The notes under the pieces were generated by a model. The model was not told the origin of the DNA and did no database searches. It was given only the letters and a program-made list of their open reading frames with translations. A program made the translations under genes and the position numbers. Shown one piece after another: positions 1 through 64,000 of a DNA stretch of 64,000 nucleotides. Source of the DNA: an uncultured Traorella sp. (GTDB lineage: Bacteria; Bacillota_I; Bacilli_A; Erysipelotrichales; Erysipelotrichaceae); assembly GCA_944324265.1 (NCBI GenBank), contig CALUVS010000003.1, positions 1-64,000 on the forward strand. Reading direction: 5' to 3'. How positions within the stretch are numbered: the stretch's first letter is position 1; each line of letters begins with the position of its first letter.

Positions 1-63
1 GGCAATCACTGGTCGATTTTCTTCTAATGCTTTCTTTACTTCCGGATTAATTCTTAAATACAT
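1..63 (-). CDS. psuG: Pseudouridine-5'-phosphate glycosidase, N-terminal fragment
   Basis: Only the first 21 codons lie in the window; the gene runs off the left edge. The reading MYLRINPEVKKALEENRPVI matches the conserved PsuG opening (I-x-PEV-x-x-AL then a K/R-P-V-V-A-like stretch that leads into ALESTIISHG in known members). PsuG is known to split pseudouridine 5'-phosphate into uracil and ribose 5-phosphate. The ATG follows a good ribosome binding site (AAAGGAGAAC) and lies 12 bp after the eIF2B-like gene, so it is the fifth gene of the PTS operon. The family call rests on a short match, but the pattern is distinctive. Confidence 0.75.
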   Translation of the reverse strand, partial: MYLRINPEVKKALEENRPVIA

Positions 64-75
64 ATTTGTTCTCCT

Positions 76-1038
76 TTAACCATTTATCAATTTCTGTTCA
101 AGTTCACGCCAATAAGTCAATACTTGTGCTGGAGCCAAAACACCATATTCGGTAATGATTCCCGTAATGTCCTTTGCATAAGTTAAATCAAAAAATTGGT
201 TGATTACTTCCAAGTTTTCAAAAGTTTCAAAATCATCTTCGCTAACCAGTTCCCATTGGGTTCTCCTTTCCAGTTCCACACGATATCCCCGCTGTGTTCT
301 TGGATCTAATTTATATAATTCGCTGGCAAAATATACTGGTTTTTTGCAGTTTCTTGCTAAGCAGGCAATTTGAGCACTGCCCATTTTATTGGCCACAGAA
401 CCATCAGTGCACAATGTATCCACTCCCATGATAATCAAATCGGCCAAAGGCATAAATTCATATACAGAGGCATCTGAAATAAAGGTGACTTTCGCTCCGA
501 CTTCCTGAAGAATTTTCACAGCATTTCGAGATTCTCGCAATGGCCTTGATTCGGTACAGATCACATGAAAGTGTTTGCCCTGATAAGCCGCTTCCTTAAA
601 AATACCCATTAAAGTTGAACTATAACTGTGCATCAGGATTGTATCATTCTCATGAATCAGATTAGCACCATACTTAGCCAATTGTTCAACAGCTTCAAAA
701 GAACTTTCAATGATTTTATCACAAAGATGAACAATTTTCTGTTTAAGAAGCTCCACATCTTCATGATAATTTTGCTCTATTAATTGACTGACAAGCGCAG
801 AACTGTTATGGATTGTTGCCATCGTTGGTTTTAAAGTGTGCATCCGTTCTGCCAAATTATCTATTCTTTTTTTCAAATCATCAATGGAAGAGATATTTTC
901 CTGCTGTACTGCCAGTTTGAAAGCCCAAGCAGCTGCTCTGCCAAAAGGGCTTCCTCCCTTGACATTCATATTCTCAATTTCTTCAATAACATGCTCTGCA
1001 CTTTTAAATTCAATATCTTTTACACGTGTCGTTCTCAT
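76..1038 (-). CDS. eIF2B alpha/beta/delta-family protein (ribose-1,5-bisphosphate isomerase/MtnA superfamily)
   Basis: A 320-residue protein with the eIF2B/MtnA fold signature: an N-terminal helical region with GGSPFGRAAAWAF (29-41), then ILMHSYSSTL (134-143), CTESRP (161-166), and MGVDTLCTDGSVANKMGS (204-221). Superfamily enzymes isomerise ribose 1,5-bisphosphate or methylthioribose 1-phosphate with a Cys (in a THC-type motif) and an Asp. The Asp (D207) and the DGxxxNK motif are present, but the Cys position reads Ser138 (MHSYSS), as in eIF2B subunits. The gene follows EIIBC by 3 bp and precedes psuG by 12 bp, so a role in nucleoside or ribose-phosphate handling is likely. The reaction cannot be assigned from sequence. 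Confidence 0.8.
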   Translation of the reverse strand: MRTTRVKDIEFKSAEHVIEEIENMNVKGGSPFGRAAAWAFKLAVQQENISSIDDLKKRIDNLAERMHTLKPTMATIHNSSALVSQLIEQNYHEDVELLKQKIVHLCDKIIESSFEAVEQLAKYGANLIHENDTILMHSYSSTLMGIFKEAAYQGKHFHVICTESRPLRESRNAVKILQEVGAKVTFISDASVYEFMPLADLIIMGVDTLCTDGSVANKMGSAQIACLARNCKKPVYFASELYKLDPRTQRGYRVELERRTQWELVSEDDFETFENLEVINQFFDLTYAKDITGIITEYGVLAPAQVLTYWRELEQKLING

Positions 1039-1041
1039 ATA

Positions 1042-2421
1042 TTACGCTCCAATCGTTTCATCAATTCCCATGATATAAGTCAAAATAAAGGTTACAGCTC
1101 CGCCAACCAAGCAGCCAAGCATTAATCCGCCGAAGCCAGCACCTAAATAAACTGGGAATGTATAAATAGATAAAGCTACTGCAGCTACTGTACCTGCTCC
1201 GGCCGCTCCAGTAATAGCTCCGCCGATAGCACCGCCGATGCAAACGGCAATCATTGGTTTCTTATATTTCAAGTTCACACCATACATAACCGGTTCTACA
1301 ACACTTCCTGAAAAGAATGAAGTTAAGCTTAATGTTAAAGCATTTTTCTTAATTGTCTTGTCTTTAGCCTTCAATGCAACAGCTAAAGCGGCCGTTACCT
1401 GACAAATCAAGGATGGGGCATGTGTCATGATAATCGTATCACGTCCATACATAGCAATATTCGGTGTGCTGACCAAACCTAAGATAGCAATATGCATACC
1501 GAAGATAATCAGAATCTGCCAAATACCGCCGATGATTGCACCTGCAAGAATTGGTGAGAATTCATAAGTGGCTCTGAAGATATTAGCAAATAATTCACCG
1601 CCCCAAACACCTATAGGACCAATAACAATGATCAGCAAAGGAATCATGACCAAAGCACTTAAGAAAGGAACGAAGATGCTTCTTAATGCATTTGGTAAAA
1701 TACGACGGAAGAATATTTCAAATTTGGAAATCAAGTATGCACTGAAAATTGCAGGCAATACAGAGCTTCCATAATAAACATTTGTTACAGGAATACCTAA
1801 AAATGTAATATTGGTTCCCTCTGCAAATAAATTGGTAAAGCTAGGATAAACCAAAAGTCCCACAACCATTAATGTCACAGATATATTGGCCTTGAAATAT
1901 TTTGCTGCAGACCAAGCAATAAAGATTGGGAAGAATCCATACAATACATCCCCTGCAACTGTTAAGATCTGAATTGTTGAATTAGTTTCAGGAACACCGA
2001 ACAAAACAGCCATCTTTGCAATTGCGGTAATAAATCCGGCTGCCAGCATGGCAGGAATAATCGGTGTTACAATACCTGAAATTGTAGCAATCAAACGATT
2101 GACAACGCTTTGCTTTTCAGCAGGCGCATCCAGATTTTCCTGAATAGTTTCTGCATTGATTCTTGCACTATCCCCAATCAATTTACACGCTTCATCAAAC
2201 ACTTCATCCACAATGCCGCCTAAAACAATTTGATACTGTCCCCCTAGTACAACTACTCTCATTACATCCGGGATTTTTTCAATCTCTTCTTTTTTAACAA
2301 ACGAAGAATCTTTTAACGAAAGGCGCAGTCGAGTCATACAATGAGATATTTCTCTGACATTATCCTTTCCTCCCACATTTTGCAGAATCATTTCTGCCAG
2401 TTGTTTTGCGTTTTGTGCCAT
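1042..2421 (-). CDS. PTS system EIIBC component, beta-glucoside/sucrose-type family
   Basis: A 459-residue membrane permease that imports and phosphorylates a substrate. The N-terminal EIIB domain (about 1-85) has the phospho-cysteine motif SHCMTRLRL with Cys28. The EIIC domain (about 105-455) has around ten membrane segments and the HAPSLICQ and GSVVEPVMYG stretches typical of the glucose-superfamily EIIC. There is no fused EIIA domain; a separate EIIA is encoded upstream. The start follows a GGAG-type site 6 bp after the antiterminator gene. Family similarity would suggest a beta-glucoside or sucrose, but the operon holds no glycosidase and instead carries psuG and an eIF2B-like gene, so the substrate may be a nucleoside. 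Confidence 0.92.
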   Translation of the reverse strand: MAQNAKQLAEMILQNVGGKDNVREISHCMTRLRLSLKDSSFVKKEEIEKIPDVMRVVVLGGQYQIVLGGIVDEVFDEACKLIGDSARINAETIQENLDAPAEKQSVVNRLIATISGIVTPIIPAMLAAGFITAIAKMAVLFGVPETNSTIQILTVAGDVLYGFFPIFIAWSAAKYFKANISVTLMVVGLLVYPSFTNLFAEGTNITFLGIPVTNVYYGSSVLPAIFSAYLISKFEIFFRRILPNALRSIFVPFLSALVMIPLLIIVIGPIGVWGGELFANIFRATYEFSPILAGAIIGGIWQILIIFGMHIAILGLVSTPNIAMYGRDTIIMTHAPSLICQVTAALAVALKAKDKTIKKNALTLSLTSFFSGSVVEPVMYGVNLKYKKPMIAVCIGGAIGGAITGAAGAGTVAAVALSIYTFPVYLGAGFGGLMLGCLVGGAVTFILTYIMGIDETIGA

Positions 2422-2427
2422 TCAAAT

Positions 2428-3288
2428 TCACTCTCCTTTTCTGCTGATAATTGGTACAATATGCAAAGTCAAATAAGCGCATTCCTGCTGACTTACCTTT
2501 AATTGAAATTCGTGCTCGAAGAAATCCTTGATTTTTTCTGCCAACTTCCATTCATATGAATGTGATTGACAGATAGATTCCATCATTGAAGGACTCATCA
2601 CTTCTTTTTCCTCAAATGCTTTGTTTTCGAGCTTACGAATTAAAAAGTACTTGATGTGCGATATCAATCTTCCATAGTAATAGGAATTTTCATCCAAATT
2701 AATATTTTCCAATGAAGATATAAATCGCAAAGTTTCATTGAGCATTGCAATCAATTTCTTATTCTGAGATTGATTTAAATTAGACATGGCTGTTACAAAA
2801 TGAAAAGCAATATAAGCTGCCTCATTTTGATCAAAATGTGTGTGTAATCGCTGATTGATCAGCTGAATGATTTCCATAGCTACATCAAACTCACGATGAT
2901 GAAACATTTTAATTTCAGAAAGCAAAGGATTGATGATACTTTGTCCTTCCTGAAGCATTTTCTGAGCAAAGTAAATATGATCAAGCAATGCAAAATAGAA
3001 GGTATCTGTAAAATCCTGATTAAATCGCTGACTGGCTACTTCCAAAATATCTTTCACCAAATCAAAATACTCATAAGGTATTTCCTGAAGCAGCTGCTCC
3101 AAATAAGAAAAATTTCCTTGAGCAACAAAAACTCGTTCTATCAAAGATGAATCAACAAGACTATTCAATGTTCGATTACATTTGATTCCGATTCCTTTTC
3201 CGAAAAGAATGGTCTCATGTTTATGTTTATTCAGTGCAATAATTGCGTTGTTATTGATTGTTTTGTAGTAATAGTATTGTTGACTCAT
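2428..3288 (-). CDS. BglG/LicT-family transcription antiterminator
   Basis: A 286-residue RNA-binding antiterminator with a co-antiterminator (CAT) domain at about 1-55 (YYYYKTINNNAIIALNKH, with GKGIG near residue 33) and two PTS regulation domains (PRD1 about 70-165, PRD2 about 175-280), each with conserved histidines (for example in ALLDHIYF, IAFHFV and LTLHIVP). Family members bind a leader RNA hairpin when the cognate sugar is present and prevent early termination. It sits 1 bp after the EIIA stop and 6 bp before EIIBC. A terminator hairpin in the leader (3796-3827) is the expected target. Confidence 0.9.
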   Translation of the reverse strand: MSQQYYYYKTINNNAIIALNKHKHETILFGKGIGIKCNRTLNSLVDSSLIERVFVAQGNFSYLEQLLQEIPYEYFDLVKDILEVASQRFNQDFTDTFYFALLDHIYFAQKMLQEGQSIINPLLSEIKMFHHREFDVAMEIIQLINQRLHTHFDQNEAAYIAFHFVTAMSNLNQSQNKKLIAMLNETLRFISSLENINLDENSYYYGRLISHIKYFLIRKLENKAFEEKEVMSPSMMESICQSHSYEWKLAEKIKDFFEHEFQLKVSQQECAYLTLHIVPIISRKGE

Positions 3289-3289
3289 T

Positions 3290-3778
3290 TTATTCTTCCT
3301 CCCTTATACAGCGTATAATACAATCCCCTTCCTCTACCATTTCATTTTCTTTTAAAACACTGACTGAATATCCTTTTCTCTCTAAGATAAATAAATAGAC
3401 ATCCGGATTATATCCAGCTTGTGTTATTTTCTGCGGTTCAAACTCTGCTATCACATCTCCGCGATATATTCTTTCATTCGCATTCAAAGATGAAACAATA
3501 TACTGACCATTCAAATATACCGTATCAATACCAATATGAATCATCAGCTGTATTCCCTCTTTTGTTTCAATACCAAAAGCATGCTTCGTCGGAAACACAC
3601 TGATGACTTTCCCATCCACAGGTGCATATATTTTATTGTCAGCCGGCTGAATAAAGCAGCCTTCCCCCAAAGTTCTAGTACGAAATGTCTCATCCTGTGA
3701 ATGATCCAAAGACATGACTTTTCCTCTGCATGGTGCCTCAATCTTAATCTCATTTCTGTGTTTAAATAATTTGAACAT
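3290..3778 (-). CDS. PTS EIIA component, glucose (Crr) family
   Basis: A 162-residue phosphocarrier. The core shows GKVMSLDHSQDETFRTRTLG, APVDGKV and the active-site stretch LMIHIGIDTV with His81; the second conserved His is His66 (TKHAFGI). It passes phosphate from HPr to the EIIB cysteine. A longer frame opens 60 bp upstream, but the ATG at 3778 has the good site GAGGGAAATCAT before it, and the upstream part is the leader terminator hairpin, so the shorter start is used. First gene of the leftward PTS-antiterminator-psuG operon. Confidence 0.9.
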   Translation of the reverse strand: MFKLFKHRNEIKIEAPCRGKVMSLDHSQDETFRTRTLGEGCFIQPADNKIYAPVDGKVISVFPTKHAFGIETKEGIQLMIHIGIDTVYLNGQYIVSSLNANERIYRGDVIAEFEPQKITQAGYNPDVYLFILERKGYSVSVLKENEMVEEGDCIIRCIREEE

Positions 3779-3795
3779 ATGATTTCCCTCATAAC

Positions 3796-3827
3796 AAAAA
3801 AGGCCCAAAACAAAAACATGTTTTGAG
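3796..3827 (-). terminator. Leader attenuator terminator of the PTS operon
   Basis: On the minus strand CTCAAAACA and TGTTTTGGG form a 9-bp stem (one G-U pair) with a 6-nt loop, followed by CCTTTTTT. It lies between the promoter and the EIIA start, the usual place for a BglG/LicT-controlled attenuator. The upstream 40 nt could form the competing antiterminator, but I could not match a known RAT consensus. Confidence 0.7.
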
Positions 3828-3876
3828 TCTAGCGTCATCTAAAATATAATCTGTGACTAACTAACTTTCTACACTC

Positions 3877-3904
3877 ATTTTAACACATCCCAAAAAGAAG
3901 TCAA
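3877..3904 (-). promoter_or_regulatory. Promoter of the PTS operon
   Basis: Minus-strand TTGACT (3904-3899) and TAAAAT (3882-3877) are separated by 16 bp, close to the housekeeping sigma consensus. The start of transcription would lie near 3870, giving a leader of about 90 nt that contains the attenuator. Confidence 0.6.
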
Positions 3905-4031
3905 TTCATTAATGAATTAATTTATCTCTTAAATATACAATCTACAATATTCAAATTCAATGACAGCCTATTTGCAAACATCGGACCTATCTTTCATACA
4001 GATTTCTTTTGTTTCTCCGCTGATACTGTTA

Positions 4032-4060
4032 TAGTCAATAAGTGCTTTTTGTGATAGAAT
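4032..4060 (+). promoter_or_regulatory. Candidate promoter of the HAD phosphatase gene
   Basis: TAGTCA (4032-4037) and TAGAAT (4055-4060) are separated by 17 bp, 16 bp before the start codon region. The -35 box is weak. Confidence 0.35.
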
Positions 4061-4076
4061 AAACAAGGGTGATTTT

Positions 4077-4898
4077 ATGCATAAACCAAAAATGATCATA
4101 TGTGATATCGATTCAACTCTTGTCGTCAAGCATCAGACATTGACACCTCGTGCGAGAGCGTGCATTGAAAAATTAAGAAGCAGCGGTGTTTATTTCGGCA
4201 TTGCTTCCGGAAGACCCTTGTATCAGATAAGAGAAGGATATGATATGTGGGGGTATGATGACTTTGATCTGACCATTGGTATGAATGGTTCTGTCATTTG
4301 GGATAATATTGATAAAAAAGAATACAATTATTATGTGATGAAAAAGGAATGGCTGAAAGAAACAATTGAGCTGATGGCGCCATTTCAGACAAATCCATCG
4401 GTATATCGTACAGATTCACAGATTTTCTTCAAAGAAGATGAAACACTGAAATTGTATGCACAGTTCTTCAAATCTAAAGTAGAGGTTGCCAAAAGCATCG
4501 AGGATCTTTACAGTGAAGAAACAGCGAAAATCATGTTCCGCTTAGAAAATGAAGAGGATATGCCGAAAGCTGAAAAATGGATTGCTGAGCATCCAAATCC
4601 AAATTATATTGGATTTAAAACACAGCCTTCATTAATTGAATTCTGTGATAAACGAGTGAATAAAGCTTATGCATTGAAGAAATTCTGTGAAATGCATGAC
4701 ATTGATCTGAAAGATGTTATTGCTTTTGGGGATACAACCAATGATAATGAGATGTTAACAGAATCCGGTGTAGGTGTATGCCTGAAAAACGGCAGTGATG
4801 ATACGAAGGCTATTGCTGATTACATTACAGATAAAACTTGCGATGATGATGGATGGGCTGATTTTACTGAGAAATATATTATGCCTTTCATAGAATAA
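4077..4898 (+). CDS. HAD-superfamily Cof-type phosphatase
   Basis: A 273-residue soluble hydrolase of the Cof/YidA group. Motif I is CDIDSTL (nucleophile Asp10, acid Asp12), motif II is IASGRP, and motif IV is FGDTTNDNEML near residue 217. A type IIB cap domain fills the middle. These enzymes dephosphorylate sugar phosphates and similar small molecules; the substrate is not readable from sequence. The ATG follows AAGGGTGA. It is monocistronic, ended by a hairpin shared with the convergent WYL regulator gene. Confidence 0.88.
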   Translation: MHKPKMIICDIDSTLVVKHQTLTPRARACIEKLRSSGVYFGIASGRPLYQIREGYDMWGYDDFDLTIGMNGSVIWDNIDKKEYNYYVMKKEWLKETIELMAPFQTNPSVYRTDSQIFFKEDETLKLYAQFFKSKVEVAKSIEDLYSEETAKIMFRLENEEDMPKAEKWIAEHPNPNYIGFKTQPSLIEFCDKRVNKAYALKKFCEMHDIDLKDVIAFGDTTNDNEMLTESGVGVCLKNGSDDTKAIADYITDKTCDDDGWADFTEKYIMPFIE

Positions 4899-4921
4899 AA
4901 GACTGCACGGCAGTCTTTTAT
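4898..4921. terminator. Bidirectional terminator between HAD and WYL genes
   Basis: AAAGACTGC and GCAGTCTTTT pair around a 3-nt loop, with T-runs on both strands; it serves two convergent genes and overlaps the end of the WYL gene. Confidence 0.75.
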
Positions 4922-5859
4922 TTATAATTTTTTTCCATTTGTATGGCTATCTGATGCATTTCTTTTTTTAATGATTCAGGCGCCAATAATTTGCATTGAT
5001 CTCCTAAAGAACTTAATAATCGCAAGGCATTTATTTTTCCTTCGACTAATGTTGAAACGTGTAATTTCTTATCATCTAACCATTGCATGACTGGATGAAT
5101 ACCGATGCCTGATTCACTGACCAGCAGGGCCAGATTTCCTTCAATGATACATTCAATCTCATAGCATTCTTCTTTCATCAAGCCGCTTTGACCTAAATAA
5201 TGATGTACATTGAAGTTGCTGTCTCTTTGGAATGATCTTTCGTTCACTTCAAAATGTTTCATGCGTTCATTGGAGAATTTATAAAAACGAAAACTTGTTT
5301 TTTTGCGGTTATAGCCTAAGCAGTAGTATTCTCCTTGAATATTCAATACTTCATAAGGCTGAAGTTCGACATTTTCAAACTGTTTGGAATGCATCGATTT
5401 GTATTGAAAGCTGACTGTTTTCTGAGCACTGCAGGCTTTGCGGCACATTTCAATGACAGGAACCATTTTGCCGGTGGTCGGAACAGCTGCATTGAGAAAA
5501 ACAATCGAGGCATTATTTTTTTGTCTTTGTGCAGATAAAATTTTCTCCTGAACCTGCATAAAGCCTTTGAGAGGAAGAAAATCTGCATGAGATGATAAAT
5601 ACTTAGCAGCTTCATCTAAGCTTTCACATTCTTCTTCTGTCAGTCTTAAGGCCGGCAGCAAAGCACTTTCTTTCAGATGATAGCCGCCATATCGTCCTCT
5701 GGTCGTTTCTATTTCATAACCGACAGTTTCCAGTTCCTTTAAGAATTCTGTAACGTTGCGCGGATTTGTTTCCAATAAATCCGCTAATTCTTTTTTTGTG
5801 ATAAAATCTCTGCTGTTTAAGATTTGAAGCATACGAATACATAAAGCTGTACGATTCAT
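4918..5859 (-). CDS. WYL-domain HTH transcriptional regulator (YafY/DeoR-like)
   Basis: A 313-residue protein with an N-terminal winged helix (about 1-60: ITKKELADLLETNPRNVTE) followed by a WYL domain with the ligand-binding core LQPYEVLNIQGEYYCLGYNR and a C-terminal WCX-like region. WYL proteins bind small ligands or nucleic acid and often regulate stress, DNA repair or phage-defence genes. The ATG at 5859 is chosen because GAGGTGG lies 6 bp upstream; the in-frame codon at 5874 sits inside that ribosome binding site. No defence gene is next to it, so the target is unknown. Confidence 0.85.
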   Translation of the reverse strand: MNRTALCIRMLQILNSRDFITKKELADLLETNPRNVTEFLKELETVGYEIETTRGRYGGYHLKESALLPALRLTEEECESLDEAAKYLSSHADFLPLKGFMQVQEKILSAQRQKNNASIVFLNAAVPTTGKMVPVIEMCRKACSAQKTVSFQYKSMHSKQFENVELQPYEVLNIQGEYYCLGYNRKKTSFRFYKFSNERMKHFEVNERSFQRDSNFNVHHYLGQSGLMKEECYEIECIIEGNLALLVSESGIGIHPVMQWLDDKKLHVSTLVEGKINALRLLSSLGDQCKLLAPESLKKEMHQIAIQMEKNYK

Positions 5860-5962
5860 GAATGACCACCTCAAAAAATATTATACAATTTTTTTCATTG
5901 AAAACCCATAACTTCACACAATTAATTGATAGTGCTCACACACAGATTCAATATAATACAGT

Positions 5963-6087
5963 CAAGCAAGAGATAATAATAACTTGCATTGATCCAACGC
6001 TATCCCTCGTTGGAGATTATATTCTATCCCCTTAAAATGCTATGAAAAGATAAGGCGAGCATCCCCTATGCTCGCCTTATCTTTTAA
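5963..6087 (+). ncRNA. Candidate small RNA with three C-rich loops
   Basis: A TATAAT box (5952-5957) is followed by a non-coding segment that ends in a very strong terminator. Hairpin 1 is CCAACG (5994-5999)/CGTTGG (6008-6013) with loop CTATCCCT, inside a weaker stem GCATT (5986-5990)/AATGC (6036-6040); the single-stranded side carries TATCCCC; the terminator loop is CCCCT. Three exposed C-rich segments resemble sRNAs such as RsaE/RoxS that pair with Shine-Dalgarno sequences. The -35 region is weak (TTGATA with a 20-bp spacer). It could instead be a leader element of the downstream gene. I recognise no Rfam family. Confidence 0.45.
6045..6087 (+). terminator. 18-bp perfect-stem terminator
   Basis: 6045-6062 pairs perfectly with 6068-6085 around the loop CCCCT and ends in TTTT. 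It closes the candidate sRNA and lies 56 bp before the next gene. Confidence 0.85.
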
Positions 6088-6142
6088 ATAAATACACATT
6101 TTCATCGAAATATGATAAAGTAGAGTGGAAAGGCTGGGTTAT

Positions 6143-6934
6143 ATGAAAGAATACTTTTTTTATTTGATGCTTTATAGCTTTATCGGATGGTGCTGTGAAT
6201 CAATCTTTGTTTCGTTCGGTCAGAAAAAAGTAGTTAACAGCGGATTTATGACCGGACCCTTTTGTCCTATTTATGGATTCGGCGCTATCTTTGCCATTCA
6301 TTTATTGACACCTTTGATTGATCATCCTTTATTGGTATTCATCTTCGGCATTATCGTCACAAGTGCTTTGGAATATTTTACCAGCTGGCTGATGGAAATG
6401 GTGCTGCATGTCAAATGGTGGGATTATTCTCATCATAAATATCATATCAACGGACGTGTCTGCCTGACAAATTCTATTTTGTTCGGTATCATGGCTCTTG
6501 TCCTATTATATGGTGTACATCCGCATATTGCGGCATGGGTAGAAGGATGGCCGCAGCGAATATTGACCATCGTTGATATCGTTTTAGCCGTATATTTAGT
6601 CAGTGATTTCTCCGCTTCCTTGGCACAATTTGTTTCTTTCAAACAAGAATTGGCCAAATTCGAAGCTTCTGTACGTGAAGTACTTGAAAATATTGCAGAA
6701 AACAGCGACTTTGATGTTCAGGATAAATTCAATGCTTTGCTGGAAAGCGGAGATACACGTATGCAGGAATTAAAAAATCGCTTAAATGATCGCTATGCCC
6801 AATTCCGTGAAAACAGACGTTTCTCTGTACGGCGTATCCGCAACGCATTCCCAACTATGCGTATTTCTCCAAAACATGAAATGAAAAATGTTTTTACAAC
6901 AATGCGTGAAAAATACGAAGATAAAAACAAGTAG
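6143..6934 (+). CDS. Putative ABC-transporter type IV family membrane protein (CmpB-like)
   Basis: A 263-residue protein beginning MKEYFFYLMLYSFIGWCCES, a pattern typical of the PF06541 (ABC_trans_CmpB) family, with about five membrane segments in the first 170 residues and a charged, partly coiled cytoplasmic tail. Conserved family features seen are GPFCPIYGFGA near residue 41 and the WWDYSHHKYHINGRVCL stretch near 99. The family is common in Firmicutes and Actinobacteria but its function is not established. The ATG at 6143 is preferred over a GTG at 6125 because of the AAAGG site upstream. Monocistronic, with a terminator at 6944. Confidence 0.8.
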   Translation: MKEYFFYLMLYSFIGWCCESIFVSFGQKKVVNSGFMTGPFCPIYGFGAIFAIHLLTPLIDHPLLVFIFGIIVTSALEYFTSWLMEMVLHVKWWDYSHHKYHINGRVCLTNSILFGIMALVLLYGVHPHIAAWVEGWPQRILTIVDIVLAVYLVSDFSASLAQFVSFKQELAKFEASVREVLENIAENSDFDVQDKFNALLESGDTRMQELKNRLNDRYAQFRENRRFSVRRIRNAFPTMRISPKHEMKNVFTTMREKYEDKNK

Positions 6935-6943
6935 TTAAAAAAG

Positions 6944-6972
6944 AACCGGAAGATTTCTCCTCCGGTTTTCTT
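6944..6972 (+). terminator. Terminator after the CmpB-like gene
   Basis: AACCGGA and TCCGGTT form a hairpin followed by TTCTTTATTCTTTT. Confidence 0.7.
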
Positions 6973-7251
6973 TATTCTTTTGCAATACTATTCGATCTAT
7001 ATTTTTCAATCCTTTGGGATTGTATACTCTCGATATGTATCGTGTTAATTGGGGTCTGTTTCATTTCCCTGAAACAACTTTTTCCAACATTGATTTCATT
7101 ATAGGAAGTTTTCTCTTCCCTCTTCTATACTATTTTTTAAAAAGATTTGATCTTTTTTGTCTACTATGTAGATTGTTTGCAATATTCAATTTTTAATTGC
7201 TTACTAAATTGTCCATTGGTCTTTCCTCTCACAGACAACACTTTCTTTTCA
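6973..7251. other. Non-coding stretch with no recognisable gene
   Basis: All six frames are broken and none has a ribosome binding site. It is A/T-rich and may be remnant DNA, since the decayed ORF at 7252-7352 adjoins it. A short segment GTTAATTGGGGTCTGTTTCA (7033-7052) looks vaguely like an insertion-sequence end, but no transposase or matching inverted end is seen. Confidence 0.4.
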
Positions 7252-7352
7252 TTATGATTCATCATTGAATCTTCTAAGGCTTTCAGTTTCCTCGTATGGC
7301 TCTGTCATTCCACACAGGAAACGAACTAAATTTCTTTTAAAACCTCTTTCAT
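7252..7352 (-). pseudogene. Decayed 33-codon ORF with a perfect ribosome binding site
   Basis: On the minus strand AAAAGGAGGTTATGATTCT precedes an ATG (7352) that opens MKEVLKEI and then stops. Adding one base in the run of four A's after codon five would read on as MKEVLKRNLVRFLCGMTEPY and continue to a stop at 7252, in all 33 residues; the 101-nt length equals 34 codons minus one base. A weak promoter (TTTTAA 7425-7420, TATAAG 7402-7397, 17-bp spacer) lies upstream. I do not recognise the peptide. Either a single-base deletion killed a small gene or the frame was never translated. Confidence 0.35.
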
Positions 7353-7438
7353 AGAATCATAACCTCCTTTTCTAGAACTTATGTTCTTTCTTTACACTTA
7401 TATAATAACTGATATTAACTTAAAACAAAGACTTATAA

Positions 7439-8272
7439 TTAAATTTTTTTTGTGTTATAATTATATTGTTGAGGGCAAGACTGGTGAGAACCGATCTTTT
7501 CTTTTTGCAGCCATGTGACGGCTTGCCGGCTGAGCCATCTTGGTGCCATCTTTGAAGCTGCTGTGATCATTTTATTTGAAAATCCGGGAATATCTACTGC
7601 TTTATTATGCATCAGCTGAAAATACCCTTCAATGGCAATCTTTTTCGGATCAGAAATATGTTTCTCATAAAAAGAAGAAGAGGTCTGCAGATTGGCATTG
7701 TGAAAAAACTCTGTCTGGGTTGGTCCGGGACACAAGGCACACACATGAATACCGCTGTGTTTTAATTCTTCATGCAAGGCTTCGCTGAAATTAAGCACAA
7801 AGGCTTTTGACGCATAATAAACAGACATCAGGGGACCGCTTTGAAAAGCAGCCATAGAACTGACATTCAATATTTTTCCGCTCTTGCGCTGACGCATGGA
7901 AGGCAAAAGCAGATGTGTCAAGGATACCAATGAAAGGATATTGACCATGATCATATCTTTTTGCCGTTTGAGATCGGAAGATATAAATTCTCCATAATCA
8001 CCAAACCCTGCATTGTTGATCAAAATATCAATGGTGATATTTTGATTGCACAATACATCATAAATATCTTCTGCCGCATTGGTTTGTGCTAAATCACAGA
8101 CAATCACTTCCGCATGAACTTGATATTTCCCTTCTATTTGTTTTTTCAACGCCATCAGTTTCTCTTTATTTCTGGCCACAAGAACCAAATCATATTGTTC
8201 ATGTGCAAATATACGGGCAAATTGCTTGCCTAAACCGCTGGAAGCTCCGCTGATCAAAACTGTTTTTCTCAT
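7439..8272 (-). CDS. SDR-family NAD(P)-dependent oxidoreductase
   Basis: A 277-residue classical short-chain dehydrogenase/reductase: cofactor motif GASSGLG (9-15), NNAG (86-89), catalytic Ser near NVSSM (136-140), and YYASK with Lys156. The N-terminal half and the CPGPTQTEF segment resemble the DltE/YqjQ-type SDRs. The substrate is unknown. The ATG at 8272 has AAGAAGGTCATTAT before it; codons further upstream lack a comparable site. The C-terminal tail after residue 255 is polar and not family-conserved. A hairpin at 8326 separates it from the PTS genes upstream. Confidence 0.88.
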   Translation of the reverse strand: MRKTVLISGASSGLGKQFARIFAHEQYDLVLVARNKEKLMALKKQIEGKYQVHAEVIVCDLAQTNAAEDIYDVLCNQNITIDILINNAGFGDYGEFISSDLKRQKDMIMVNILSLVSLTHLLLPSMRQRKSGKILNVSSMAAFQSGPLMSVYYASKAFVLNFSEALHEELKHSGIHVCALCPGPTQTEFFHNANLQTSSSFYEKHISDPKKIAIEGYFQLMHNKAVDIPGFSNKMITAASKMAPRWLSRQAVTWLQKEKIGSHQSCPQQYNYNTKKI

Positions 8273-8325
8273 ATAATGACCTTCTTTCTTTTTCATTATA
8301 AACAAGATCATTCTCTCCTACAATA

Positions 8326-8362
8326 AAATAAGCCATCAACCGGTAAAGTTTTTGGCTTATTT
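8326..8362 (-). terminator. Terminator of the PTS IIC/IIB unit
   Basis: AAATAAGCCA and TGGCTTATTT pair over a 17-nt loop, with a T-rich flank on the minus strand, 18 bp after the IIB stop. Confidence 0.7.
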
Positions 8363-8379
8363 ACTCTCTTGAAAAAACT

Positions 8380-8682
8380 TCAATCCTGCATCAACAATCT
8401 GACTTGTTCAATCACTGCTTTTCCATCCATTCTTCCATAATCCTTCATACTGATGGAAGCCACCGTTTTGCTTGGAAATGTCCGTTTCAGATCACTTAAA
8501 TGAAAACGAACCTGAGGACCCAGAAGCAAGATATCCCATTGGGCACCGATTGTTTTTACCATTGAAATAGGATGAGCTTCAATTTCAGTTTCATACTCCA
8601 TCTTGCGTGCAGCTTTCTGCATATTGACCATCAATAAACTGGTCGACATGCCCGCCGAACATATTAATAATATTTTTCTCAT
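8380..8682 (-). CDS. PTS lactose/cellobiose-type EIIB component
   Basis: A 100-residue EIIB with the phosphocysteine loop ICSAGMSTSLL (Cys8) and the family-typical LLGPQVRFHLSDLK. It receives phosphate from an EIIA and passes it to the incoming disaccharide. The start overlaps the EIIC stop by 4 bp (ATGA), so the two are translationally coupled. No matching lactose-type EIIA or glycosidase is nearby; these must come from elsewhere in the genome. Confidence 0.92.
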   Translation of the reverse strand: MRKILLICSAGMSTSLLMVNMQKAARKMEYETEIEAHPISMVKTIGAQWDILLLGPQVRFHLSDLKRTFPSKTVASISMKDYGRMDGKAVIEQVRLLMQD

Positions 8683-9998
8683 TGGTTTTTCTTATAAGCA
8701 TTATTGGCAGCAATGACAAATGGCAGATATATAACAATGGCCACTAATAAACAGCAAAGTGCAGTCAAAGCAGCACCAATCGAACCATTCGTAGCTAAAT
8801 ACGCTCCTAATATCGGCGGTGTTGTCCATGGCACTGTATTTACGATCGGTCCGGCAAATCCGCTGAGTGTCGCATAATAAGCAACCAATGTCATGACTGG
8901 CTGACATAAAACAAACGGAATCAGATAAATGGCATTCAATACTACCGGAAGTCCGAACAAGACCGGTTCATTGACCTGGAAAAGGCCGCATCCCAGACCA
9001 TATTTCGCTACTTCACGGTCTTCTTTTGCTTTTGAAATCCAAAGCAAGGCAATCACAAGGGCTGAAGTAGCTCCGCTGCCTCCCAGAAAGACATAAACAT
9101 TCCAGCTGTCTCTCACCCATGGAGATAATTCATTAAGTCCTGTCCCCACTGTGCGGATTCCATTTTGAAAGCCTTGAATGTTCAATTGATTCAAAGTACC
9201 GTAAATTGGTGCCATAACTGCTTCCATCAAATTCGCACCATGCAGTCCGAAAAACCACAGCAGCGGAATCAAGGCAGAAATCAATAGGATTGAAAATATA
9301 TTTTGTCCTAACTGCATCAAGGTCGCTTGAATATTCGTTTCAAACCAAGTAAAGACATTCATGCTTGTCAGCATAATAAAGCCATAATAAACCAAAGCAA
9401 AAGCGAAAATGGTTAAAAATCCGGGAATGATTCCAGCAAAGGCCTTTGCCACTGCCGGCGGTACAGAATCCGGCATCTGGATGATCCAGCCCTTATTCAC
9501 AGCCCAGAAATATATTTCAGGTGCAATCAGACCAACTACAAGAGCAATAAAAATTCCCTGAGCTCCTAAAAAGTGCGTAATATAACTGGCAACCAGCGGA
9601 TTATTTCTGGATAAGGCACCGCACAAGATGAAACAGCCTACAGTAACCAATCCGCAGGACAAGGCATCCTTATTCTCACTTTCTGCTCGTTTGAATCCCA
9701 AAGCAAAGCATAAGCCCAAGGCTAATATCGAAAGTGATCCTGCATCCATCGCACTGAAGATCGGAGCGATGTACATGGTTGTCCATAAAATAAATGGATG
9801 TTCTGCCCCGATAAAATTCGCTACTAATCCCCATGATACAAAGAAAATATTATTCATCAATACGGCAACTGCCCCTGCCATGATCAGCGGCATCAAAGAG
9901 GCAAAAGCGTCACGAATAGCTGCCAAATGTTTCTGCGCCCCTAATTTAGCCGCCAATGGTACAAACTTTACTTCAATCAATCGAATAAAGCCATCCAT
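8679..9998 (-). CDS. PTS lactose/cellobiose-type EIIC permease
   Basis: A 439-residue membrane component of the CelB type. The start MDGFIRLIEVKFVPLAAKLG aligns with CelB proteins, and GLHGANLMEAVMAPIYG, FLGGSGAT and NEPVLFGLPVVLN are characteristic substrate-pathway segments. About ten membrane segments. A longer frame opens at 10055, but the ATG at 9998 has GGAGAAGGAGAAAAAT directly upstream while the outer codon has none. Its promoter is not clear; the ogt terminator lies just upstream. With the IIB gene it forms an incomplete EII lacking EIIA. Confidence 0.9.
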   Translation of the reverse strand: MDGFIRLIEVKFVPLAAKLGAQKHLAAIRDAFASLMPLIMAGAVAVLMNNIFFVSWGLVANFIGAEHPFILWTTMYIAPIFSAMDAGSLSILALGLCFALGFKRAESENKDALSCGLVTVGCFILCGALSRNNPLVASYITHFLGAQGIFIALVVGLIAPEIYFWAVNKGWIIQMPDSVPPAVAKAFAGIIPGFLTIFAFALVYYGFIMLTSMNVFTWFETNIQATLMQLGQNIFSILLISALIPLLWFFGLHGANLMEAVMAPIYGTLNQLNIQGFQNGIRTVGTGLNELSPWVRDSWNVYVFLGGSGATSALVIALLWISKAKEDREVAKYGLGCGLFQVNEPVLFGLPVVLNAIYLIPFVLCQPVMTLVAYYATLSGFAGPIVNTVPWTTPPILGAYLATNGSIGAALTALCCLLVAIVIYLPFVIAANNAYKKNQ

Positions 9999-10060
9999 AT
10001 TTTTCTCCTTCTCCAATTTGGAATCTATTGCCAGTTTATGCTTCTTTTGATTCATTTAGA

Positions 10061-10086
10061 CAAAAGAAAAGCAGGTTTCCCTGCTA
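10061..10086 (-). terminator. Terminator of ogt
   Basis: GCAGG/CCTGC stem with a short loop followed on the minus strand by TTTTCTTTTG; it overlaps the ogt stop codon. Confidence 0.7.
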
Positions 10087-10545
10087 AATGAGATCCATCA
10101 CTTCTTTTTCATGTTCCAGCAAAGCTTCCTTGCGCACCAATCCCCCAGCATAACCTACTAATTGATGATTCGCTCCTACTACACGATGACATGGAATCAG
10201 GATGGCTATCTTATTTTTATTGTTCGCATTGCCGACTGCTCGGCAAGCTCTTGGAGAACCTACTTTCTGAGCAATTTCTTTATAGCTGCATGTTTTCCCA
10301 TAAGGAATTTCCATCAATGCATGCCATACTTTCTTCTGAAATTCCGTTCCCTCCAAACGCATCGGCAAATCAAAAGACATACGTGTTCCGATAAAATACT
10401 CCCATAATTCCTTTTTTACTTTTTCCGTAAAGGAACTTGCATTTACTTTCCCTTTTTCATCCACAAAACTTATTTCAACGATTTCTTCTTCATCGCAGAC
10501 AATTTTTATGATGCCGATACGCGACTCAAAATAATCTATAGACAT
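10084..10545 (-). CDS. ogt: Methylated-DNA--[protein]-cysteine S-methyltransferase
   Basis: A 153-residue suicide repair protein that removes alkyl groups from O6-alkylguanine. The active-site stretch ILIPCHRVVG (Cys119), the helix-turn-helix PYGKTCSYKEIA (81-92), the arginine-finger region RACRAVGNANNKN and YAGGLVRKEALL all match the Ogt/MGMT C-terminal domain; the N-terminal domain is short, as in Ogt. The ATG follows GGAGGTTTATAGGT. It is a single-gene unit with a terminator at 10061. The symbol ogt is by family. Confidence 0.95.
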   Translation of the reverse strand: MSIDYFESRIGIIKIVCDEEEIVEISFVDEKGKVNASSFTEKVKKELWEYFIGTRMSFDLPMRLEGTEFQKKVWHALMEIPYGKTCSYKEIAQKVGSPRACRAVGNANNKNKIAILIPCHRVVGANHQLVGYAGGLVRKEALLEHEKEVMDLI

Positions 10546-10732
10546 ACCTATAAACCTCCATGACCCTATTATATCTTTTACAAATAAACCCTCTATTTTA
10601 ATCTTCTAATATAATACTTCATAAATAAGTACTTGTCTATGTAAAAATTGGTTTTCCAAATATTTCTTTAAAAACAGCTGAATATTCTTTTTTCATTAAA
10701 AAGATGTATATATAATCTTACAATTTATGAGA

Positions 10733-10761
10733 TTGATTAATACATTCAATAGGTTTACAAT
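10733..10761 (+). promoter_or_regulatory. Candidate promoter of the lipoprotein gene
   Basis: TTGATT (10733-10738) and TACAAT (10756-10761) with a 17-bp spacer, 28 bp before the start codon. The rest of the 240-bp gap back to ogt shows nothing else that I can name. Confidence 0.45.
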
Positions 10762-10789
10762 ATATATAAACAACACAGGAGGAAAATAT

Positions 10790-11650
10790 ATGAAAAAATT
10801 ACTGACATTAGTTTTTGTATTGGCATTAACCGCCTGCAGCACACCTGCTGAAAAAAATACATCAGAAAGTACAATTACTCCGGTTACCTTTGAACAGCAG
10901 CTGCAGCTAGAAGGAATTGAATTTACTTATTCTGATCCAAATGCCGGCATTTATGATTTTACTTCTACAGATACAAGCGTAGATGTACAGACAGGAGCCA
11001 GCGGCAATCCATTATATGTCAATGATGAAATTGCCCCAACAATTCGTACAGCTCAAGATTTAGTGAATCGAAAATCAGTGAAGTATAGTATTTATGAATG
11101 GGTAGAAGATGAAAGCGGTGTTTCTACTTTGGAAGAAGCTGCCCAGCTGGAGGATGCTCAATATGTTTCTGCTTTATTCCCAAATGACGGCAAGAAATAT
11201 ATTATCAAAGCCAGCTCCAACTCTATCGGTACTTGTGTTTTATCTACTGTCAATGCACAAGGAGAACCAAATGCAGCTGTATTCGGCATGAATTTCATCA
11301 ATGATGAAAATGACAGCAGCCGTGTTTTATTAAGCGGTTCTATCATGGCTTATACAGAATCTGTTGCTAACATCCTGAACGGCAGTCCAATATTAGTGAC
11401 TTATTATGAATACAACCCAACTACTTCCTTAAAGATGGGCGTTGGTTCCAGAAATGCAGGAGCCAGAGTAGAATGTGTCCTAGACAAAGATCTGACGATG
11501 GTCAACGGCACAAAACAAGAAGGCGATGAAAAAGCTCCATCCATGTCTTTAGCTGAATATGAAGCCTTGAGCGCAGAAGAACAAGAAGCCTTCGGCATGA
11601 CTTCATTAGGACTAAGAGCTGAAGTAGTCAATGTTTATTCTATCGGTTAA
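10790..11650 (+). CDS. Lipoprotein of unknown function, possible split-barrel flavin-type domain
   Basis: A 286-residue exported lipoprotein: signal peptide MKKLLTLVFVLALTACS with lipobox LTAC (Cys16). The mature part has a segment (about 120-205) with TCVLSTVNAQGEPNAAVFGM and a strand pattern that recalls pyridoxamine-phosphate-oxidase-like split barrels, in which short-chain proteins bind FMN or F420. That match is by eye only. The ATG at 10790 is chosen for the AGGAGGAAAATAT site and the clean signal peptide. Monocistronic, with its own promoter and terminator. Confidence 0.6.
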   Translation: MKKLLTLVFVLALTACSTPAEKNTSESTITPVTFEQQLQLEGIEFTYSDPNAGIYDFTSTDTSVDVQTGASGNPLYVNDEIAPTIRTAQDLVNRKSVKYSIYEWVEDESGVSTLEEAAQLEDAQYVSALFPNDGKKYIIKASSNSIGTCVLSTVNAQGEPNAAVFGMNFINDENDSSRVLLSGSIMAYTESVANILNGSPILVTYYEYNPTTSLKMGVGSRNAGARVECVLDKDLTMVNGTKQEGDEKAPSMSLAEYEALSAEEQEAFGMTSLGLRAEVVNVYSIG

Positions 11651-11673
11651 TCGTTTTAAAAGAAACAGCAAAG

Positions 11674-11702
11674 CGTACAAGAATGGATCTTGTACGTTTT
11701 TT
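11674..11702 (+). terminator. Terminator after the lipoprotein gene
   Basis: CGTACAAGA and TCTTGTACG form a 9-bp stem followed by TTTTTTATTTT. Confidence 0.8.
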
Positions 11703-11738
11703 ATTTTCAAAATTTGTACTAACTGTACTTATTTAGTA

Positions 11739-11767
11739 TTGACAGTCAGCACAAAACTATATATACT
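11739..11767 (+). promoter_or_regulatory. Promoter of the GntR-ABC operon
   Basis: TTGACA (11739-11744), a 17-bp spacer and TATACT (11762-11767): a near-consensus housekeeping promoter 46 bp before the GntR start codon. Confidence 0.8.
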
Positions 11768-11791
11768 GTATATGTAACTTAAGTACAGTAT
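11763..11791 (+). promoter_or_regulatory. Probable GntR (YtrA-type) operator
   Basis: ATACTGTA (11763-11770) and TACAGTAT (11784-11791) form a perfect inverted repeat that overlaps the -10 box and start site. A second dyad TACTAA/TTAGTA lies just upstream (11717-11738), next to the -35 box. Placement fits autorepression by the encoded GntR protein. Confidence 0.55.
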
Positions 11792-11813
11792 CTATATGCA
11801 TATAGGAGGGAAA

Positions 11814-12188
11814 ATGGAAATATTTTTAAGCAGTAACTCAGATAAGCCGATTTATGAACAGATTGTATCGCAGATCAAGCAGCAAATCATGAGCGGTGAA
11901 TTAAAAGCAGGTGAAGCAATGCCTTCCATGCGGAAACTAGCCAAAGACCTGCATGTCAGCGTGATCACAACACAGCGTGCTTATGATGATCTCAGCCGTG
12001 ATGGTTTTATTGTAACGATTCCAGCGAAAGGAACATTTGTTTCTTCACAAAATCAAGACTTCATCCGTGAGGAAAACAGACGCAAAGTAGAAAGTCTGTT
12101 AACTCAGGCTGCAGAATTGGCAAAAGAAAATGGCATATCAAAAGAAGAGTTAAAACGATTATTGGATGTAATAACTACGGAGGAATAA
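11814..12188 (+). CDS. GntR-family transcriptional regulator, YtrA subfamily
   Basis: A 124-residue repressor with an N-terminal winged helix (PIYEQIVSQIKQQIMSGEL, then PSMRKLAKDLHVSVITTQRA and AKGTFV) and a short helical C-terminal dimerisation tail, the layout of the YtrA subfamily. Such regulators control adjacent ABC exporters, often induced by cell-wall antibiotics. The ATG at 11814 follows AGGAGGGAAA; the upstream in-frame ATG at 11796 has no site. It is followed after 6 bp by the ABC ATPase gene. Confidence 0.9.
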   Translation: MEIFLSSNSDKPIYEQIVSQIKQQIMSGELKAGEAMPSMRKLAKDLHVSVITTQRAYDDLSRDGFIVTIPAKGTFVSSQNQDFIREENRRKVESLLTQAAELAKENGISKEELKRLLDVITTEE

Positions 12189-12194
12189 ACGATT

Positions 12195-13057
12195 ATGGAA
12201 TACGCATTGGAAATTAAGCATTTATCCAAGCAATACAAAGATTTTAGATTAGATGATGTGACACTTGCTATCCCCAGCGGCAGTGTTGTGGGATTGATCG
12301 GTGAAAATGGTGCCGGAAAATCAACATTGATTCAATCTATTCTGGGATTGATTCATTCCGATTATGAAGAAATAAATATTTTTGGATATGATTTAAAAAC
12401 AAATGAAAAGAAGATCAAAGAAGAAATTGCCGTCATCTATGACGTCACTCATTTCAATTTGGAATTTACCCCATCTTTTATCGGAAAGCTATTATCTAAG
12501 ATTTATAAAACTGGGATAATCAGCGATATGAAAGCTATTTAGACAGATTCAAATTACCAAAGAAAAAGAAATTAAAAGAATTCTCAAAAGGAATGAAGAT
12601 GAAATTAGAATTTGCAGTTGCTTTTTCTCATGATGCTAAGTTTTTATTCTTAGATGAAGCTACCAGCGGTTTAGATCCTGTATTTCGTGATGAAATCTTA
12701 GATTTATTAAGAGAATTCAGTGAAGATGAATCCCACACAATCTTATTATCTTCTCACATTACCAGTGATCTGGATAAGATTGCCGATTATATTGCGTATC
12801 TTCATGAAGGCAGACTGATGTTCATGAAAACCTATGATGAACTGCATGAAAACTTCGGTATTCTCAATTGTTCTGAAAAAATCATGCATTCTTTGAATCA
12901 AGAAGATATTGTTGCTTATCGCAAGGAAGCTTATAGCTATAAAGTATTAGTTCAGAATGCGATGCAGATAAGAAAGGTCTTTACTGATTTGGAAATCAAT
13001 AAAGCCAGTGTAGAAGATATCATGGTATTTTATGCCAAAGGAGAAAAAGTATGTTAG
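12195..13057 (+). pseudogene. ABC transporter ATP-binding protein, frameshifted
   Basis: The N-terminal frame (12195-12542) carries the Walker A loop GENGAGKST and ends early; the C-terminal frame carries the signature-like KEFSKGMKMKLEFAVA, Walker B FLFLDEATSGLDP and the H-loop SSHIT. The break lies near 12505-12512 (ATAAAACTGGG): adding one base restores KTWDNQRYESYLDRF and a full protein of about 287 residues of the YtrB/EcsA type. The 13057 stop overlaps the permease start by 7 bp, so the operon layout is intact. Causes could be a real deletion, phase variation, or a sequencing error; there is no slippery heptamer that would suggest programmed shifting. Confidence 0.85.
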
Positions 13058-13698
13058 GAATTGTATTAAAAGACTTTTATGAATGCTTTTGCATCAAAAA
13101 GAATTTATTGGGAATTATTTTTGGCTTTTCTATTCTTGTAATTCTGACTTTGTTCAGCCCAAATGTTTATACATTAGCACTTTTGGTTTCTGTCAGTATT
13201 CCTTTTGTCAGTTCATCTCCGCTGCAATATTCCATGGAACAGGATGAAATCAGTAAATTTGATGATATCCTATTGACTTATCCATTGACCAAAAATGAAA
13301 TTGTTTTGGCTAAATATTTATCTTGCTTGATCTTTACTTTCTGCAGCTGGCTGATTTCTCTGATCATTGTTTTATTCAGTGTTTATATGATGCATGTCTG
13401 TGATTTATCGACAGGATTGCTTCTGCTATGCATCGGCATGATTCTTTCCTTGCTTCTATTGGCTGTTAATTGTATCGGTTTCTTTTTGTTAGGCAATAAG
13501 AAAGGAACCATTGCTTATATTATTGTCTTAGTGTTAGCTGCCTTCAGTTATGTGATCATTTACTTCAATGTCGATTTCACACCTTTATTAAATTTAGGAC
13601 TTCCTTTGCTTTTAGGCATTACCTTCCTCATTTCAGCTGCCTTGCTTGGTCTTAGCTATTTAGGATCAGTCAAGGTATATACAAGAAAACATTCATAA
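13051..13698 (+). CDS. ABC-2 type transporter permease
   Basis: A 215-residue membrane protein with about six membrane segments and the N-terminal pattern MLGIVLKDFYECFCIKKNLL plus ILLTYPLTKNEIVLAKY of ABC-2 permeases that pair with YtrB-like ATPases. Exported substrate is unknown. The start overlaps the ATPase reading frame by 7 bp, pointing to translational coupling, so the frameshift upstream could also lower its expression. A terminator follows at 13702. Confidence 0.85.
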   Translation: MLGIVLKDFYECFCIKKNLLGIIFGFSILVILTLFSPNVYTLALLVSVSIPFVSSSPLQYSMEQDEISKFDDILLTYPLTKNEIVLAKYLSCLIFTFCSWLISLIIVLFSVYMMHVCDLSTGLLLLCIGMILSLLLLAVNCIGFFLLGNKKGTIAYIIVLVLAAFSYVIIYFNVDFTPLLNLGLPLLLGITFLISAALLGLSYLGSVKVYTRKHS

Positions 13699-13701
13699 AA
13701 G

Positions 13702-13739
13702 AAATGCATGGTCTTTATTATTCGGCCATGCATTTTTTT
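13702..13739. terminator. Bidirectional terminator between ABC operon and ileS
   Basis: AAATGCATGG and CCATGCATTT form a 10-bp stem; T-runs flank it on both strands and both adjoining genes end at it. Confidence 0.8.
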
Positions 13740-13741
13740 AC

Positions 13742-16486
13742 TTATTCACCTTTGTAATTTGGGAAATCTTTTTTCATGACAGCAGAACATCTGTCACACA
13801 ATTCTGTACCGTTGTCTTTGTGAATGTTCCAGCAGCGAGGACAAGTAACTCCTTCGCATTTTGTAACAGCTGCCTGACATACTTCATATTGTTTCAATGG
13901 TGTATTTGTCAAGATAGCTTCACTGACAATCAGCCATTGATCAAATTTACCACCTAGGATTTCATTGACCAAACGAGTATCTTCACCGTTTAAGTTTACC
14001 AGAACACTGGCTTCCAGTGATTTACCGATGATTTTTTCAGCACGAGCTTCTTCCAATGCTTTGAAGATATCACTGCGGATAGCAAACAAACGATTCATCT
14101 TTGTACGGATTTCTTCTGCATTTTCTACTTCATATTCATCATTGAATAATTCCAGATGAATAGAATCTAATTTCTGGAAGTGATCATTGATTTCTTCAGC
14201 TGTATGTACTAAGATTGGTGCCCATAATTTTAATAAAGTATCTGTACAATAATAGATGACAGACTGTACTTGTCTTCTTCTAGGATCATTCAGACATTCA
14301 ATGTAAAGAATATCCTTTGTAAAGTCCAAATAATAAGAACTTAATTCATTGGTCATGAAGGTAGACAAAGTAGCAGTGACACGCATGAAGTCAAAGTCGG
14401 CATAAGCTTCTTTCACAGATCTGCTGACTTCATTCAGCTTGCAGATGATATCTTTATCTACAAAATCAAGGTCATTGACAGCTATCAGATCATTGACTGT
14501 AAAATCTTCCGGATGAATGTTCGCTAACAAGAAACGGAAGGTATTGCGCACCTTACGATAAGTTTCTGCACATTGTTTCAATAAATCATCACTCATGACA
14601 AAATCTGCCTGATAGTCTACACTGCAGGCCCATAAACGCAGAACATCAGCACCGTATTGTTTCATGATGTTCGCAGGAGCTACAGAGTTGAACTGTGATT
14701 TTGACATCTTTGTTCCCTTGGCATCCATAACAAAGCCATGAGACAGAACATTTTTATATGGTGCATGTCCGTACACCGCCGTACCGACAATCAAAGAAGA
14801 GTTGAACCATCCGCGGTACTGATCGCTTCCTTCAAAGTAAAGATCTGCCGGATATTTGATGCCTCTTTCAACTAAGCATCCGGTGTGAGAAGAACCTGAG
14901 TCAAACCAAACATCCATTGTATCTGTTTCTTTTCTGAAGATACCGTTTGGAGAAGATGGATGTGTATATCCTTCCGGAAGCAGATCTTTTGCTTCACGGT
15001 CAAACCATACATTAGAACCATATTCTCTGAATAAATCAGAAACATGATCAAATACTTTCTGATCCATGATTGGTGTGTCATCTTCTGCATAGAAGATAGG
15101 AATTGGTACACCCCATGCACGCTGACGGGAAATACACCAGTCTCCGCGGTCATGAATCATGTTGTGCATACGCTGCTGACCCCAGCTTGGCTTCCAATTG
15201 ATCTTATCAATTTCTTCTAAAAGCAAGTCACGGATCTTATCCACAGAAGCAAACCATTGTGTTGTCGCACGGAAAATAATTGGTTTCTTTGTACGCCAGT
15301 CATGAGGATAAGAGTGAGTGATCCATTCCATCTTCAATAAAGCTCCGCATTCATCCAATTTCATGACAACGGTTTTATTGGCATCATCCACAAATTGACC
15401 GGCCAAGAAATCACCGGCTTCTTCTGTCAAACAGCCCTTTTCATCTACCGGACAATAAGCAGGCAGACCATATTTCATACCAACCATGAAGTCATCCACC
15501 CCATGCCCTGGTGCGGTGTGAACACATCCTGTACCGGCATCAGCTGTAACGTGATCGCCTAAGATAACTAAGCTTTCTTTGTCATAGAATGGATGTTTTG
15601 CAGTAATACCTTCCAATTCTTTGCCTTTGAAAGTTCTTAGGATTTCTTTTTCCTGCAGACCGAATTTTTCCCATAATGAATCTACTAATTCTTTTAAGAC
15701 AATCAAGTTGCCTTTTTCTGATTTCACTAAAGCATATTCCAATCTTTCATTCAGACAGATAGCCAAGTTAGCAGGAATTGTCCAAGGAGTTGTTGTCCAG
15801 ATAACAAATGCATCTTCATTTGTCAGAACACCTTTGCCGTCCAATACATTGAATTTCACAAAGATGGTCGGAGATTTGATATCCTTGTATTCAATTTCAG
15901 CTTCAGCCAAAGCACTTTCACTGGATGGTGACCAATAAACAGGCTTCAATCCTTTATAGATCAGCCCATCCATCGCCATCTTCGCAAATACTTTGATCTG
16001 ATCAGCTTCATATTCTTTGGTTAAAGTAATATAAGGGTGATCATAATCCGCAACGGTTCCTAATTTCTTCATTGTTTCGCGCTGATTATCTACCTGTACC
16101 AAAGCATAATCATAGCAAAGCTTTCTGAAATCAGAAATGTTCATTTTTTTGCGGTCGTATCCCATTTTTGTAATTGCCGTTTCAATCGGCAGACCATGAG
16201 TATCCCATCCAGGAATAAAGATTGTCTGATAACCATCCATATATTTGGAACGAACAATCACGTCTTTTAAAATTTTATTTAATCCATGACCAATGTGAAT
16301 ATCTCCATTGGCATAAGGAGGCCCATCGTGCAGCACATAAGTCGGCAAGCCTTCATGCTTGTTCAACATTTTGTGATACAGATCAGCATCTTCCCATCTT
16401 TTTTGAAACACGGGTTCCTTTTTCGGCAAATTTCCTCGCATTTCAAAATCTGTCTTAGGCATACGCAGTGTATTTTTGTAATCCAT
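13742..16486 (-). CDS. ileS: Isoleucine--tRNA ligase
   Basis: A 914-residue class I synthetase that charges tRNA-Ile. HIGH motif at 64-67 (DIHIGHGLN), KMSKS in GTKMSKSQFN, the CP1 editing domain with TTTPWTIPAN and HGVDDFMVGMKYG, and a C-terminal zinc-binding module CPRCW...CDRC as in the bacterial ileS1 type. Start at 16486 is preceded by AGGAGGAGAGAAC. It is the last gene of the division cluster and is controlled by a T-box leader just upstream. Confidence 0.98.
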   Translation of the reverse strand: MDYKNTLRMPKTDFEMRGNLPKKEPVFQKRWEDADLYHKMLNKHEGLPTYVLHDGPPYANGDIHIGHGLNKILKDVIVRSKYMDGYQTIFIPGWDTHGLPIETAITKMGYDRKKMNISDFRKLCYDYALVQVDNQRETMKKLGTVADYDHPYITLTKEYEADQIKVFAKMAMDGLIYKGLKPVYWSPSSESALAEAEIEYKDIKSPTIFVKFNVLDGKGVLTNEDAFVIWTTTPWTIPANLAICLNERLEYALVKSEKGNLIVLKELVDSLWEKFGLQEKEILRTFKGKELEGITAKHPFYDKESLVILGDHVTADAGTGCVHTAPGHGVDDFMVGMKYGLPAYCPVDEKGCLTEEAGDFLAGQFVDDANKTVVMKLDECGALLKMEWITHSYPHDWRTKKPIIFRATTQWFASVDKIRDLLLEEIDKINWKPSWGQQRMHNMIHDRGDWCISRQRAWGVPIPIFYAEDDTPIMDQKVFDHVSDLFREYGSNVWFDREAKDLLPEGYTHPSSPNGIFRKETDTMDVWFDSGSSHTGCLVERGIKYPADLYFEGSDQYRGWFNSSLIVGTAVYGHAPYKNVLSHGFVMDAKGTKMSKSQFNSVAPANIMKQYGADVLRLWACSVDYQADFVMSDDLLKQCAETYRKVRNTFRFLLANIHPEDFTVNDLIAVNDLDFVDKDIICKLNEVSRSVKEAYADFDFMRVTATLSTFMTNELSSYYLDFTKDILYIECLNDPRRRQVQSVIYYCTDTLLKLWAPILVHTAEEINDHFQKLDSIHLELFNDEYEVENAEEIRTKMNRLFAIRSDIFKALEEARAEKIIGKSLEASVLVNLNGEDTRLVNEILGGKFDQWLIVSEAILTNTPLKQYEVCQAAVTKCEGVTCPRCWNIHKDNGTELCDRCSAVMKKDFPNYKGE

Positions 16487-16506
16487 GTTCTCTCCTCCTA
16501 TCACAT

Positions 16507-16725
16507 AAAAAAAGACCTCCATCTAAGGACGTCTTGCGCGGTACCACCTTAGTTCATATCCTTAACGAATATGCCCTCATCTTTTTAACGCAAAGTTACG
16601 TATTTTCCTACATATCGGAAAATCTGCTCCCAAGTGATACTTTCATAGCTTCCCTGCTGATTCTCACCATCCATCAGCTCTCTTGAAGATCCGCTATGCA
16701 GCCTGTCTTGTTCACTGCATTTCAT
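16507..16725 (-). promoter_or_regulatory. T-box riboswitch (isoleucine) of ileS
   Basis: The minus strand carries the T-box core AAGGTGGTACCGCG (16550-16537), which pairs with the acceptor end of uncharged tRNA, then a terminator stem AAGACGTCC/GGAGGTCTT followed by seven T's (16507-16535). Upstream stem I includes the AGAGAGCTGATGG and GGTGAGAATCAGC elements, and a probable specifier codon ATC (16638-16636) for isoleucine. The 5' end is not fixed; the promoter may lie inside the end of divIVA. Confidence 0.92.
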
Positions 16726-17182
16726 TTTCTTCCAATAAACTCATATCAGGCAAAGGCGGAATTTCAAAGTTCCGGAGCACACGATCCAGATTTTCCAGCT
16801 GGTTCATCATGCGTCCCTTGATTTCACCGGTTTCTTCACCTAATTTGCTTACTTCTATCAGAATCATCTTTGCACTGGTCAATGCTTCCTGAATAATAAT
16901 ATCCGCATTTTTTTGAGCAGTCGCAACAATGACATTTGCTTCTTTCAAAGATATGCGGGCAATATCTTCAGCAGCCTTTTCTTTGATATGAATTTCCGAT
17001 GCAAGATTCTGATACTTTTCTTTATATTCCTTGCTTTGCTTTTCGACTTCATCAAGGCGAGCTGAATAGAGCTCCAGTTTTTTCTGCAAAGTGGCAATTT
17101 CCTGCGTCAGCTGCTCTATCTTATCATCAACCTGATAACGATTGTAGCCATTTTTCATTGATTCAAATCTGACATCAGCCAT
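16712..17182 (-). CDS. divIVA: DivIVA-domain protein
   Basis: A 156-residue coiled-coil protein of the DivIVA/GpsB group: N-terminal domain with FESMKNGYNRYQVDDKI, then long coiled coils (about 25-130). DivIVA proteins sit at negatively curved membrane and organise division or pole-associated partners. The usual conserved Phe-rich lipid-binding tip (F-x-x-x-x-x-G-Y) is present. Start at 17182 rather than an in-frame GTG nine bases upstream, because AAGGGG is better spaced. Position between ylmH and ileS matches the Bacillus order. Confidence 0.85.
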   Translation of the reverse strand: MADVRFESMKNGYNRYQVDDKIEQLTQEIATLQKKLELYSARLDEVEKQSKEYKEKYQNLASEIHIKEKAAEDIARISLKEANVIVATAQKNADIIIQEALTSAKMILIEVSKLGEETGEIKGRMMNQLENLDRVLRNFEIPPLPDMSLLEENEMQ

Positions 17183-17195
17183 ATCCTCCACCCCT

Positions 17196-17945
17196 TTATT
17201 GATAAAAACCGATTTCTACAACTATCCTATCCTTGCGCGTTTTCGAAACAGCTCCTAAGTACTGAAAACGCCCATAACCACGTATCGAAAGCATACAATT
17301 ATTATGGCATAATGCACTGCAATCTTCAAGGGGAATATGATTCACCTGCACACAATTTGCACGAATCAATTCCTGTGCCTTGCTTCTTGAACAGCGTGCT
17401 ATACAGCTGACGATGACATCCAGCCGTGTACTGCTGACCACAAAGGATTGAACGCTCATCTTTTTTTCAATCTTCAGTGTCTCCGCTGAAGGTGCAAAAG
17501 TAACTTTGCTGCGACCAATCTGTGTACAGTTCATGCAGATATGATCTTGGATATTCTCACTGACAAAAACACGCACACATTGTTCATCTGCCAAAATATC
17601 ACCGATCTGATCACTTCGTGCACCGCAGTTGTACAGGGCGCCTTTGCAGTCGCGATGCTGCGGATGCGTAAATTTGGAAAAACTGGCTTTCAGCAGAACT
17701 ACCTCAAAGTCTTCTTCATCTCCATTGATCAAAGCTCTTTTTCTTTCTGCCTCTTCATAGCCGCCCCAAAAGGACACCTTTACACGATTGCCGGCCACTC
17801 TTCTTAAAACATCCTGTTCATTTTCATCCAAAAAATAAGTCAGAAACGAAGTGTGACGCAATAAGCATCTCTCAATCAGATCATCAAATCGTTTCGCTGT
17901 TTCCTCAAAACCCTTGAAGTGCTTCAGCCAGTCATTATTCGCCAT
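17196..17945 (-). CDS. ylmH: YlmH-type S4-domain RNA-binding protein
   Basis: A 249-residue protein with an N-terminal YlmH domain and a C-terminal S4 RNA-binding domain (about 172-235: LDVIVSCIARCSRSKAQEL, IRANCVQVN). YlmH binds stalled large ribosomal subunits and helps rescue incomplete chains in Bacillus. Its start overlaps the sepF stop by 11 bp and divIVA follows 13 bp later, so the three are co-transcribed. Confidence 0.9.
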   Translation of the reverse strand: MANNDWLKHFKGFEETAKRFDDLIERCLLRHTSFLTYFLDENEQDVLRRVAGNRVKVSFWGGYEEAERKRALINGDEEDFEVVLLKASFSKFTHPQHRDCKGALYNCGARSDQIGDILADEQCVRVFVSENIQDHICMNCTQIGRSKVTFAPSAETLKIEKKMSVQSFVVSSTRLDVIVSCIARCSRSKAQELIRANCVQVNHIPLEDCSALCHNNCMLSIRGYGRFQYLGAVSKTRKDRIVVEIGFYQ

Positions 17946-18339
17946 CTGTTCCGTCTGTTGTGATCTTGCCGCCTACACCCATTGATTTAGGCGCACATAA
18001 AACAACATTTGGTCCGACTTTCTGGATTGTTCCATCCAGTGAAAATAAAACACCTGTTAAAAAGTCCAGCGTACGCTGAGCATAATCACGAGAAAGACGA
18101 TGCAGATTGACAACGCATGCCTTATCTCTTTTCAAACACATCGCTATTTCCTGCGATTCATCATAAGAACGCGGTTCAAATAAAACCATTGACTTGTTAA
18201 TATAAGAATCAGACACTGCACGAGAACGAGGTTCTTCATACTTGCTGATTGCCTGAGCTTCTTCTTCATCTAATTCAAGAAATTTATCATCATCATAATC
18301 GGCAGAGATAAAATCCTTCAGTTTATCCTTGATTCCCAT
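17935..18339 (-). CDS. sepF: Cell division protein SepF
   Basis: A 134-residue FtsZ-associated protein: amphipathic N-terminal membrane anchor MGIKDKLKDFI, variable acidic linker, and a SepF core with FEPRSYDESQEIAMCLKRDK and VVNLHRLSRDYAQRTLDFL. SepF tethers and bundles FtsZ filaments at the division septum. Good ribosome binding site TTGGAGGTATCTAT. YlmE and YlmG, which flank sepF in Bacillus, are missing here. Confidence 0.95.
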   Translation of the reverse strand: MGIKDKLKDFISADYDDDKFLELDEEEAQAISKYEEPRSRAVSDSYINKSMVLFEPRSYDESQEIAMCLKRDKACVVNLHRLSRDYAQRTLDFLTGVLFSLDGTIQKVGPNVVLCAPKSMGVGGKITTDGTDGE

Positions 18340-18483
18340 ATAGATACCTCCAACGTTTTTATTATACCATACACCTAAAAATAATAAAAAGAGAAACTTG
18401 ATTTTTCTTGCTTATTTCAGATGTTTTTGACATAAAGCCGGATGTTTTATCCAAAGTAACTTTTCAAAGAGAAAAAAATGGTT

Positions 18484-18720
18484 TTATTTCTTTACTAAAA
18501 TGACATCTTCTCCTATATTCACAATACACTCCACATTAATTCTTTCACAGCTTTGGGTAAAAAGAAAAGGACATAAACGAGCAAGTCCCTTGCGCGGCAT
18601 ACAGACAATGATCACTATGATCTTTAATTCCTTTGTCAGAATGGCATCACTGACATAACCAAGTTCTTTTCCTAAAGAAAGACATATCACACGTTTGCTC
18701 ATCAGTTCAGATAATTGCAT
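18484..18720 (-). CDS. YlmC/YmxH-family sporulation protein (PRC-barrel)
   Basis: A 78-residue single-domain PRC-barrel protein beginning MQLSELMSKRVICLSLGKEL and containing LGYVSDAIL and the closing GEDVILVKK typical of the YlmC/YmxH family, which is tied to sporulation in endospore formers; the molecular role is not established. The ATG at 18720 follows AGGTGATAAAA. It lies 42 bp after sigG, on the same strand, where ylmA-ylmC sit in Bacillus. Confidence 0.8.
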   Translation of the reverse strand: MQLSELMSKRVICLSLGKELGYVSDAILTKELKIIVIIVCMPRKGLARLCPFLFTQSCERINVECIVNIGEDVILVKK

Positions 18721-18761
18721 TTTTATCACCTAAACTAGTTTATGCAGCTTCTTTCAAAGGG

Positions 18762-19538
18762 TTACTCAAACTCTTTTCTTAAGATAGCAATAGCATTTTT
18801 TTCTAAACGAGAAACCTGGGCCTGAGAAATACCTAATTCCTTGGCAATTTCACTTTGTGTATGATCTTGATAATATCGCTTATTCAAGATATCCAATTCT
18901 TTGGCACTCAGCTGTTTCATGCTTTTTCTTAAAGTCAGAAGATTGCTTAATAAAGCTATTTCATCTTTATCATCTTTGATTTGATCGACTAAGCATAATT
19001 CATCTCCCTCACTGTTAAACATTGGCTCAAATATCGATACAACACTTTGAAAGGAATCCAAGGCTTCCACAACATCTTTTTCTTTGGATTGTGTCATCTT
19101 AGCTAAATAAGCCATGCTCGGTTCAACATTATGCTCATGCAGATATTCTTCCTTCAGCTTAAAGCATTGATATGCCAGATCCTTGCAGTTGCGGGAAACA
19201 CGAATCATCTGATTATCTCTTAAATAACGCTTGATTTCTCCCAAGATCATCGGCACTGCATAGGTAGAAAAACGTACCTCATGCTTCAGATCAAAATTAT
19301 CAATGCTTTTGACAAGTCCGATACAGCCTACCTGAAATAAATCATCCATATTATCACTGCGGCTGCCGAAACGCTGTACGATGCTCAAGACAAGCTTCAG
19401 ATTTCCTTTGACCAAAGCTTCCTTCGCATTTTCATCCCCTTTTTGATATTCCTTGAAATAATTCACCATCTGCGTATTGGTCAGCACAACCAACTCGGAT
19501 GTATTGACATTGCAGATATCCACTTTAAATTTACTCAT
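18762..19538 (-). CDS. sigG: RNA polymerase sporulation sigma factor SigG
   Basis: A 258-residue sigma-70 family factor that drives late forespore genes. Region 2 shows LFQVGCIGLVKSIDNFDL and RFSTYAVPMILGEIKRYLRD, region 3 IRVSRNCKDLAY, and region 4 HTQSEIAKELGISQAQVSRLEK. The YAVPMI-GEI-RYLRDN signature separates SigG/SigF from SigE. Start at 19538 with GAGGTGAGTGAT upstream. Downstream of sigE and spoIIGA as in Bacillus, with a forespore-type promoter candidate in the gap. Confidence 0.95.
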   Translation of the reverse strand: MSKFKVDICNVNTSELVVLTNTQMVNYFKEYQKGDENAKEALVKGNLKLVLSIVQRFGSRSDNMDDLFQVGCIGLVKSIDNFDLKHEVRFSTYAVPMILGEIKRYLRDNQMIRVSRNCKDLAYQCFKLKEEYLHEHNVEPSMAYLAKMTQSKEKDVVEALDSFQSVVSIFEPMFNSEGDELCLVDQIKDDKDEIALLSNLLTLRKSMKQLSAKELDILNKRYYQDHTQSEIAKELGISQAQVSRLEKNAIAILRKEFE

Positions 19539-19560
19539 ATCACTCACCTCAGTATCATTT

Positions 19561-19585
19561 TCCCCCTGAGCGAGCAACTATATTC
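19561..19585 (-). promoter_or_regulatory. Candidate sigma-F/sigma-G-type promoter of sigG
   Basis: On the minus strand GAATA (19585-19581) fits the -35 pattern of forespore sigma factors and is followed after 14 bp by GGGGGAAAATGATA, which resembles their G-rich -10. It lies about 25 bp before sigG. In Bacillus sigG is likewise transcribed by sigma-F. Confidence 0.35.
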
Positions 19586-19612
19586 ATAAGTAAGTTTCCA
19601 ACTATTGACAAA

Positions 19613-19650
19613 ATAAAAACGTGGGAAGCGCTTGACTCCACACGGTTTTT
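19613..19650 (-). terminator. Terminator after sigE
   Basis: Minus-strand AAAAACCGTGTGG pairs imperfectly with CCCACGTTTTT, followed by ATTTT, so spoIIGA-sigE transcripts may stop before sigG. Confidence 0.55.
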
Positions 19651-19701
19651 GCGTTTCATCCTGTAATTTGGCTTTAGTAAGCAATTGCGGATTTATAGAA
19701 G

Positions 19702-20397
19702 TTATTTTTCGCTTAATACACCTTTTAAAGTAGCTAAAATTCTTTTCTCCAGCCGTGAAATATAGCTTTGTGAGATACCTAATTTATCAGCAATATCCTT
19801 CTGTGTACATTCTTCATGATTGATGCCGTAGCGCATCTGAAGAATCAGCTTTTCTCTTTCCTTTAAATTCTCAATGGCTTTCATCAAGACACGCTTATTT
19901 TCATTTTTCTCAAATTCCTTCATGATCAGATCATCCGGTGTTCCAATAATGTCACTCAGCAGCAATTCATTGCCGTCATAATCCACATTCAATGGTTCAT
20001 CCAAGCTGATTTCCTTGCGTGTTTTGCTTTTCTTGCGCAGATGCATCAAAATCTCATTTTCAATGCAGCGAGAAGCATACGTAACCAATTTAATGTTTTT
20101 GTCCATCTTAAATGTATTGACTGCTTTGATCAGACCAATGGAACCAATACTGATCAAATCTTCCATTGTACTTGGATTTGTTTCGTAACGCTTGGCTATG
20201 TAGACCACTAATCTAAGATTATGCTCAATCAACAGATTTCTGGCATCATTATCTCCTTTGGCAAGCAGGATCAACGCATCCTTTTCTTCTGTCGGAGAGA
20301 GCGGCTTAGGCAATCCCTCTTTATGCTGAATATAATATAATCTTTGTTCTGTCGTATCACAAAACAGAAAACGAACGATTTTCATCAACCAATTCAT
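19702..20397 (-). CDS. sigE: RNA polymerase sporulation sigma factor SigE
   Basis: A 231-residue mother-cell sigma factor made as an inactive precursor. The N-terminal [20 protein letters not shown] looks like the membrane-associated pro-sequence removed by SpoIIGA. Region 2 ([34 protein letters not shown]) and region 4 ([21 protein letters not shown]) are clear. It starts 1 bp after the spoIIGA stop, the same coupled order as in Bacillus. Confidence 0.96.
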
Positions 20398-20398
20398 C

Positions 20399-21121
20399 TC
20401 AGATACGCACCCCTTTCATATTTAAAAGACAATCAGCTCCTAATAATAATTTTTCTTCACTCATGATAACAATCACCTGAATGCTTTTGCCTGACTTCTT
20501 ATAGCGCAGCATTGCTTTCTTTCCTGCAAAACTGCCTTTATTAGTCAGTGTATGCACCTCAACGCAAGAACTTTCTTCTTCCTTCAGCATTTCATAGACA
20601 TCTTTGCTCGCTACAATAATGGGAAGGCCTTGAGCCATGGCAGAATTGCCGCTGTCCAAATAACCCATTACTTTCATATCATCCAAATATACTTCATGCA
20701 TGTAATGGTGCATGGAGAAATACACCTGCCATTTTCTTGATAAAGCCAACAGAAACAGTCCATAAAGCAAAAAGACAGGCAGAAGATTGACATGAACAGC
20801 CGGAAAAAACAAAAGGTTATGAACACTGCCATCCATCCATTTGATCAAAGACAATATCATCAAGAACCGAAATCCGATGCTTACTAAATACATCTGAGAA
20901 GTCTTATAAAAAAGTTTGAGAAAAAAAGCGGTCTCTAACAAAAACATGATCATCAGACTTCCCTGCATAAACATAAAAGATCCGCAGGATGTAATTATCA
21001 AGACATAACAGAGCTTTTCTTTTTTGGATAAGATCACACTGGTCAATGCACAGCCAATCTGCACTGCTGCATAATTGATCATTCCATTTAAGATAAAAGC
21101 AGCTTCGACATAACTGTCCAT
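20399..21121 (-). CDS. spoIIGA: Sigma-E processing peptidase SpoIIGA
   Basis: A 240-residue membrane aspartic protease: about five membrane segments in the N-terminal half and a cytoplasmic protease domain with the catalytic motif [10 protein letters not shown] (Asp-Ser-Gly) and [10 protein letters not shown] near the end. It cleaves pro-SigE when signalled from the forespore by SpoIIR. It is shorter than Bacillus SpoIIGA (about 300). Start at 21121 is supported by GGGGGATTTC upstream and by the canonical N-terminal pattern [12 protein letters not shown]; a frame reaching 21376 would overlap the divergent response regulator. Confidence 0.9.
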
Positions 21122-21164
21122 GAAATCCCCCTTGCTTATTAAAACGCAAACGGAGTTCATTGTT

Positions 21165-21194
21165 TGTCGATGTCTGATGAATTCAGCTGTCAAA
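21165..21194 (-). promoter_or_regulatory. Possible Spo0A box region before spoIIGA
   Basis: TGTCGAT (21165-21171) and TGTCAAA (21188-21194) each differ by one base from the Spo0A box TGTCGAA and lie 44-73 bp before spoIIGA, where Spo0A acts in Bacillus. Two single-mismatch 7-mers are weak evidence. Confidence 0.25.
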
Positions 21195-21264
21195 AACAGA
21201 CAAATATTTTGATTTTTCAGGCAATTTTCACAATTCTGTGTTACACTTTTAATGAGGTGATAGG

Positions 21265-21930
21265 ATGCCGAGATTACTAATAGTAGATGATGAAGAAAGA
21301 ATTCGTTCTTTGATTCGCAAATATGCTTTGTTTGAACATTATGAAGTGGATGAAGCCAGCAATGGTCTGGAAGCAATCGAAGCAGTAAAGAAAAATGATT
21401 ATGCCTGCATTATCATGGATATCATGATGCCGGAATGTGATGGCTATACTGCAGTCAAAAAGATCAAGGAATTTAAAGACATCCCTGTAATCATGCTTTC
21501 TGCAAAAGGAGAAGAAATGGATCGTATCCATGGCTTTGAGCTGGGGATTGATGATTATGTCGTCAAGCCTTTCAGTGTGCAGGAACTGATGATGCGCATT
21601 TCTGCCTTACTGAAAAGAACCCAGCAAAATATGCAGGAAGTATACACATACAAAGGATTAAGCATTAATTTTTCTGCCAGAATTGTCACCATTGATGGTG
21701 AAAGATGTCATCTTTCCCCAAAAGAATATGATTTTCTTGTCTATCTGGTACAAAATGAAGGACGCGTACTGACTCGTGAACAATGCATCAGCAATGTCTG
21801 GGGCTATGATTTCTTCGGTGATGATCGTACGCTGGATACGCATGTCAAAACACTGCGCAAAAATCTTAAAGAATATGCCGGCTGCATCGTTACCGTACGA
21901 GGGGTAGGTTACCGTTTTGAAAAAGCGTAG
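21265..21930 (+). CDS. OmpR-family response regulator
   Basis: A 221-residue DNA-binding response regulator. Receiver domain 1-118 with the acidic pocket DDEE, phospho-acceptor Asp52 (IIMDIMMPE), Thr/Ser switch MLSAKG and Lys in VKPFS; winged-helix effector domain about 130-220 (SPKEYDFLVYLVQNEGRVLTREQ, DTHVKTLRKNL). Good start with GAGGTGATAGG. Its stop overlaps the start of the histidine kinase gene by 14 bp. It is divergent from the sporulation cluster; its regulon is unknown. Confidence 0.93.
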   Translation: MPRLLIVDDEERIRSLIRKYALFEHYEVDEASNGLEAIEAVKKNDYACIIMDIMMPECDGYTAVKKIKEFKDIPVIMLSAKGEEMDRIHGFELGIDDYVVKPFSVQELMMRISALLKRTQQNMQEVYTYKGLSINFSARIVTIDGERCHLSPKEYDFLVYLVQNEGRVLTREQCISNVWGYDFFGDDRTLDTHVKTLRKNLKEYAGCIVTVRGVGYRFEKA

Positions 21931-23323
21931 TCTTTCTATACGCTTCTATATCCCAGCTGTCTTTTTGGCATTTGCGCTCATCATGCTGGCATTGCTTTGG
22001 ATATTGGAAGTCGGTATGCTGGATGAACTGTACAAGAAAACAAAATTAGATAATATTTCCAAGATAGGTTCTACCATTGCCCGTGAAATTACTTCTCCCG
22101 ACTTGCAGCAATATTTGGACCAGCTTTCACAAACGAATGAAGTATGTGCTTATATCTCTGACAGCAAAAATATTTTGATGAAGGGAGAAATTCCTTGTGC
22201 TGAGCCTACCTGGATGGAATTTTACTATCGTATCAGCAATGCTCAGACATCTCCTTTCAATACTTTCATCGAGGAGCGTCCGATCAATGAATATGTGATC
22301 AATGTCTCTGATTCCCAGCTGGAGGCTCGTCCTGCCACTCAGATACGCTACACGCAGATGATCGTCAATGAGCAGATGGATCAGCCTTACTATTTATTCA
22401 TCAACTCAACGATCACCCCTTTGAGCACTACTGTCGAAACTCTACAGAAAATCTTAATGATCGTCACCTTGATCATGATTGCCGCTGCACTGGTTTTAGG
22501 TTCTTTGCTTTCCTTTAAATTTACGCGGCCAATTACTGCCATCAATAAAAAAGCTAAGCTTTTGGGCAAACAAGATGATCTTGTCTTTGACGGACATGGC
22601 TATCGAGAATCTCAGGAATTATCGACAACCCTGACTCAGGTCAACAAAGAGCTGCGTACGGTAGAGAAATTGCGCAACGAATTGATTGCCAATATTTCAC
22701 ATGACTTGCGGACCCCATTGACCATGATCAGCGGCTATGCGGAAATGATGCGTGATCTGCCGGATGAAAACACACCGGAAAATCTGCAGACAATCCTGGA
22801 TGAATGCCATTATCTGACTCGCTTGGTCAATGATGTGCTCGATCTATCCAAACTGCAGGCAGGTGCCATGAAGCTGAATATTACGCACTTCAATTTAAGT
22901 GCGACCTTGCACAGCATCTTAAATCGTGTAGAAGAAATGAATGACATCAACCTTGTCCGTGAGATCAATGAAGAGGTTTATGTAGACGGCGATGAAATGA
23001 AAATCTCTCAGGTTTTCTATAATTTCCTATCCAATGCTCTGCATTATATCGGCGAAGATAAGATGATCATCGTTCGCCAGATTGTCAGCAAAGATAAGGT
23101 ACGCATTGAAATCGAAGATCATGGATGCGGCATCAAAGAAGAAGAACTGGACAAAGTATGGGATTCTTATTATCGTACGAATAATGACCATACCCGTTCC
23201 ATTACCGGAACCGGTCTGGGACTTCACATTGTCAAACAAATTCTTGATCTGCATCATGCCAATTACGGTGTAAAATCAAAGTTCAATGAAGGATCAACTT
23301 TCTTCTTTGAAATCAATTTATAA
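21917..23323 (+). CDS. Sensor histidine kinase
   Basis: A 468-residue membrane kinase, probably starting at TTG inside the end of the regulator gene. TM1 about 11-30, extracytoplasmic sensor about 31-177, TM2 about 178-198, HAMP about 200-252, HisKA with ISHDLRTPLT (His262), N-box FYNFLSNALHYI, G1 EDHGCGI and G2 GTGLGLHIVKQ. It phosphorylates the regulator encoded just upstream. The signal is unknown; the sensor region matches no family I recognise. Confidence 0.92.
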   Translation: MKKRSLSIRFYIPAVFLAFALIMLALLWILEVGMLDELYKKTKLDNISKIGSTIAREITSPDLQQYLDQLSQTNEVCAYISDSKNILMKGEIPCAEPTWMEFYYRISNAQTSPFNTFIEERPINEYVINVSDSQLEARPATQIRYTQMIVNEQMDQPYYLFINSTITPLSTTVETLQKILMIVTLIMIAAALVLGSLLSFKFTRPITAINKKAKLLGKQDDLVFDGHGYRESQELSTTLTQVNKELRTVEKLRNELIANISHDLRTPLTMISGYAEMMRDLPDENTPENLQTILDECHYLTRLVNDVLDLSKLQAGAMKLNITHFNLSATLHSILNRVEEMNDINLVREINEEVYVDGDEMKISQVFYNFLSNALHYIGEDKMIIVRQIVSKDKVRIEIEDHGCGIKEEELDKVWDSYYRTNNDHTRSITGTGLGLHIVKQILDLHHANYGVKSKFNEGSTFFFEINL

Positions 23324-23346
23324 AAACTGCATCTGCAGTTTTTTGT
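23322..23346 (+). terminator. Terminator of the two-component operon
   Basis: AAAACTGCA and TGCAGTTTT form a tight hairpin followed by TTGTTTTTT, directly after the kinase stop codon. Confidence 0.75.
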
Positions 23347-23415
23347 TTTTTCATGCAATGAAATATCAGTAAATTTCAAATAAATTAAAAAGTATTTTCC
23401 AATTTTTCCAAAAAC

Positions 23416-23446
23416 AAAAAAACATGCTCAAACTTGCATGTTTTCG
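23416..23446. terminator. Second hairpin upstream of the ncRNA promoter
   Basis: AAAACATGC and GCATGTTTT pair over an 8-9-nt loop, with T-rich flanks on both strands; it insulates the small-RNA promoter that begins 2 bp further on. Confidence 0.55.
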
Positions 23447-23447
23447 C

Positions 23448-23476
23448 TTGACAAAGCAGACTTCGCTTAATATAAT
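23448..23476 (+). promoter_or_regulatory. Consensus promoter of a non-coding RNA
   Basis: TTGACA (23448-23453), a 17-bp spacer and TATAAT (23471-23476): a perfect housekeeping consensus with no protein-coding frame downstream. Confidence 0.9.
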
Positions 23477-23482
23477 ACGTCT

Positions 23483-23672
23483 ATGTTTTATGCGTACATC
23501 AGATAGATAGTCCCCCTCGAAAATGTGTGATAATATTTCGTTCGTTTCCTTTTACATTATATGTAAATATTATCACCGTCTATCTTTTGTCGGTAAAACA
23601 TAAATTCTAAAAACTTTTAGGATAAGGTATAAAAGGTCTTTCTCCCCTCGAAGGACCTTTTATACTTTTTAT
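23483..23672 (+). ncRNA. Candidate stable small RNA (about 190 nt)
   Basis: From the consensus promoter to a strong terminator there is no ORF, but clear folding: ATGTTTTA (23483-23490) pairs with TAAAACAT (23594-23601), GATAGA (23502-23507) with TCTATC (23579-23584), and TGATAATATTT (23528-23538) with AAATATTATCA (23565-23575). An unpaired C-rich run (GTCCCCCTCG, 23510-23519) and a second one in the terminator loop (CTCCCCTCG) resemble seed regions of regulatory sRNAs. The terminator is GTATAAAAGGTC/GACCTTTTATAC then TTTTTATT. It may be a 6S-like RNA or a trans-acting sRNA; no family consensus could be matched. Confidence 0.65.
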
Positions 23673-24115
23673 TGATATATATGACTTTTTTCTATCTGAA
23701 TCGCTTGATTCAGTGAATTCAATACTCGCTGCATCTTTTTCTTATTCTTGCGTCCGTACAGTCCTGACATCAGCCGATGATTCAAGCTCATCATAACATT
23801 GGAAGAAACAAAGCTTTCTTCATAAATGACCTTCACCCTATCCTGTGAAATTTCTTCAAATGCATAAGAAAGAACATAAGTTCCTTGCTTGGTCTGAATA
23901 AAGGATTTATAGCCGCTCTCATCCATCTTTTCAATATGAATCATTACCTGTATCGGATGAGAAGAAGAACTCAGTGTTTTCTGATATTCAAAATCGGTAA
24001 AATCGTTATCTTTGGGAATGGTCATTTCATGACTTTGAATATCTTCAATCAAGCTTTTTTCAAGCAAGTTCTTGATTTCAGTCAATGAACCATCAATCAT
24101 TTGTGTTATCTGCAT
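23669..24115 (-). CDS. DUF3284-like domain protein
   Basis: A 148-residue soluble protein beginning MQITQMIDGSLTEIKNLLEK, with alternating strands and a C-terminal basic helix (GRKNKKKMQRVLN). The layout resembles DUF3284 proteins, a START-like family common in PTS-rich Firmicutes with no known function. The ATG at 24115 follows AAAGGTGAAT; the open frame extends further but has no better site. It converges on the candidate sRNA, sharing the terminal hairpin region. The 267 bp upstream back to 24383 hold only A/T-rich DNA. Confidence 0.6.
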   Translation of the reverse strand: MQITQMIDGSLTEIKNLLEKSLIEDIQSHEMTIPKDNDFTDFEYQKTLSSSSHPIQVMIHIEKMDESGYKSFIQTKQGTYVLSYAFEEISQDRVKVIYEESFVSSNVMMSLNHRLMSGLYGRKNKKKMQRVLNSLNQAIQIEKSHIYQ

Positions 24116-24361
24116 ATTCACCTTTCTGATGCCTTGAGCATCTTTTTCTGTTATAAGCATTATACATGCATCAGATGTAAAGTATTGCTTCTGCGACAAA
24201 ACTAGACAATATCTTTGATAATTCAATCATAAAGACTGCACAAAATAAATATTTTATACTATCGAAAAAATTGACAATCCTTTCTTAGTAAATGAAAACA
24301 TCTGTAAGAATATTATAAATGATTTTTAATAATATGAAAAACTATTTTTATTTTTATAAAA

Positions 24362-24396
24362 ATAAAAAAGACATATCATTTTTCAGATATATCTTT
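24362..24396 (-). terminator. Terminator of the Nudix gene
   Basis: Minus-strand AAAGATATATC pairs with GATATGTCTTT (one G-U pair), followed by a T-run; it overlaps the stop codon. Confidence 0.55.
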
Positions 24397-24853
24397 TCAG
24401 TTTCAATTCAAATTTTGGCCAAGTCACATATTCAAGATAGGCTTTATATTGTTCAATAAAAGCTGGTTCTTGAATCAGATGCAATACTTCATCTTTCGGA
24501 AAATACGCTGATTCAGAATTTTCATCAGAAGGTCTGGGAGTACCGCATTTTGCTTTGCAGATGAAATCCAAAATAATTTTGGTCGGCACTTCTTTGACTC
24601 CGTTATAGCCGGGCTTTTTCTTTGTATTGGAAGAAATGCAGCAAACTACTTCGACTTCGATTTCCACTCCTTCCTCTTCCATGATTTCTCTTTTTACTGC
24701 TTCAATCATATTTTCTCCGACTTCAACCTGTCCGCTTGGAAATACCCATCCGGATCGATAAGATTTTACTAACAGAACTTCCTCTTTCTCATTAAGTACG
24801 ATTCCTGCCCCGGCAATAATATGTGTCGGTAAGACCTACTCTGTCTTTTCCAC
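24383..24853 (-). pseudogene. Nudix hydrolase with an in-frame stop at codon 6
   Basis: The best start is GTG at 24853, six bases after AAAGGAG. It reads MEKTE, then TAG (24838-24836), then VLPTHIIAGAGIVLNEKEE and a full Nudix domain. The Nudix box (GQVEVGEN...REIMEEEGV, fitting G-x5-E-x7-REU-x-EE-x-GU) straddles the only downstream ATG (24709), so starting there would cut the catalytic box. A Trp commonly precedes the PTHI motif in relatives, so TGG-to-TAG is a plausible cause. Nudix enzymes cleave nucleoside diphosphates linked to other groups. If the stop is real, the gene is dead. Confidence 0.8.
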
Positions 24854-24912
24854 AAGCTCTCCTTTGCAAATATCTATTTTTATAGCCCTCCCATTTCATT
24901 TTCTCTACCTCA

Positions 24913-24941
24913 AATGAAAAAGGAAAGCATGTGCCTTCCTT
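24913..24941 (-). terminator. Weak terminator after the ABC exporter pair
   Basis: AAGGAA and TTCCTT pair around a GCA/TGC inner stem, followed on the minus strand by TTTCATTT; it overlaps the last codon of the ABC gene. Confidence 0.4.
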
Positions 24942-26790
24942 ATTCTTCTTCGCCTTCTTCAAATTGTGAGTTATATAGTTTCGCATAGAAGCCGCCTTTG
25001 GCAAGCAGTTCTTCATGTGTACCTTTTTCCACAATATCTCCATGATCCATACATAAGATCATATCGGCATTTTTAATTGTTGACAGACGGTGAGCAATGA
25101 TAAAGCTTGTTCGGCCGACCATCAAGTTATCCATCGCTTTCTGAATGAGAATTTCTGTACGTGTATCGACACTGGATGTCGCTTCATCGAGAATCAAGAT
25201 CTTAGGATCCGTCAAGACCGCACGAGCAATTGTCAATAACTGTTTCTGACCCTGAGAAATATTGCTGGCTTCTTCATTCAAGATCATGTCATAGCCGCCC
25301 GGCAATGTACGGATAAAGTGATCTGCCTGAGCCATCTTCGCAGCTTCAATGACTTCTTCATCTGTCGCATCTGGTTTACCATAACGAATATTATCTTTGA
25401 TAGAAGCATTGTAGCTCCATGTATCCTGCAATACCATACCGAATAAGCTTCTTAGATCATTACGTGTAAACTGTTTCAGGTCTAATCCGTCAACACAGAT
25501 AGCCCCTTCGTTCAGATCATAGAAACGCATCAGCAATTTAATGATTGTCGTCTTTCCGGCACCGGTAGGACCAACGATAGCCACTTTTTGACCAGGCTCT
25601 ACCACAGCAGTAAAGTCATTGATGACAATCTTATCTGGGTTATAACCGAATTTTACGTGAGCGAAAATAACCTGACCTTTGATATCATCAACAGGCAATG
25701 GATATTCCGTATCTGGTTCTTCTTCTGGTTCTTCCAAAAATTCAAAGACACGTTCGCTGGCTGCAGCTACCTGCTGGAAGATATTTGAGATATTGGCAAC
25801 CTGAGTCAAAGGCTGTGTGAAGTTTCTCATATAAGTAATAAATGACTGAATATTTCCGACTGTAATGACTCCGCGGGCTGCATAATAACCGCCCAGTACG
25901 CAGACAATGACATAGCCGACGTTTCCGATAAAGCTCATGATAGGCATCATCAAACCACTCATGAACTGTGCTTTCCATCCGGCATTGTATAGCTGAGAAT
26001 TCAAGCGCGCAAATTCTTTGGTTGATTTTTCTTCACCATTGTAAGCTTTGACAATTAAATGTGCCCCATACATTTCTTCAATGTGACCATTGACATCTCC
26101 TAAGTAGTTTTGCTGAGCCGTAAAGTATTTTTGTGATACTTTGACCACCTGTGTAATAAACAGCATAGATACCGGCAATACAAATAATGCTACTACGGCC
26201 ATCTGCCATGAAATAGAGAACATCATGTACAGAATACCGATGACAGTTGTCAATGAAGTAATGACCTGTGTAATACTTGAGTTTAAGTTATTGGAAATGG
26301 CATCAACATCGTTAGTAATGTGTGAAAGCACATCTCCATGGCTTTTCTTATCATAGAAGCCAATCGGCAATTTATGAATTTTGGCTTCAATTTCTTTTCT
26401 TAATTGATAAGAAATTTTATTCGTAACTCCTGCCATCAAGAATCCTTGAATATAGGAGAAAGCAGCACTGGCTGCATACAAAGCCACAAGTGTCAGCAGT
26501 ATTTCTGCAATGGCATCATAGTTCATGCCCAATCCATTATTGGTGATGATATTCATCAAACCAACATAGATTTCCTGGATGGCATTTCCCATGATCTTAG
26601 GTCCTACAATTGAGAAAATTGTAGAAAGAATTGCAAAGATAATGACAACAATCAGAGATACTTTATATCGACTGATATAACGAATCAGTTTTTTAATCGT
26701 TCCTTTGAAGTCCTTCGCTCTGTCAGTCGCCATCATGCCGCGCATAGAGCCGTGAGGACCATTATTTCTTGGAGGTCTCTTATTTTCCAT
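24940..26790 (-). CDS. ABC exporter half-transporter (permease-ATPase), second subunit
   Basis: A 616-residue protein: six-helix type I exporter domain (about 45-340) and a C-terminal ATPase domain with Walker A GPTGAGKTT, signature SNISQGQKQLL, Walker B ILILDEATSSVD and H-loop AHRLS. It pairs with the upstream half-transporter, overlapping it by 11 bp, like heterodimeric multidrug exporters of the BmrCD/LmrCD group. Signature here is NISQGQ (not LSGGQ), the partner has NVSGGQ, as expected for a degenerate and a canonical site. Start at 26790 has AGGAGGAATTGGAAA. Confidence 0.92.
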   Translation of the reverse strand: MENKRPPRNNGPHGSMRGMMATDRAKDFKGTIKKLIRYISRYKVSLIVVIIFAILSTIFSIVGPKIMGNAIQEIYVGLMNIITNNGLGMNYDAIAEILLTLVALYAASAAFSYIQGFLMAGVTNKISYQLRKEIEAKIHKLPIGFYDKKSHGDVLSHITNDVDAISNNLNSSITQVITSLTTVIGILYMMFSISWQMAVVALFVLPVSMLFITQVVKVSQKYFTAQQNYLGDVNGHIEEMYGAHLIVKAYNGEEKSTKEFARLNSQLYNAGWKAQFMSGLMMPIMSFIGNVGYVIVCVLGGYYAARGVITVGNIQSFITYMRNFTQPLTQVANISNIFQQVAAASERVFEFLEEPEEEPDTEYPLPVDDIKGQVIFAHVKFGYNPDKIVINDFTAVVEPGQKVAIVGPTGAGKTTIIKLLMRFYDLNEGAICVDGLDLKQFTRNDLRSLFGMVLQDTWSYNASIKDNIRYGKPDATDEEVIEAAKMAQADHFIRTLPGGYDMILNEEASNISQGQKQLLTIARAVLTDPKILILDEATSSVDTRTEILIQKAMDNLMVGRTSFIIAHRLSTIKNADMILCMDHGDIVEKGTHEELLAKGGFYAKLYNSQFEEGEEE

Positions 26791-28981
26791 TTTCCAATTC
26801 CTCCTTTGACAATTGACTTGACGCAATTTCATAGTAAGTTGGACAAGTCTTTAATAATTCATCATGAGTTCCTTTACCGACAATCTTGCCTTCATCCAAA
26901 ACAATGATCTGTTCTGCATGCATGATGGAGCTGACACGCTGCGCTACGATAATGACTGTAGCATTGCTGGTGTGTTCCTTTAAGGCTGCACGCAAGGCAG
27001 CATCTGTCTTGAAGTCCAATGCAGAGAATGAATCGTCAAAAACATAAATAGGTGCATTGACAGCCAATGCTCTGGCAATGCTCAAACGCTGTTTCTGACC
27101 TCCTGATACGTTGGTTCCTCCCTGAGCAATAGATGATTGATAGCCATCTTCTTTCTGAGAAATGAAATCATCTGCCTGAGCCACTTTCGCAACTGTTCTG
27201 ACTTCTTCTTCGCTCAGATCTTCATTTCCGTACTTGATATTGCTTTCAATCGTACCGGAAAGCAATACACCTTTTTGTGCAACATAACCGACCTGTCTGT
27301 GCAGTTCATGCTGATTGATCTGGCGCACATCGACACCATTGACCTTGATTGAACCGCCGGTCACATCATAGAATCTTGGAATCAATTGTACCACTGTTGA
27401 TTTTCCTGAACCAGTTGAACCGATAATTGCAGTTGTTTCACCAGGTTTTGCCGTAAAGGTAATGTGATCCAATACATTTTCCTGAGCATCACCATAGTTA
27501 AAGCATACATCATCAAATTCCACATAACCCATTTTTTCCGGAACAAATGCCTGTGCTTTCTGAGGATCCTGAATAGATACTTCAGTTTCCAATACATCCG
27601 CAATACGATTGGCAGAAACCGTTGCACGAGGTACCATGATGAACATCATCGCAATCATAACGAAGGCCATAACCACCTGCATTGCATACTGCATGAAGGC
27701 CATCATATCGCCGACCTGCATCTGACTCATCGCAATCTGATCTGCTCCGACCCAAATGATCAATAACATAATAAAGTTCATGATCAAGGTCATACATGGC
27801 ATCATGAAGGCCATGATACGCTGAATCGATAAGTTGGTATTCGTTAAATTTGTATTTGCTTGATCAAAACGTTTTTCTTCAAATTCCTGTGCTCTGAATG
27901 CACGCACAACCAAAAGCCCGCTTAAGTTTTCTCTTGAAACCAAATTCAGTTTATCAATCAATTTCTGAATCTTCGTAAACTTCGGCAATGCCACAATAAA
28001 CATAAAGATAATCAGCATAGAAACGGCAATAATGGCAACTCCTAAGATCCAAACCATATTGGTGTTTCGCTGGAAAATCATGATCAAGGCTCCGATTCCG
28101 ATAATTGGTGCACTGATGATCATTCTCAGTCCCATGACAACTAACATCTGAACTTGCTGAACATCGTTTGTTGTACGCGTAATCAATGAAGAAGTAGAAT
28201 ATTGATTAAATTCTTTGCTGGAAAAGCTTTCTACTTTTTCAAAGATTGCCCCGCGCAGATTGTGTCCCAATCCGGCACCAATCTTAGATGCAAAGAAACC
28301 GACACCCACGGTTGCGACAACGCCGCAGAAGGCTACCAGCAGCATGAACATCCCTTGATTCAAGATGTAACGGCTCTGCATTGCAGAAGTATCTGCACCT
28401 AATTCTTCATAAAAGAGCTTTGCCAGCACTACCCCCGTTGAACTGATAGTTGTTTCATCAGCTGCCAGCGCATTTTGCTGCGTTTCGCTGAAATCCATCA
28501 TTTCAAGCATCGGTGTCATGGCAAACAATTGATCATAATCAATGTCATCAATGGATATGCCTTCACTTTGACTTCCGTCTTGTGACTGCATTCCTTGTAC
28601 CATTGTCCAGCTGGCTCTGCCGAAAATGTTATCCAGCTCTTCACGATTTTCTGTGTCTTTCAAAACATAAACATTTCGTGATTCTGCCTGCGGATAAGTT
28701 TCAAACAAGGTTTCATCACTGCCGGCTTCTGCCAGCTCATAAGCTTCATCGACAACACTTCTATCTTCTTCAGTCATAAATGCCTGCATGAATTCATAAG
28801 CATCTTCACTGATGACATCCATGGAAGCATGTTCGATTCCGCTTTGCTGAATCCCGACATTGACAATGCTGGACATGACATCCGGCAATTTCAGATCCGC
28901 CATGCTTGAGCAAAATAGCAGTACGATGGCCGCTAAAATGGGAACAATGAAGGGTTTAAGATATTTCTTCAATCTCATCAT
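26780..28981 (-). CDS. ABC exporter half-transporter with an extended extracellular loop, first subunit
   Basis: A 733-residue half-transporter. TM1 at about 8-28 is followed by an unusually long loop of about 170 acidic, low-hydrophobicity residues before TM2 (near 205), then a type I exporter core and ATPase domain with GSTGSGKST, NVSGGQKQRLS, YVFDDSFSALD and AQRVSS. The Walker B ends in Asp (VFDDS) and the H-loop is a Gln (AQRVS), so this is the degenerate NBD of a heterodimer. Start at ATG ATG (28981) after AAAGGA; it overlaps the marR gene by 26 bp. Confidence 0.9.
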   Translation of the reverse strand: MMRLKKYLKPFIVPILAAIVLLFCSSMADLKLPDVMSSIVNVGIQQSGIEHASMDVISEDAYEFMQAFMTEEDRSVVDEAYELAEAGSDETLFETYPQAESRNVYVLKDTENREELDNIFGRASWTMVQGMQSQDGSQSEGISIDDIDYDQLFAMTPMLEMMDFSETQQNALAADETTISSTGVVLAKLFYEELGADTSAMQSRYILNQGMFMLLVAFCGVVATVGVGFFASKIGAGLGHNLRGAIFEKVESFSSKEFNQYSTSSLITRTTNDVQQVQMLVVMGLRMIISAPIIGIGALIMIFQRNTNMVWILGVAIIAVSMLIIFMFIVALPKFTKIQKLIDKLNLVSRENLSGLLVVRAFRAQEFEEKRFDQANTNLTNTNLSIQRIMAFMMPCMTLIMNFIMLLIIWVGADQIAMSQMQVGDMMAFMQYAMQVVMAFVMIAMMFIMVPRATVSANRIADVLETEVSIQDPQKAQAFVPEKMGYVEFDDVCFNYGDAQENVLDHITFTAKPGETTAIIGSTGSGKSTVVQLIPRFYDVTGGSIKVNGVDVRQINQHELHRQVGYVAQKGVLLSGTIESNIKYGNEDLSEEEVRTVAKVAQADDFISQKEDGYQSSIAQGGTNVSGGQKQRLSIARALAVNAPIYVFDDSFSALDFKTDAALRAALKEHTSNATVIIVAQRVSSIMHAEQIIVLDEGKIVGKGTHDELLKTCPTYYEIASSQLSKEELENGK

Positions 28982-29456
28982 AAGCTTTTTTTCCTTTCTT
29001 AGACATTTCATTCAGTATCTCCTGCAGACGCGTCATAATACGAATGAATTCCCGTGCATCAGCTTCCCCCAGCTGATCAATCACCTGATCCATTTTATGT
29101 CTCATCTGCGCATCTACATTCTGACAAAGCTGAATGCCTTTTTCTTGTAAAATCACAACACTTTTGCGTTTGTCATCGCTCATGGTGACTTTTTTGCAAT
29201 AGCCTTTGGCTTCACACTCCCTTAAAACCTTGGATATTGCGGGTTTGGATACTTTCAGAGTTTTGGCAAAATCACTGACCTCATAAGCCATGACCTCTTT
29301 TCCATCGATATTCATCGTAGAAGAGTTGTGATAAATCAAATGAAGCAAATGGAAAATTGCCGGCGGCAATGTGCCTGATGCACTGATTCGATGCATTTGC
29401 TTCTGCATGCGAAGAAACACATGAAACATATCATCTCTTACTTTTTTATCTGCCAT
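28956..29456 (-). CDS. MarR-family transcriptional regulator
   Basis: A 166-residue winged-helix regulator: HTH VSDFAKTLKVSKPAISKVLREC, wing MSDDKRKSVVILQEKG, and dimerisation helices at both ends. MarR proteins repress drug exporters and are released by ligands. It heads the operon of the two ABC half-transporters and its own promoter holds a perfect dyad. ATG after GGAGGAAAT. Confidence 0.92.
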   Translation of the reverse strand: MADKKVRDDMFHVFLRMQKQMHRISASGTLPPAIFHLLHLIYHNSSTMNIDGKEVMAYEVSDFAKTLKVSKPAISKVLRECEAKGYCKKVTMSDDKRKSVVILQEKGIQLCQNVDAQMRHKMDQVIDQLGEADAREFIRIMTRLQEILNEMSKKGKKAYDEIEEIS

Positions 29457-29466
29457 ATTTCCTCCT

Positions 29467-29489
29467 AATAGTTAACCACGTTAACTATT
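29467..29489 (-). promoter_or_regulatory. MarR operator
   Basis: AATAGTTAAC and GTTAACTATT form a perfect 10-bp inverted repeat with a 3-bp centre, overlapping the -10 box and start site of the marR promoter, as expected for autorepression. Confidence 0.75.
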
Positions 29490-29514
29490 ATATGCGACAG
29501 AAACATTTTGTCAA
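29487..29514 (-). promoter_or_regulatory. Promoter of the marR-ABC operon
   Basis: Minus-strand TTGACA (29514-29509) and TATAAT (29492-29487), spacer 16 bp: near-perfect consensus. Confidence 0.85.
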
Positions 29515-29547
29515 TCATTTCATTCATTTCCCATACTTTTCCATATT

Positions 29548-30669
29548 TCATTGAAATAGATGCCAAAATTCCAATAAACGTACATTGACTTCGACAATTT
29601 TCAATAATGCAGATTCTTGAAAATCAAAATCAGGAGAATGAAGAAAAACTTCTTCTTGTTTTTTGATGCCGCAAAAATAAAATAAAGCAGGAACTTTCTG
29701 CCCATAAAAAGAAAAATCTTCGCTGAATAAGCGCTGCTCTGTTTCTATATAATCTAATTCACAGACATATTTTAAATCATTGACCAAACCCTCATCATTG
29801 ATGACACATTCATAGCCATAAGAAAAATCAATGCTGCAGTCATAACCGATTTCATTCCAAGCATTGACACAATTCATCAAATTCATTTTCATCATTAAAA
29901 ATTGTTCTTCATCAAAGCTGCGCAAAGTACCTTCACACTGTGCATGATCTGCCACACTATTCCGTACTTCTCCGCCGCTGATCTGTCCGATATGCAAAAG
30001 ATGTGATTTCAAAGGATCTTGTTTCTGCAGACCAATCATATTCATAAGTACATACATTCCTTCAATACAATCCAATCCCTGCCAATAACTGCCGGCATGA
30101 GCACTTTTTCCTTTCATCGCAATCGTAAATTCACAGGATTTTGCCATCAATGCTCCTGCTCTGCAGGCAATTTGATTCTCTGCAATATCCGGCATGACAT
30201 GAGCAGCAATCATTGCTTTGATTTCATATTTTTCAAATAAATGATTTTCAATCATGCTCAAAGCTCCTGCACCGCTTTCTTCTGCCGGCTGAAAGATAAA
30301 AAGGACACTGCAGATCAGCTGATCTTGATGACTGATCAAATATTTCATCAGCAGAAGCATTGCTGCCATATGCCCATCATGACCGCAGGCATGCATATTA
30401 TCATTGACCGAGCTATATGCATGATCATTGTTTTCCTTGATATTCAGTCCATCCAATTCACAGCGAAAGGCAATGCATTTTTTCATTTTTCCTTCAAGAA
30501 AGAAAACACCTCCGTTTTTTACACATTCATCCGCTGAAAGCTGACTGAGCTGTTTGATTTTCTGCCATGTCTTTTCGGTATCAAATCCTGTTTCCGGTAT
30601 TTGATGCAGAATTCTTCTGTATTCCATGCATTCATTTTCCATTGCGGCAATTTCTTTTCTTATTTTCAA
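29548..30669 (-). CDS. M20-family amidohydrolase
   Basis: A 373-residue zinc hydrolase of the M20D group (hippurate/IAA-amino-acid hydrolase type). Metal and catalytic residues show in HACGHDGHMAAM and FQPAEESGAGA; the lid domain carries MKGKSAHAGSYWQGLD and LLHIGQISGGEVRN. It removes acyl groups from amino acids or peptides; substrate unknown. The TTG at 30669 is chosen because GGAGAG lies 6 bp upstream, whereas the in-frame ATG at 30690 lacks a site. Monocistronic, between the marR unit and the fumarate-reductase-like gene. Confidence 0.82.
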   Translation of the reverse strand: MKIRKEIAAMENECMEYRRILHQIPETGFDTEKTWQKIKQLSQLSADECVKNGGVFFLEGKMKKCIAFRCELDGLNIKENNDHAYSSVNDNMHACGHDGHMAAMLLLMKYLISHQDQLICSVLFIFQPAEESGAGALSMIENHLFEKYEIKAMIAAHVMPDIAENQIACRAGALMAKSCEFTIAMKGKSAHAGSYWQGLDCIEGMYVLMNMIGLQKQDPLKSHLLHIGQISGGEVRNSVADHAQCEGTLRSFDEEQFLMMKMNLMNCVNAWNEIGYDCSIDFSYGYECVINDEGLVNDLKYVCELDYIETEQRLFSEDFSFYGQKVPALFYFCGIKKQEEVFLHSPDFDFQESALLKIVEVNVRLLEFWHLFQ

Positions 30670-30715
30670 ATTTTCTCTCCAATGCGACATTGTATGAAGC
30701 TTTTCTGAAGAATAT

Positions 30716-30752
30716 GAAAAAAAGGTCTTTATTGCAAGACCTTTTTCGTTTT
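30716..30752 (-). terminator. Terminator of the flavoprotein gene
   Basis: AAAAAGGTCTT and AAGACCTTTTTTT form a strong stem with a T-run on the minus strand, just after the gene end at 30767. Confidence 0.8.
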
Positions 30753-30766
30753 AATTTTCAATAGAA

Positions 30767-32653
30767 TTATTCAGCGTAAGCAGCAGCACTCTGACCAGCA
30801 ATACGTCCGAATACGATGATATCGGCAACAGCATTACCGCCTAAACGGTTGTTTCCGTGTACACCGCCTGTTACTTCACCAGCAGCGAATAATCCTGGAA
30901 TAGCATTGCCTTCTGTATTCAATACTTCAGCACTTGTATTGATGTGAAGACCACCCATTGTGTGGTGAACACCTGGAGCTACTTTGATTGCATAGTAAGG
31001 ACCCGTTGCCAATGGATTAGCGAATGAAGTTCTTCCGAATTCTGGATCACTCTTAGCTTCTACAGCTGCATTCCAAGTTTCCATTGTTGTTGTAAAGGCA
31101 TCAGCAGGAACACCCATAGCTTCTGCTAAAGCAGCATAGTCATCACCCTGAACAGTTAATCCTTTATTGATATAACCTGCAATAACACTAGAAGCATCGA
31201 CCATAGCCTGGTCAACGATCAAGTAAGCATAACCGCCAGTCTGTGCAATTTCAGCTGCACTGACAACATCACGTGTACCTACTTCATCACAGAAACGTAA
31301 ACCTTCTGCATTGACTAAGATTGCACCGTCACCTCTTAAACCTTCCGTGATCAATGCACTTGTTGTCTGTTCAACAGTTGGATGAATCTGAATCTGATCC
31401 ATATCCACAACATCAGCACCGATATTCTGAGCCATCACGATACCGTCACCAACAATACCAGGAGCATTTGTTGTAACGAAATCAGCTAATTCTGGTTTGT
31501 ACTGAGCTACTAATTCCAAGTTAGCTCCGAATCCTCCAGTTGCAATAACAACTGATTTTGCATTGATTGTATAATTTGTCTTATCTGAACTTGCTTTGAC
31601 ACCAGCTACAGAACCATCTTCATTCACTAAGATTTCAGTTGCAGGTGTATTGTACAGAATTTCAACACCTAAATCTTCTACAGCCTTTGTCAAGATTGGC
31701 ACCAAATAAGATCCGACAGAAATTGTTTTTCCTTCTTCATCCACTGGACGGTGAATACGTTTTACTGAAGCACCGCCGAAGCTGGATACACTTGTTAAGT
31801 CAGCACCGATAGTTGCCAGCCAGTCAATACCAGCTGCAGAGTTTTCAACCAATGTACGAACTAATTCGTGATCATTTAAGTTGCCTCCGCCGACCAAAGT
31901 ATCTAACATAAATAATTCATTAGAATCAAAGTATCCTGTTCCGCTGGCTAAGAATTCATTGTATTGTTCTTCTACAACAGCTGTTAATTCAGCTAATTCA
32001 GGATAGTTTTCTTTTGCATTAGCAATTGTTTTTTCAACACCAGCATTTTCTTCAAATGTATTTTCTTGCTGGAAAACAGTTTCACTGGCATTCATACCGC
32101 CGGTAGAACGAACTGTGTTTCCGCCAGTCATACCAGCTTTTTCTACAATGACAACTGTTTTGCCTGCATTAGTAGCTTCAATAGCAGCAGTCATACCTGC
32201 TCCGCCAGCTCCCAATACGACAACATCTACATCTAACGTTTCTTCTGTAACTTCCCCATTATCTGCATTGGCATTTCCATCACCTAAATCTGTACAAGCT
32301 TTTGCCAAAGCAGCTGCAGCTGCAGCTTTGATTGCATCACTTGAAACTGTTGCACCAGAAACACCGTCAACTTCACTTGTCTGTGCTTCAACCATTTTAG
32401 CACCTAATTGATCCACTGCATTAGATCCGATCCCCTCTGATTCCTGATCACCTGTAATTTTCACATCTGTGATGGCATTTTCTGATACAGTCACCTCAAC
32501 AGTGATTGTTCCGCCATAGCCCTGTGCTTCTTCTGTGTAAGTACCTGCTGTACAAACCATTCCGCCTTCTTCCTGCGCTGGCTGTGAGCAAGCAGTTAAA
32601 CCTAAGCACATGAGTCCGGCTAAGAACAATGATGATAATTTCTTAAAGTTCAT
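30767..32653 (-). CDS. Lipoprotein fumarate reductase-like flavoprotein (FMN-binding plus FAD domain)
   Basis: A 628-residue exported flavoprotein: lipoprotein signal MNFKKLSSLFLAGLMCLGLT with lipobox Cys22; an FMN-binding domain (about 40-120) with the ApbE flavinylation motif DGVSGATVSS (Thr102); and a FAD/fumarate-reductase domain with GAGGAG (148-153), GTRDVVSAAEI (active-site Arg region), HHTMGGL and the GNNRLGGNAVADIIVFG ending. Relatives reduce fumarate, urocanate or similar acceptors at the outer face of the membrane. The ATG at 32653 has GGAGGGT at good distance. No ApbE or partner dehydrogenase is in the window, so substrate and donor are unknown. Confidence 0.9.
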   Translation of the reverse strand: MNFKKLSSLFLAGLMCLGLTACSQPAQEEGGMVCTAGTYTEEAQGYGGTITVEVTVSENAITDVKITGDQESEGIGSNAVDQLGAKMVEAQTSEVDGVSGATVSSDAIKAAAAAALAKACTDLGDGNANADNGEVTEETLDVDVVVLGAGGAGMTAAIEATNAGKTVVIVEKAGMTGGNTVRSTGGMNASETVFQQENTFEENAGVEKTIANAKENYPELAELTAVVEEQYNEFLASGTGYFDSNELFMLDTLVGGGNLNDHELVRTLVENSAAGIDWLATIGADLTSVSSFGGASVKRIHRPVDEEGKTISVGSYLVPILTKAVEDLGVEILYNTPATEILVNEDGSVAGVKASSDKTNYTINAKSVVIATGGFGANLELVAQYKPELADFVTTNAPGIVGDGIVMAQNIGADVVDMDQIQIHPTVEQTTSALITEGLRGDGAILVNAEGLRFCDEVGTRDVVSAAEIAQTGGYAYLIVDQAMVDASSVIAGYINKGLTVQGDDYAALAEAMGVPADAFTTTMETWNAAVEAKSDPEFGRTSFANPLATGPYYAIKVAPGVHHTMGGLHINTSAEVLNTEGNAIPGLFAAGEVTGGVHGNNRLGGNAVADIIVFGRIAGQSAAAYAE

Positions 32654-32692
32654 TTTCATACCCTCCATGTCCTTGCGTTAAAACGCATTCTA

Positions 32693-32720
32693 ATTATACA
32701 AGAATCATTCTTATTTTCAA
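32693..32720 (-). promoter_or_regulatory. Promoter of the flavoprotein gene
   Basis: Minus-strand TTGAAA (32720-32715) and TATAAT (32698-32693) with a 16-bp spacer. Confidence 0.75.
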
Positions 32721-32819
32721 GTATACTTGTTATTTTTTTAACATTTTATTTTGTACTTTTTAATTACCTTTTTGTACAAATGAACATTTCACAATAAATG
32801 TCTCTGTTCATTTAATGTA

Positions 32820-32921
32820 AGAATCGTTTTCAGCCAAAATTATTGAAAAGATTACATTAATAATGAAAACAATTACATTTAGAATTGTTTTACAGCCAAA
32901 GTCATGATAAAATATTCCATT
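32820..32921. repeat. Imperfect direct repeat in the divergent promoter region
   Basis: Copy 1 (32820-32859) and copy 2 (32881-32921) share AGAAT-GTTTT, CAGCCAAA and CATTA elements at the same spacing, about 29 of 40 positions. Copy 2 contains the promoter of the ATP-grasp operon. Two adjacent copies may be a duplicated promoter or paired regulator sites. Confidence 0.6.
32885..32913 (+). promoter_or_regulatory. Promoter of the ATP-grasp/esterase operon
   Basis: TTGTTT (32885-32890), 17-bp spacer, TAAAAT (32908-32913), 24 bp before the start codon, inside the second copy of the direct repeat. Confidence 0.55.
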
Positions 32922-32937
32922 ATAGGGAGGGATAAAT

Positions 32938-34134
32938 ATGAATTTTGTTTTTCTTTCGCCAAACTTTCCCAAATCATATTATAATTTTACTCGTGCTCTG
33001 AGAAACAATGGCGTAACAACTTTAGGCATTGGGGATGAAGAATATGCTTCACTCAGCGAAGAATGCAAGAATACACTGGTGGAATACTATAAAGTAGACA
33101 CAATGGAAGACTATGATTCCGTATATCGTGCCGTTGCTTATTTCATCCATAAATATGGCCGTATTGACTGGCTGGAAAGCAACAATGAATACTGGCTGCT
33201 TCGTGATGCCCATTTACGTACTGACTTTAATATCAAAACAGGTTTGCAGGATGACAGAATTGATGGAATCAAATATAAAAGCAAGATGAAAGCTTTCTAT
33301 AAGAAAGCCGGTGTACCGACAGCTCGTTATCATTTGGTGACTACTTTGGAAGCCGGAAAGAAATTTATCAAGAAGGTCGGTTATCCTGTTGTCGTCAAGC
33401 CGGACAATGGTGTCGGTGCTTATGCTACCTATCGGCTGAACAATGAAGATGATCTGAATGCCTTTTACAATGATCATCCGGATACGCCTTATATTATGGA
33501 AGAATTTATCAATGGTCTGATTGTTTCATATGATGGCGTAGCAGATGCTCAGCGAAATATTTTATTTGAAACATCACATGTATTCCCGGATCCTGTCATG
33601 AATTTAGTCAATGATCAGATTGATGTCTGGTATTATTCTGTGCGTGAAATTCCGGAGGATCTGAAGAAAATGGGACGCAATGTCATCAAAACATTTGATG
33701 CTCAATCCCGTTTCTTCCATTGTGAATTTTTCCGTCTGAATGAAGACAAAGAAGGCTTAGGCAAAAAAGGAGATCTTGTCGGCCTTGAAGTCAACATGCG
33801 TCCGCCTGGAGGCTATACACCGGATATGATGAATTTTGCCAATGATATGGATGTGTATCAAGTATATGCCGATATGGTCACTTATAATGAAGCACGTCAT
33901 TTTGATCCAAAGCATCGTCCTTATTTCTGTGTCTATGCCGGACGCCGAGATGCTCATGAATATGTCAAAACATTGGATGAAATTCAAGAAAAATATCAAG
34001 ATCATATTCGTTTGTTTGAACGTATGCCGGATATTTTCTCTGCGGCAATGGGCAATGATGCCTTTATGGCTGTCTTTGAAACAGAACAGGAAGTCAAAGA
34101 TTTTGCCATGGATGTATTGAAACAGAAAGGTTAG
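32938..34134 (+). CDS. ATP-grasp domain ligase of unknown substrate
   Basis: A 398-residue soluble enzyme. An N-terminal Rossmann-like part (about 1-110: FVFLSPNFPKSYYNFTRALR) is followed by the ATP-grasp fold: ATP-binding VVVKPDNGVGAYAT (about 151-164), hinge YIMEEFINGL, and the metal-binding end GLEVNMRPPGGYTPDMM (Glu and Asn). ATP-grasp enzymes join a carboxylate to an amine or thiol via acyl phosphate. Start after GGGAGGGATAAAT. Two esterase genes follow within 6 and 10 bp, so the three act together. Neither acceptor nor donor can be named. Confidence 0.85.
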   Translation: MNFVFLSPNFPKSYYNFTRALRNNGVTTLGIGDEEYASLSEECKNTLVEYYKVDTMEDYDSVYRAVAYFIHKYGRIDWLESNNEYWLLRDAHLRTDFNIKTGLQDDRIDGIKYKSKMKAFYKKAGVPTARYHLVTTLEAGKKFIKKVGYPVVVKPDNGVGAYATYRLNNEDDLNAFYNDHPDTPYIMEEFINGLIVSYDGVADAQRNILFETSHVFPDPVMNLVNDQIDVWYYSVREIPEDLKKMGRNVIKTFDAQSRFFHCEFFRLNEDKEGLGKKGDLVGLEVNMRPPGGYTPDMMNFANDMDVYQVYADMVTYNEARHFDPKHRPYFCVYAGRRDAHEYVKTLDEIQEKYQDHIRLFERMPDIFSAAMGNDAFMAVFETEQEVKDFAMDVLKQKG

Positions 34135-34140
34135 AAAATC

Positions 34141-34896
34141 ATGTTTGTAAAATATTTTAAAGAATACAGCTATAATTTAGATCGGGAAATGGAATTCAAA
34201 GTTTATGGACATGCCGGTAAGCCCTGTGTTGTCTTTCCTTGTCAAGATGGCCAATTCTATGATTTTGAAGACCGTGGAATGATTGATACAATAGCCGATA
34301 AGATTGAACAAGGAAGAATTCAGCTGTTCTGCATTCAATGTGCAGATAAAGAATCTTGGAGTGATACATGGGGTGATCAGCACAAACGTATTTTGATTCA
34401 TGAACAATGGTTTAACTATGTCTGTGAAGAGTTTATTCCTCGTCTGTATCAGATTCATAATGAAACCGCACAGGAAGATTATCAAGGAAAGGTCATGACG
34501 ACAGGAGCCAGTATGGGAGCCTATCACTCCTTGAACTTTTTATTGCGCCGACCAGATATTTTTGACACAACCTTATGTCTGAGTGGTTTATATCATGCCA
34601 GCTATTTTTTCCAGAATTACAACGATCCGCTCATCTATCATAATTCACCGACAGATTATTTAAGCCAGATGGATCCTTATCATCCTTATGTTGAAAAGTA
34701 TCGTCACTGCGATATCATCATCTGCTGCGGACAGGGAGCATGGGAAGAAGAATCCTGCAAAGACGGCAATCTTCTGCGTGAACAATTTGCCCGTTTGAAT
34801 GTTCCGGTATGGATTGATTTCTGGGGCTATGATGTCTGCCATGACTGGCCATGGTGGCTCAAACAATTCCCATATTTTATTGATAAGCTTGTTTAG
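34141..34896 (+). CDS. Alpha/beta-hydrolase esterase (Fes/esterase D-like)
   Basis: A 251-residue alpha/beta hydrolase with nucleophile elbow TTGASMGAY (Ser124), a candidate catalytic His in YDVCHDWPWW near the end, and a GQFYDFEDRG oxyanion-side segment. No signal peptide, so cytoplasmic. Related putative esterases are annotated as poly(3-hydroxybutyrate)-depolymerase-like or enterochelin-esterase-like. It lies 6 bp after the ATP-grasp gene and just before a second esterase. Confidence 0.8.
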   Translation: MFVKYFKEYSYNLDREMEFKVYGHAGKPCVVFPCQDGQFYDFEDRGMIDTIADKIEQGRIQLFCIQCADKESWSDTWGDQHKRILIHEQWFNYVCEEFIPRLYQIHNETAQEDYQGKVMTTGASMGAYHSLNFLLRRPDIFDTTLCLSGLYHASYFFQNYNDPLIYHNSPTDYLSQMDPYHPYVEKYRHCDIIICCGQGAWEEESCKDGNLLREQFARLNVPVWIDFWGYDVCHDWPWWLKQFPYFIDKLV

Positions 34897-34906
34897 GAGT
34901 GAAGAC

Positions 34907-35662
34907 ATGTTAATAAAAGAAGATATATATCTACCTATGGCAGACAGCAGCAGAACACTGCATATTTATATGCCGGATGATCGAAAAGACAATGAAAGAT
35001 TTCCTGTTTTGTATATGTTTGACGGACATAATCTTTTCTTGGATGAAGAGGCTACCTACGGAAGAAGTTGGGGAATGAAAGAAACCTTTGAATTCATGAA
35101 TTATCGTGCTATCATTGTCGGACTGGAATGCAATCACGAAGGAAATCTGCGTCTGTGTGAGTTTTCCCCCTACAGTTTCAGCGATAATTATTGGGGACAG
35201 GTAGATGCCTGCGGCAAGGAGCTTTTTGAATGGATGGTTCATGGTTTAAAGCCCTACATTGATGAAAAATATCCGACTCTTCCGGAGAGTGAACATACCT
35301 TGATCGGCGGCAGCAGTATGGGCGGTCTGATGGCAATTTATGGCGGAGCCATTTACCCGCATGTGTATTCCAAAGCTGCTTGTCTGTCTCCTTATTACAC
35401 TCATGTATTGAAAAGATTGCTGGCAGATATTGAAAAGAGCGAAGATTTATCTAACAGTACTTTTTACATCAGTTGGGGACGTCATGAATGGCGAACTAAA
35501 AGAGCTTTAAGTATCGGCACCGAAGAAAATCTGAAAGTATGCCGTCTTTTGACCAAGAAGAATGCGAAGGTGTATCCACATTGTATGGAACATGGACATC
35601 ATTCTGAAGAAAGCTGGGAAAAAGAAGTTCCGATATTTATGGAAGAATTACATATAGTATAA
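34907..35662 (+). CDS. Second alpha/beta-hydrolase esterase (enterochelin esterase-like)
   Basis: A 251-residue cytoplasmic esterase: LYMFDGHNLFLD (36-47), nucleophile elbow LIGGSSMGGL (Ser137), and HGHHSEESWEKEV near the end with the probable catalytic His. It belongs to the Fes/YjfP-like esterase group and differs from the preceding one in sequence. Start at 34907 with TTTAGGAGTGAAGAC; a longer frame from 34799 overlaps the previous gene and is rejected. Last gene of the operon; terminator at 35661. Confidence 0.85.
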   Translation: MLIKEDIYLPMADSSRTLHIYMPDDRKDNERFPVLYMFDGHNLFLDEEATYGRSWGMKETFEFMNYRAIIVGLECNHEGNLRLCEFSPYSFSDNYWGQVDACGKELFEWMVHGLKPYIDEKYPTLPESEHTLIGGSSMGGLMAIYGGAIYPHVYSKAACLSPYYTHVLKRLLADIEKSEDLSNSTFYISWGRHEWRTKRALSIGTEENLKVCRLLTKKNAKVYPHCMEHGHHSEESWEKEVPIFMEELHIV

Positions 35663-35704
35663 AAAAGGCTATGAAGGCTCAATGAGTTTTCATAGCTTTT
35701 TCTT
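35661..35704. terminator. Bidirectional terminator between esterase operon and mglC
   Basis: AAAAGGCTATGAA pairs with TTTTCATAGCTTTTT (one mismatch); T-runs on both strands serve two convergent units. Confidence 0.8.
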
Positions 35705-36710
35705 ATCTTTTCAAAGTGTATTTACGAATATCCAATGCAACAGCTACAATGATAACAATCCCCTGAGCAACAAACTGCAGAGAAGGATCAATGCCTAAAA
35801 ATTGCAGTGAAGTCTTTAATAATTCAAATACTAATACTCCTAATAAAATACCGGAAATCTTTCCGACTCCGCCGGTAGTGGATACACCGCCGATCGTACA
35901 GGCAGCAATCGCTTCCAATTCATAGCCCTGCCCTAGATTGACAGAAGCACCGCCGGATTTTGCAGCCAGCAAGAAACCGGCCATCCCATACATAGCACCG
36001 GCTAAAGCATAAATGATCATCTTTGAACGTTTAGTATTGACGCCGCTCACTTCAGCCGCCAATTCATTGCCGCCGATAGCATACATATTCTTTCCATGGG
36101 TTGTTTTATTATACAAGAACCACATCAAGATGCCCATGACTACAGCAATGCACAAAAGGAACGGCAATTCATAAAAACCTAAGTCAAAATAACCGACAAC
36201 ATCTGTATAGTCATTGACTAAACCGCCGATAGGATCACTGCCTGAATATACTTGATTGGCACCATAAACGATGGTCTGCATGCCCAATGTAGCCAGAAAC
36301 GGCGGTACATGCAGTTTGGCAATGATAAAACCATTGGCCAATCCTATCAAAGCACACAGCAGCAAGACAAAAAGCAAGACTGCCCATATCGGCAATTCAG
36401 GCAGCATGGGGAAAAACTTAGAAGAATAGTCACTTCTTTGAAGCAAAGTACAAGCCAATACTCCTCCCAATCCAATAATCCGCCCAGCCGATAAATCGGT
36501 TCCTTTCGTAATCAAAGTACCGCTGACTCCCAAAGCAACCAGAAAACGAATGGAAGTTGTCAGTGAAATATTATTGAAATTACGTCCGCTAAAGAAATTT
36601 TTCTGTGTAAGGCCAACATATAAAACCAACACAAGCAAAAGCAGGATAATCGCATTATTGGAGGCAAAACTAAATCCTTTCTGAATATAATTTTTTGTTT
36701 GATTTTTCAT
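35703..36710 (-). CDS. mglC: Galactose/methyl-galactoside ABC transporter permease
   Basis: A 335-residue permease with about eight to ten membrane segments; KGTDLSAGRIIGLGGVLA, IAKLHVPPFLATLGMQTI and AIAACTIGGVSTTGGVGKI are hallmark stretches of MglC/RbsC. It forms the channel for galactose or methyl-beta-galactoside. It starts 9 bp after mglA with AGGAAGAAATC, last gene of mglBAC. Confidence 0.93.
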   Translation of the reverse strand: MKNQTKNYIQKGFSFASNNAIILLLLVLVLYVGLTQKNFFSGRNFNNISLTTSIRFLVALGVSGTLITKGTDLSAGRIIGLGGVLACTLLQRSDYSSKFFPMLPELPIWAVLLFVLLLCALIGLANGFIIAKLHVPPFLATLGMQTIVYGANQVYSGSDPIGGLVNDYTDVVGYFDLGFYELPFLLCIAVVMGILMWFLYNKTTHGKNMYAIGGNELAAEVSGVNTKRSKMIIYALAGAMYGMAGFLLAAKSGGASVNLGQGYELEAIAACTIGGVSTTGGVGKISGILLGVLVFELLKTSLQFLGIDPSLQFVAQGIVIIVAVALDIRKYTLKR

Positions 36711-36719
36711 GATTTCTTC

Positions 36720-38228
36720 CTATAACTGAGCAGCCAAGCTCATGATAATTTCCTGAGTTGCTTCTTTTTGCTGGACAAAACCGCTGACTCTTCCTTCTTT
36801 CATGACCATGATCACATCTGACATCCCGAGTAATTCACTCATTTCTGAAGAAATCATAATGATGCTTTTTCCTTGCTGGCTCAGTTCTCTCATAATTGTA
36901 TATATTTCATATTTGGCCCCTACATCAATTCCGCGGGTAGGTTCATCCAAGATCAAAACATCAGGTTCATTGGCCAGCCATCGAGCAATGATCACTTTTT
37001 GCTGATTGCCTCCGGATAAGGTATGAATCAATGATCGGGAGCTAGGTGCTTTGATCTGCAGTTTATTGATATTTTGCTGGACTACATTTTCTAATTTCTT
37101 ATAATTCAAGATGAATCCATGATCCAAATAATTCGGCAATGAAGCAATCGCAACATTATCCATGATCGACAATACACCGAAGATTCCGGTAGCTCGGCGA
37201 TCCTCTGTCAGCAATGCCAGTCCTTTTTGAATGGCATCTTTAGGACTTTTGATTTTGATTTCTTCACCATGATATATAATTTTCCCTTTGGATAATGAAC
37301 GAAGTCCAAACAAGCCTTCCATCAATTCACTGCGCTGAGCCCCGACTAAACCGCCGATTCCCAATATTTCGCCTTTTCTCAAAGTGAACGAAACATCTTG
37401 AAAGGAAGCTTCATGAATACTGGATAATCCTTCTACCTGCAGCACCGCTTCACCTAAAATGGATTGACTGGCCGGAAATCGATTCGTTAATTCCCTGCCG
37501 ACCATTTTGGCAATCAATAATTCAGTTGTCAGTTCACATGCCCGCCAAGTTCCGACACTGATGCCATCCCGCATGACAGTGACCTCATCAGAGATTTTCA
37601 GTATTTCTTCCATCTTATGCGAAATATAAATGATAGCACAGCCCATAGCTTTTAAATTTTGAATAATGGCAAATAAATTATTCACTTCATTTTCTGTCAA
37701 AGAAGAAGTTGGTTCATCCATGATCACTACTTTTGCCTGATAGGAAACAGCTTTAGCAATTTCTACCGACTGCATTTGTGATAAAGACAATGAGGATAAT
37801 TTCATTTTCGGATCAAATTCAGATAAATTTACTTTCTCCAGCAATTTTTTTGTTTCATTCATCATGACTTGATGATCCACAATCTTGATCCCTCTAATCT
37901 TTTTCAGCGGATATCTTCCGCAAAAAAGATTTTCTGCAATACTTCTTTCTAATATCGGCTGTAATTCCTGATGTACCATGGCAATGCCATGCCTGAGTGC
38001 ATCCTGCGATGATTTGATTTCAATGATCTGCCCATCAAGAAGTATATCTCCCTGATCTTTTTTATAAATGCCGAACAAGCATTTCATTAAAGTGCTCTTT
38101 CCTGCACCGTTTTCTCCCATCAACGCATGAACCGTACCGCTTTTTACATTGAAGGAAACATGATCCAGTGCTTTCACACCCGGAAATGATTTGCATATAT
38201 CCTTCATCTGCAGTAAATATTCACTCAT
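36720..38228 (-). CDS. mglA: Galactose/methyl-galactoside ABC transporter ATPase
   Basis: A 502-residue double ATPase. First domain: Walker A GENGAGKST, signature SLSQMQSVEIA, Walker B VVIMDEPTSSL. Second domain: degenerate Walker A GIGGLVGAQRSEL, signature LSGGNQQKV, Walker B VLILDEPTRGID. This sequence order is that of MglA. ATG after GAGGACATAAT. It energises sugar uptake with MglB and MglC. Confidence 0.95.
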   Translation of the reverse strand: MSEYLLQMKDICKSFPGVKALDHVSFNVKSGTVHALMGENGAGKSTLMKCLFGIYKKDQGDILLDGQIIEIKSSQDALRHGIAMVHQELQPILERSIAENLFCGRYPLKKIRGIKIVDHQVMMNETKKLLEKVNLSEFDPKMKLSSLSLSQMQSVEIAKAVSYQAKVVIMDEPTSSLTENEVNNLFAIIQNLKAMGCAIIYISHKMEEILKISDEVTVMRDGISVGTWRACELTTELLIAKMVGRELTNRFPASQSILGEAVLQVEGLSSIHEASFQDVSFTLRKGEILGIGGLVGAQRSELMEGLFGLRSLSKGKIIYHGEEIKIKSPKDAIQKGLALLTEDRRATGIFGVLSIMDNVAIASLPNYLDHGFILNYKKLENVVQQNINKLQIKAPSSRSLIHTLSGGNQQKVIIARWLANEPDVLILDEPTRGIDVGAKYEIYTIMRELSQQGKSIIMISSEMSELLGMSDVIMVMKEGRVSGFVQQKEATQEIIMSLAAQL

Positions 38229-38283
38229 ATTATGTCCTCATTTCTGAATGAAGTGTGCAAGATATGCACACCCCATATTTCAT

Positions 38284-39276
38284 TTATTTTGTTACTTTCA
38301 CGTAGTCAATCCAGTAATAAGTGTCCAGTTTTTCACCATTAAGTGCATCAATCGCCATATCTACTGCTTTATTTGACTGTCCGATATGATCATTTAATAC
38401 AGTTCCTGTCATTTCTCCCTTTTCAACTAAATCCACTACTTCATCCAAAGCATCTACACCTACTAAATAAATGTCTTCCCCAACGATTCTTCCGGCTGCA
38501 TCAATGGCCTGCTTAGCACCTAGCGCCATACCATCATTGTTGCAGAAAACAACTTCGATTTCTTCACCGTATTGAGCCAATGCATTCGCAACGATTTCAT
38601 TGCCTCTTTCCTGCTTCCAGTCTCCGCGTTCTTCCACAAGCTTGTTGACTTCCAAACCGCTTGTTTCGATATATTGTTCAATTGAATACTGAGTACGATA
38701 TTTCGCATCTACATTTTCAGGATCACCAACGACCATGACATAATTCAATTTGCCATCACCGTTCAAATCACCTTTGTCATCCAGATCCGCAATAATTTCA
38801 CCTTGATATCTTCCTGACTGTCTGGCATCAGCTCCTACATATGTCATCTTACCGGCATATTCAGCTCCGACACTTGTCATATCACTTTCAGATGGTTCAC
38901 GGTTAATGAAAATACATGGAATGCCGCTTTCCTCACATTTGTCAATAATTGTAGAAGCACTGGTTGTCTGAACTAAATTAATGATCATAACATCCATGCC
39001 CTGTGTAATAAAATTATCGATCTGAGCGGCTTGTTCCGCCTGATCATTTTTTCCATCAGTTACAGTTACCTTATATTCTACTTCTTCATTTGATAATTCA
39101 TCAAAATAACGTTCAATTTCTCCGCGATATAATGTCATAAAATTGTCATCATACTGATAGATGGCAACACCGACATTGATTTCTTCAGGTCCTTCAACGC
39201 TCTCTCCCTCATTGTTACATGCTGCTGCATTCAATAAAATAAAGCCTATCGTCAATACTGATAAAAACTTTTTCAT
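38284..39276 (-). CDS. mglB: Galactose/glucose-binding lipoprotein MglB
   Basis: A 330-residue substrate-binding lipoprotein: signal MKKFLSVLTIGFILLNAAAC (lipobox Cys20), periplasmic-binding type I fold, DGKNDQAEQAAQIDNFITQG and INREPSE sugar-pocket segments, and the calcium loop DLNGDGKLNYV typical of the galactose-binding protein. Start at 39276; AAGGAGGAAC lies 11 bp upstream. A 130-bp leader precedes it, followed by mglA and mglC. No autoinducer or chemotaxis genes adjoin. Confidence 0.93.
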   Translation of the reverse strand: MKKFLSVLTIGFILLNAAACNNEGESVEGPEEINVGVAIYQYDDNFMTLYRGEIERYFDELSNEEVEYKVTVTDGKNDQAEQAAQIDNFITQGMDVMIINLVQTTSASTIIDKCEESGIPCIFINREPSESDMTSVGAEYAGKMTYVGADARQSGRYQGEIIADLDDKGDLNGDGKLNYVMVVGDPENVDAKYRTQYSIEQYIETSGLEVNKLVEERGDWKQERGNEIVANALAQYGEEIEVVFCNNDGMALGAKQAIDAAGRIVGEDIYLVGVDALDEVVDLVEKGEMTGTVLNDHIGQSNKAVDMAIDALNGEKLDTYYWIDYVKVTK

Positions 39277-39402
39277 AGAACATGTTCCTCCTTGTATATT
39301 CAATATACGCCCACATCATACGCTTTATATCCCCCATTTACAATTGATATTCACTGAAAATACAAGTCATTTCTCTTTCATTAGCTGCACTCGACATAAA
39401 GC

Positions 39403-39434
39403 AACAAAAAACACCTATTTTCAGGTGTTTTAAG
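39403..39434 (-). terminator. Terminator of galK
   Basis: AAAACACCT and AGGTGTTTT pair over GAAAAT and are followed on the minus strand by TTTG; the hairpin overlaps the galK stop, so mglBAC likely has its own promoter. Confidence 0.8.
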
Positions 39435-40704
39435 CAATTCGGACAACGCCGCAATTTCGAATTTTAACTGCGAAACATGCATTTTTCCCATAAACCTTTT
39501 CCATCAATTGAACGTAGGAATCAAGCAAATCATTCGGTACAAATGCTTGAATTGTGCCGGCCAATCCTCCCCCGTGGACTCGCCAAGCCCCCTTATTTCT
39601 TAATATTTGTTCAGACAGACATAAAGCTAATGACAGCGGCTGATGAAAAACATCACTGGCCAAGTAAACATTCTGCAGATACATATATGAAGAATTACCG
39701 GATGCCAGAATAAGCTGGAAAAACTTATCTATATTTTTACTTTTTAAAGCATCTGATTCTTCTTTTGCCCGCTTTGTTTCATCAAAGAAATGAAAGGCTC
39801 TCAGCAAAGCACGATCATTTTCCAAAGCACAGCGTAGCTGTGAAATATTTGAAAGCACCTCCTCTTTTGAACATTCACTCAATACTTCTTTTCCCAGCAA
39901 ATGTGCGACTTGTTTCATTTCTTCCGGCATTTTTGCATATTCAGAAGACAAATGTGCATGACTTCCCTGTGTATTCACCAAGCACAAGGAATAGCCGTAT
40001 GCGGAAAAATCATAATCAATCGTCTCTACCAACGGAATTTTTGGGTCTTTAAAATCAATAAATACAAAGCCTCCGACAGCACATACCATTTGATCCAATA
40101 GTCCGCATGGTTTACCAAAATAAGTATTCTCCGCATATTGACCAATCTTAGCAAGCATTATCGGATCCAATCGATCTTCATTATAAAGACAAGAGATGAT
40201 CTTACCGATCAAAACTTCAAAGCAAGCACTGCTGGACAAACCAAATCCTTGAGGAACCTTGGAATCACTGTAGGCTTGAAAGCCGCCGATATGATAACCC
40301 AATTCTTTCATTCTGGCCAAGATTCCTTTGATCAATGACAAAGATGTATTTTTCTCTTCTTCTCGAAAACTCAAATCATTTAAATCAATCGGCGGTATCT
40401 GAAATCCTTCAGAAATAAATTCCACAACACCTTCACATTTTTTCACAACAGCTGCAATATCTACACTCAAAGCCGCACCCAGCACCTTCCCGCGCTGATG
40501 ATCTGTATGATTGCCGCCGATTTCACTTCTTCCCGGAGCACTGAATAAAGCATAGTCCCCCTCACCAAACTGATTCACCGCTTTTTCCAGCAAGCAAGTA
40601 TAGCGTTCAATTTCTGAAGATACATTTTCTTCTGCACAGCAATTCCGTAAAGCATCATCCAAACGATGCTCAAGCAAAGCATTTCTTAATTCATTATTTT
40701 CCAT
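39430..40704 (-). CDS. galK: Galactokinase
   Basis: A 424-residue GHMP-family kinase that makes galactose 1-phosphate. Signature FSAPGRSEIGGNHTDH (the usual GR-x-N-x-I-G-E-H-x-D-Y with variations common in clostridial galactokinases), the ATP loop VPQGFGLSSSACFEV and the C-terminal AWRVHGGGLAGTIQAFVP motif. It lies upstream of mglBAC on the same strand, supplying the first catabolic step; galT and galE are not in the window. A GGGGTT sequence precedes the ATG at a longish distance. Confidence 0.93.
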   Translation of the reverse strand: MENNELRNALLEHRLDDALRNCCAEENVSSEIERYTCLLEKAVNQFGEGDYALFSAPGRSEIGGNHTDHQRGKVLGAALSVDIAAVVKKCEGVVEFISEGFQIPPIDLNDLSFREEEKNTSLSLIKGILARMKELGYHIGGFQAYSDSKVPQGFGLSSSACFEVLIGKIISCLYNEDRLDPIMLAKIGQYAENTYFGKPCGLLDQMVCAVGGFVFIDFKDPKIPLVETIDYDFSAYGYSLCLVNTQGSHAHLSSEYAKMPEEMKQVAHLLGKEVLSECSKEEVLSNISQLRCALENDRALLRAFHFFDETKRAKEESDALKSKNIDKFFQLILASGNSSYMYLQNVYLASDVFHQPLSLALCLSEQILRNKGAWRVHGGGLAGTIQAFVPNDLLDSYVQLMEKVYGKNACFAVKIRNCGVVRIA

Positions 40705-40775
40705 ATTTTTACAGTAACCCCATTATAAATTCCCTTTCTGTTACTGCTCATTATAGAGGATAATCACAAGAAATA

Positions 40776-43700
40776 CTACTGCTTTTTCAAATAACAAATC
40801 AGAACGAAAGAAGAAACTAAGAAAAACAAAGTGAAATACTTTCCAGCAGTTTGAAAATAAACGCCTGTATTCGGTGTATCATCCAATATTTCTTTCTTTT
40901 GTGTATTCCCCCATTGATACACATAAGATTGACGAGTTCGATTATAACCCAGTTTTTCATTATCGATGTACACACTCCATCGATTATCTTCAAATGTGAT
41001 TTCTAACACACGAATCACTTCATCCAATTCATATCCTGAAGGTGCTTGAATTTCTTTCAAATAATAAACTCCTTCGGACAAATGATCAAAGTAAGTTCTT
41101 CCTTGATGATCAGTTGCATGAGATTCATGAAGAGTATTTCCGTCATCATCCATCAATACAAACTTAGCCCCCTCTAAAAATAAATTTGGATGGATTGCAT
41201 CAATCTTTTCCAATTGAATAGATATCTTTTTCAATTCATTGACGATTGGTTCACCGCCATTGATGTAAACTACTGCATGACGTCCATCTTCAGAGCGGTC
41301 ATAGTCAAAATACCATTTCGTATCATCTAAGACATAGTTTTCATTTGTGGCAATTTCCATGACATAATAACATCCATCGGCCAATCTGAATTCATCTTCT
41401 GTCAATAATACATTGAATTCTCCGTCACGATCGATGTGTCCGCTCGTCAGCATTTCGTCTTCTTCATAGACCAAACGTGGATTGTTTCTTCCTACATAGA
41501 TGTCTTCTGCTGCAAAGATACCAAATTCTACATCTCTCCATGCATCTTCCAAGTTGCCTTCCATTTCCTTGTTCAAGCGTACTATCAAGGAATCTATCGT
41601 TGGTGTTGGCTCCCATGGTTCTTCCAGTTCTTCTGGTTCTTCCGGAATCTTTTCATCAACGATCGGAGTTCCATTATTCGCTGCCACTCTCAATACTGGA
41701 GCTTCACTGCCATCATGCGCTAACTCAACTTCCCAGACATCGTAATTGATGTAATATCCATCAGGTGCATCGATCTCACGAATGTAGTATTTTCCTTCCG
41801 GATAATCAAAGGATGTGACGGCACGTCCTTGACTGTCAGTTACAACGATCTCTAATAATGAATCAGCAGGAATTGTTGTCTGCTTATCACCATCTTCTGT
41901 GATCTGATCAGGATCTACACCAAAGCCAGGATCCAATTCATCTACCGTGTATTCTTCAAACAATGGGAATCCGCTCATGGCATAAGCTGCTTCGCCCTCA
42001 TTGATCAAACGGATCTGATCAAGCGTAATGTCATAAACAAAGTAACCATCTTCTAATGCTTCTGGTTCATCACTGCCATCAACATAAGCTCCATCGAATC
42101 GATCGAAATTAGCTGAAGAAGCTACAAAGTAACGGAAGTTATAGCATCCATTCAATGCACTGCTGTCAAAATCAAATCGAAGATCACCCATAATTAGGTA
42201 GCCATCATCAATATTTTCCTCTGGATCAGTTGGTTGTTCGCCATCAGGTGTTTTCGTTCCTGTACCTTCTTCTGGAACTGTTGGTGTTTCTGATACTTCT
42301 GTATTGTTATCAATAGTTTCATTCAGATATGTTACTGCTGAGAAACGTAATAGATTGATCGCTGCTCCGCCTTCTTCTGGAACTGTTGGTGTTTCTGATT
42401 CTTCTGTATCTCCTGTTTCATCAGTAGGAATATCAGTTTCTTCATTCCCTGTATCTGCTCCATCTTCTGGTGTCTCAGGGATTTCTGTTTCACCATCGCC
42501 TGTTTCTGTACCATCCGTTGGAGGATCAATTGGATCTACTCCAAAGTCAGGATCAATTGGTTCACTTGGATCTGGCTGCACATATTCACCTTCATTGACA
42601 TCGATCTCTTCTTCTGTTTCATAGTAGGGTTCATAATCTAAGAAGCTTTCATAGAATCTTATCCATACCAGATCCAGATTATTTGCAAATGCCAATCCGT
42701 TTACCTTCAATAAGGTCTCAGGTAAACTGATGGTCAATAATCCCATGTCCGCAAACGCACTTTCACCAATCTCAATAACGAATAATTCTTTTCCGTCATT
42801 CATCTCAACAACTGCCGGTACTTCCAATGCCTTGATATCACTGTTCTTGAGTCCTGTGATCTTGATACCTTCATATATCGTTGTATCTCCATTTTGATGT
42901 GAGATAACCTCATACTCATACCAAGATGCAAATTCATCTTCGCTCACCCTCTGATCATGAACAGGAGCAACCTTCTTCTTGCCGTCTTTTGTCCATTCTC
43001 CATCTTCTTCCTCTGGATCACGAGTGAATTCATCATCGACATCTTCATCTGGGATCGTATCATCATTGAAGGATGGCAGTTCTTCCGCTGCAAAGATGCC
43101 GAACACGGCATTGCCCAATGGTCTTCCATCTTCATCGCTCTTCAATATCTCGATCTCAAATCTCTGACGATCATTGTTCAGCTGCAAGAATTCTGGGAAG
43201 ATCAATGATAATTGCATATCATAGGTCAATTCCACGTCCATCCGTTCTCCATTGGTCAGATATCCATGCGGACTTTCTTTTTCAATGACATAATATTTGC
43301 CTAAATAAAGCTGTTTTGATAGACCATGACCATCTTCATCGGTAGTGATCGTATCGACCAGTTCATTGGCTGTATATTTGATATCTCCATTGAGTACGAT
43401 ATCTTCTGCGGCATATACCTCAAAGACTGTATTGAATGGAACCAAGCTGTCTTCTTTCCATACAGGCTTCCAGCCGATCATGCCTGTTCTTTCATCGGTA
43501 TAAGCTTCAAAGCCATCAAAGATCGTTCCTCGTTTCTCGATACCGATGACACCTTTCTGCGGAATGTTCTCTACTTCAAATACCACTGTCAGATATTTAT
43601 CGACCCATTGTGTTTCAACATGATCCAAGATCACATCGCCATTTTCATCAATAGCATAATCCGGTGATTGAGGATCATTGCAGTTTGGTTTATCCTCTGC

Positions 43701-46700
43701 ACAGACAAAGCTTCCGTCTGCATTCTTGAGCGGTACTTCCACCATCGGTTGATCATTTGGATCATGCAGGTTATCATCGGCAGCGATATCGAATAAGATA
43801 CCTTCCTTGTGCAGGTTATATCCTTCAGGTGCAATGATCTCTGCCAAAGAATAGCTTCCAGCAGGCAATGGTTCTTCCAATATGATCTGTCCTTGGTTAT
43901 CTGTTGTCCATTTTGTGATCCCATCGATTGCTACCCATTCACCAATGACACTATCAAGACCATTTTCATCACGATATGTATCATCGATGCCATATTCGCA
44001 CCAACCGTTGTTCCATTCTGCACCTACACCACGGCAGCCATCATCTGTATCACTTGGATAACGATAGACAGCTTCTACTGTTGCTTCGCCATTGACGATA
44101 CCATTGAATAAGATGTGCTTATAGGTATCTTCCAGATTCAAGTTAGGATTCCATTGGAAGATCCTGAATATCGCAAAGGATTCTGTGATCAATTGTCCGG
44201 TCTCACTATCTTTCTTCAAGATCTGCAAGTATTGACGATTCAGCTTATCTTCGATATTGCTTCCTACATATCTGGAAGTAGAAACATAATCAGAGAAGAT
44301 ATGGAATTGTTTATTAACCCATGTTTCATCATCTTTAGTTCCGATTCCTCCTACACGATCCTGTTGAGAAGTCCAGCCGCTAGGTTCAGTTGTATCACTC
44401 AAGTGATCTACTATATCAGTAGTTGTTGATCTTTCGATACCCAATTCCCAAACTGTGGAATCTTCATTGATATCATAAGTGGTCAGGTTCTTGGTGATCT
44501 CAGCTTCCCAAGAAACTCTTTCATATCCAACAGGTGCGGATAATTCCACTACTGTATAAGTACCATAAGGTAATGGAAGACCTGTTTGCTGCAAGTAAGC
44601 CAATACTTCTACATGTGACTTATCATATGGATTGGCATATTCATAACCATAATCAAAATCACCATAGCTATTGGCATTGCCTGTATTGAACAATGCGGCA
44701 TAGTTTGCCCAAACGATCGTTTCCGGACGATTCGTTCCGGCATTTCCTTTACTGTCTGTCTTCAATACCATGTATAAGGACTTATCAGAAAGATTCGCAT
44801 CGGTCAATCCTTGACGATCAGCAGTTGGATTCACATAGGTATTTCTCTTTTCATAGTGATAATAATTTCCTTCTGCATCATCATTGATACGTACTTCTTC
44901 ATAGTATTCTTCTGCCGGTCTGAATCCTGCACCTGTTGCAGTACCATCAGCACTGATCATGACAAGTCCTTGATTGTTTGCAATTTCTTCGGCAGTAGCT
45001 AAACGATAATCTTCGTGTGCATCACCATCTTCTTCTTCACCGATGACATCATCACCGCTTGGATCGACGTAATAGATGAAATATCCATTTTCATCTGTGA
45101 CATACTTCATGCCATCCATGCGTGTTCCAGCAAAATAGATATCTGGAAGTTTTCCATCTTCGGCAGTTGTATCGGCAATCTGATCATTCTTAGAGTTCAG
45201 ATAGATACCAAAGTAGATATCTTCACCGGCAATATTATTGTTATCATCGATATTGCCATCTTCATTGCTTCCCATATCTACGGTCTGAGTCAGGATCTTC
45301 TTGAACTGCAAGTGTCCTTTCTGAACACTGTTGGCATAATCCAGACCGCTGTTCTTGGTCAAGGTATAAGAATGTCCTCTGGCGATCGAGAAATTGATCG
45401 GCGGCATTGTATGAGTTTCAGTCTCCCCATTGGCATTTCTTGTCAAGACTGCATCATTGCCTTCATTGACAACACCATCATTCGGTACTACTTCATTATA
45501 AGCACTGTCTTCTCCTACATATTTGATATCTACATTCACTGTCTGACCGCCAACAAAGTCTGGGTTAGTTGTATTTACCAATCCATTGGTATAATTCAGA
45601 TACCAATATCCGCCATCCGGTGAATCTGTCGGGATCACACCTGCATTATAGAGCTGAGTTGCTTTTTCATAATCGAATTGATAATAAGCACTTTCCTTGT
45701 CTTTTAATTTTGCTAAGACTTCATCAGCATGAGCAGGATCGACATGCCACAGACCATCTTCATCATTGAAGACAAGCGGCAGTTCTTCCTGATAGACTCC
45801 TGATGATCGGACTTCTTGAATCGCATATTCCCCTAATTCCAGCATCTGTGTCGTTGCCGTTGAGATATTGTTCAAAGAGCCATCCGGAGTCTGTGTCATG
45901 ACAAGCACATCAGCGACTTCTCCGGCAACAAGATCATTGCCTGTAAATTCTGATTTGGCGATCGTACCATCATGCAGGACGATCGGACTTCTTGCAGTAA
46001 CGACATAGACTGCACCATAGAAGTAGCCATCCCCTTGCGGTTCATGGGTATTGCTGTGGTTGAGATAGCTTGTTTCACCATCTACCTTGTGAACAGTGAA
46101 ACGTCCTTTTTGTCTTGCATTGTAATGGATCAATGCAAGCTGATCTGCACCTGAGTTATCTTCACTGATCGTAAAACGGATCTTTTCCCATTTATCCAGA
46201 TTCAGATAACCATCATAATCCGCAGAACATGTATAACCGCCTGATGGCTGCGAATTACAAGTGTTTTCTGATGTATGTGGTTCCATGGCATAGAACTCAC
46301 CGCCAGCCCATCCGACACCTTCTGTTTCCACATATTCTGGATCCAGTTCCACAGTATAGGTTACTTCACGTTCACCAGCGATGGACTCATTACTACTTTT
46401 TTCTGCATATTCATCTTGGATCTCTGCCCACAATGCATCAAAGGCATCATAGTAATTCTGAATGATCGGAGTTGTGTCGATCTTGCCATTAGCAGGAGTT
46501 GTCTGAGAGTCCATGACCTCATCATCTTTTGCCCATACTGTTTCTTTATCCTTACCTTCAGTTGGTTCTTCATCTTCCCATCCACAAACTTCATTGTCAC
46601 CAGAGCCGGTGCAGCGATAAACACTTACTTCTTTTGTCCATACATAATGCAATTCATAGGTTTCACCTGCATGGAATGTAAACGTTGCCCCTTCGATTGG

Positions 46701-48293
46701 GAAATGAGTACCATCTTGATCGTTACCGTCCAGATCCTGTTTGATCAGCATCGGTGCGACAAGATTCTTCTTTTCTGGTTTTGGCTTTTCGTCCTCATCA
46801 CTAGGAGTTGCCCCCGGCTCTTCTGAGAACTGGATCTTGATCATCTTGACCAGCTCCAAAGGCAATGTGAATTGCATCAATTCTTGCAATTCAGGCCCTG
46901 CCTGATATTCAATCGAAGATCCAATATTGACAGAATCTGTCAAGGACATCGCATACACTTCATTACCTTCCAATGAAGCACTTCGTTTAAAGGAATAAAT
47001 CCAATTGCCATCTCTATCTTTATCAAAAGATACATTGATTTTATTGCTGGAGTATTCAGCTAAGCCTTTCATCAGATCCTTGAGATCCTCATCGCAATGC
47101 TTGATGGAGATCGTTCCGCCTGTGGCACCGGTCAAGACCTTATGTGTCACACCATTTTCATCTTCTTGATCTTCAATGGTAAAGACCGCATCATCACCCC
47201 AAACATATTTTGGATCACCAAAACTAGCCACTTGTGTCTTCCAATCAAAAGGAACATATTTTCCTGTTGAGTTGACTTCACCATCAACAGAAAGATAACC
47301 GCCTGTACATCTTCCGGTTTCATCACAAGTACCGCCCGTTCCATAAACTGTTTCTACATCACTAACCCAAGGATCATTTTCCCAGATCAATAATTGATCA
47401 TCATAATCTGCTTGAAGTACGCTGCTGTGAGAAGCAATCTTATCTTCTACCCAATCAATGGCAGCTTGGAACTTAGAATCATAATTGCTGATGGAATATC
47501 CCAGTTTATCCCAGATCATGATCTGACAAACGAATACCCATTCATCCCCTGATAAATTTAATCCTGAATCTTTGTACATGACATTGGTATAATACCAAGT
47601 CAACGCAAGATCTCTTTGAGCTACTTCTATATTACCTTTTCCCTTTACAGTATCACTGCTGTCGCTCAGCATTGTATGTTCATATTGAGAAAAATTCGTA
47701 CCCGCTGTCATTTCAGGCTCCAAGCAATACACCGCCCACGAATCCTCATCCTGCATATAAGCCACATAATGTGCATTTCCCGGTCCCATGTTCTGACCAT
47801 CTACTGTTACCTTATAAGGATATAATTTTGTATAAAGGATTCCGCTGGAAGGCTGACCAGCGCCAAACAAACTTATCTCTTTGTTTTCAAATAACCACCC
47901 ATTTGCTTTGGAAGGCTGATTTCCATCATTCATACGATTTGAATCTAACACGATTTCCAAATGTTTATATTCTTCTATTTTTCCTTCTTTGCTGTAAACA
48001 AAAATAAATTCATATACGCCATTGCATGGAGCCAGATAATTTCCTCGATTGCCTAATGAAACTGTCCCATCTGGATTGATCACCCTCACAGCAGTCCATC
48101 CATTCTCCTGCATTTCGGGTTCCAGCAGCACAGAACTGCCATCCTCCAGTACACTCTGATGCGAGACTATTTCAACAGTATCTATATCTATTTCTTCCTG
48201 CAAAACATATGCCTCTGTGCTTTGCGACATTTGGTTGATTGTCATCCCTAAACAAACCAGCGCAAATAATAAATTTCTGAATCCCTTTTTCAT
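40776..48293 (-). CDS. Giant cell-wall-anchored adhesin with thioester and multiple SpaA/Cna-B-type domains
   Basis: A 2505-residue surface protein. Signal peptide at 1-29 (MKKGFRNLLFALVCLGMTINQ). Residues about 150-275 look like a thioester domain: AVYCLEPE (Cys190) and VFVCQIMIWDKLGY (Gln257), the residues that would form the Cys-Gln bond. The long stalk carries many SpaA/Cna-B-like modules with E-box endings such as YTVVELSAPVGY, YSLAEIIAPEGY, YYVIEKESPHGY, YYIREIDAPDGY and YYLKEIQAPSGY. A BspA-type leucine-rich segment and a T/E/P-rich low-complexity insert lie near 1890-2060. C-terminal TPNTG, hydrophobic segment and KKQ form an LPXTG-like sorting signal. Start at 48293 after GGAGGCTGAAT. 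No sortase is nearby. Confidence 0.92.
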   Translation of the reverse strand: MKKGFRNLLFALVCLGMTINQMSQSTEAYVLQEEIDIDTVEIVSHQSVLEDGSSVLLEPEMQENGWTAVRVINPDGTVSLGNRGNYLAPCNGVYEFIFVYSKEGKIEEYKHLEIVLDSNRMNDGNQPSKANGWLFENKEISLFGAGQPSSGILYTKLYPYKVTVDGQNMGPGNAHYVAYMQDEDSWAVYCLEPEMTAGTNFSQYEHTMLSDSSDTVKGKGNIEVAQRDLALTWYYTNVMYKDSGLNLSGDEWVFVCQIMIWDKLGYSISNYDSKFQAAIDWVEDKIASHSSVLQADYDDQLLIWENDPWVSDVETVYGTGGTCDETGRCTGGYLSVDGEVNSTGKYVPFDWKTQVASFGDPKYVWGDDAVFTIEDQEDENGVTHKVLTGATGGTISIKHCDEDLKDLMKGLAEYSSNKINVSFDKDRDGNWIYSFKRSASLEGNEVYAMSLTDSVNIGSSIEYQAGPELQELMQFTLPLELVKMIKIQFSEEPGATPSDEDEKPKPEKKNLVAPMLIKQDLDGNDQDGTHFPIEGATFTFHAGETYELHYVWTKEVSVYRCTGSGDNEVCGWEDEEPTEGKDKETVWAKDDEVMDSQTTPANGKIDTTPIIQNYYDAFDALWAEIQDEYAEKSSNESIAGEREVTYTVELDPEYVETEGVGWAGGEFYAMEPHTSENTCNSQPSGGYTCSADYDGYLNLDKWEKIRFTISEDNSGADQLALIHYNARQKGRFTVHKVDGETSYLNHSNTHEPQGDGYFYGAVYVVTARSPIVLHDGTIAKSEFTGNDLVAGEVADVLVMTQTPDGSLNNISTATTQMLELGEYAIQEVRSSGVYQEELPLVFNDEDGLWHVDPAHADEVLAKLKDKESAYYQFDYEKATQLYNAGVIPTDSPDGGYWYLNYTNGLVNTTNPDFVGGQTVNVDIKYVGEDSAYNEVVPNDGVVNEGNDAVLTRNANGETETHTMPPINFSIARGHSYTLTKNSGLDYANSVQKGHLQFKKILTQTVDMGSNEDGNIDDNNNIAGEDIYFGIYLNSKNDQIADTTAEDGKLPDIYFAGTRMDGMKYVTDENGYFIYYVDPSGDDVIGEEEDGDAHEDYRLATAEEIANNQGLVMISADGTATGAGFRPAEEYYEEVRINDDAEGNYYHYEKRNTYVNPTADRQGLTDANLSDKSLYMVLKTDSKGNAGTNRPETIVWANYAALFNTGNANSYGDFDYGYEYANPYDKSHVEVLAYLQQTGLPLPYGTYTVVELSAPVGYERVSWEAEITKNLTTYDINEDSTVWELGIERSTTTDIVDHLSDTTEPSGWTSQQDRVGGIGTKDDETWVNKQFHIFSDYVSTSRYVGSNIEDKLNRQYLQILKKDSETGQLITESFAIFRIFQWNPNLNLEDTYKHILFNGIVNGEATVEAVYRYPSDTDDGCRGVGAEWNNGWCEYGIDDTYRDENGLDSVIGEWVAIDGITKWTTDNQGQIILEEPLPAGSYSLAEIIAPEGYNLHKEGILFDIAADDNLHDPNDQPMVEVPLKNADGSFVCAEDKPNCNDPQSPDYAIDENGDVILDHVETQWVDKYLTVVFEVENIPQKGVIGIEKRGTIFDGFEAYTDERTGMIGWKPVWKEDSLVPFNTVFEVYAAEDIVLNGDIKYTANELVDTITTDEDGHGLSKQLYLGKYYVIEKESPHGYLTNGERMDVELTYDMQLSLIFPEFLQLNNDRQRFEIEILKSDEDGRPLGNAVFGIFAAEELPSFNDDTIPDEDVDDEFTRDPEEEDGEWTKDGKKKVAPVHDQRVSEDEFASWYEYEVISHQNGDTTIYEGIKITGLKNSDIKALEVPAVVEMNDGKELFVIEIGESAFADMGLLTISLPETLLKVNGLAFANNLDLVWIRFYESFLDYEPYYETEEEIDVNEGEYVQPDPSEPIDPDFGVDPIDPPTDGTETGDGETEIPETPEDGADTGNEETDIPTDETGDTEESETPTVPEEGGAAINLLRFSAVTYLNETIDNNTEVSETPTVPEEGTGTKTPDGEQPTDPEENIDDGYLIMGDLRFDFDSSALNGCYNFRYFVASSANFDRFDGAYVDGSDEPEALEDGYFVYDITLDQIRLINEGEAAYAMSGFPLFEEYTVDELDPGFGVDPDQITEDGDKQTTIPADSLLEIVVTDSQGRAVTSFDYPEGKYYIREIDAPDGYYINYDVWEVELAHDGSEAPVLRVAANNGTPIVDEKIPEEPEELEEPWEPTPTIDSLIVRLNKEMEGNLEDAWRDVEFGIFAAEDIYVGRNNPRLVYEEDEMLTSGHIDRDGEFNVLLTEDEFRLADGCYYVMEIATNENYVLDDTKWYFDYDRSEDGRHAVVYINGGEPIVNELKKISIQLEKIDAIHPNLFLEGAKFVLMDDDGNTLHESHATDHQGRTYFDHLSEGVYYLKEIQAPSGYELDEVIRVLEITFEDNRWSVYIDNEKLGYNRTRQSYVYQWGNTQKKEILDDTPNTGVYFQTAGKYFTLFFLVSSFVLICYLKKQ

Positions 48294-48387
48294 ATTCAGC
48301 CTCCTTTTTCCATGCATATAATTTACCGGTTTCATTTAGGGCTTATTTCTTTGTGCACAGTTAGTACCGCAAAAGTATAAAAACGTT

Positions 48388-48430
48388 ACAAAAAAAATAA
48401 AGAAAGATGATTTTTGATTCACCTTTCTTT
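48388..48430 (-). terminator. Terminator of the small membrane-peptide gene
   Basis: Minus-strand GAAAGGTGA pairs with TCATCTTTC (one G-U), followed by TTTATTTTTTTTG. Confidence 0.65.
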
Positions 48431-48484
48431 TTCACACTTATTTTACATCAATCTTATGAATTCCTATTTTCCATTCCTGACTGA

Positions 48485-48610
48485 TCAAATCATCAAAAAC
48501 AGAATCAACATATTTCCGGCACTGACTAACAAAATCAAAACTAAAGATAAGAGGAATGCATTCCGATAGTGATTCATCGCTTCCCTAAAATACTTGAAGA
48601 TCAATTTCAT
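48485..48610 (-). CDS. 41-residue membrane peptide
   Basis: A short frame reading MKLIFKYFREAMNHYRNAFL and continuing with a hydrophobic stretch to residue 41. It is basic at the N-terminus and has one strongly hydrophobic span (about 18-41). The ATG follows GGGGGATAACTT; a promoter (48634-48661) and a terminator (48388-48430) frame it, making a complete small transcription unit between tRNA-Leu and the giant adhesin. Candidates are a type I toxin-like peptide, a small membrane modulator, or a peptide signal; nothing in the sequence decides. Confidence 0.6.
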   Translation of the reverse strand: MKLIFKYFREAMNHYRNAFLLSLVLILLVSAGNMLILFLMI

Positions 48611-48633
48611 AAGTTATCCCCCAAAATACATTC

Positions 48634-48661
48634 ATTTTAATATTGAAATCTAAGAAAGCAA
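48634..48661 (-). promoter_or_regulatory. Promoter of the small membrane-peptide gene
   Basis: Minus-strand TTGCTT (48661-48656), 16-bp spacer, TAAAAT (48639-48634). Confidence 0.5.
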
Positions 48662-48748
48662 TATTAAAAATTACTTTTATAAGATTGAATTTCATTTATA
48701 CAACTGCAAAAAAATACACCAAAACTTCGACATTTCAAACTTATATAT

Positions 48749-48776
48749 GAAAAAAGCCCTTTATTCAAAGGCTTTC
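48749..48776 (-). terminator. Terminator after tRNA-Leu
   Basis: AAAGCCTTT and AAAGGGCTTT pair with one bulged G, followed on the minus strand by TTTC, ten bases after the CCA end. Confidence 0.7.
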
Positions 48777-48785
48777 ATTGACAAT

Positions 48786-48872
48786 TGGTGCCCGAGGCCG
48801 GACTCGAACCGGCACAGTATTGCTACCGACGGATTTTGAGTCCGTTGCGTCTACCAATTTCACCACTCGGGC
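48786..48872 (-). tRNA. tRNA-Leu (anticodon CAA)
   Basis: An 87-nt tRNA on the minus strand: acceptor GCCCGAG pairs with CTCGGGC, D-arm GGTGAAATTGGTAGAC, anticodon arm ACGGA-CTCAAAA-TCCGT (anticodon CAA, reading UUG), long class II variable arm CGGTAGCAATACTG, T-arm GCCGGTTCGAGTCCGGC, and an encoded CCA end. Confidence 0.97.
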
Positions 48873-48884
48873 GTGTGCTCATAT

Positions 48885-48913
48885 ATATTAAAACATTTTG
48901 AAGATTTTTGCAA
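48885..48913 (-). promoter_or_regulatory. Promoter of tRNA-Leu
   Basis: Minus-strand TTGCAA (48913-48908), 17-bp spacer, TAATAT (48890-48885), 12 bp before the mature 5' end. Confidence 0.6.
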
Positions 48914-49010
48914 GATATTTCGATATCATTTTTAAAAAATTTGAATATAATTGTACATATCACAGACAATACACTGATTTGTTTGATATTTTATTCAATC
49001 AAAAAAAGTC

Positions 49011-49048
49011 AAATCTGGTGTCAGCCAAATAAAATTGACACCAGATTT
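49011..49048. repeat. 13-bp perfect inverted repeat
   Basis: AAATCTGGTGTCA (49011-49023) and TGACACCAGATTT (49036-49048) with a 12-nt centre. On the minus strand it is followed by GACTTTTTTT, so it could be a terminator of a lost leftward gene; it also stands 25 bp before the truncated TetR-like frame and may mark a junction. Confidence 0.6.
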
Positions 49049-49073
49049 ATGTGTTCAATTAATTTTTACTTAA

Positions 49074-49367
49074 TTGTTAAAACATATCAAAAAACATAAA
49101 TACTTCTATAAAATCAATCTTCAGATAAGAAAATCATTTCCGTTGAAACAAGGCTACGAACAAATGTGGAAGATCATTGAACAGCTCTGTCATCAAGCCG
49201 GTATTCATAATGAGGAAGAAATACTCTATTATCTGATTAACTTTCAGGCTGGATTTACCATGACCTTGAAGCATTGGGTAGATACTGACTGCAAGATCAG
49301 TGAAACAGAAATCGCCGCTACCATCAAAAACTGTGTACCGCACATCTTGATGCAGAACAATCAATAA
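49074..49367 (+). pseudogene. TetR-family C-terminal fragment lacking its DNA-binding domain
   Basis: A 97-residue frame whose second half (GYEQMWKIIEQL, YYLINFQAGFTMTLKHW, SETEIAATIKN) resembles the C-terminal ligand/dimerisation domain of TetR proteins. The N-terminal helix-turn-helix expected in about the first 50 residues is absent, and there is no convincing ribosome binding site (start codon is not ATG). Most likely a relic of a TetR regulator whose front was lost. A headless dimerisation peptide could act as an inhibitor, but nothing shows that. Confidence 0.55.
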
Positions 49368-49530
49368 AAGAATTTTCTCTAACAATCTCGATATAATAAA
49401 GCAAATATAAAAAGAAGAACTATTTTAAATAGATGAATTGATTTTTCAGGATATATCGTTTACATTAGAATTAAAGAATATCTGTCTCCGTTATGCTGCA
49501 ATCATATCCAATTCAAAACAGGAAAAAAAT

Positions 49531-50019
49531 ATGAAACCAAGAAAAATAATAATCTATTTATTGCTGATGACAATTCTTTGGGGATGTTCCGTCAAAGAAG
49601 AAAGCATTACTTATCGAGTTCGTCAGATTGATCAGCCGACAGGAATGAATATTATTGAAGTTCATGATAATATTTCTGTGAATGATGATATTGTAGATGT
49701 GATGTATCAGCTGATTTTATACTATAATGAAGCGACAATTACCTTTATCGATTCGGGTTCATTAGATCCAGAAGAAAGTACAAATACCGGCATATGGGCT
49801 GAATTAGAAGATAATTCTTTGTATACATTAGATGAACAATTCGGAGCAGCTACCTATGATCAAGAACAAAATACTTTAAAGATCTTGATGTTTTATTCTA
49901 TTACCTCCGATGATCGAACATCTAAGGAAATCAGAAAACGACAGCTGAAATTTGAGTTAGATACCTCACATCCTGAAACTATTGCATTGGAACTCATTGA
50001 TTCAGGCGATAGGATATAA
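49531..50019 (+). CDS. Small lipoprotein of unknown function
   Basis: A 162-residue lipoprotein: basic start MKPRKIIIYLLLMTILWGCS with lipobox LWGC (Cys19). The mature part is acidic, mostly predicted strands (TYRVRQIDQPTGMNIIEVHD), with no family I recognise. The ATG at 49531 follows AACAGGAAAAAAAT; an upstream extension of the frame to 49438 has no signal sequence. Monocistronic with a strong terminator. Confidence 0.65.
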   Translation: MKPRKIIIYLLLMTILWGCSVKEESITYRVRQIDQPTGMNIIEVHDNISVNDDIVDVMYQLILYYNEATITFIDSGSLDPEESTNTGIWAELEDNSLYTLDEQFGAATYDQEQNTLKILMFYSITSDDRTSKEIRKRQLKFELDTSHPETIALELIDSGDRI

Positions 50020-50023
50020 AATG

Positions 50024-50068
50024 AAATGGCTCTTTTATCACATCAGTGATATGAGAGCCATTTTGTTT
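50024..50068 (+). terminator. Terminator after the small lipoprotein
   Basis: AAATGGCTCT and AGAGCCATTT stem with a long AT-rich inner hairpin, followed by TGTTTAT. Confidence 0.75.
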
Positions 50069-50199
50069 ATGATTCATATAGCTATGCATTGATCAAAGTT
50101 CTTTTTCTTTATTCAATTGAAAACACTGTATCTCTTAAAAAAATGCAGCCCAGCATAACTGAATATGCACAAGCTGTACGTTGTATAACAATTAAAATA

Positions 50200-51048
50200 C
50201 TAGTCTTTTTGACGCAGGATCACTTCTCCCTGACATTCCATAACCGCATCTTCCATGATGATTTCTTTGACATCATCACAAATAATCTTACCTGATCTTG
50301 GATTTTTGACAGAATCAATGGATCCCTGAATCTCTGCCTCTACATCAGAATATTCAAAAGATAGGTCACAAGCCTCCATTGTACAATTGATAAGCTTTAA
50401 ATTTTTGCAATAGCATAAAGGCTGTGTGCCGATGATATGACAATCAATCAAAGTTAAGCCATCCGAAAACCATCCCAGGTATTCTCCTTTGACAGTAGAA
50501 TTTCTGACCGTTACATTCTTGCTGTGCCAGAAAGCATCCTTTGTATCCAGATAACTATCTTCAATGACCAGATCTTTCATATACTGAAAAGAATATTTCC
50601 CTTTCATATCCACATTTTTCAAAGATACATGCTTAGAATCCAAAAATAAATACTCCGCATTGATCTTTGTATCTTCCAATGCAATGTTTTCACTCTTCCA
50701 GCCAAATTCCGCAGAATCAATATCACTGCCCTTAATTGTAATATCTTGGCATTCACGTACAGCCTTGATGCAGTGCAGCTGACTGTTTTCAATCACACCG
50801 TTTTTAGCATACCAAATCGGTGCACGAGAGAATTCATCCATGCTGGAGTGAATAAGATGAAAGGTATCCACATGCCACATCGGGTAACGCAAAGAGAAGG
50901 AACAATTGTCTACATGAATCTGACGTGCTTCCTTCAGTACGGATTCCCCATCTTTTTCCCCTGCAAATGTACAATGAACCACTTTGGCATCACATAAGTG
51001 ATACAAAGCTCTTTCTTCATCAAATTGTTTATTTTCAATGATCTTCAT
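50200..51048 (-). CDS. DUF3737-family protein
   Basis: A 282-residue protein made of repeating short strands (for example ENSQLHCIKAVRECQDITIKG and LKNVDMKGKYSF), the right-handed beta-helix pattern of the DUF3737 family. No signal peptide. Function unknown; family members are widespread in gut Firmicutes. Start at the ATG at 51048 (AAGGAA upstream) rather than a GTG at 51057. The 130 bp after its stop hold no gene, only a weak hairpin ending in T's near 50140. Confidence 0.8.
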   Translation of the reverse strand: MKIIENKQFDEERALYHLCDAKVVHCTFAGEKDGESVLKEARQIHVDNCSFSLRYPMWHVDTFHLIHSSMDEFSRAPIWYAKNGVIENSQLHCIKAVRECQDITIKGSDIDSAEFGWKSENIALEDTKINAEYLFLDSKHVSLKNVDMKGKYSFQYMKDLVIEDSYLDTKDAFWHSKNVTVRNSTVKGEYLGWFSDGLTLIDCHIIGTQPLCYCKNLKLINCTMEACDLSFEYSDVEAEIQGSIDSVKNPRSGKIICDDVKEIIMEDAVMECQGEVILRQKD

Positions 51049-51147
51049 GTCTTCCACTTCCTTATTTTTTTACATGAGTATTGTAAAACAATTCATTTCA
51101 AATGTCTAATACTTGAGAAGAATTATGTGATATGCATAAAAAGCATA

Positions 51148-51801
51148 CTACTGCAGCCAATGCAGTGCATCACTGAAATCCTGTGCACATCCATCAGCCA
51201 ATGTACTTGAAGAAGTCTCACCAATCTGAATAATTCTGTCGATTCCGGCTTTTTTTGCAGCTGTGATACCTGCCGGTGAATCTTCAAATACCAAGGTATC
51301 TTCTGCTTTCACCCCGATTTTTTCAAGTGCTAGCAAATAAACAGTCGGATCTGGTTTGCCCGGCAATCGGCCATCATCATAGATCACTTGATTCCAGTCA
51401 AACCATTGAGCCAAATGAAATTCTTCAAAATAATATCTGACATTTCCGACATTGGCTCCTGTGGCAATTGTAAAAGGAATCTTATTTTCTTTCAATTGAT
51501 CAAAAAAGTTCTCTGCCCCTTTGACCAAATGAACCATATCCTTATTTTGCCGGCACAGCTGACGATACAGCTGTTCTTTTTCTTCTGATAATGCTTCTAA
51601 TTCATTTTGATCCTGAATTTCTTTGAAAAAAGTCTTGATGATCTGAATATTATCCCGGCCATAGATCTTTTCAATAAATTCTGCTTCATTTATTTCAATT
51701 CCCTTTTTCTCTTTAAGAAATTGAATCCAGGAAGCAATATGCAGAGAAGTATCCTGAAACAAAGTTCCGTTAAAATCAAATATTACACCTTTTATTTTCA
51801 T
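51148..51801 (-). CDS. HAD-superfamily phosphatase (beta-phosphoglucomutase-like)
   Basis: A 217-residue enzyme with motif I FDFNGTL (Asp9, Asn at the second position where Asp is usual), motif II TIATGANV, Lys in GKPDPTVY, and motif IV VFEDSPAGI. The second motif-I Asp is Asn11, which should weaken acid-base catalysis, although some members work with it. The cap domain is the small four-helix type of PGMB-like proteins. It follows the FtsX-type permease by 9 bp and may be co-transcribed. Start after AGGAGAAAGCT. Confidence 0.85.
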   Translation of the reverse strand: MKIKGVIFDFNGTLFQDTSLHIASWIQFLKEKKGIEINEAEFIEKIYGRDNIQIIKTFFKEIQDQNELEALSEEKEQLYRQLCRQNKDMVHLVKGAENFFDQLKENKIPFTIATGANVGNVRYYFEEFHLAQWFDWNQVIYDDGRLPGKPDPTVYLLALEKIGVKAEDTLVFEDSPAGITAAKKAGIDRIIQIGETSSSTLADGCAQDFSDALHWLQ

Positions 51802-51810
51802 AGCTTTCTC

Positions 51811-54312
51811 CTATAACAATGAAATTTCATTTTTAAGTCCCTGATGATAACTGAAGTGTTTTACTTTATAAGAAGCAAACAAAATCAGCAGCATCCCAAT
51901 CAATATTCCTGCTCCAAACATGATCAGCATCATATTTCGCGGCACAAAGAATTTCAAACCAATGGAAGCAAAGAAAGTATGATAGACAAACATATTCAAT
52001 AACTGCGAACAAATCAAGGCACAGGCAAAGACACTGACAAAATACAACAAATATTCAGCTGCCAGCATACGTCTCACATTTTTCATCCGCATACCGACAA
52101 TGCGATACAGTATAAACTCATATTTGCGATATTCAAAATTCGTTGAAACGGCACACATGGACGCAAAGCCCATCATCAAAGCAATACATAAAATATAACC
52201 ATAGGTCAAGAGCTGAAGCAAAGTGGTAATTGTTTTTCCCTGCTGGAGTGTTGCATTGGCATTCACAACATCATAGTCCAAAACACTTTCTCCCTGCACA
52301 AGCAAATTCAAGTCACGTGCCAGCCGATTGGAGTCATTGGACTGATAATGCACCATAAAGGTTCTGATGCCCTTCAGTTCCTCAACAAGCTGATTCATCA
52401 AGGTACGAGAAATAATCAATTGAGGCATTTCTCTGCTGGACAATCCAGTAATCAATACATCACTTTCCACTATCTTCATCGCAAGCTGTGAACCATTTTC
52501 CAAAAGAATACCGTTCAAAGCATCACTTTCACTCAGATCATAAAAGCGCTGTTCTGCGGAATTATACACTTGTCCCAATAAAATAGCGATATTCCCGCCT
52601 TCCAGCATTTCATTCATCTCTGCTCTAGACATCAAACTATTTTCTTCAATGTAGTTTTTTAATATACGATCATCATAGCTGACTAACTGCAGCGAAACAA
52701 AGCCTTCTTCGCCATACTGCTGCAGATATTCATCCAAGATATTCTCATTGTCATTGCATTGAGCCTCAATCACTTCACTGATCAATACGGTATTGCTGGC
52801 TTCCATCTGCTTGAGCTGTGTCATCAATGCTGTCGGATATGTCCAGTTCTCTACCTTGACCTGTACATCATAATTATGTTCATTGATATCCAGATAATCG
52901 CTTTCTCTGAAATAAGCCATACCGCTGCTTAACATCAATCCCAATGTCATGATCAATACACCGGACAGAAAAGCAATATCATAGTCTTTAAAATTCTGAC
53001 GGATATGTTTGCCGATCAATTTCAGATAAATATTTCCCTTTTTCTCCAAATTCAGATAAGAACGCTGCATATTATGCACTTCATCATTGGAATGCAGTGT
53101 ACTGGAAACACTTTTCTTCATAGCTTTATGGGCTGAATGCTGAACACTTAAGATGGCAACAACCAAAACAAACAACACACTGCCGATGGCAATGATCCAT
53201 TCATGCTGCAAAGACAACTGAATGGCATTGACCGAAATGGCGGCCAACAGCTGATTGATCGTATGCACACTGGTCTGCAGCAAGACTACTCCCAGCAAGA
53301 TTCCTAACGGCAAAGCCAATGATAAGATCAAAAAACCTTCATAGAAAGCCATGCTTTGCCGCTGTCTTTCTGTAACTCCGATGCTTTTTAAGATTGCCAG
53401 ATGCTTTTCACGATTGATATATGTGTTGGCAAAACTGCTGCGCACAAGCAAGATCGTTACCAATAAGAATAAGACAATACTGGCACCGATAAATATAAGC
53501 AGATGATTATCCACACTGACGGTCATTGAAAAAATATTCAAAGCCATCAACTGTTCATTATATGCATAGCTTTCATATTCATCCGCAAAAATATCCGCTA
53601 ATTCTTCTGTAGTTTCATTGATGGTCCGCAAGTCATGATAACGCAGATAAAGATCCATCGGATAAGCATTTGATTCATTGAATAAGGTCAATACCGAATA
53701 ATAAGGTTTTCTCACATCCATTGAAGGTTCGCTGATGATTCCCACAATTTTCATGGTCGTCCCATTTTCCATCACAAATCGTTCATTCAGGGTTAAAGGA
53801 GCCTCATCATTCAAACGATTTTCTTCACTGACACGATATCCTAATTGAAAATAACGCTCCTCCTGCAGATCCATCGCTACCTTTGCTTCATTGATGATTG
53901 CTTCGCTGATAACACATTCTGTATCATTTTCAGGCAATCTTCCTTCGGTCAGCACAATTCCGAGATCATGAAAAGCTTCTTTGGAATATCCCAATACCTG
54001 GAGATAAGTTCTTTCCTCATTAAAAGAATCATTTAAAGGAGATAAACCCAAATGCTGTACCTTTAATAAAGATTCTACTTTCAGATTATGCTCTAGATAA
54101 TTCACAAACTCCTGAGTTCCATTTTTAAATTCCACATGATAATTGCCGCTGGATTGTACAACAGAAGCATTGACACTGCGATAACTCGCCAATACAAGTG
54201 AGGTCACTGAAAAAAGCAAAGCAGTTGCCAAGATCAATGATAATAAAGATAAGGCAGTCCTTTGCTTATTTGTTCTCAATGTTTGCTGGATATAACGGCG
54301 CAGAATATTCAT
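51811..54312 (-). CDS. ABC transporter permease with two FtsX domains (MacB-like)
   Basis: An 833-residue permease. TM1 about 20-42, large extracellular domain to about 270, FtsX domain 1 (three TMs, about 275-395), a linker, TM about 445-465, a second extracellular domain (about 470-705) and FtsX domain 2 (about 710-825). Such proteins pair with a LolD/MacB-type ATPase and act on peptides or lipids at the outer face of the membrane. Start at 54312 with GAGGAGTAAAT, 2 bp after the ATPase stop. Confidence 0.88.
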   Translation of the reverse strand: MNILRRYIQQTLRTNKQRTALSLLSLILATALLFSVTSLVLASYRSVNASVVQSSGNYHVEFKNGTQEFVNYLEHNLKVESLLKVQHLGLSPLNDSFNEERTYLQVLGYSKEAFHDLGIVLTEGRLPENDTECVISEAIINEAKVAMDLQEERYFQLGYRVSEENRLNDEAPLTLNERFVMENGTTMKIVGIISEPSMDVRKPYYSVLTLFNESNAYPMDLYLRYHDLRTINETTEELADIFADEYESYAYNEQLMALNIFSMTVSVDNHLLIFIGASIVLFLLVTILLVRSSFANTYINREKHLAILKSIGVTERQRQSMAFYEGFLILSLALPLGILLGVVLLQTSVHTINQLLAAISVNAIQLSLQHEWIIAIGSVLFVLVVAILSVQHSAHKAMKKSVSSTLHSNDEVHNMQRSYLNLEKKGNIYLKLIGKHIRQNFKDYDIAFLSGVLIMTLGLMLSSGMAYFRESDYLDINEHNYDVQVKVENWTYPTALMTQLKQMEASNTVLISEVIEAQCNDNENILDEYLQQYGEEGFVSLQLVSYDDRILKNYIEENSLMSRAEMNEMLEGGNIAILLGQVYNSAEQRFYDLSESDALNGILLENGSQLAMKIVESDVLITGLSSREMPQLIISRTLMNQLVEELKGIRTFMVHYQSNDSNRLARDLNLLVQGESVLDYDVVNANATLQQGKTITTLLQLLTYGYILCIALMMGFASMCAVSTNFEYRKYEFILYRIVGMRMKNVRRMLAAEYLLYFVSVFACALICSQLLNMFVYHTFFASIGLKFFVPRNMMLIMFGAGILIGMLLILFASYKVKHFSYHQGLKNEISLL

Positions 54313-54314
54313 AT

Positions 54315-54989
54315 TTACTCCTCAAACTGGTTCAGTCTTCCTTCATCCATAATATATATGCGATCCGCCTGCATAGCAATATCCATGTCATGAGTAATCA
54401 TGAGTATGGTTGTATCATGACGAATCGAAAGCAGCTTGATCAAATCAATAATTTCTTTCGTATTCATACTGTCCAGATTCCCGGTCGGTTCATCCGCCAA
54501 TACCAAAGTAGGATGATGAATCAAAGCTCTGGCAATCGCCACACGCTGCTGCTGTCCTCCGGATAATTCATAAGGAAAACTATCCAATTCATGTTCAATA
54601 TGCAGATTAGCAATGATTTGATTCAAATAGCTTTGTTCCACTTCTTTATTATCCAAAAGCAATGGCAAAAGTATATTTTCTTTGACTGTTAAAGTCGGTA
54701 TCAGATTATAAAACTGATATACCATTCCAATCTGCCGGCGTCTGAAAATAGTCAGCTGATCATCACTCAGTGAAAAAAGTGAAGTTTTATCCAAGATGAC
54801 TTCTCCGGAATTCGGTGTTTCCAATCCCGCAATAATATGCAGCAGTGTACTCTTTCCGCTGCCGCTTTCACCGGTAATTGCCACAAATTCCCCTTTTTTC
54901 ACCGTCAGATTGACATCCTTCAAAGCATGAATTTCCTGATGCTTTTTGCGATAAATTTTATTCAGATTTTTTACATTTAATAGTTCCAT
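54315..54989 (-). CDS. ABC transporter ATP-binding protein (LolD/MacB type)
   Basis: A 224-residue ATPase with Walker A GESGSGKST, signature LSGGQQQRVA, Walker B LVLADEPTGNLD and H-loop ITHDMD. The QFYNLIPTLTVKENI stretch is typical of ATPases that serve FtsX-domain permeases. Good site AAAGGTGAAAC. Lies between the histidine kinase and the permease. Confidence 0.94.
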   Translation of the reverse strand: MELLNVKNLNKIYRKKHQEIHALKDVNLTVKKGEFVAITGESGSGKSTLLHIIAGLETPNSGEVILDKTSLFSLSDDQLTIFRRRQIGMVYQFYNLIPTLTVKENILLPLLLDNKEVEQSYLNQIIANLHIEHELDSFPYELSGGQQQRVAIARALIHHPTLVLADEPTGNLDSMNTKEIIDLIKLLSIRHDTTILMITHDMDIAMQADRIYIMDEGRLNQFEE

Positions 54990-54999
54990 GTTTCACCTT

Positions 55000-56223
55000 T
55001 TATTTAAAGAAGCGAACTGAAAAAGCTGTTCCTTCATTCAATTTCGAACGCACAGAAATAGTTCCTTCTTGACTTGTAATAATTGAATAAGCCATTGCCA
55101 GACCAATGCCCACACTGTCAGAATTGCTTTTAGAAGCACGATAAAATCGCTCAAAGATAAACGGCAAATCTTTGGCATCAATTCCCTCCCCATTATCTGA
55201 CAAGATAAATTCTGTATACATGGCTGTATCAAATACTTCAGCTCTTAACGTGCCGCCTGCCTGTGTATGCTCACTGCAGTTTTTTAAGATATTGACGAAA
55301 GCTTCACTGGTCCAGTTAATATCAAAGCACATGATTGGATTATCTCCCTCAATGATAAACTGCTGCTGCTTTTCTTCCATCAGCATTAAAATAGGCTCAA
55401 TCGCTTTATTTAAAAACTGATGGGCACGAATTCTCTCTTTCTTAAAGACAATGGTCTTGGCATCCAGCTTCGCCATCTTCAGCAAAGAAGATACCAGCCA
55501 TTCAATACGATGCAGCTGACTTTTGATGACTCCTAAGAACTTACGGCGTTCTTCTAGACTCAGATCATCATTTTCCAAAAGATCGGACATGATCAGCATA
55601 CTGGTCAAAGGTGTCTTTAATTGATGAGAAATATCTGCCAGATTATTCGCCAAATACATTTTATCTTGTTTTAGGACCTCATTTTGTTCCTTCATCATGA
55701 CCGTAACTTTGTAAATATCATTTTTCAAGGAAGAAAGTGAGCCTTCATCATTATCAATGATATCCAGATCATAATCTTTATTTAACAAACGATTGATGTA
55801 TTCACTGATATTGCCGATGGCATGATCCAATCCCAAAAGATACCAATAATTCAATAAAAATAAGGCAATACAGAATAAAACAATTAAGACCAAGAATACT
55901 GAAATAAGCATAAATTCAATCTGCTTATAAGAGCCGATCAAGCTATTGTCATTGTAATCCATGCCATACATCGCTAATATTTCCTCTCCCTGTTCACTCA
56001 GTTCAAAGGAATCCTGCTGCAATAGCTCAATCACTTCTTCCTGTGACAAATCATATTTCTCACTGACAACAGCAACAATCTGAGCATTGCGCTGAGCATT
56101 CTGCTGCTGGATCTTCACTGTAGCATAGTGTGCAACAAAAAACACGGCAGCAATTGCTGCACACATCACAGCTATCATTTGAATCAGCGTTCTTCGCAAA
56201 CGCCTATCCTTCATATTATTCAT
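55000..56223 (-). CDS. Sensor histidine kinase
   Basis: A 407-residue kinase: TM1 about 14-34, a small extracytoplasmic loop (about 35-103) with a coiled stretch, TM2 about 104-125, a linker, HisKA with DISHQLKTPLTSM (His200), ATPase domain with NILKNCSEHT (N-box), SDNGEGID and GIGLAMAYSI. Its start overlaps the regulator stop by 8 bp. The 70-residue sensor sets it apart from the loopless BceS kinases; peptide or envelope-stress sensing is likely but unproven. Confidence 0.92.
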   Translation of the reverse strand: MNNMKDRRLRRTLIQMIAVMCAAIAAVFFVAHYATVKIQQQNAQRNAQIVAVVSEKYDLSQEEVIELLQQDSFELSEQGEEILAMYGMDYNDNSLIGSYKQIEFMLISVFLVLIVLFCIALFLLNYWYLLGLDHAIGNISEYINRLLNKDYDLDIIDNDEGSLSSLKNDIYKVTVMMKEQNEVLKQDKMYLANNLADISHQLKTPLTSMLIMSDLLENDDLSLEERRKFLGVIKSQLHRIEWLVSSLLKMAKLDAKTIVFKKERIRAHQFLNKAIEPILMLMEEKQQQFIIEGDNPIMCFDINWTSEAFVNILKNCSEHTQAGGTLRAEVFDTAMYTEFILSDNGEGIDAKDLPFIFERFYRASKSNSDSVGIGLAMAYSIITSQEGTISVRSKLNEGTAFSVRFFK

Positions 56224-56902
56224 CTTTTATTCCCCGATAGCCAATACCGCGAATCGTTTCAATACAGCGTGGGTTCTGAGGATCATCTTCGATTTTTTCA
56301 CGCAGTCGTTTGATATAAACGGTCAATGTATTGTCATTGATAAATTCTCCGCCGATATCCCAAATACTGTCCAATAACTCTTCACGTTTTAATATTTCTC
56401 CCTTTTTGGTCGCAATCGTTAAAAGCAGACGATATTCCATGGCAGACAAAAAGATTTCTTCATTATTTTTATATACTTTCCCCTTCAATGAATAAATCTT
56501 CAGATCTCCCAGCGTCAAGATCTTTTCCTGATTGACATGATTGTTTTTGCGGCGCATTACCGCATTGACACGGCTGATAAATTCTTTCAGACCAAAAGGC
56601 TTTGTAATATAATCATCCCCGCCCATATCTAATCCAAAGACAATATCATTTTCATCATCTCTGGCCGTCAGAAAGATCACTGCCGGATTTCCATGTGCCT
56701 TTGCATATTCACACACTTCAAATCCATTGCCATCCGGCAATCCCAAATCTAAGATCAAGCAGTCATAAGAATTTCTGCTTAAATAATCTTTTGCCGTAGT
56801 CACATTATTGGCAACAAAGATTTCATATCCTTCTTTTCTTAATGTATGTTCACAACCTAAAGCAATTGCTTCATCATCTTCTACTATTAATATCTTACTC
56901 AT
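56216..56902 (-). CDS. OmpR-family response regulator
   Basis: A 228-residue regulator: receiver with DDEA, Asp52 (LILDLGLPD), TAR switch and KPFG, then a winged helix (about 130-225; VYIKRLREKIEDDPQNPRCIET). It heads the leftward module regulator-kinase-ATPase-permease-HAD and should control it or envelope genes. ATG after AAAGGATT. The promoter region is shared with the divergent MFS operon. Confidence 0.93.
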   Translation of the reverse strand: MSKILIVEDDEAIALGCEHTLRKEGYEIFVANNVTTAKDYLSRNSYDCLILDLGLPDGNGFEVCEYAKAHGNPAVIFLTARDDENDIVFGLDMGGDDYITKPFGLKEFISRVNAVMRRKNNHVNQEKILTLGDLKIYSLKGKVYKNNEEIFLSAMEYRLLLTIATKKGEILKREELLDSIWDIGGEFINDNTLTVYIKRLREKIEDDPQNPRCIETIRGIGYRGIKDE

Positions 56903-56977
56903 AATGCCACAAATCCTTTCTTTTTTTATTATACCATAACCAAAAAACAGTACAATTACAATTCTTTCACTTACATA

Positions 56978-57040
56978 TTCGATAATTATCTAATATTATA
57001 TATTGACGTATATCGAATATAATGTTAGATTATTATCGAA
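56978..57040. promoter_or_regulatory. 63-bp near-perfect palindrome, probable operator of the MFS-ArsR operon
   Basis: TTCGATAAT (56978-56986) and ATTATCGAA (57032-57040) are perfect inverted copies and the symmetry continues inward through ATCTAA/TTAGAT and ATTATAT/ATATAAT, about 23 of 25 positions. TATAAT boxes lie inside it. It stands 14 bp before the MFS start; the second gene encodes an ArsR-like regulator, a natural candidate to bind here. Confidence 0.7.
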
Positions 57041-57054
57041 CAAGAGGTGATACA

Positions 57055-58305
57055 ATGAAAAACAAGATCAATTTCAAATTCATTCTGAAACAAAAAGAAT
57101 ACAGGAAACTTTTATGTGCCAATATCATCAACCGCTTTGGAGATTCCATTGATGCGATTGCCCTTACCTGGCTGATTTATCAAATTTCATCTTCAGCCTC
57201 CTTATCTGCTTTAAACTTTGGGCTTAACTTTGTTCCCAGTGCTCTTTTTACTCCTTTTGCCGGTGCATTTGTAGAAAAGAGAAATAAAAAAATGATCATG
57301 GTGCTGACCGATTTGGGCCGAGGGATCCTTGTATCCTTGATTGCTTTTTTAACCTTAACGCAAAAATTAGAACCTTACATGCTATTGATATTTACTTTTT
57401 TAATTTCTACTCTTGAAGCCTTCCGTCAGCCCTGCGGCTCTTCAGTTGTGACAACCCTCATTTCCAAAGATATGTATGCTCACGCAACCTCTTTATCCAA
57501 TTCACTCTCACAGGTTACAGAATTGATTGGAACAGCTGCAGCCGGTGTCATCATCGGTTTGATTGGGATTGGCTGGGCCATTTTCATTGATGCCTTGACC
57601 TTCTTCCTTTCAGCTTTGATCATTTTCTGCATTCATATGCCGAAAATACAAAAGACTGCCGATCATCCGCCAGTTCTTCATCAATTCAAAGAAGGCATGC
57701 GCTACATTCAAAAGCACAGCACTATTCTTATCAACTGTATCATTGCTTCTGTGATGAATATTTGTTTAGTTCCTTTCAATTCCCTGCAGAGTGCATTAGT
57801 TTCTGATCTATACGGCATGGGCAGTGAGGTGTTATCCATTATTGGTGTCAGCTTGAGTATCGGCATGATCAGCGGATCTTTGGTCTATCCGAAATTCACT
57901 GAAAAAATGAAAACTTCTGTATTGATGTTTATTTCTTTTATCATGATTTCCTTATTTCTGACCTTCTGTATCATTATCATTCCTATCAAAGATATTCCAT
58001 TCTTATTTTTTGGCTCCATTATTATCTTCTGCTTTTTGTTCGGCTTTTTCTTAGCCATGATGAGTGCCGCCAATTCTGTAGCTTTGCTTAAGATGATCGA
58101 TCAGGATTATATGGCTCGTGTCATGTCCATCTTCAATGCTGTGGCAATCTGTTCCATTCCAATCGGAAGCTTCATTGTTTCATTTCTGACTTCCTTCCTT
58201 CGTATCGAAATCATTTTCATAGGAACAAGTTTATTAAGCTGCGGCTTTACAATTTTTATGAAAACTAAGAAAATATTTGATAGAATAGATGTAGGAAGTG
58301 AATAA
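57055..58305 (+). CDS. MFS transporter (MFS_3/macrolide-efflux-like)
   Basis: A 416-residue twelve-helix transporter with NRFGDSIDAIALTWLIYQI, EKRNKKMIMVLTDLGRG (loop 2-3 motif) and FRQPCGSSVVTTLIS, characteristic of the group that includes macrolide efflux proteins. It probably exports a drug or hydrophobic compound. Start at 57055 after AGAGGTGATACA; an earlier in-frame ATG lies in the palindrome and is rejected. It is followed 2 bp later by its likely regulator gene. Confidence 0.9.
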   Translation: MKNKINFKFILKQKEYRKLLCANIINRFGDSIDAIALTWLIYQISSSASLSALNFGLNFVPSALFTPFAGAFVEKRNKKMIMVLTDLGRGILVSLIAFLTLTQKLEPYMLLIFTFLISTLEAFRQPCGSSVVTTLISKDMYAHATSLSNSLSQVTELIGTAAAGVIIGLIGIGWAIFIDALTFFLSALIIFCIHMPKIQKTADHPPVLHQFKEGMRYIQKHSTILINCIIASVMNICLVPFNSLQSALVSDLYGMGSEVLSIIGVSLSIGMISGSLVYPKFTEKMKTSVLMFISFIMISLFLTFCIIIIPIKDIPFLFFGSIIIFCFLFGFFLAMMSAANSVALLKMIDQDYMARVMSIFNAVAICSIPIGSFIVSFLTSFLRIEIIFIGTSLLSCGFTIFMKTKKIFDRIDVGSE

Positions 58306-58307
58306 TT

Positions 58308-59318
58308 ATGATAAGAAAACATTTTGATCCATTATTTGAGACACTGGGATATTGTAATCTGGCTGTCAACAATGAAAACAGCACATCAAAGGAAACACAA
58401 GATACAGAGACAGAAGCCAAGCGTCAAAAAAGCATTCAGTTATTTCGAGAAAATATGCCGGAAAACATGCAGGTGTATTTCAGAACTTTTGCCAATGTTC
58501 AGTCCAATCTGGCTAATTGTCTGTTATTAAGTTTTTATGATTGCAATGCAGATGATTTCACTCAAGCCAAAGAAAATATTCTGAATCGTTTTCATCAATA
58601 CAGCTTATCTTCCTTTCCGGCATTTTCAATTACGGAACGCGGCTTTAATTTTGAAAATGTTCATGAGCAATGTCCCTTTACAGATTCCTTATCCATCAGT
58701 GAACTCAATGATGAAGAAAGATATCAGGTTTTGAGTGCTTTCATGAATTTTGACAATGTTGTCACTCAGCTGATTGATTTCTTAGATCATATGCACTCTT
58801 ATCTGCCCTCATTTGATTTAAACTCTTTCTATGAATATTGGAGTCAGCCCGAAACGCAAAAGGATCTTAGAGATTATCTGGCCATGCTGGGAGTCCAAAT
58901 AGATAATGATTTTGACCAACTTGAAATCATTCCTGTTTCTTATGCACCCTTTATTTTTTCTTTCTCAATGAATGATACGGATACAAAGGGATTGATTACC
59001 ATTGGCTTTACACAAGATATAAAGACAATGATCGTAGTATTTTCAGAGAAAAAATCCTCACAGAATGAAAAAATATTAAAACTATTATCAGATCCAAGCA
59101 AATACGCTATTTTGAAGATGATCAAAACGAAAGCTTATTATGGGGCAGAAATTGCCAAAGCAATGAACTTAAAGACTTCTACGATCAGTTATCATTTAAA
59201 TGCCTGTGTGGATGCCCAATTAGTTCATGTTCATAAAGTAGAAAACAAAATTTATTTTGAATTAAATCATGAAACATTCAATCAATTCATTCAGACATTA
59301 AAATCCGATTTTGAATAA
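58308..59318 (+). CDS. ArsR-like winged-helix regulator with a large N-terminal domain
   Basis: A 336-residue protein with a C-terminal ArsR/SmtB-type winged helix (about 262-330: KILKLLSDPSKYAILKMI, YYGAEIAKAMNLKTSTISYHL). The N-terminal 250 residues are helical and of unknown fold, perhaps the ligand-sensing part. Such long regulators usually accompany MFS_3 exporters in Firmicutes. No cysteine metal-binding motif is seen. Start after AGGAAGTGAATAATT, translationally close to the MFS gene. Confidence 0.8.
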   Translation: MIRKHFDPLFETLGYCNLAVNNENSTSKETQDTETEAKRQKSIQLFRENMPENMQVYFRTFANVQSNLANCLLLSFYDCNADDFTQAKENILNRFHQYSLSSFPAFSITERGFNFENVHEQCPFTDSLSISELNDEERYQVLSAFMNFDNVVTQLIDFLDHMHSYLPSFDLNSFYEYWSQPETQKDLRDYLAMLGVQIDNDFDQLEIIPVSYAPFIFSFSMNDTDTKGLITIGFTQDIKTMIVVFSEKKSSQNEKILKLLSDPSKYAILKMIKTKAYYGAEIAKAMNLKTSTISYHLNACVDAQLVHVHKVENKIYFELNHETFNQFIQTLKSDFE

Positions 59319-59343
59319 AAAAAACTCCCAAAAATAGAGTTGG

Positions 59344-59374
59344 AACGGTACTATTATTGCTGTACCGTTTTTTT
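59344..59374 (+). terminator. Terminator of the MFS-ArsR operon
   Basis: AACGGTAC and GTACCGTT pair over ten bases, followed by TTTTTTTAT. The 200 bp after it, up to the flavodoxin gene, show only A/T-rich DNA. Confidence 0.8.
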
Positions 59375-59571
59375 ATATCTCATTCAGTGCTTCCATACAT
59401 ATATTTTACGCAGATTTCACTTAAAAAGGATAGTTGCTTTCTGCCAGGCACGATAAACTAATAAATGTAAAAGTGTATTTCTCTTAATACTCAGACTCTA
59501 TGACACAATCATTCATTGCCTTTTCAAGGCTATTTCTCACTGGAAACAAATAATTGATTCGGAGGATAATT

Positions 59572-60114
59572 ATGAAACAAATCATTATTTACGGCAGTCA
59601 ATATGGCAGTACTCAGCGCTATGCAGAAAAGCTCTCTGAACAGACAAGTATTCCTGCTGTCAGTTATAACCTGCTTCCGGATTTATCAGAGATGAAAACC
59701 ATTATCTATCTGGGCGGCTTATATGCAGGAGGTGTGCTGGGACTAAAAAAAGCCCTGCGTTTTTTTCCTGTCCATGATGAGTTTAAGTTGATTCTTGTTA
59801 CAGTAGGTCTGGCTGATCCGAAGGATTCAGAGAATCAAGAAAACATCGATGCAAACCTGCAGAAACAGCTGCCGGAAAAACTGCTGCATCAAACAAAAAT
59901 ATTTCATCTGCGAGGAGCCATTGATTACAAAAAGCTGAATGTCGGCCATAAAGCATTGATGGCCCTGCTTTATCAATCTGTCCGCAAGACAGCTTTTGAA
60001 AAACTGACCGCAGAAAATCGTGCATTTATCGAAACTTATGGAAAACAAGCAGATTTTATTGATTTTCAGACATTACAGCCAATCCTTCAGGAAATACAAA
60101 AGGAAATAATATGA
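59572..60114 (+). CDS. Flavodoxin-domain protein
   Basis: A 180-residue protein with an N-terminal flavodoxin-like phosphate loop IIYGSQYGSTQRYAE (FMN binding), the PF12724 (Flavodoxin_5/HemG-type) pattern MKTIIYLGGLYAGGVLGLKK, and a C-terminal helical part with VRKTAFEKLTAENRAFIETYG. It likely carries electrons or acts on a membrane-linked quinone; partner unknown. Start at 59572 with GGAGGATAATT. It overlaps the next gene by 4 bp. Confidence 0.82.
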   Translation: MKQIIIYGSQYGSTQRYAEKLSEQTSIPAVSYNLLPDLSEMKTIIYLGGLYAGGVLGLKKALRFFPVHDEFKLILVTVGLADPKDSENQENIDANLQKQLPEKLLHQTKIFHLRGAIDYKKLNVGHKALMALLYQSVRKTAFEKLTAENRAFIETYGKQADFIDFQTLQPILQEIQKEII

Positions 60115-60923
60115 TTAAGAAAACAATAAAAATTCTTTTGATTGGTCTTGCAGCTACTTTGATTCGCATCATCGGCCAGCTTCTTATACCGACCGGTGAA
60201 CAAACGGTTCTGGGACCCAGTGTTTTTGCACAGAACGGTACAATGCCATTGGCCTTTACTGTCTATGGGATCTTTGCTTATTCCCTGATTGCTTCCCTAT
60301 TTCTGCTCATACAAAATCAATTAAATGGAAATCGCATACTGCAGGGACTGAAGTATGGTCTGGCCTGCAGTGTGATATGGATTGTTTATCTTTGGGAGCC
60401 ATTGCCTCATGTGGCAGCCATCGATCGCATTACTTATCCGATTGCAGACAGTCTGGCATTGATTGTTATGGGACTGATGCTGGGAGTACTGTTCGGCAAT
60501 CCCCAGCCTTTAGCAGAAAAATCAAAAAATACATTGACGTTTTTTCCAATTTTAACAATAACTTTCTGTTTTCTATTGGGACGAATAATACAATATCTTG
60601 TCTTTGATATCTACTCTTCTTTTGGCGATAAACCGCTTGAAACAATATTCTGGTGCTTGATCACAGGAATAGTCCTTGCATGTGTCATGACATGGCTGAA
60701 TCATTTTATCCCATGCAAAAGTCAAGCAAAGCGAGCTGTTATTTTAGGCTGCCTTTTGTTTGGCGCAGATTTATTCCTTTTCAATTTCTTTATGCCTTTG
60801 GTATTTGCCGCTGATATACCTGATTTAATTCTGCGTACATGCATTGATATTCTCGCCGTAACAATTGGCTGTTTAGCATTTAAGCATCGCTGCAAGGAAG
60901 GTGAATTGAATGCAGAAAAGTGA
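60111..60923 (+). CDS. Seven- or eight-span membrane protein of unknown function
   Basis: A 270-residue protein with about seven hydrophobic spans (starting at 8-26, 46-68, 85-102, 113-130, 140-160, 178-194, 205-228). The N-terminal region includes a conserved-looking GEQTVLGPSVFAQNGTMPLA loop. Family not recognised. It is translationally coupled to the flavodoxin (ATGA overlap) and overlaps the next gene by 14 bp, so the three form one operon with a probable membrane redox or regulatory task. Confidence 0.6.
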   Translation: MIKKTIKILLIGLAATLIRIIGQLLIPTGEQTVLGPSVFAQNGTMPLAFTVYGIFAYSLIASLFLLIQNQLNGNRILQGLKYGLACSVIWIVYLWEPLPHVAAIDRITYPIADSLALIVMGLMLGVLFGNPQPLAEKSKNTLTFFPILTITFCFLLGRIIQYLVFDIYSSFGDKPLETIFWCLITGIVLACVMTWLNHFIPCKSQAKRAVILGCLLFGADLFLFNFFMPLVFAADIPDLILRTCIDILAVTIGCLAFKHRCKEGELNAEK

Positions 60924-62085
60924 CCAGTTAAAAAGATGGCTGGGAAAGACTGCTGGTACCTATGCAGTATTTATCGCTGTCGGAGGACTGCTTTCTTTGA
61001 TTCCTGCCAGTCGAATCAATCTGTCTGAAGAAACGTTTTTCAGTCTGCGAATGTTCTTGGTCCTGTTTGGGCCCATCTATCTTACCTTGATTGCCAAGAT
61101 CATTTTGACTCTTCTTTCAATCAAGAATGGACAGACAAAGGATATCGCTGAAAACAGTCAGGATGTTTTGTTTGCCGTCACCTCACTGCTGATGTTTGTC
61201 AATCTTTCCAATGCAGAAACTATTACAGATCTAACCGACAGCTATATCCAAAACAAAGGACTGCAACATCTAAAAACAAGCAAACAGCATCCATTGAGAG
61301 GAAAGAATTTTTTAAATATTTTTCTGCCGGTATGTGCCTATTGTCTGATTCTGGAACTGATGACACTCATTATCTGCATTGTTGTCTTTGCGCCGCTGAG
61401 TCAAGCCGCAAGCAATGTATTTATCTTTGTAATTGCCTCAACTGTTTTGCTGCTGCTTTTGATTCCCCTCATTCTCTTTCTGATTTCTTCTTTTCAGGGA
61501 AACAAAGCAGCACATGAGGCCAAACGTACACAAGAAAAACAAACAGCCATACATGCAGAATATCAAGTATTGGAAACAGATCCATCTCGCCGAAAGCATT
61601 ATCTGAAATTGCCGAAAACATTAACTCTGCTCATCTTACCAGGAATTTTCTTGATATCGGGTATAGTGCTTTACTTTACAAAAAACTCACAGGAACTTTT
61701 GATTTCACAAATTCTTCGTCCGCCTTTTCTTGTCTTAATGACTGCAGCACTGCTTTTATTTATTCCCATGCTGATGTACTGGGCCAATTGTTCCGGCACA
61801 TCTCTGGTTCAGCGAATTTATCTTTCTCAAGATCTGCTGATCTATACAGGATACAGCGGCAGCATGGAGGAGCGAGTCGAATATCGTTATACCCTGCTGG
61901 AGTTAACGCATTATCATATCGGAAAAAGATCCATTCGTATCAAAGGTCAATTTACCAAAGAAACGAAAGATTCTTATGGCACCAGAAAAAAAGTGTCCTA
62001 CCTCAAAACCCTTTGGATTCCTCGTACCTTTCCAGCAGAACAGGAACAAGCTTTATTCCATTTTTTAAACAATACAACCGCATAA
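60910..62085 (+). CDS. Large membrane protein with a C-terminal PH-like segment
   Basis: A 391-residue protein: N-terminal spans at about 19-37, 49-66 and a further pair near 140-190, and two more near 235-255 and 268-290, followed by a charged soluble C-terminal region (RVEYRYTLLELTHYHIGKRS, RIKGQFTKET) that reads like a small beta-rich PH domain. Function unknown. ATG follows GGAAGGTGAATTGA and overlaps the previous reading frame. Confidence 0.6.
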   Translation: MQKSDQLKRWLGKTAGTYAVFIAVGGLLSLIPASRINLSEETFFSLRMFLVLFGPIYLTLIAKIILTLLSIKNGQTKDIAENSQDVLFAVTSLLMFVNLSNAETITDLTDSYIQNKGLQHLKTSKQHPLRGKNFLNIFLPVCAYCLILELMTLIICIVVFAPLSQAASNVFIFVIASTVLLLLLIPLILFLISSFQGNKAAHEAKRTQEKQTAIHAEYQVLETDPSRRKHYLKLPKTLTLLILPGIFLISGIVLYFTKNSQELLISQILRPPFLVLMTAALLLFIPMLMYWANCSGTSLVQRIYLSQDLLIYTGYSGSMEERVEYRYTLLELTHYHIGKRSIRIKGQFTKETKDSYGTRKKVSYLKTLWIPRTFPAEQEQALFHFLNNTTA

Positions 62086-62121
62086 GCTTATTCATTTACA
62101 TACAGATAGGAGGTGAATTTC

Positions 62122-62301
62122 ATGTATAAAACAGTAATTATTAAATACTCACCCAAAGCAAAGGAAATGGCCCTTAAAATCGAAGAAACTGCCAACCAAA
62201 TGGAACATGATGGATTTGAACTCATTACCTGTTCTATTATGCCTTCTGCAAAAGGTATCCTGGTATTTAGAAAACAAGATGAAACCATGCTGGGAAAATA
62301 A
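62122..62301 (+). CDS. Small DUF4177-like protein
   Basis: A 59-residue protein MYKTVIIKYSPKAKEMALKI continuing with a helix and a final strand with GFELITCSIMPSAKGILVFRK, the pattern of DUF4177-type small proteins. The ATG at 62122 follows AGGAGGTGAATTTC. It lies 36 bp after the membrane-protein gene and may share its operon. No function is known. Confidence 0.65.
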   Translation: MYKTVIIKYSPKAKEMALKIEETANQMEHDGFELITCSIMPSAKGILVFRKQDETMLGK

Positions 62302-62317
62302 CAGCTTTCAAACTTAT

Positions 62318-62357
62318 AAAATCCCTGTTATCATCTCTAAAATAACAGGGATTTTTA
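62318..62357. terminator. Terminator after the DUF4177-like gene
   Basis: AAAATCCCTGTTAT and ATAACAGGGATTTTT form a 14-bp stem; T-runs on both strands, so it can also end the convergent regulator gene at 62384. Confidence 0.85.
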
Positions 62358-62383
62358 AGCAGCATTTTTGATTCTCTATACAA

Positions 62384-63052
62384 TTAATTTTTCTTTTTTT
62401 TATAATTTCTTATATGCATATAAACAGTATTTTTTGATATTTTCATCAAAGTTTCTACTTTAATGACAGAATCTTTCAAACGGAAAATACCTTTGTCATA
62501 TAATCTTTCAATGATAACTTTATTCTTATTTGAAGGCAAAATCGAATCATCTTTCATGACTTCAGAGGTTACTTCTTCCAAAGTCGTTTTAATCAAATCA
62601 TCAGAACTCTGAGTAAATGCTTCTTTGAGGTTTGTTTCATGATTCGCTTTCATAATGTTTGGTGTAAATGATGCCAGAACATCTGCAAACGGTGTATTCA
62701 AATATAAATTAATACATAATAAACCTATAATTCTGTTATTCTCACCACGAATAGCAATTGTTGTCGATTTTAATGGTTCCCCTGCTTTATTCTTACTGAA
62801 ATAGACAATATAATCCACATGATCATTGGATATTTCATCAAACATTTTTAAAGCAAGGTCAGTAATTGGAGCACCGATTTTTCTTCCGGTATGTTCTCCA
62901 TTAATAATATAAATAACAGAATTATTCAAATCTTCTAATGAATGCAGTACAAATTCATATGAGTTAGACATATAGGCAGCTAAACCGTCAAGAACAGATT
63001 TAAATGATTCTAAAATTTGTTTATCTGTCTTTGTCAATATGATATTTTTCAT
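62384..63052 (-). CDS. YheO/DauR-type transcriptional regulator (PAS-like plus HTH)
   Basis: A 222-residue regulator with an N-terminal YheO-type PAS-like domain (about 20-120: NGEHTGRKIGAPITDLALKM, TTIAIRGENNRIIGLLCINL) and a C-terminal HTH (ILPSNKNKVIIERLYDKGIF, KISKNTVYMHIRNYKKK). The family includes DauR, a regulator of D-arginine catabolism. Start at 63052 with AAAGGGG at workable distance. It lies 74 bp after an aminotransferase gene on the same strand and may control it. Confidence 0.85.
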   Translation of the reverse strand: MKNIILTKTDKQILESFKSVLDGLAAYMSNSYEFVLHSLEDLNNSVIYIINGEHTGRKIGAPITDLALKMFDEISNDHVDYIVYFSKNKAGEPLKSTTIAIRGENNRIIGLLCINLYLNTPFADVLASFTPNIMKANHETNLKEAFTQSSDDLIKTTLEEVTSEVMKDDSILPSNKNKVIIERLYDKGIFRLKDSVIKVETLMKISKNTVYMHIRNYKKKKN

Positions 63053-63125
63053 ACACATTACCCCTTTATCTCTACTCAATTATATCTTTAAATTGAAAAT
63101 TTGCCAATTTTAAAGATAGTTTATA

Positions 63126-64000
63126 TTACAGTTTCTGATATTCAATCAATGCCTTTTTAATTCTGTATAATGCCTCAACTACTTTTTCATTGTCTTTATA
63201 CACACCAAGCACAATTCGTAAATGACCTTCTCCGCCTACTCCATAATTTTTGCCGTCGTTGACTGATACTTTTGCATGTTTCACCAAGTAATCCACAATT
63301 TCACTGGAATCTCCAATTTTTGATACGTCCAGCCAACACAGAAAGCCAGATTCCGGAAGTAGGCATGATACATTCGGAATTGAATTCAAAATTTCATAAG
63401 CCTTGTGTCTGCGATAATCAAAAGCTTCTTCAAAAACATTCATAAAAGAAGGTTGTTTTAATGCTTCAATGATTGCTTTCTGCGCTGATGTGGAGGTTGC
63501 ACCAATAACACCGACTGCATTGGCAAACAAACTATCCATAATTTCATCTGAACATACGATATAGCCCACACGCATTCCGCTCAAACCCATTCCTTTTGAA
63601 AAAGAAAATACACTTACAGTTCTTTCAAACATATCTTCCATTGCAGCAGGTGTAATCATTTCATTTTCATAGGTAAAATCCTCAAACGCCTGATCACAAA
63701 CTAAAATTAAATCATGCTGAATGACAAATTCTCTGAGTATTTCTAAAGATTTGCGATTATATACAGTAGTTGTCGGATTATTAGGATGAGTAATCAAAAC
63801 CATTTTTGTTTTATCGCTGACAGCAGCTTCTAAATCTTCTCGAACTAACTGATAATTATTTTCCTTTTTTAATTCAACAGCTACCGCTTTCCCTTTCATG
63901 ATTTCAACTGCAAGAGTATTATTCGGATAGCTAGGAGATGGAATAATCACTTCATCATTCGTATCAACAAAAGGCAGAATAGCAAAAAATAACCCGCTGT
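63126..64000 (-). CDS. Class I/II aminotransferase, N-terminus beyond the window
   Basis: The frame continues to the right edge (SGLFFAILPFVDTNDEVIIP precedes the first methionine-like codon), so the gene is partial. Fold type I PLP features: PSPSYPNN, THPNNPTTTVY, CDQAFEDFTYEN, and the PLP-lysine stretch SFSKGMGLSGMRVGY, with GHLRIVLGVYKDNE near the end. It transfers an amino group from an amino acid to an oxo acid; substrate unknown. The next gene downstream is a DauR-like regulator, hinting at amino acid catabolism. Confidence 0.9.
   Translation of the reverse strand, partial: SGLFFAILPFVDTNDEVIIPSPSYPNNTLAVEIMKGKAVAVELKKENNYQLVREDLEAAVSDKTKMVLITHPNNPTTTVYNRKSLEILREFVIQHDLILVCDQAFEDFTYENEMITPAAMEDMFERTVSVFSFSKGMGLSGMRVGYIVCSDEIMDSLFANAVGVIGATSTSAQKAIIEALKQPSFMNVFEEAFDYRRHKAYEILNSIPNVSCLLPESGFLCWLDVSKIGDSSEIVDYLVKHAKVSVNDGKNYGVGGEGHLRIVLGVYKDNEKVVEALYRIKKALIEYQKL

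Follow-up and report, generated by a model that had tools for sequence, protein, structure and literature searches.

The left end of the window, the 64,000-nt stretch of contig C3 of an uncultured Traorella sp. analysed here, carries an operon whose genes probably specify a PEP-dependent group translocator that takes up pseudouridine or a C-nucleoside very close to it. The operon lies on the minus strand and contains, from 5′ to 3′, genes for a PTS EIIA, a LicT/BglG-type transcription antiterminator, a PTS EIIBC, a protein with the eIF2B fold and PsuG, separated by gaps of 1, 6, 3 and 12 bp. A leftward unit of this composition, headed by a promoter and an attenuator and with gaps of 1 to 12 bp, had been proposed in the initial annotation; the coordinates, the Pfam matches and the leader signals confirmed it.

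For the glucose-type EIIA (positions 3290..3778, minus strand; PTS_EIIA_1, E 1.8e-39), the most likely start is 3778, giving 162 aa, and not 3838, since the ATG at 3838 sits within the attenuator. The ATG at 3778 is preceded by an RBS, and the EIIA orthologue in locus L031 is 163 aa long. The antiterminator (2428..3288, minus strand) was assigned to the LicT/BglG type on its Pfam domains, CAT_RBD (40.6 bits) and PRD (114.7 bits, in two stretches). The EIIBC (1042..2421, minus strand; Pfam PTS_EIIB and PTS_EIIC) belongs to the glucose/beta-glucoside superfamily, where it falls in a clade of its own. It contains the motifs of a functional EIIBC, namely the phosphorylation site Cys28, GMH310 and EP376-377, of which Cys28, His310 and Glu376-Pro377 are invariant across BglF, AscF, TreB and MurP. 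Its best model was TIGR01995 (beta-glucoside PTS EII), with 405.0 bits against a curated cut-off of 614.7, a score that is lowered by EIIA being encoded as a separate gene. Next to each of its two catalytic motifs (GMHIAILG and GxVxEP) the EIIC domain carries an insertion of one residue. None of the 20 EIIBCs compared shares these insertions, which suggests an altered substrate site.

The leader upstream of EIIA begins with a sigma-70-type promoter (3877..3904, minus strand; TTGACT-16-TAAAAT with an extended TG, 10/12 matches to the consensus). A terminator search detected a single intrinsic terminator in the leader (3804..3827, minus strand), where 0.1 would be expected, and a consensus structure for this attenuator was obtained from four species. 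Its 5′ edge is overlapped by a conserved antiterminator-like hairpin of the GGTTAG ... CTAGACC type (3826..3866, minus strand), and this antiterminator/terminator arrangement is kept in four genera. An Rfam search of the leader gave a sub-threshold match only, likely due to chance. The anatomy of the leader suggests that the antiterminator would allow read-through of the terminator upon substrate uptake.

Contig C3 begins within psuG, so that the window holds only the start of the gene (1..63, minus strand; about 21 codons). A Pfam search with these 20–21 codons alone gave no match, and a family call from the window was ruled out because so little of the gene is present. The identity of the fragment rests on three other sources: contig C34 of the same genome has the 3′ end of a psuG at its edge (Indigoidine_A, 56.2 bits; cut-off 25.2); bases 1–77 of the window are identical to a psuG start located directly behind psuK on contig C48; and a full-length psuG occupies the last position of the operon in three other genera (genomes G033, G079 and G128). 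The middle of psuG is absent from the genome's own assembly. Since the psuG starts of C3 and C48 are identical over 77 nt, psuG seems to have been collapsed in the assembly, with two upstream contexts, one psuK and the other the PTS genes. The psuG tail on C34 is followed by a terminator, and neither psuK nor a permease gene was found downstream of psuG, either there or in the operons of the relatives.

Of 316 genomes of the order, four, all from different genera, proved to have an orthologue of the EIIBC (76–80% identical) in a pattern scan of genome contigs that diverged EIIBCs may escape. All four orthologues lie in the arrangement EIIA-antiterminator-EIIBC-eIF2B-psuG and no other gene set was found, so that the EIIBC-eIF2B-psuG neighbourhood, for which the initial annotation had suggested a search, was recovered in four genera. 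That annotation had also named a beta-glucosidase in the operon as evidence that would go against its reading; no phospho-beta-glucosidase or other phospho-glycosidase gene was present in any of the four operons.

In 23 of 30 psuG loci sampled from the order, psuK lies immediately upstream of psuG, which makes its absence from this operon a departure from the usual arrangement. In all four genomes psuK is absent from the PTS operon. The earlier statement that there is no PsuK holds within the operon but not for the genome, which encodes psuK on contig C48, immediately before the psuG start; an organism devoid of psuK was thereby ruled out. In the window genome and G128, the PTS genomes that retain psuK, the kinase gene belongs to a psuK-psuG module apart from the operon. 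Longicatena caecimuris and Amedibacillus dolichus, on the other hand, have a single psuG each, inside the PTS operon, and no PsuK was found in them. The identity of their best matches to PsuK was 28% (E 1.9e-12) and 20% (E 9e-6), respectively, and these matches lack the pseudouridine-contact residues; by contrast, PsuK matches in the window genome, G128, G104, G118 and G099 had E values from 1e-45 to 6e-210. Neither CNT nor BMP-type nucleoside transporters were detected in the A. dolichus genome. Since two operon-bearing species lack PsuK, the importer probably phosphorylates pseudouridine during entry. The proposal that the PTS replaces both PsuK and a permease is nevertheless only partly supported: it agrees with the gene content of these two species, including the lack of BMP and CNT transporters in A. 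dolichus, but the window genome has PsuK beside psuG, and the eIF2B-like gene is not explained by it. Further points against a pseudouridine PTS are its presence in four species only, two of which have PsuK as well, the gap in the assembly of the window's own psuG, and the chemistry of the characterised EIIs of the superfamily, which phosphorylate hexose 6-hydroxyls.

The known substrates of PTS permeases are sugars, sugar alcohols, amino sugars and ascorbate. In the operon studied here, EIIA and EIIBC would relay phosphate from EI/HPr onto the ribose 5′-hydroxyl during uptake. PsuG would then cleave the C–C glycosidic bond to yield uracil and ribose 5-phosphate, the established reaction of its family. 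Glu31, Lys166, Asp149 and other active-site residues of PsuG are kept in all PTS-linked copies from the relatives. E. coli PsuG is active on pentose 5-phosphates and inactive on Glc6P and Man6P (PMC7722734), so the product of the PTS is expected to be a pentosyl 5′-phosphate; by analogy with the E. coli enzyme, a C-hexoside is unlikely as a PTS substrate cut by PsuG. Compared with the E. coli psuK-psuG-psuT system (YeiC, YeiN, YeiM), PsuG has the same catalytic residues and the nucleoside is needed as a 5′-phosphate; however, the kinase and the CNT permease are missing from the operon, which has instead the PTS EIIA and EIIBC and the eIF2B-fold protein. The likeness to beta-glucoside PTS operons (bglG-bglF-bglB; LicT-regulated) extends to the antiterminator, to an EIIA and EIIBC of the same superfamily, to a leader terminator overlapped by an antiterminator hairpin and to an enzyme that cuts the phosphorylated glycoside encoded last. 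The logic would be the same, with a phospho-C-glycosidase in place of the phospho-beta-glucosidase. The differences are that PsuG replaces the GH1 enzyme, that an eIF2B-fold gene is added, and that the EIIC motifs carry the insertions described above.

The eIF2B-fold protein (76..1038, minus strand; Pfam IF-2B, 3.8e-59) is a relative of ribose-1,5-bisphosphate (R15P) isomerase. Its predicted structure (pLDDT 86.7) had the R15P isomerase 5yfs as its best PDB match (TM 0.87), and it shares with archaeal R15Pi (PH0208/TK0185) and MtnA this fold and the ligands of the 5-phosphate and the sugar. Unlike in those enzymes, all three side-chain ligands specific to the 1-phosphate are altered (R22 to K, R65 to K and Q166 to E), and the score against TIGR00511, 212.7 bits, did not reach the cut-off of 314.1. 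Asp204 (PH0208 numbering) is retained as D207, but site mapping showed the catalytic Cys135 to be replaced by Ser138, in all seven members of the eIF2B-like family; a C135S mutation inactivates PH0208 (PMC5789824). The serine and the sub-cut-off score ruled out an ordinary R15P isomerase. Members of this eIF2B-like family also lie beside psuG or a PfkB kinase gene at BMP-type nucleoside ABC loci (L030, L034 and L035), likewise a nucleoside-uptake setting, although these use an ABC transporter and a separate kinase where the present operon has a PTS. There is no psuG at L035, where the neighbours of the gene encode a nucleoside ABC transporter together with a PfkB kinase and BtpA, so the gene is not PsuG-specific. 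Outside the host's taxonomic family no member was found in samples of 392 genomes from the phylum and 395 from the class. The most likely ligand of the protein is a ribose 5-phosphate compound; the protein might draw the unfavourable PsuG equilibrium forward by consuming the PsuG product. E. coli needs only PsuK and PsuG, so a substrate consisting of pseudouridine leaves the eIF2B-like gene unaccounted for.

This gene bears on a possible but clearly less probable explanation, in which the PTS imports another pentose C- or N-glycoside (e.g. N1-methylpseudouridine, another C-nucleoside or an unusual ribosyl compound) that would be O5-phosphorylated, isomerised by the eIF2B-fold protein and finished by PsuG or PsuG-like chemistry. 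The constant presence of the eIF2B-fold gene in the operon would then be accounted for, and the changes at the 1-phosphate ligands and the catalytic Cys would be expected for a non-phosphate group at C1. In three genera the PTS-linked PsuGs fall together in a clade that has Tyr at residue 140, which is in line with a distinct substrate; however, the same clade includes a psuK-adjacent member with Tyr140 (L075), and in the window genome the psuG start is shared by the PTS and psuK contexts, which fits one common substrate. Further, the eIF2B-linked PsuG of G104 is of the ordinary type in the PsuG tree. Since eIF2B-linked PsuGs fall in more than one clade, the PsuG type alone is no marker of the module.

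It is unlikely that the PTS transports an ordinary sugar or aryl-glucoside, with eIF2B and psuG serving a housekeeping nucleoside salvage unlinked to transport. The EIIBC is placed in the beta-glucoside branch by its best model, and its nearest relatives are housed in GH1-type operons, next to GH1-like genes; yet the gene order is kept in four genera even though their PsuGs are of two different types, glycosidases are absent, the EIIC motifs are altered, and two of the species lack PsuK. Least probable of all, and very much so, is an assembly artefact (a collapsed repeat or a strain mixture) joining the PTS genes to a psuG that would really lie behind psuK alone. C3 and C48 do end in an identical 77-mer, typical of a k=77 assembly fork, and there is a single psuG exit (C34), but breaks at both psuG ends require two copies of the psuG middle, and in Longicatena, A. 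dolichus and G128 the same gene order occurs on single contigs with psuG complete.

No pseudouridine or nucleoside PTS was found described in the openly accessible papers searched. On balance, we favour the view that this operon may encode the first nucleoside PTS, importing pseudouridine as its 5′-phosphate, with the kinase dispensable in L. caecimuris and A. dolichus and with an eIF2B-fold protein of new sugar-phosphate function. The existence of two cultured strains without PsuK makes this directly testable. If true, it would extend the substrate range of the PTS to a nucleoside, would provide gut bacteria with a way of using a modified RNA nucleoside that needs no kinase, and would mean that pseudouridine 5′-phosphate, which is of interest for producing mRNA, is reached in one step.

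The left edge of the window carries, on the minus strand, genes for EIIA (3290-3778), a LicT/BglG-type antiterminator (2428-3288), EIIBC (1042-2421), an eIF2B-fold protein (76-1038) and, cut by the window edge, the first 21 codons of psuG (1-63). With intergenic gaps of 1, 6, 3 and 12 bp, the coordinates of all five genes bear out the PTS operon described in the initial annotation, in both gene order and spacing. The longest EIIA frame opens at 3838, yet this ATG sits within the leader; the ATG at 3778 is preceded by a ribosome-binding site and gives a product of 162 aa, versus 163 aa at L031, the PTS-operon locus of a relative. EIIB Cys28 and EIIC His310 and Glu376-Pro377 are in place, and the EII therefore looks functional. 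A HAD-like phosphatase gene (4077-4898, plus strand), divergent from the operon, was not seen beside it in the other three genera. A second PTS (8380-10055, minus strand) comprises adjoining genes for a lactose/cellobiose-type EIIB and an EIIC.

The search for the EIIBC-eIF2B-psuG neighbourhood showed it to be conserved: among the 316 genomes searched in the order, 4 have an EIIBC orthologue. The contig scan identified the other carriers as Longicatena caecimuris DSM 29481, Amedibacillus dolichus DSM 3991 and an uncultured Erysipelotrichaceae bacterium; all three have the order EIIA-antiterminator-EIIBC-eIF2B-psuG, with psuG complete. In a tree including Escherichia coli BglF, AscF, TreB and MurP and same-genome paralogues, these EIIBCs formed their own clade (support 100/100) on a long stem. 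They share the motifs GMHIAILGLVSxPN and GxVxEP, with one additional residue beside each catalytic motif, seen in none of the 20 other EIIBCs compared. The nearest relative (L130) and a paralogue from the window genome (L131) each lie in an operon of ordinary type, alongside an antiterminator gene and a GH1-like gene (called from its N-terminal sequence). This pattern suggests a changed EIIC substrate site without naming the substrate itself.

A promoter-like site (3904-3877, minus strand) is followed in the leader by a terminator (3827-3804, minus strand). The PTS leaders of the four species contain a hairpin of the GGTTAG...CTAGACC type that reaches the terminator stem with its 3' arm, and RNAalifold returned 19 pairs, five with pair-keeping changes on both sides. 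The layout is that of BglG/LicT-type antitermination systems, an anatomy read from few sequences (four species) rather than proof. By eye, cre-like sequences (TGCAAACGCTTCCA and TGCAAACGTTTACA) were found just ahead of the -10 region in the L. caecimuris and A. dolichus leaders (L031 and L032), suggesting CcpA control, as expected of a carbon-source operon; none was obvious in the window.

In 23 of 30 sampled psuG loci of the order, psuK lies directly upstream of psuG. L. caecimuris and A. dolichus have no psuG besides the PTS-linked one, and whole-genome searches with the PsuK of the window genome turned up nothing beyond a FruK-like protein (28% identity) and a remote PfkB protein (20%). These are without most of the residues by which E. 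coli PsuK contacts pseudouridine (Asn14, Val42, Tyr97, Met114, Ser167 and Lys170; PMC9247573), which are retained in the PsuKs of the window genome and of G128, the other genome with both the operon and psuK. Judged by these searches, two carriers of the operon lack PsuK. Neither BMP lipoproteins nor CNT permeases were found in A. dolichus; L. caecimuris has one BMP protein, encoded away from the operon. In the window genome and G128, psuK sits in a separate psuK-psuG module. The proposal that the PTS stands in for PsuK is partly supported: two carriers fit it, but the window genome does encode psuK (contig C48). Elsewhere, PsuK-like kinases at L109 (2668-3624) and L111 (5519-6448), with Ser143/Tyr170 replacing Asn143/Lys170, adjoin PsuGs on a long shared branch and may act on a different C-nucleoside; the L111 kinase is near three nucleoside-hydrolase-like genes and a nucleoside-type ABC transporter.

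The eIF2B-like family is also present at loci without the PTS. In G104 (L030) its neighbours are psuG and, in divergent orientation, a BMP-type nucleoside ABC transporter; G118 (L034) combines it with psuG and genes for a BMP ABC transporter and ADP-ribosylglycohydrolase, and G099 (L035) with a PfkB kinase, BtpA, an ADP-ribosylglycohydrolase-like gene and a BMP ABC transporter. The PTS therefore appears to take the place held elsewhere by an ABC importer and, at L035, a kinase. The L035 segment 6232-9032 (BtpA-family, eIF2B-like and PfkB kinase genes, beside the BMP-type nucleoside transporter and ADP-ribosylglycohydrolase-like genes) is possibly an undescribed nucleoside catabolic set.

The last 51 residues of psuG were found at the edge of contig C34 of the window genome; beyond them come a terminator-like repeat and a MerR-like gene in convergent orientation. 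The check for psuK or a permease past psuG revealed neither on C34. Contig C48 opens with psuK (77-1012, L078), whose product shares 39% identity with E. coli PsuK across 294 aa; next to psuK comes the psuG start already seen in the window. C48 and C3, the contig to which the window belongs, share exactly 77 bases (window 1-77), running from the psuG ribosome-binding site, which looks like the mark of an assembly fork with k=77 where psuG is duplicated. Since C34 likewise ends inside psuG, the middle of the gene seems to be a repeat collapsed and lost in assembly. We infer that psuG is present twice, once after psuK and once after the PTS and eIF2B-like genes, with copies that are identical at least in part; no second exit contig besides C34 was found in this genome. 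The psuG ends are closer to a psuK-linked copy from within the genus (L059; 17/21 and 38/51 residues) than to copies linked to the PTS in other genera (9-11/21 and 27-28/51).

Every PTS-linked PsuG of the relatives keeps Glu31, Lys93, Asp149, Lys166 and Asn289. Three of these PsuGs fall in a well supported clade with the eIF2B-linked PsuG of G118 and the psuK-adjacent L075; the presence of L075 makes the clade compatible with use of PsuK's product. Several pentose 5-phosphates serve as substrates of E. coli PsuG, whereas Glc6P, Man6P and ribulose 5-phosphate do not; the equilibrium of its hydrolysis reaction is unfavourable (8.9e-5 M; PMC7722734). The PTS, if it supplies PsuG, would accordingly be expected to make a pentosyl 5'-phosphate C-nucleoside.

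The structure model of the eIF2B-fold protein (pLDDT 86.7, seven sequences) best matched ribose-1,5-bisphosphate (R15P) isomerase (TM 0.87). When ligand sites of seven family members were mapped onto the archaeal isomerase PH0208 (PMC5789824), the 5-phosphate side chains Ser140 (Thr in one member) and Lys243 and the sugar ligands Asp207, Asn217 and Lys218 were found to be kept, whereas the 1-phosphate ligands were changed (Arg22 to Lys, Arg in one member; Arg65 to Lys; Gln166 to Glu) and the catalytic Cys was Ser in all seven. PH0208 C135S is inactive but still binds substrate (PMC5789824). For the eIF2B-fold protein this means that its ligand is probably a compound of ribose 5-phosphate, but it is not one of the known type of R15P isomerases. 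It might remove ribose 5-phosphate, thereby pulling the PsuG reaction, or it might act on the nucleotide itself or serve as a sensor, like eIF2B-alpha.

The initial annotation's central claim, that the PTS phosphorylates pseudouridine, gains from the conserved operon, the two carriers without PsuK and the altered EIIC. Against this, uptake and phosphorylation are deduced from the genes of the four species with the EIIBC orthologue, and the collapsed psuG of the window assembly is a main limit. On balance, we consider it moderately probable that this PTS takes up pseudouridine and adds the 5'-phosphate during import; PsuG would then receive its substrate.
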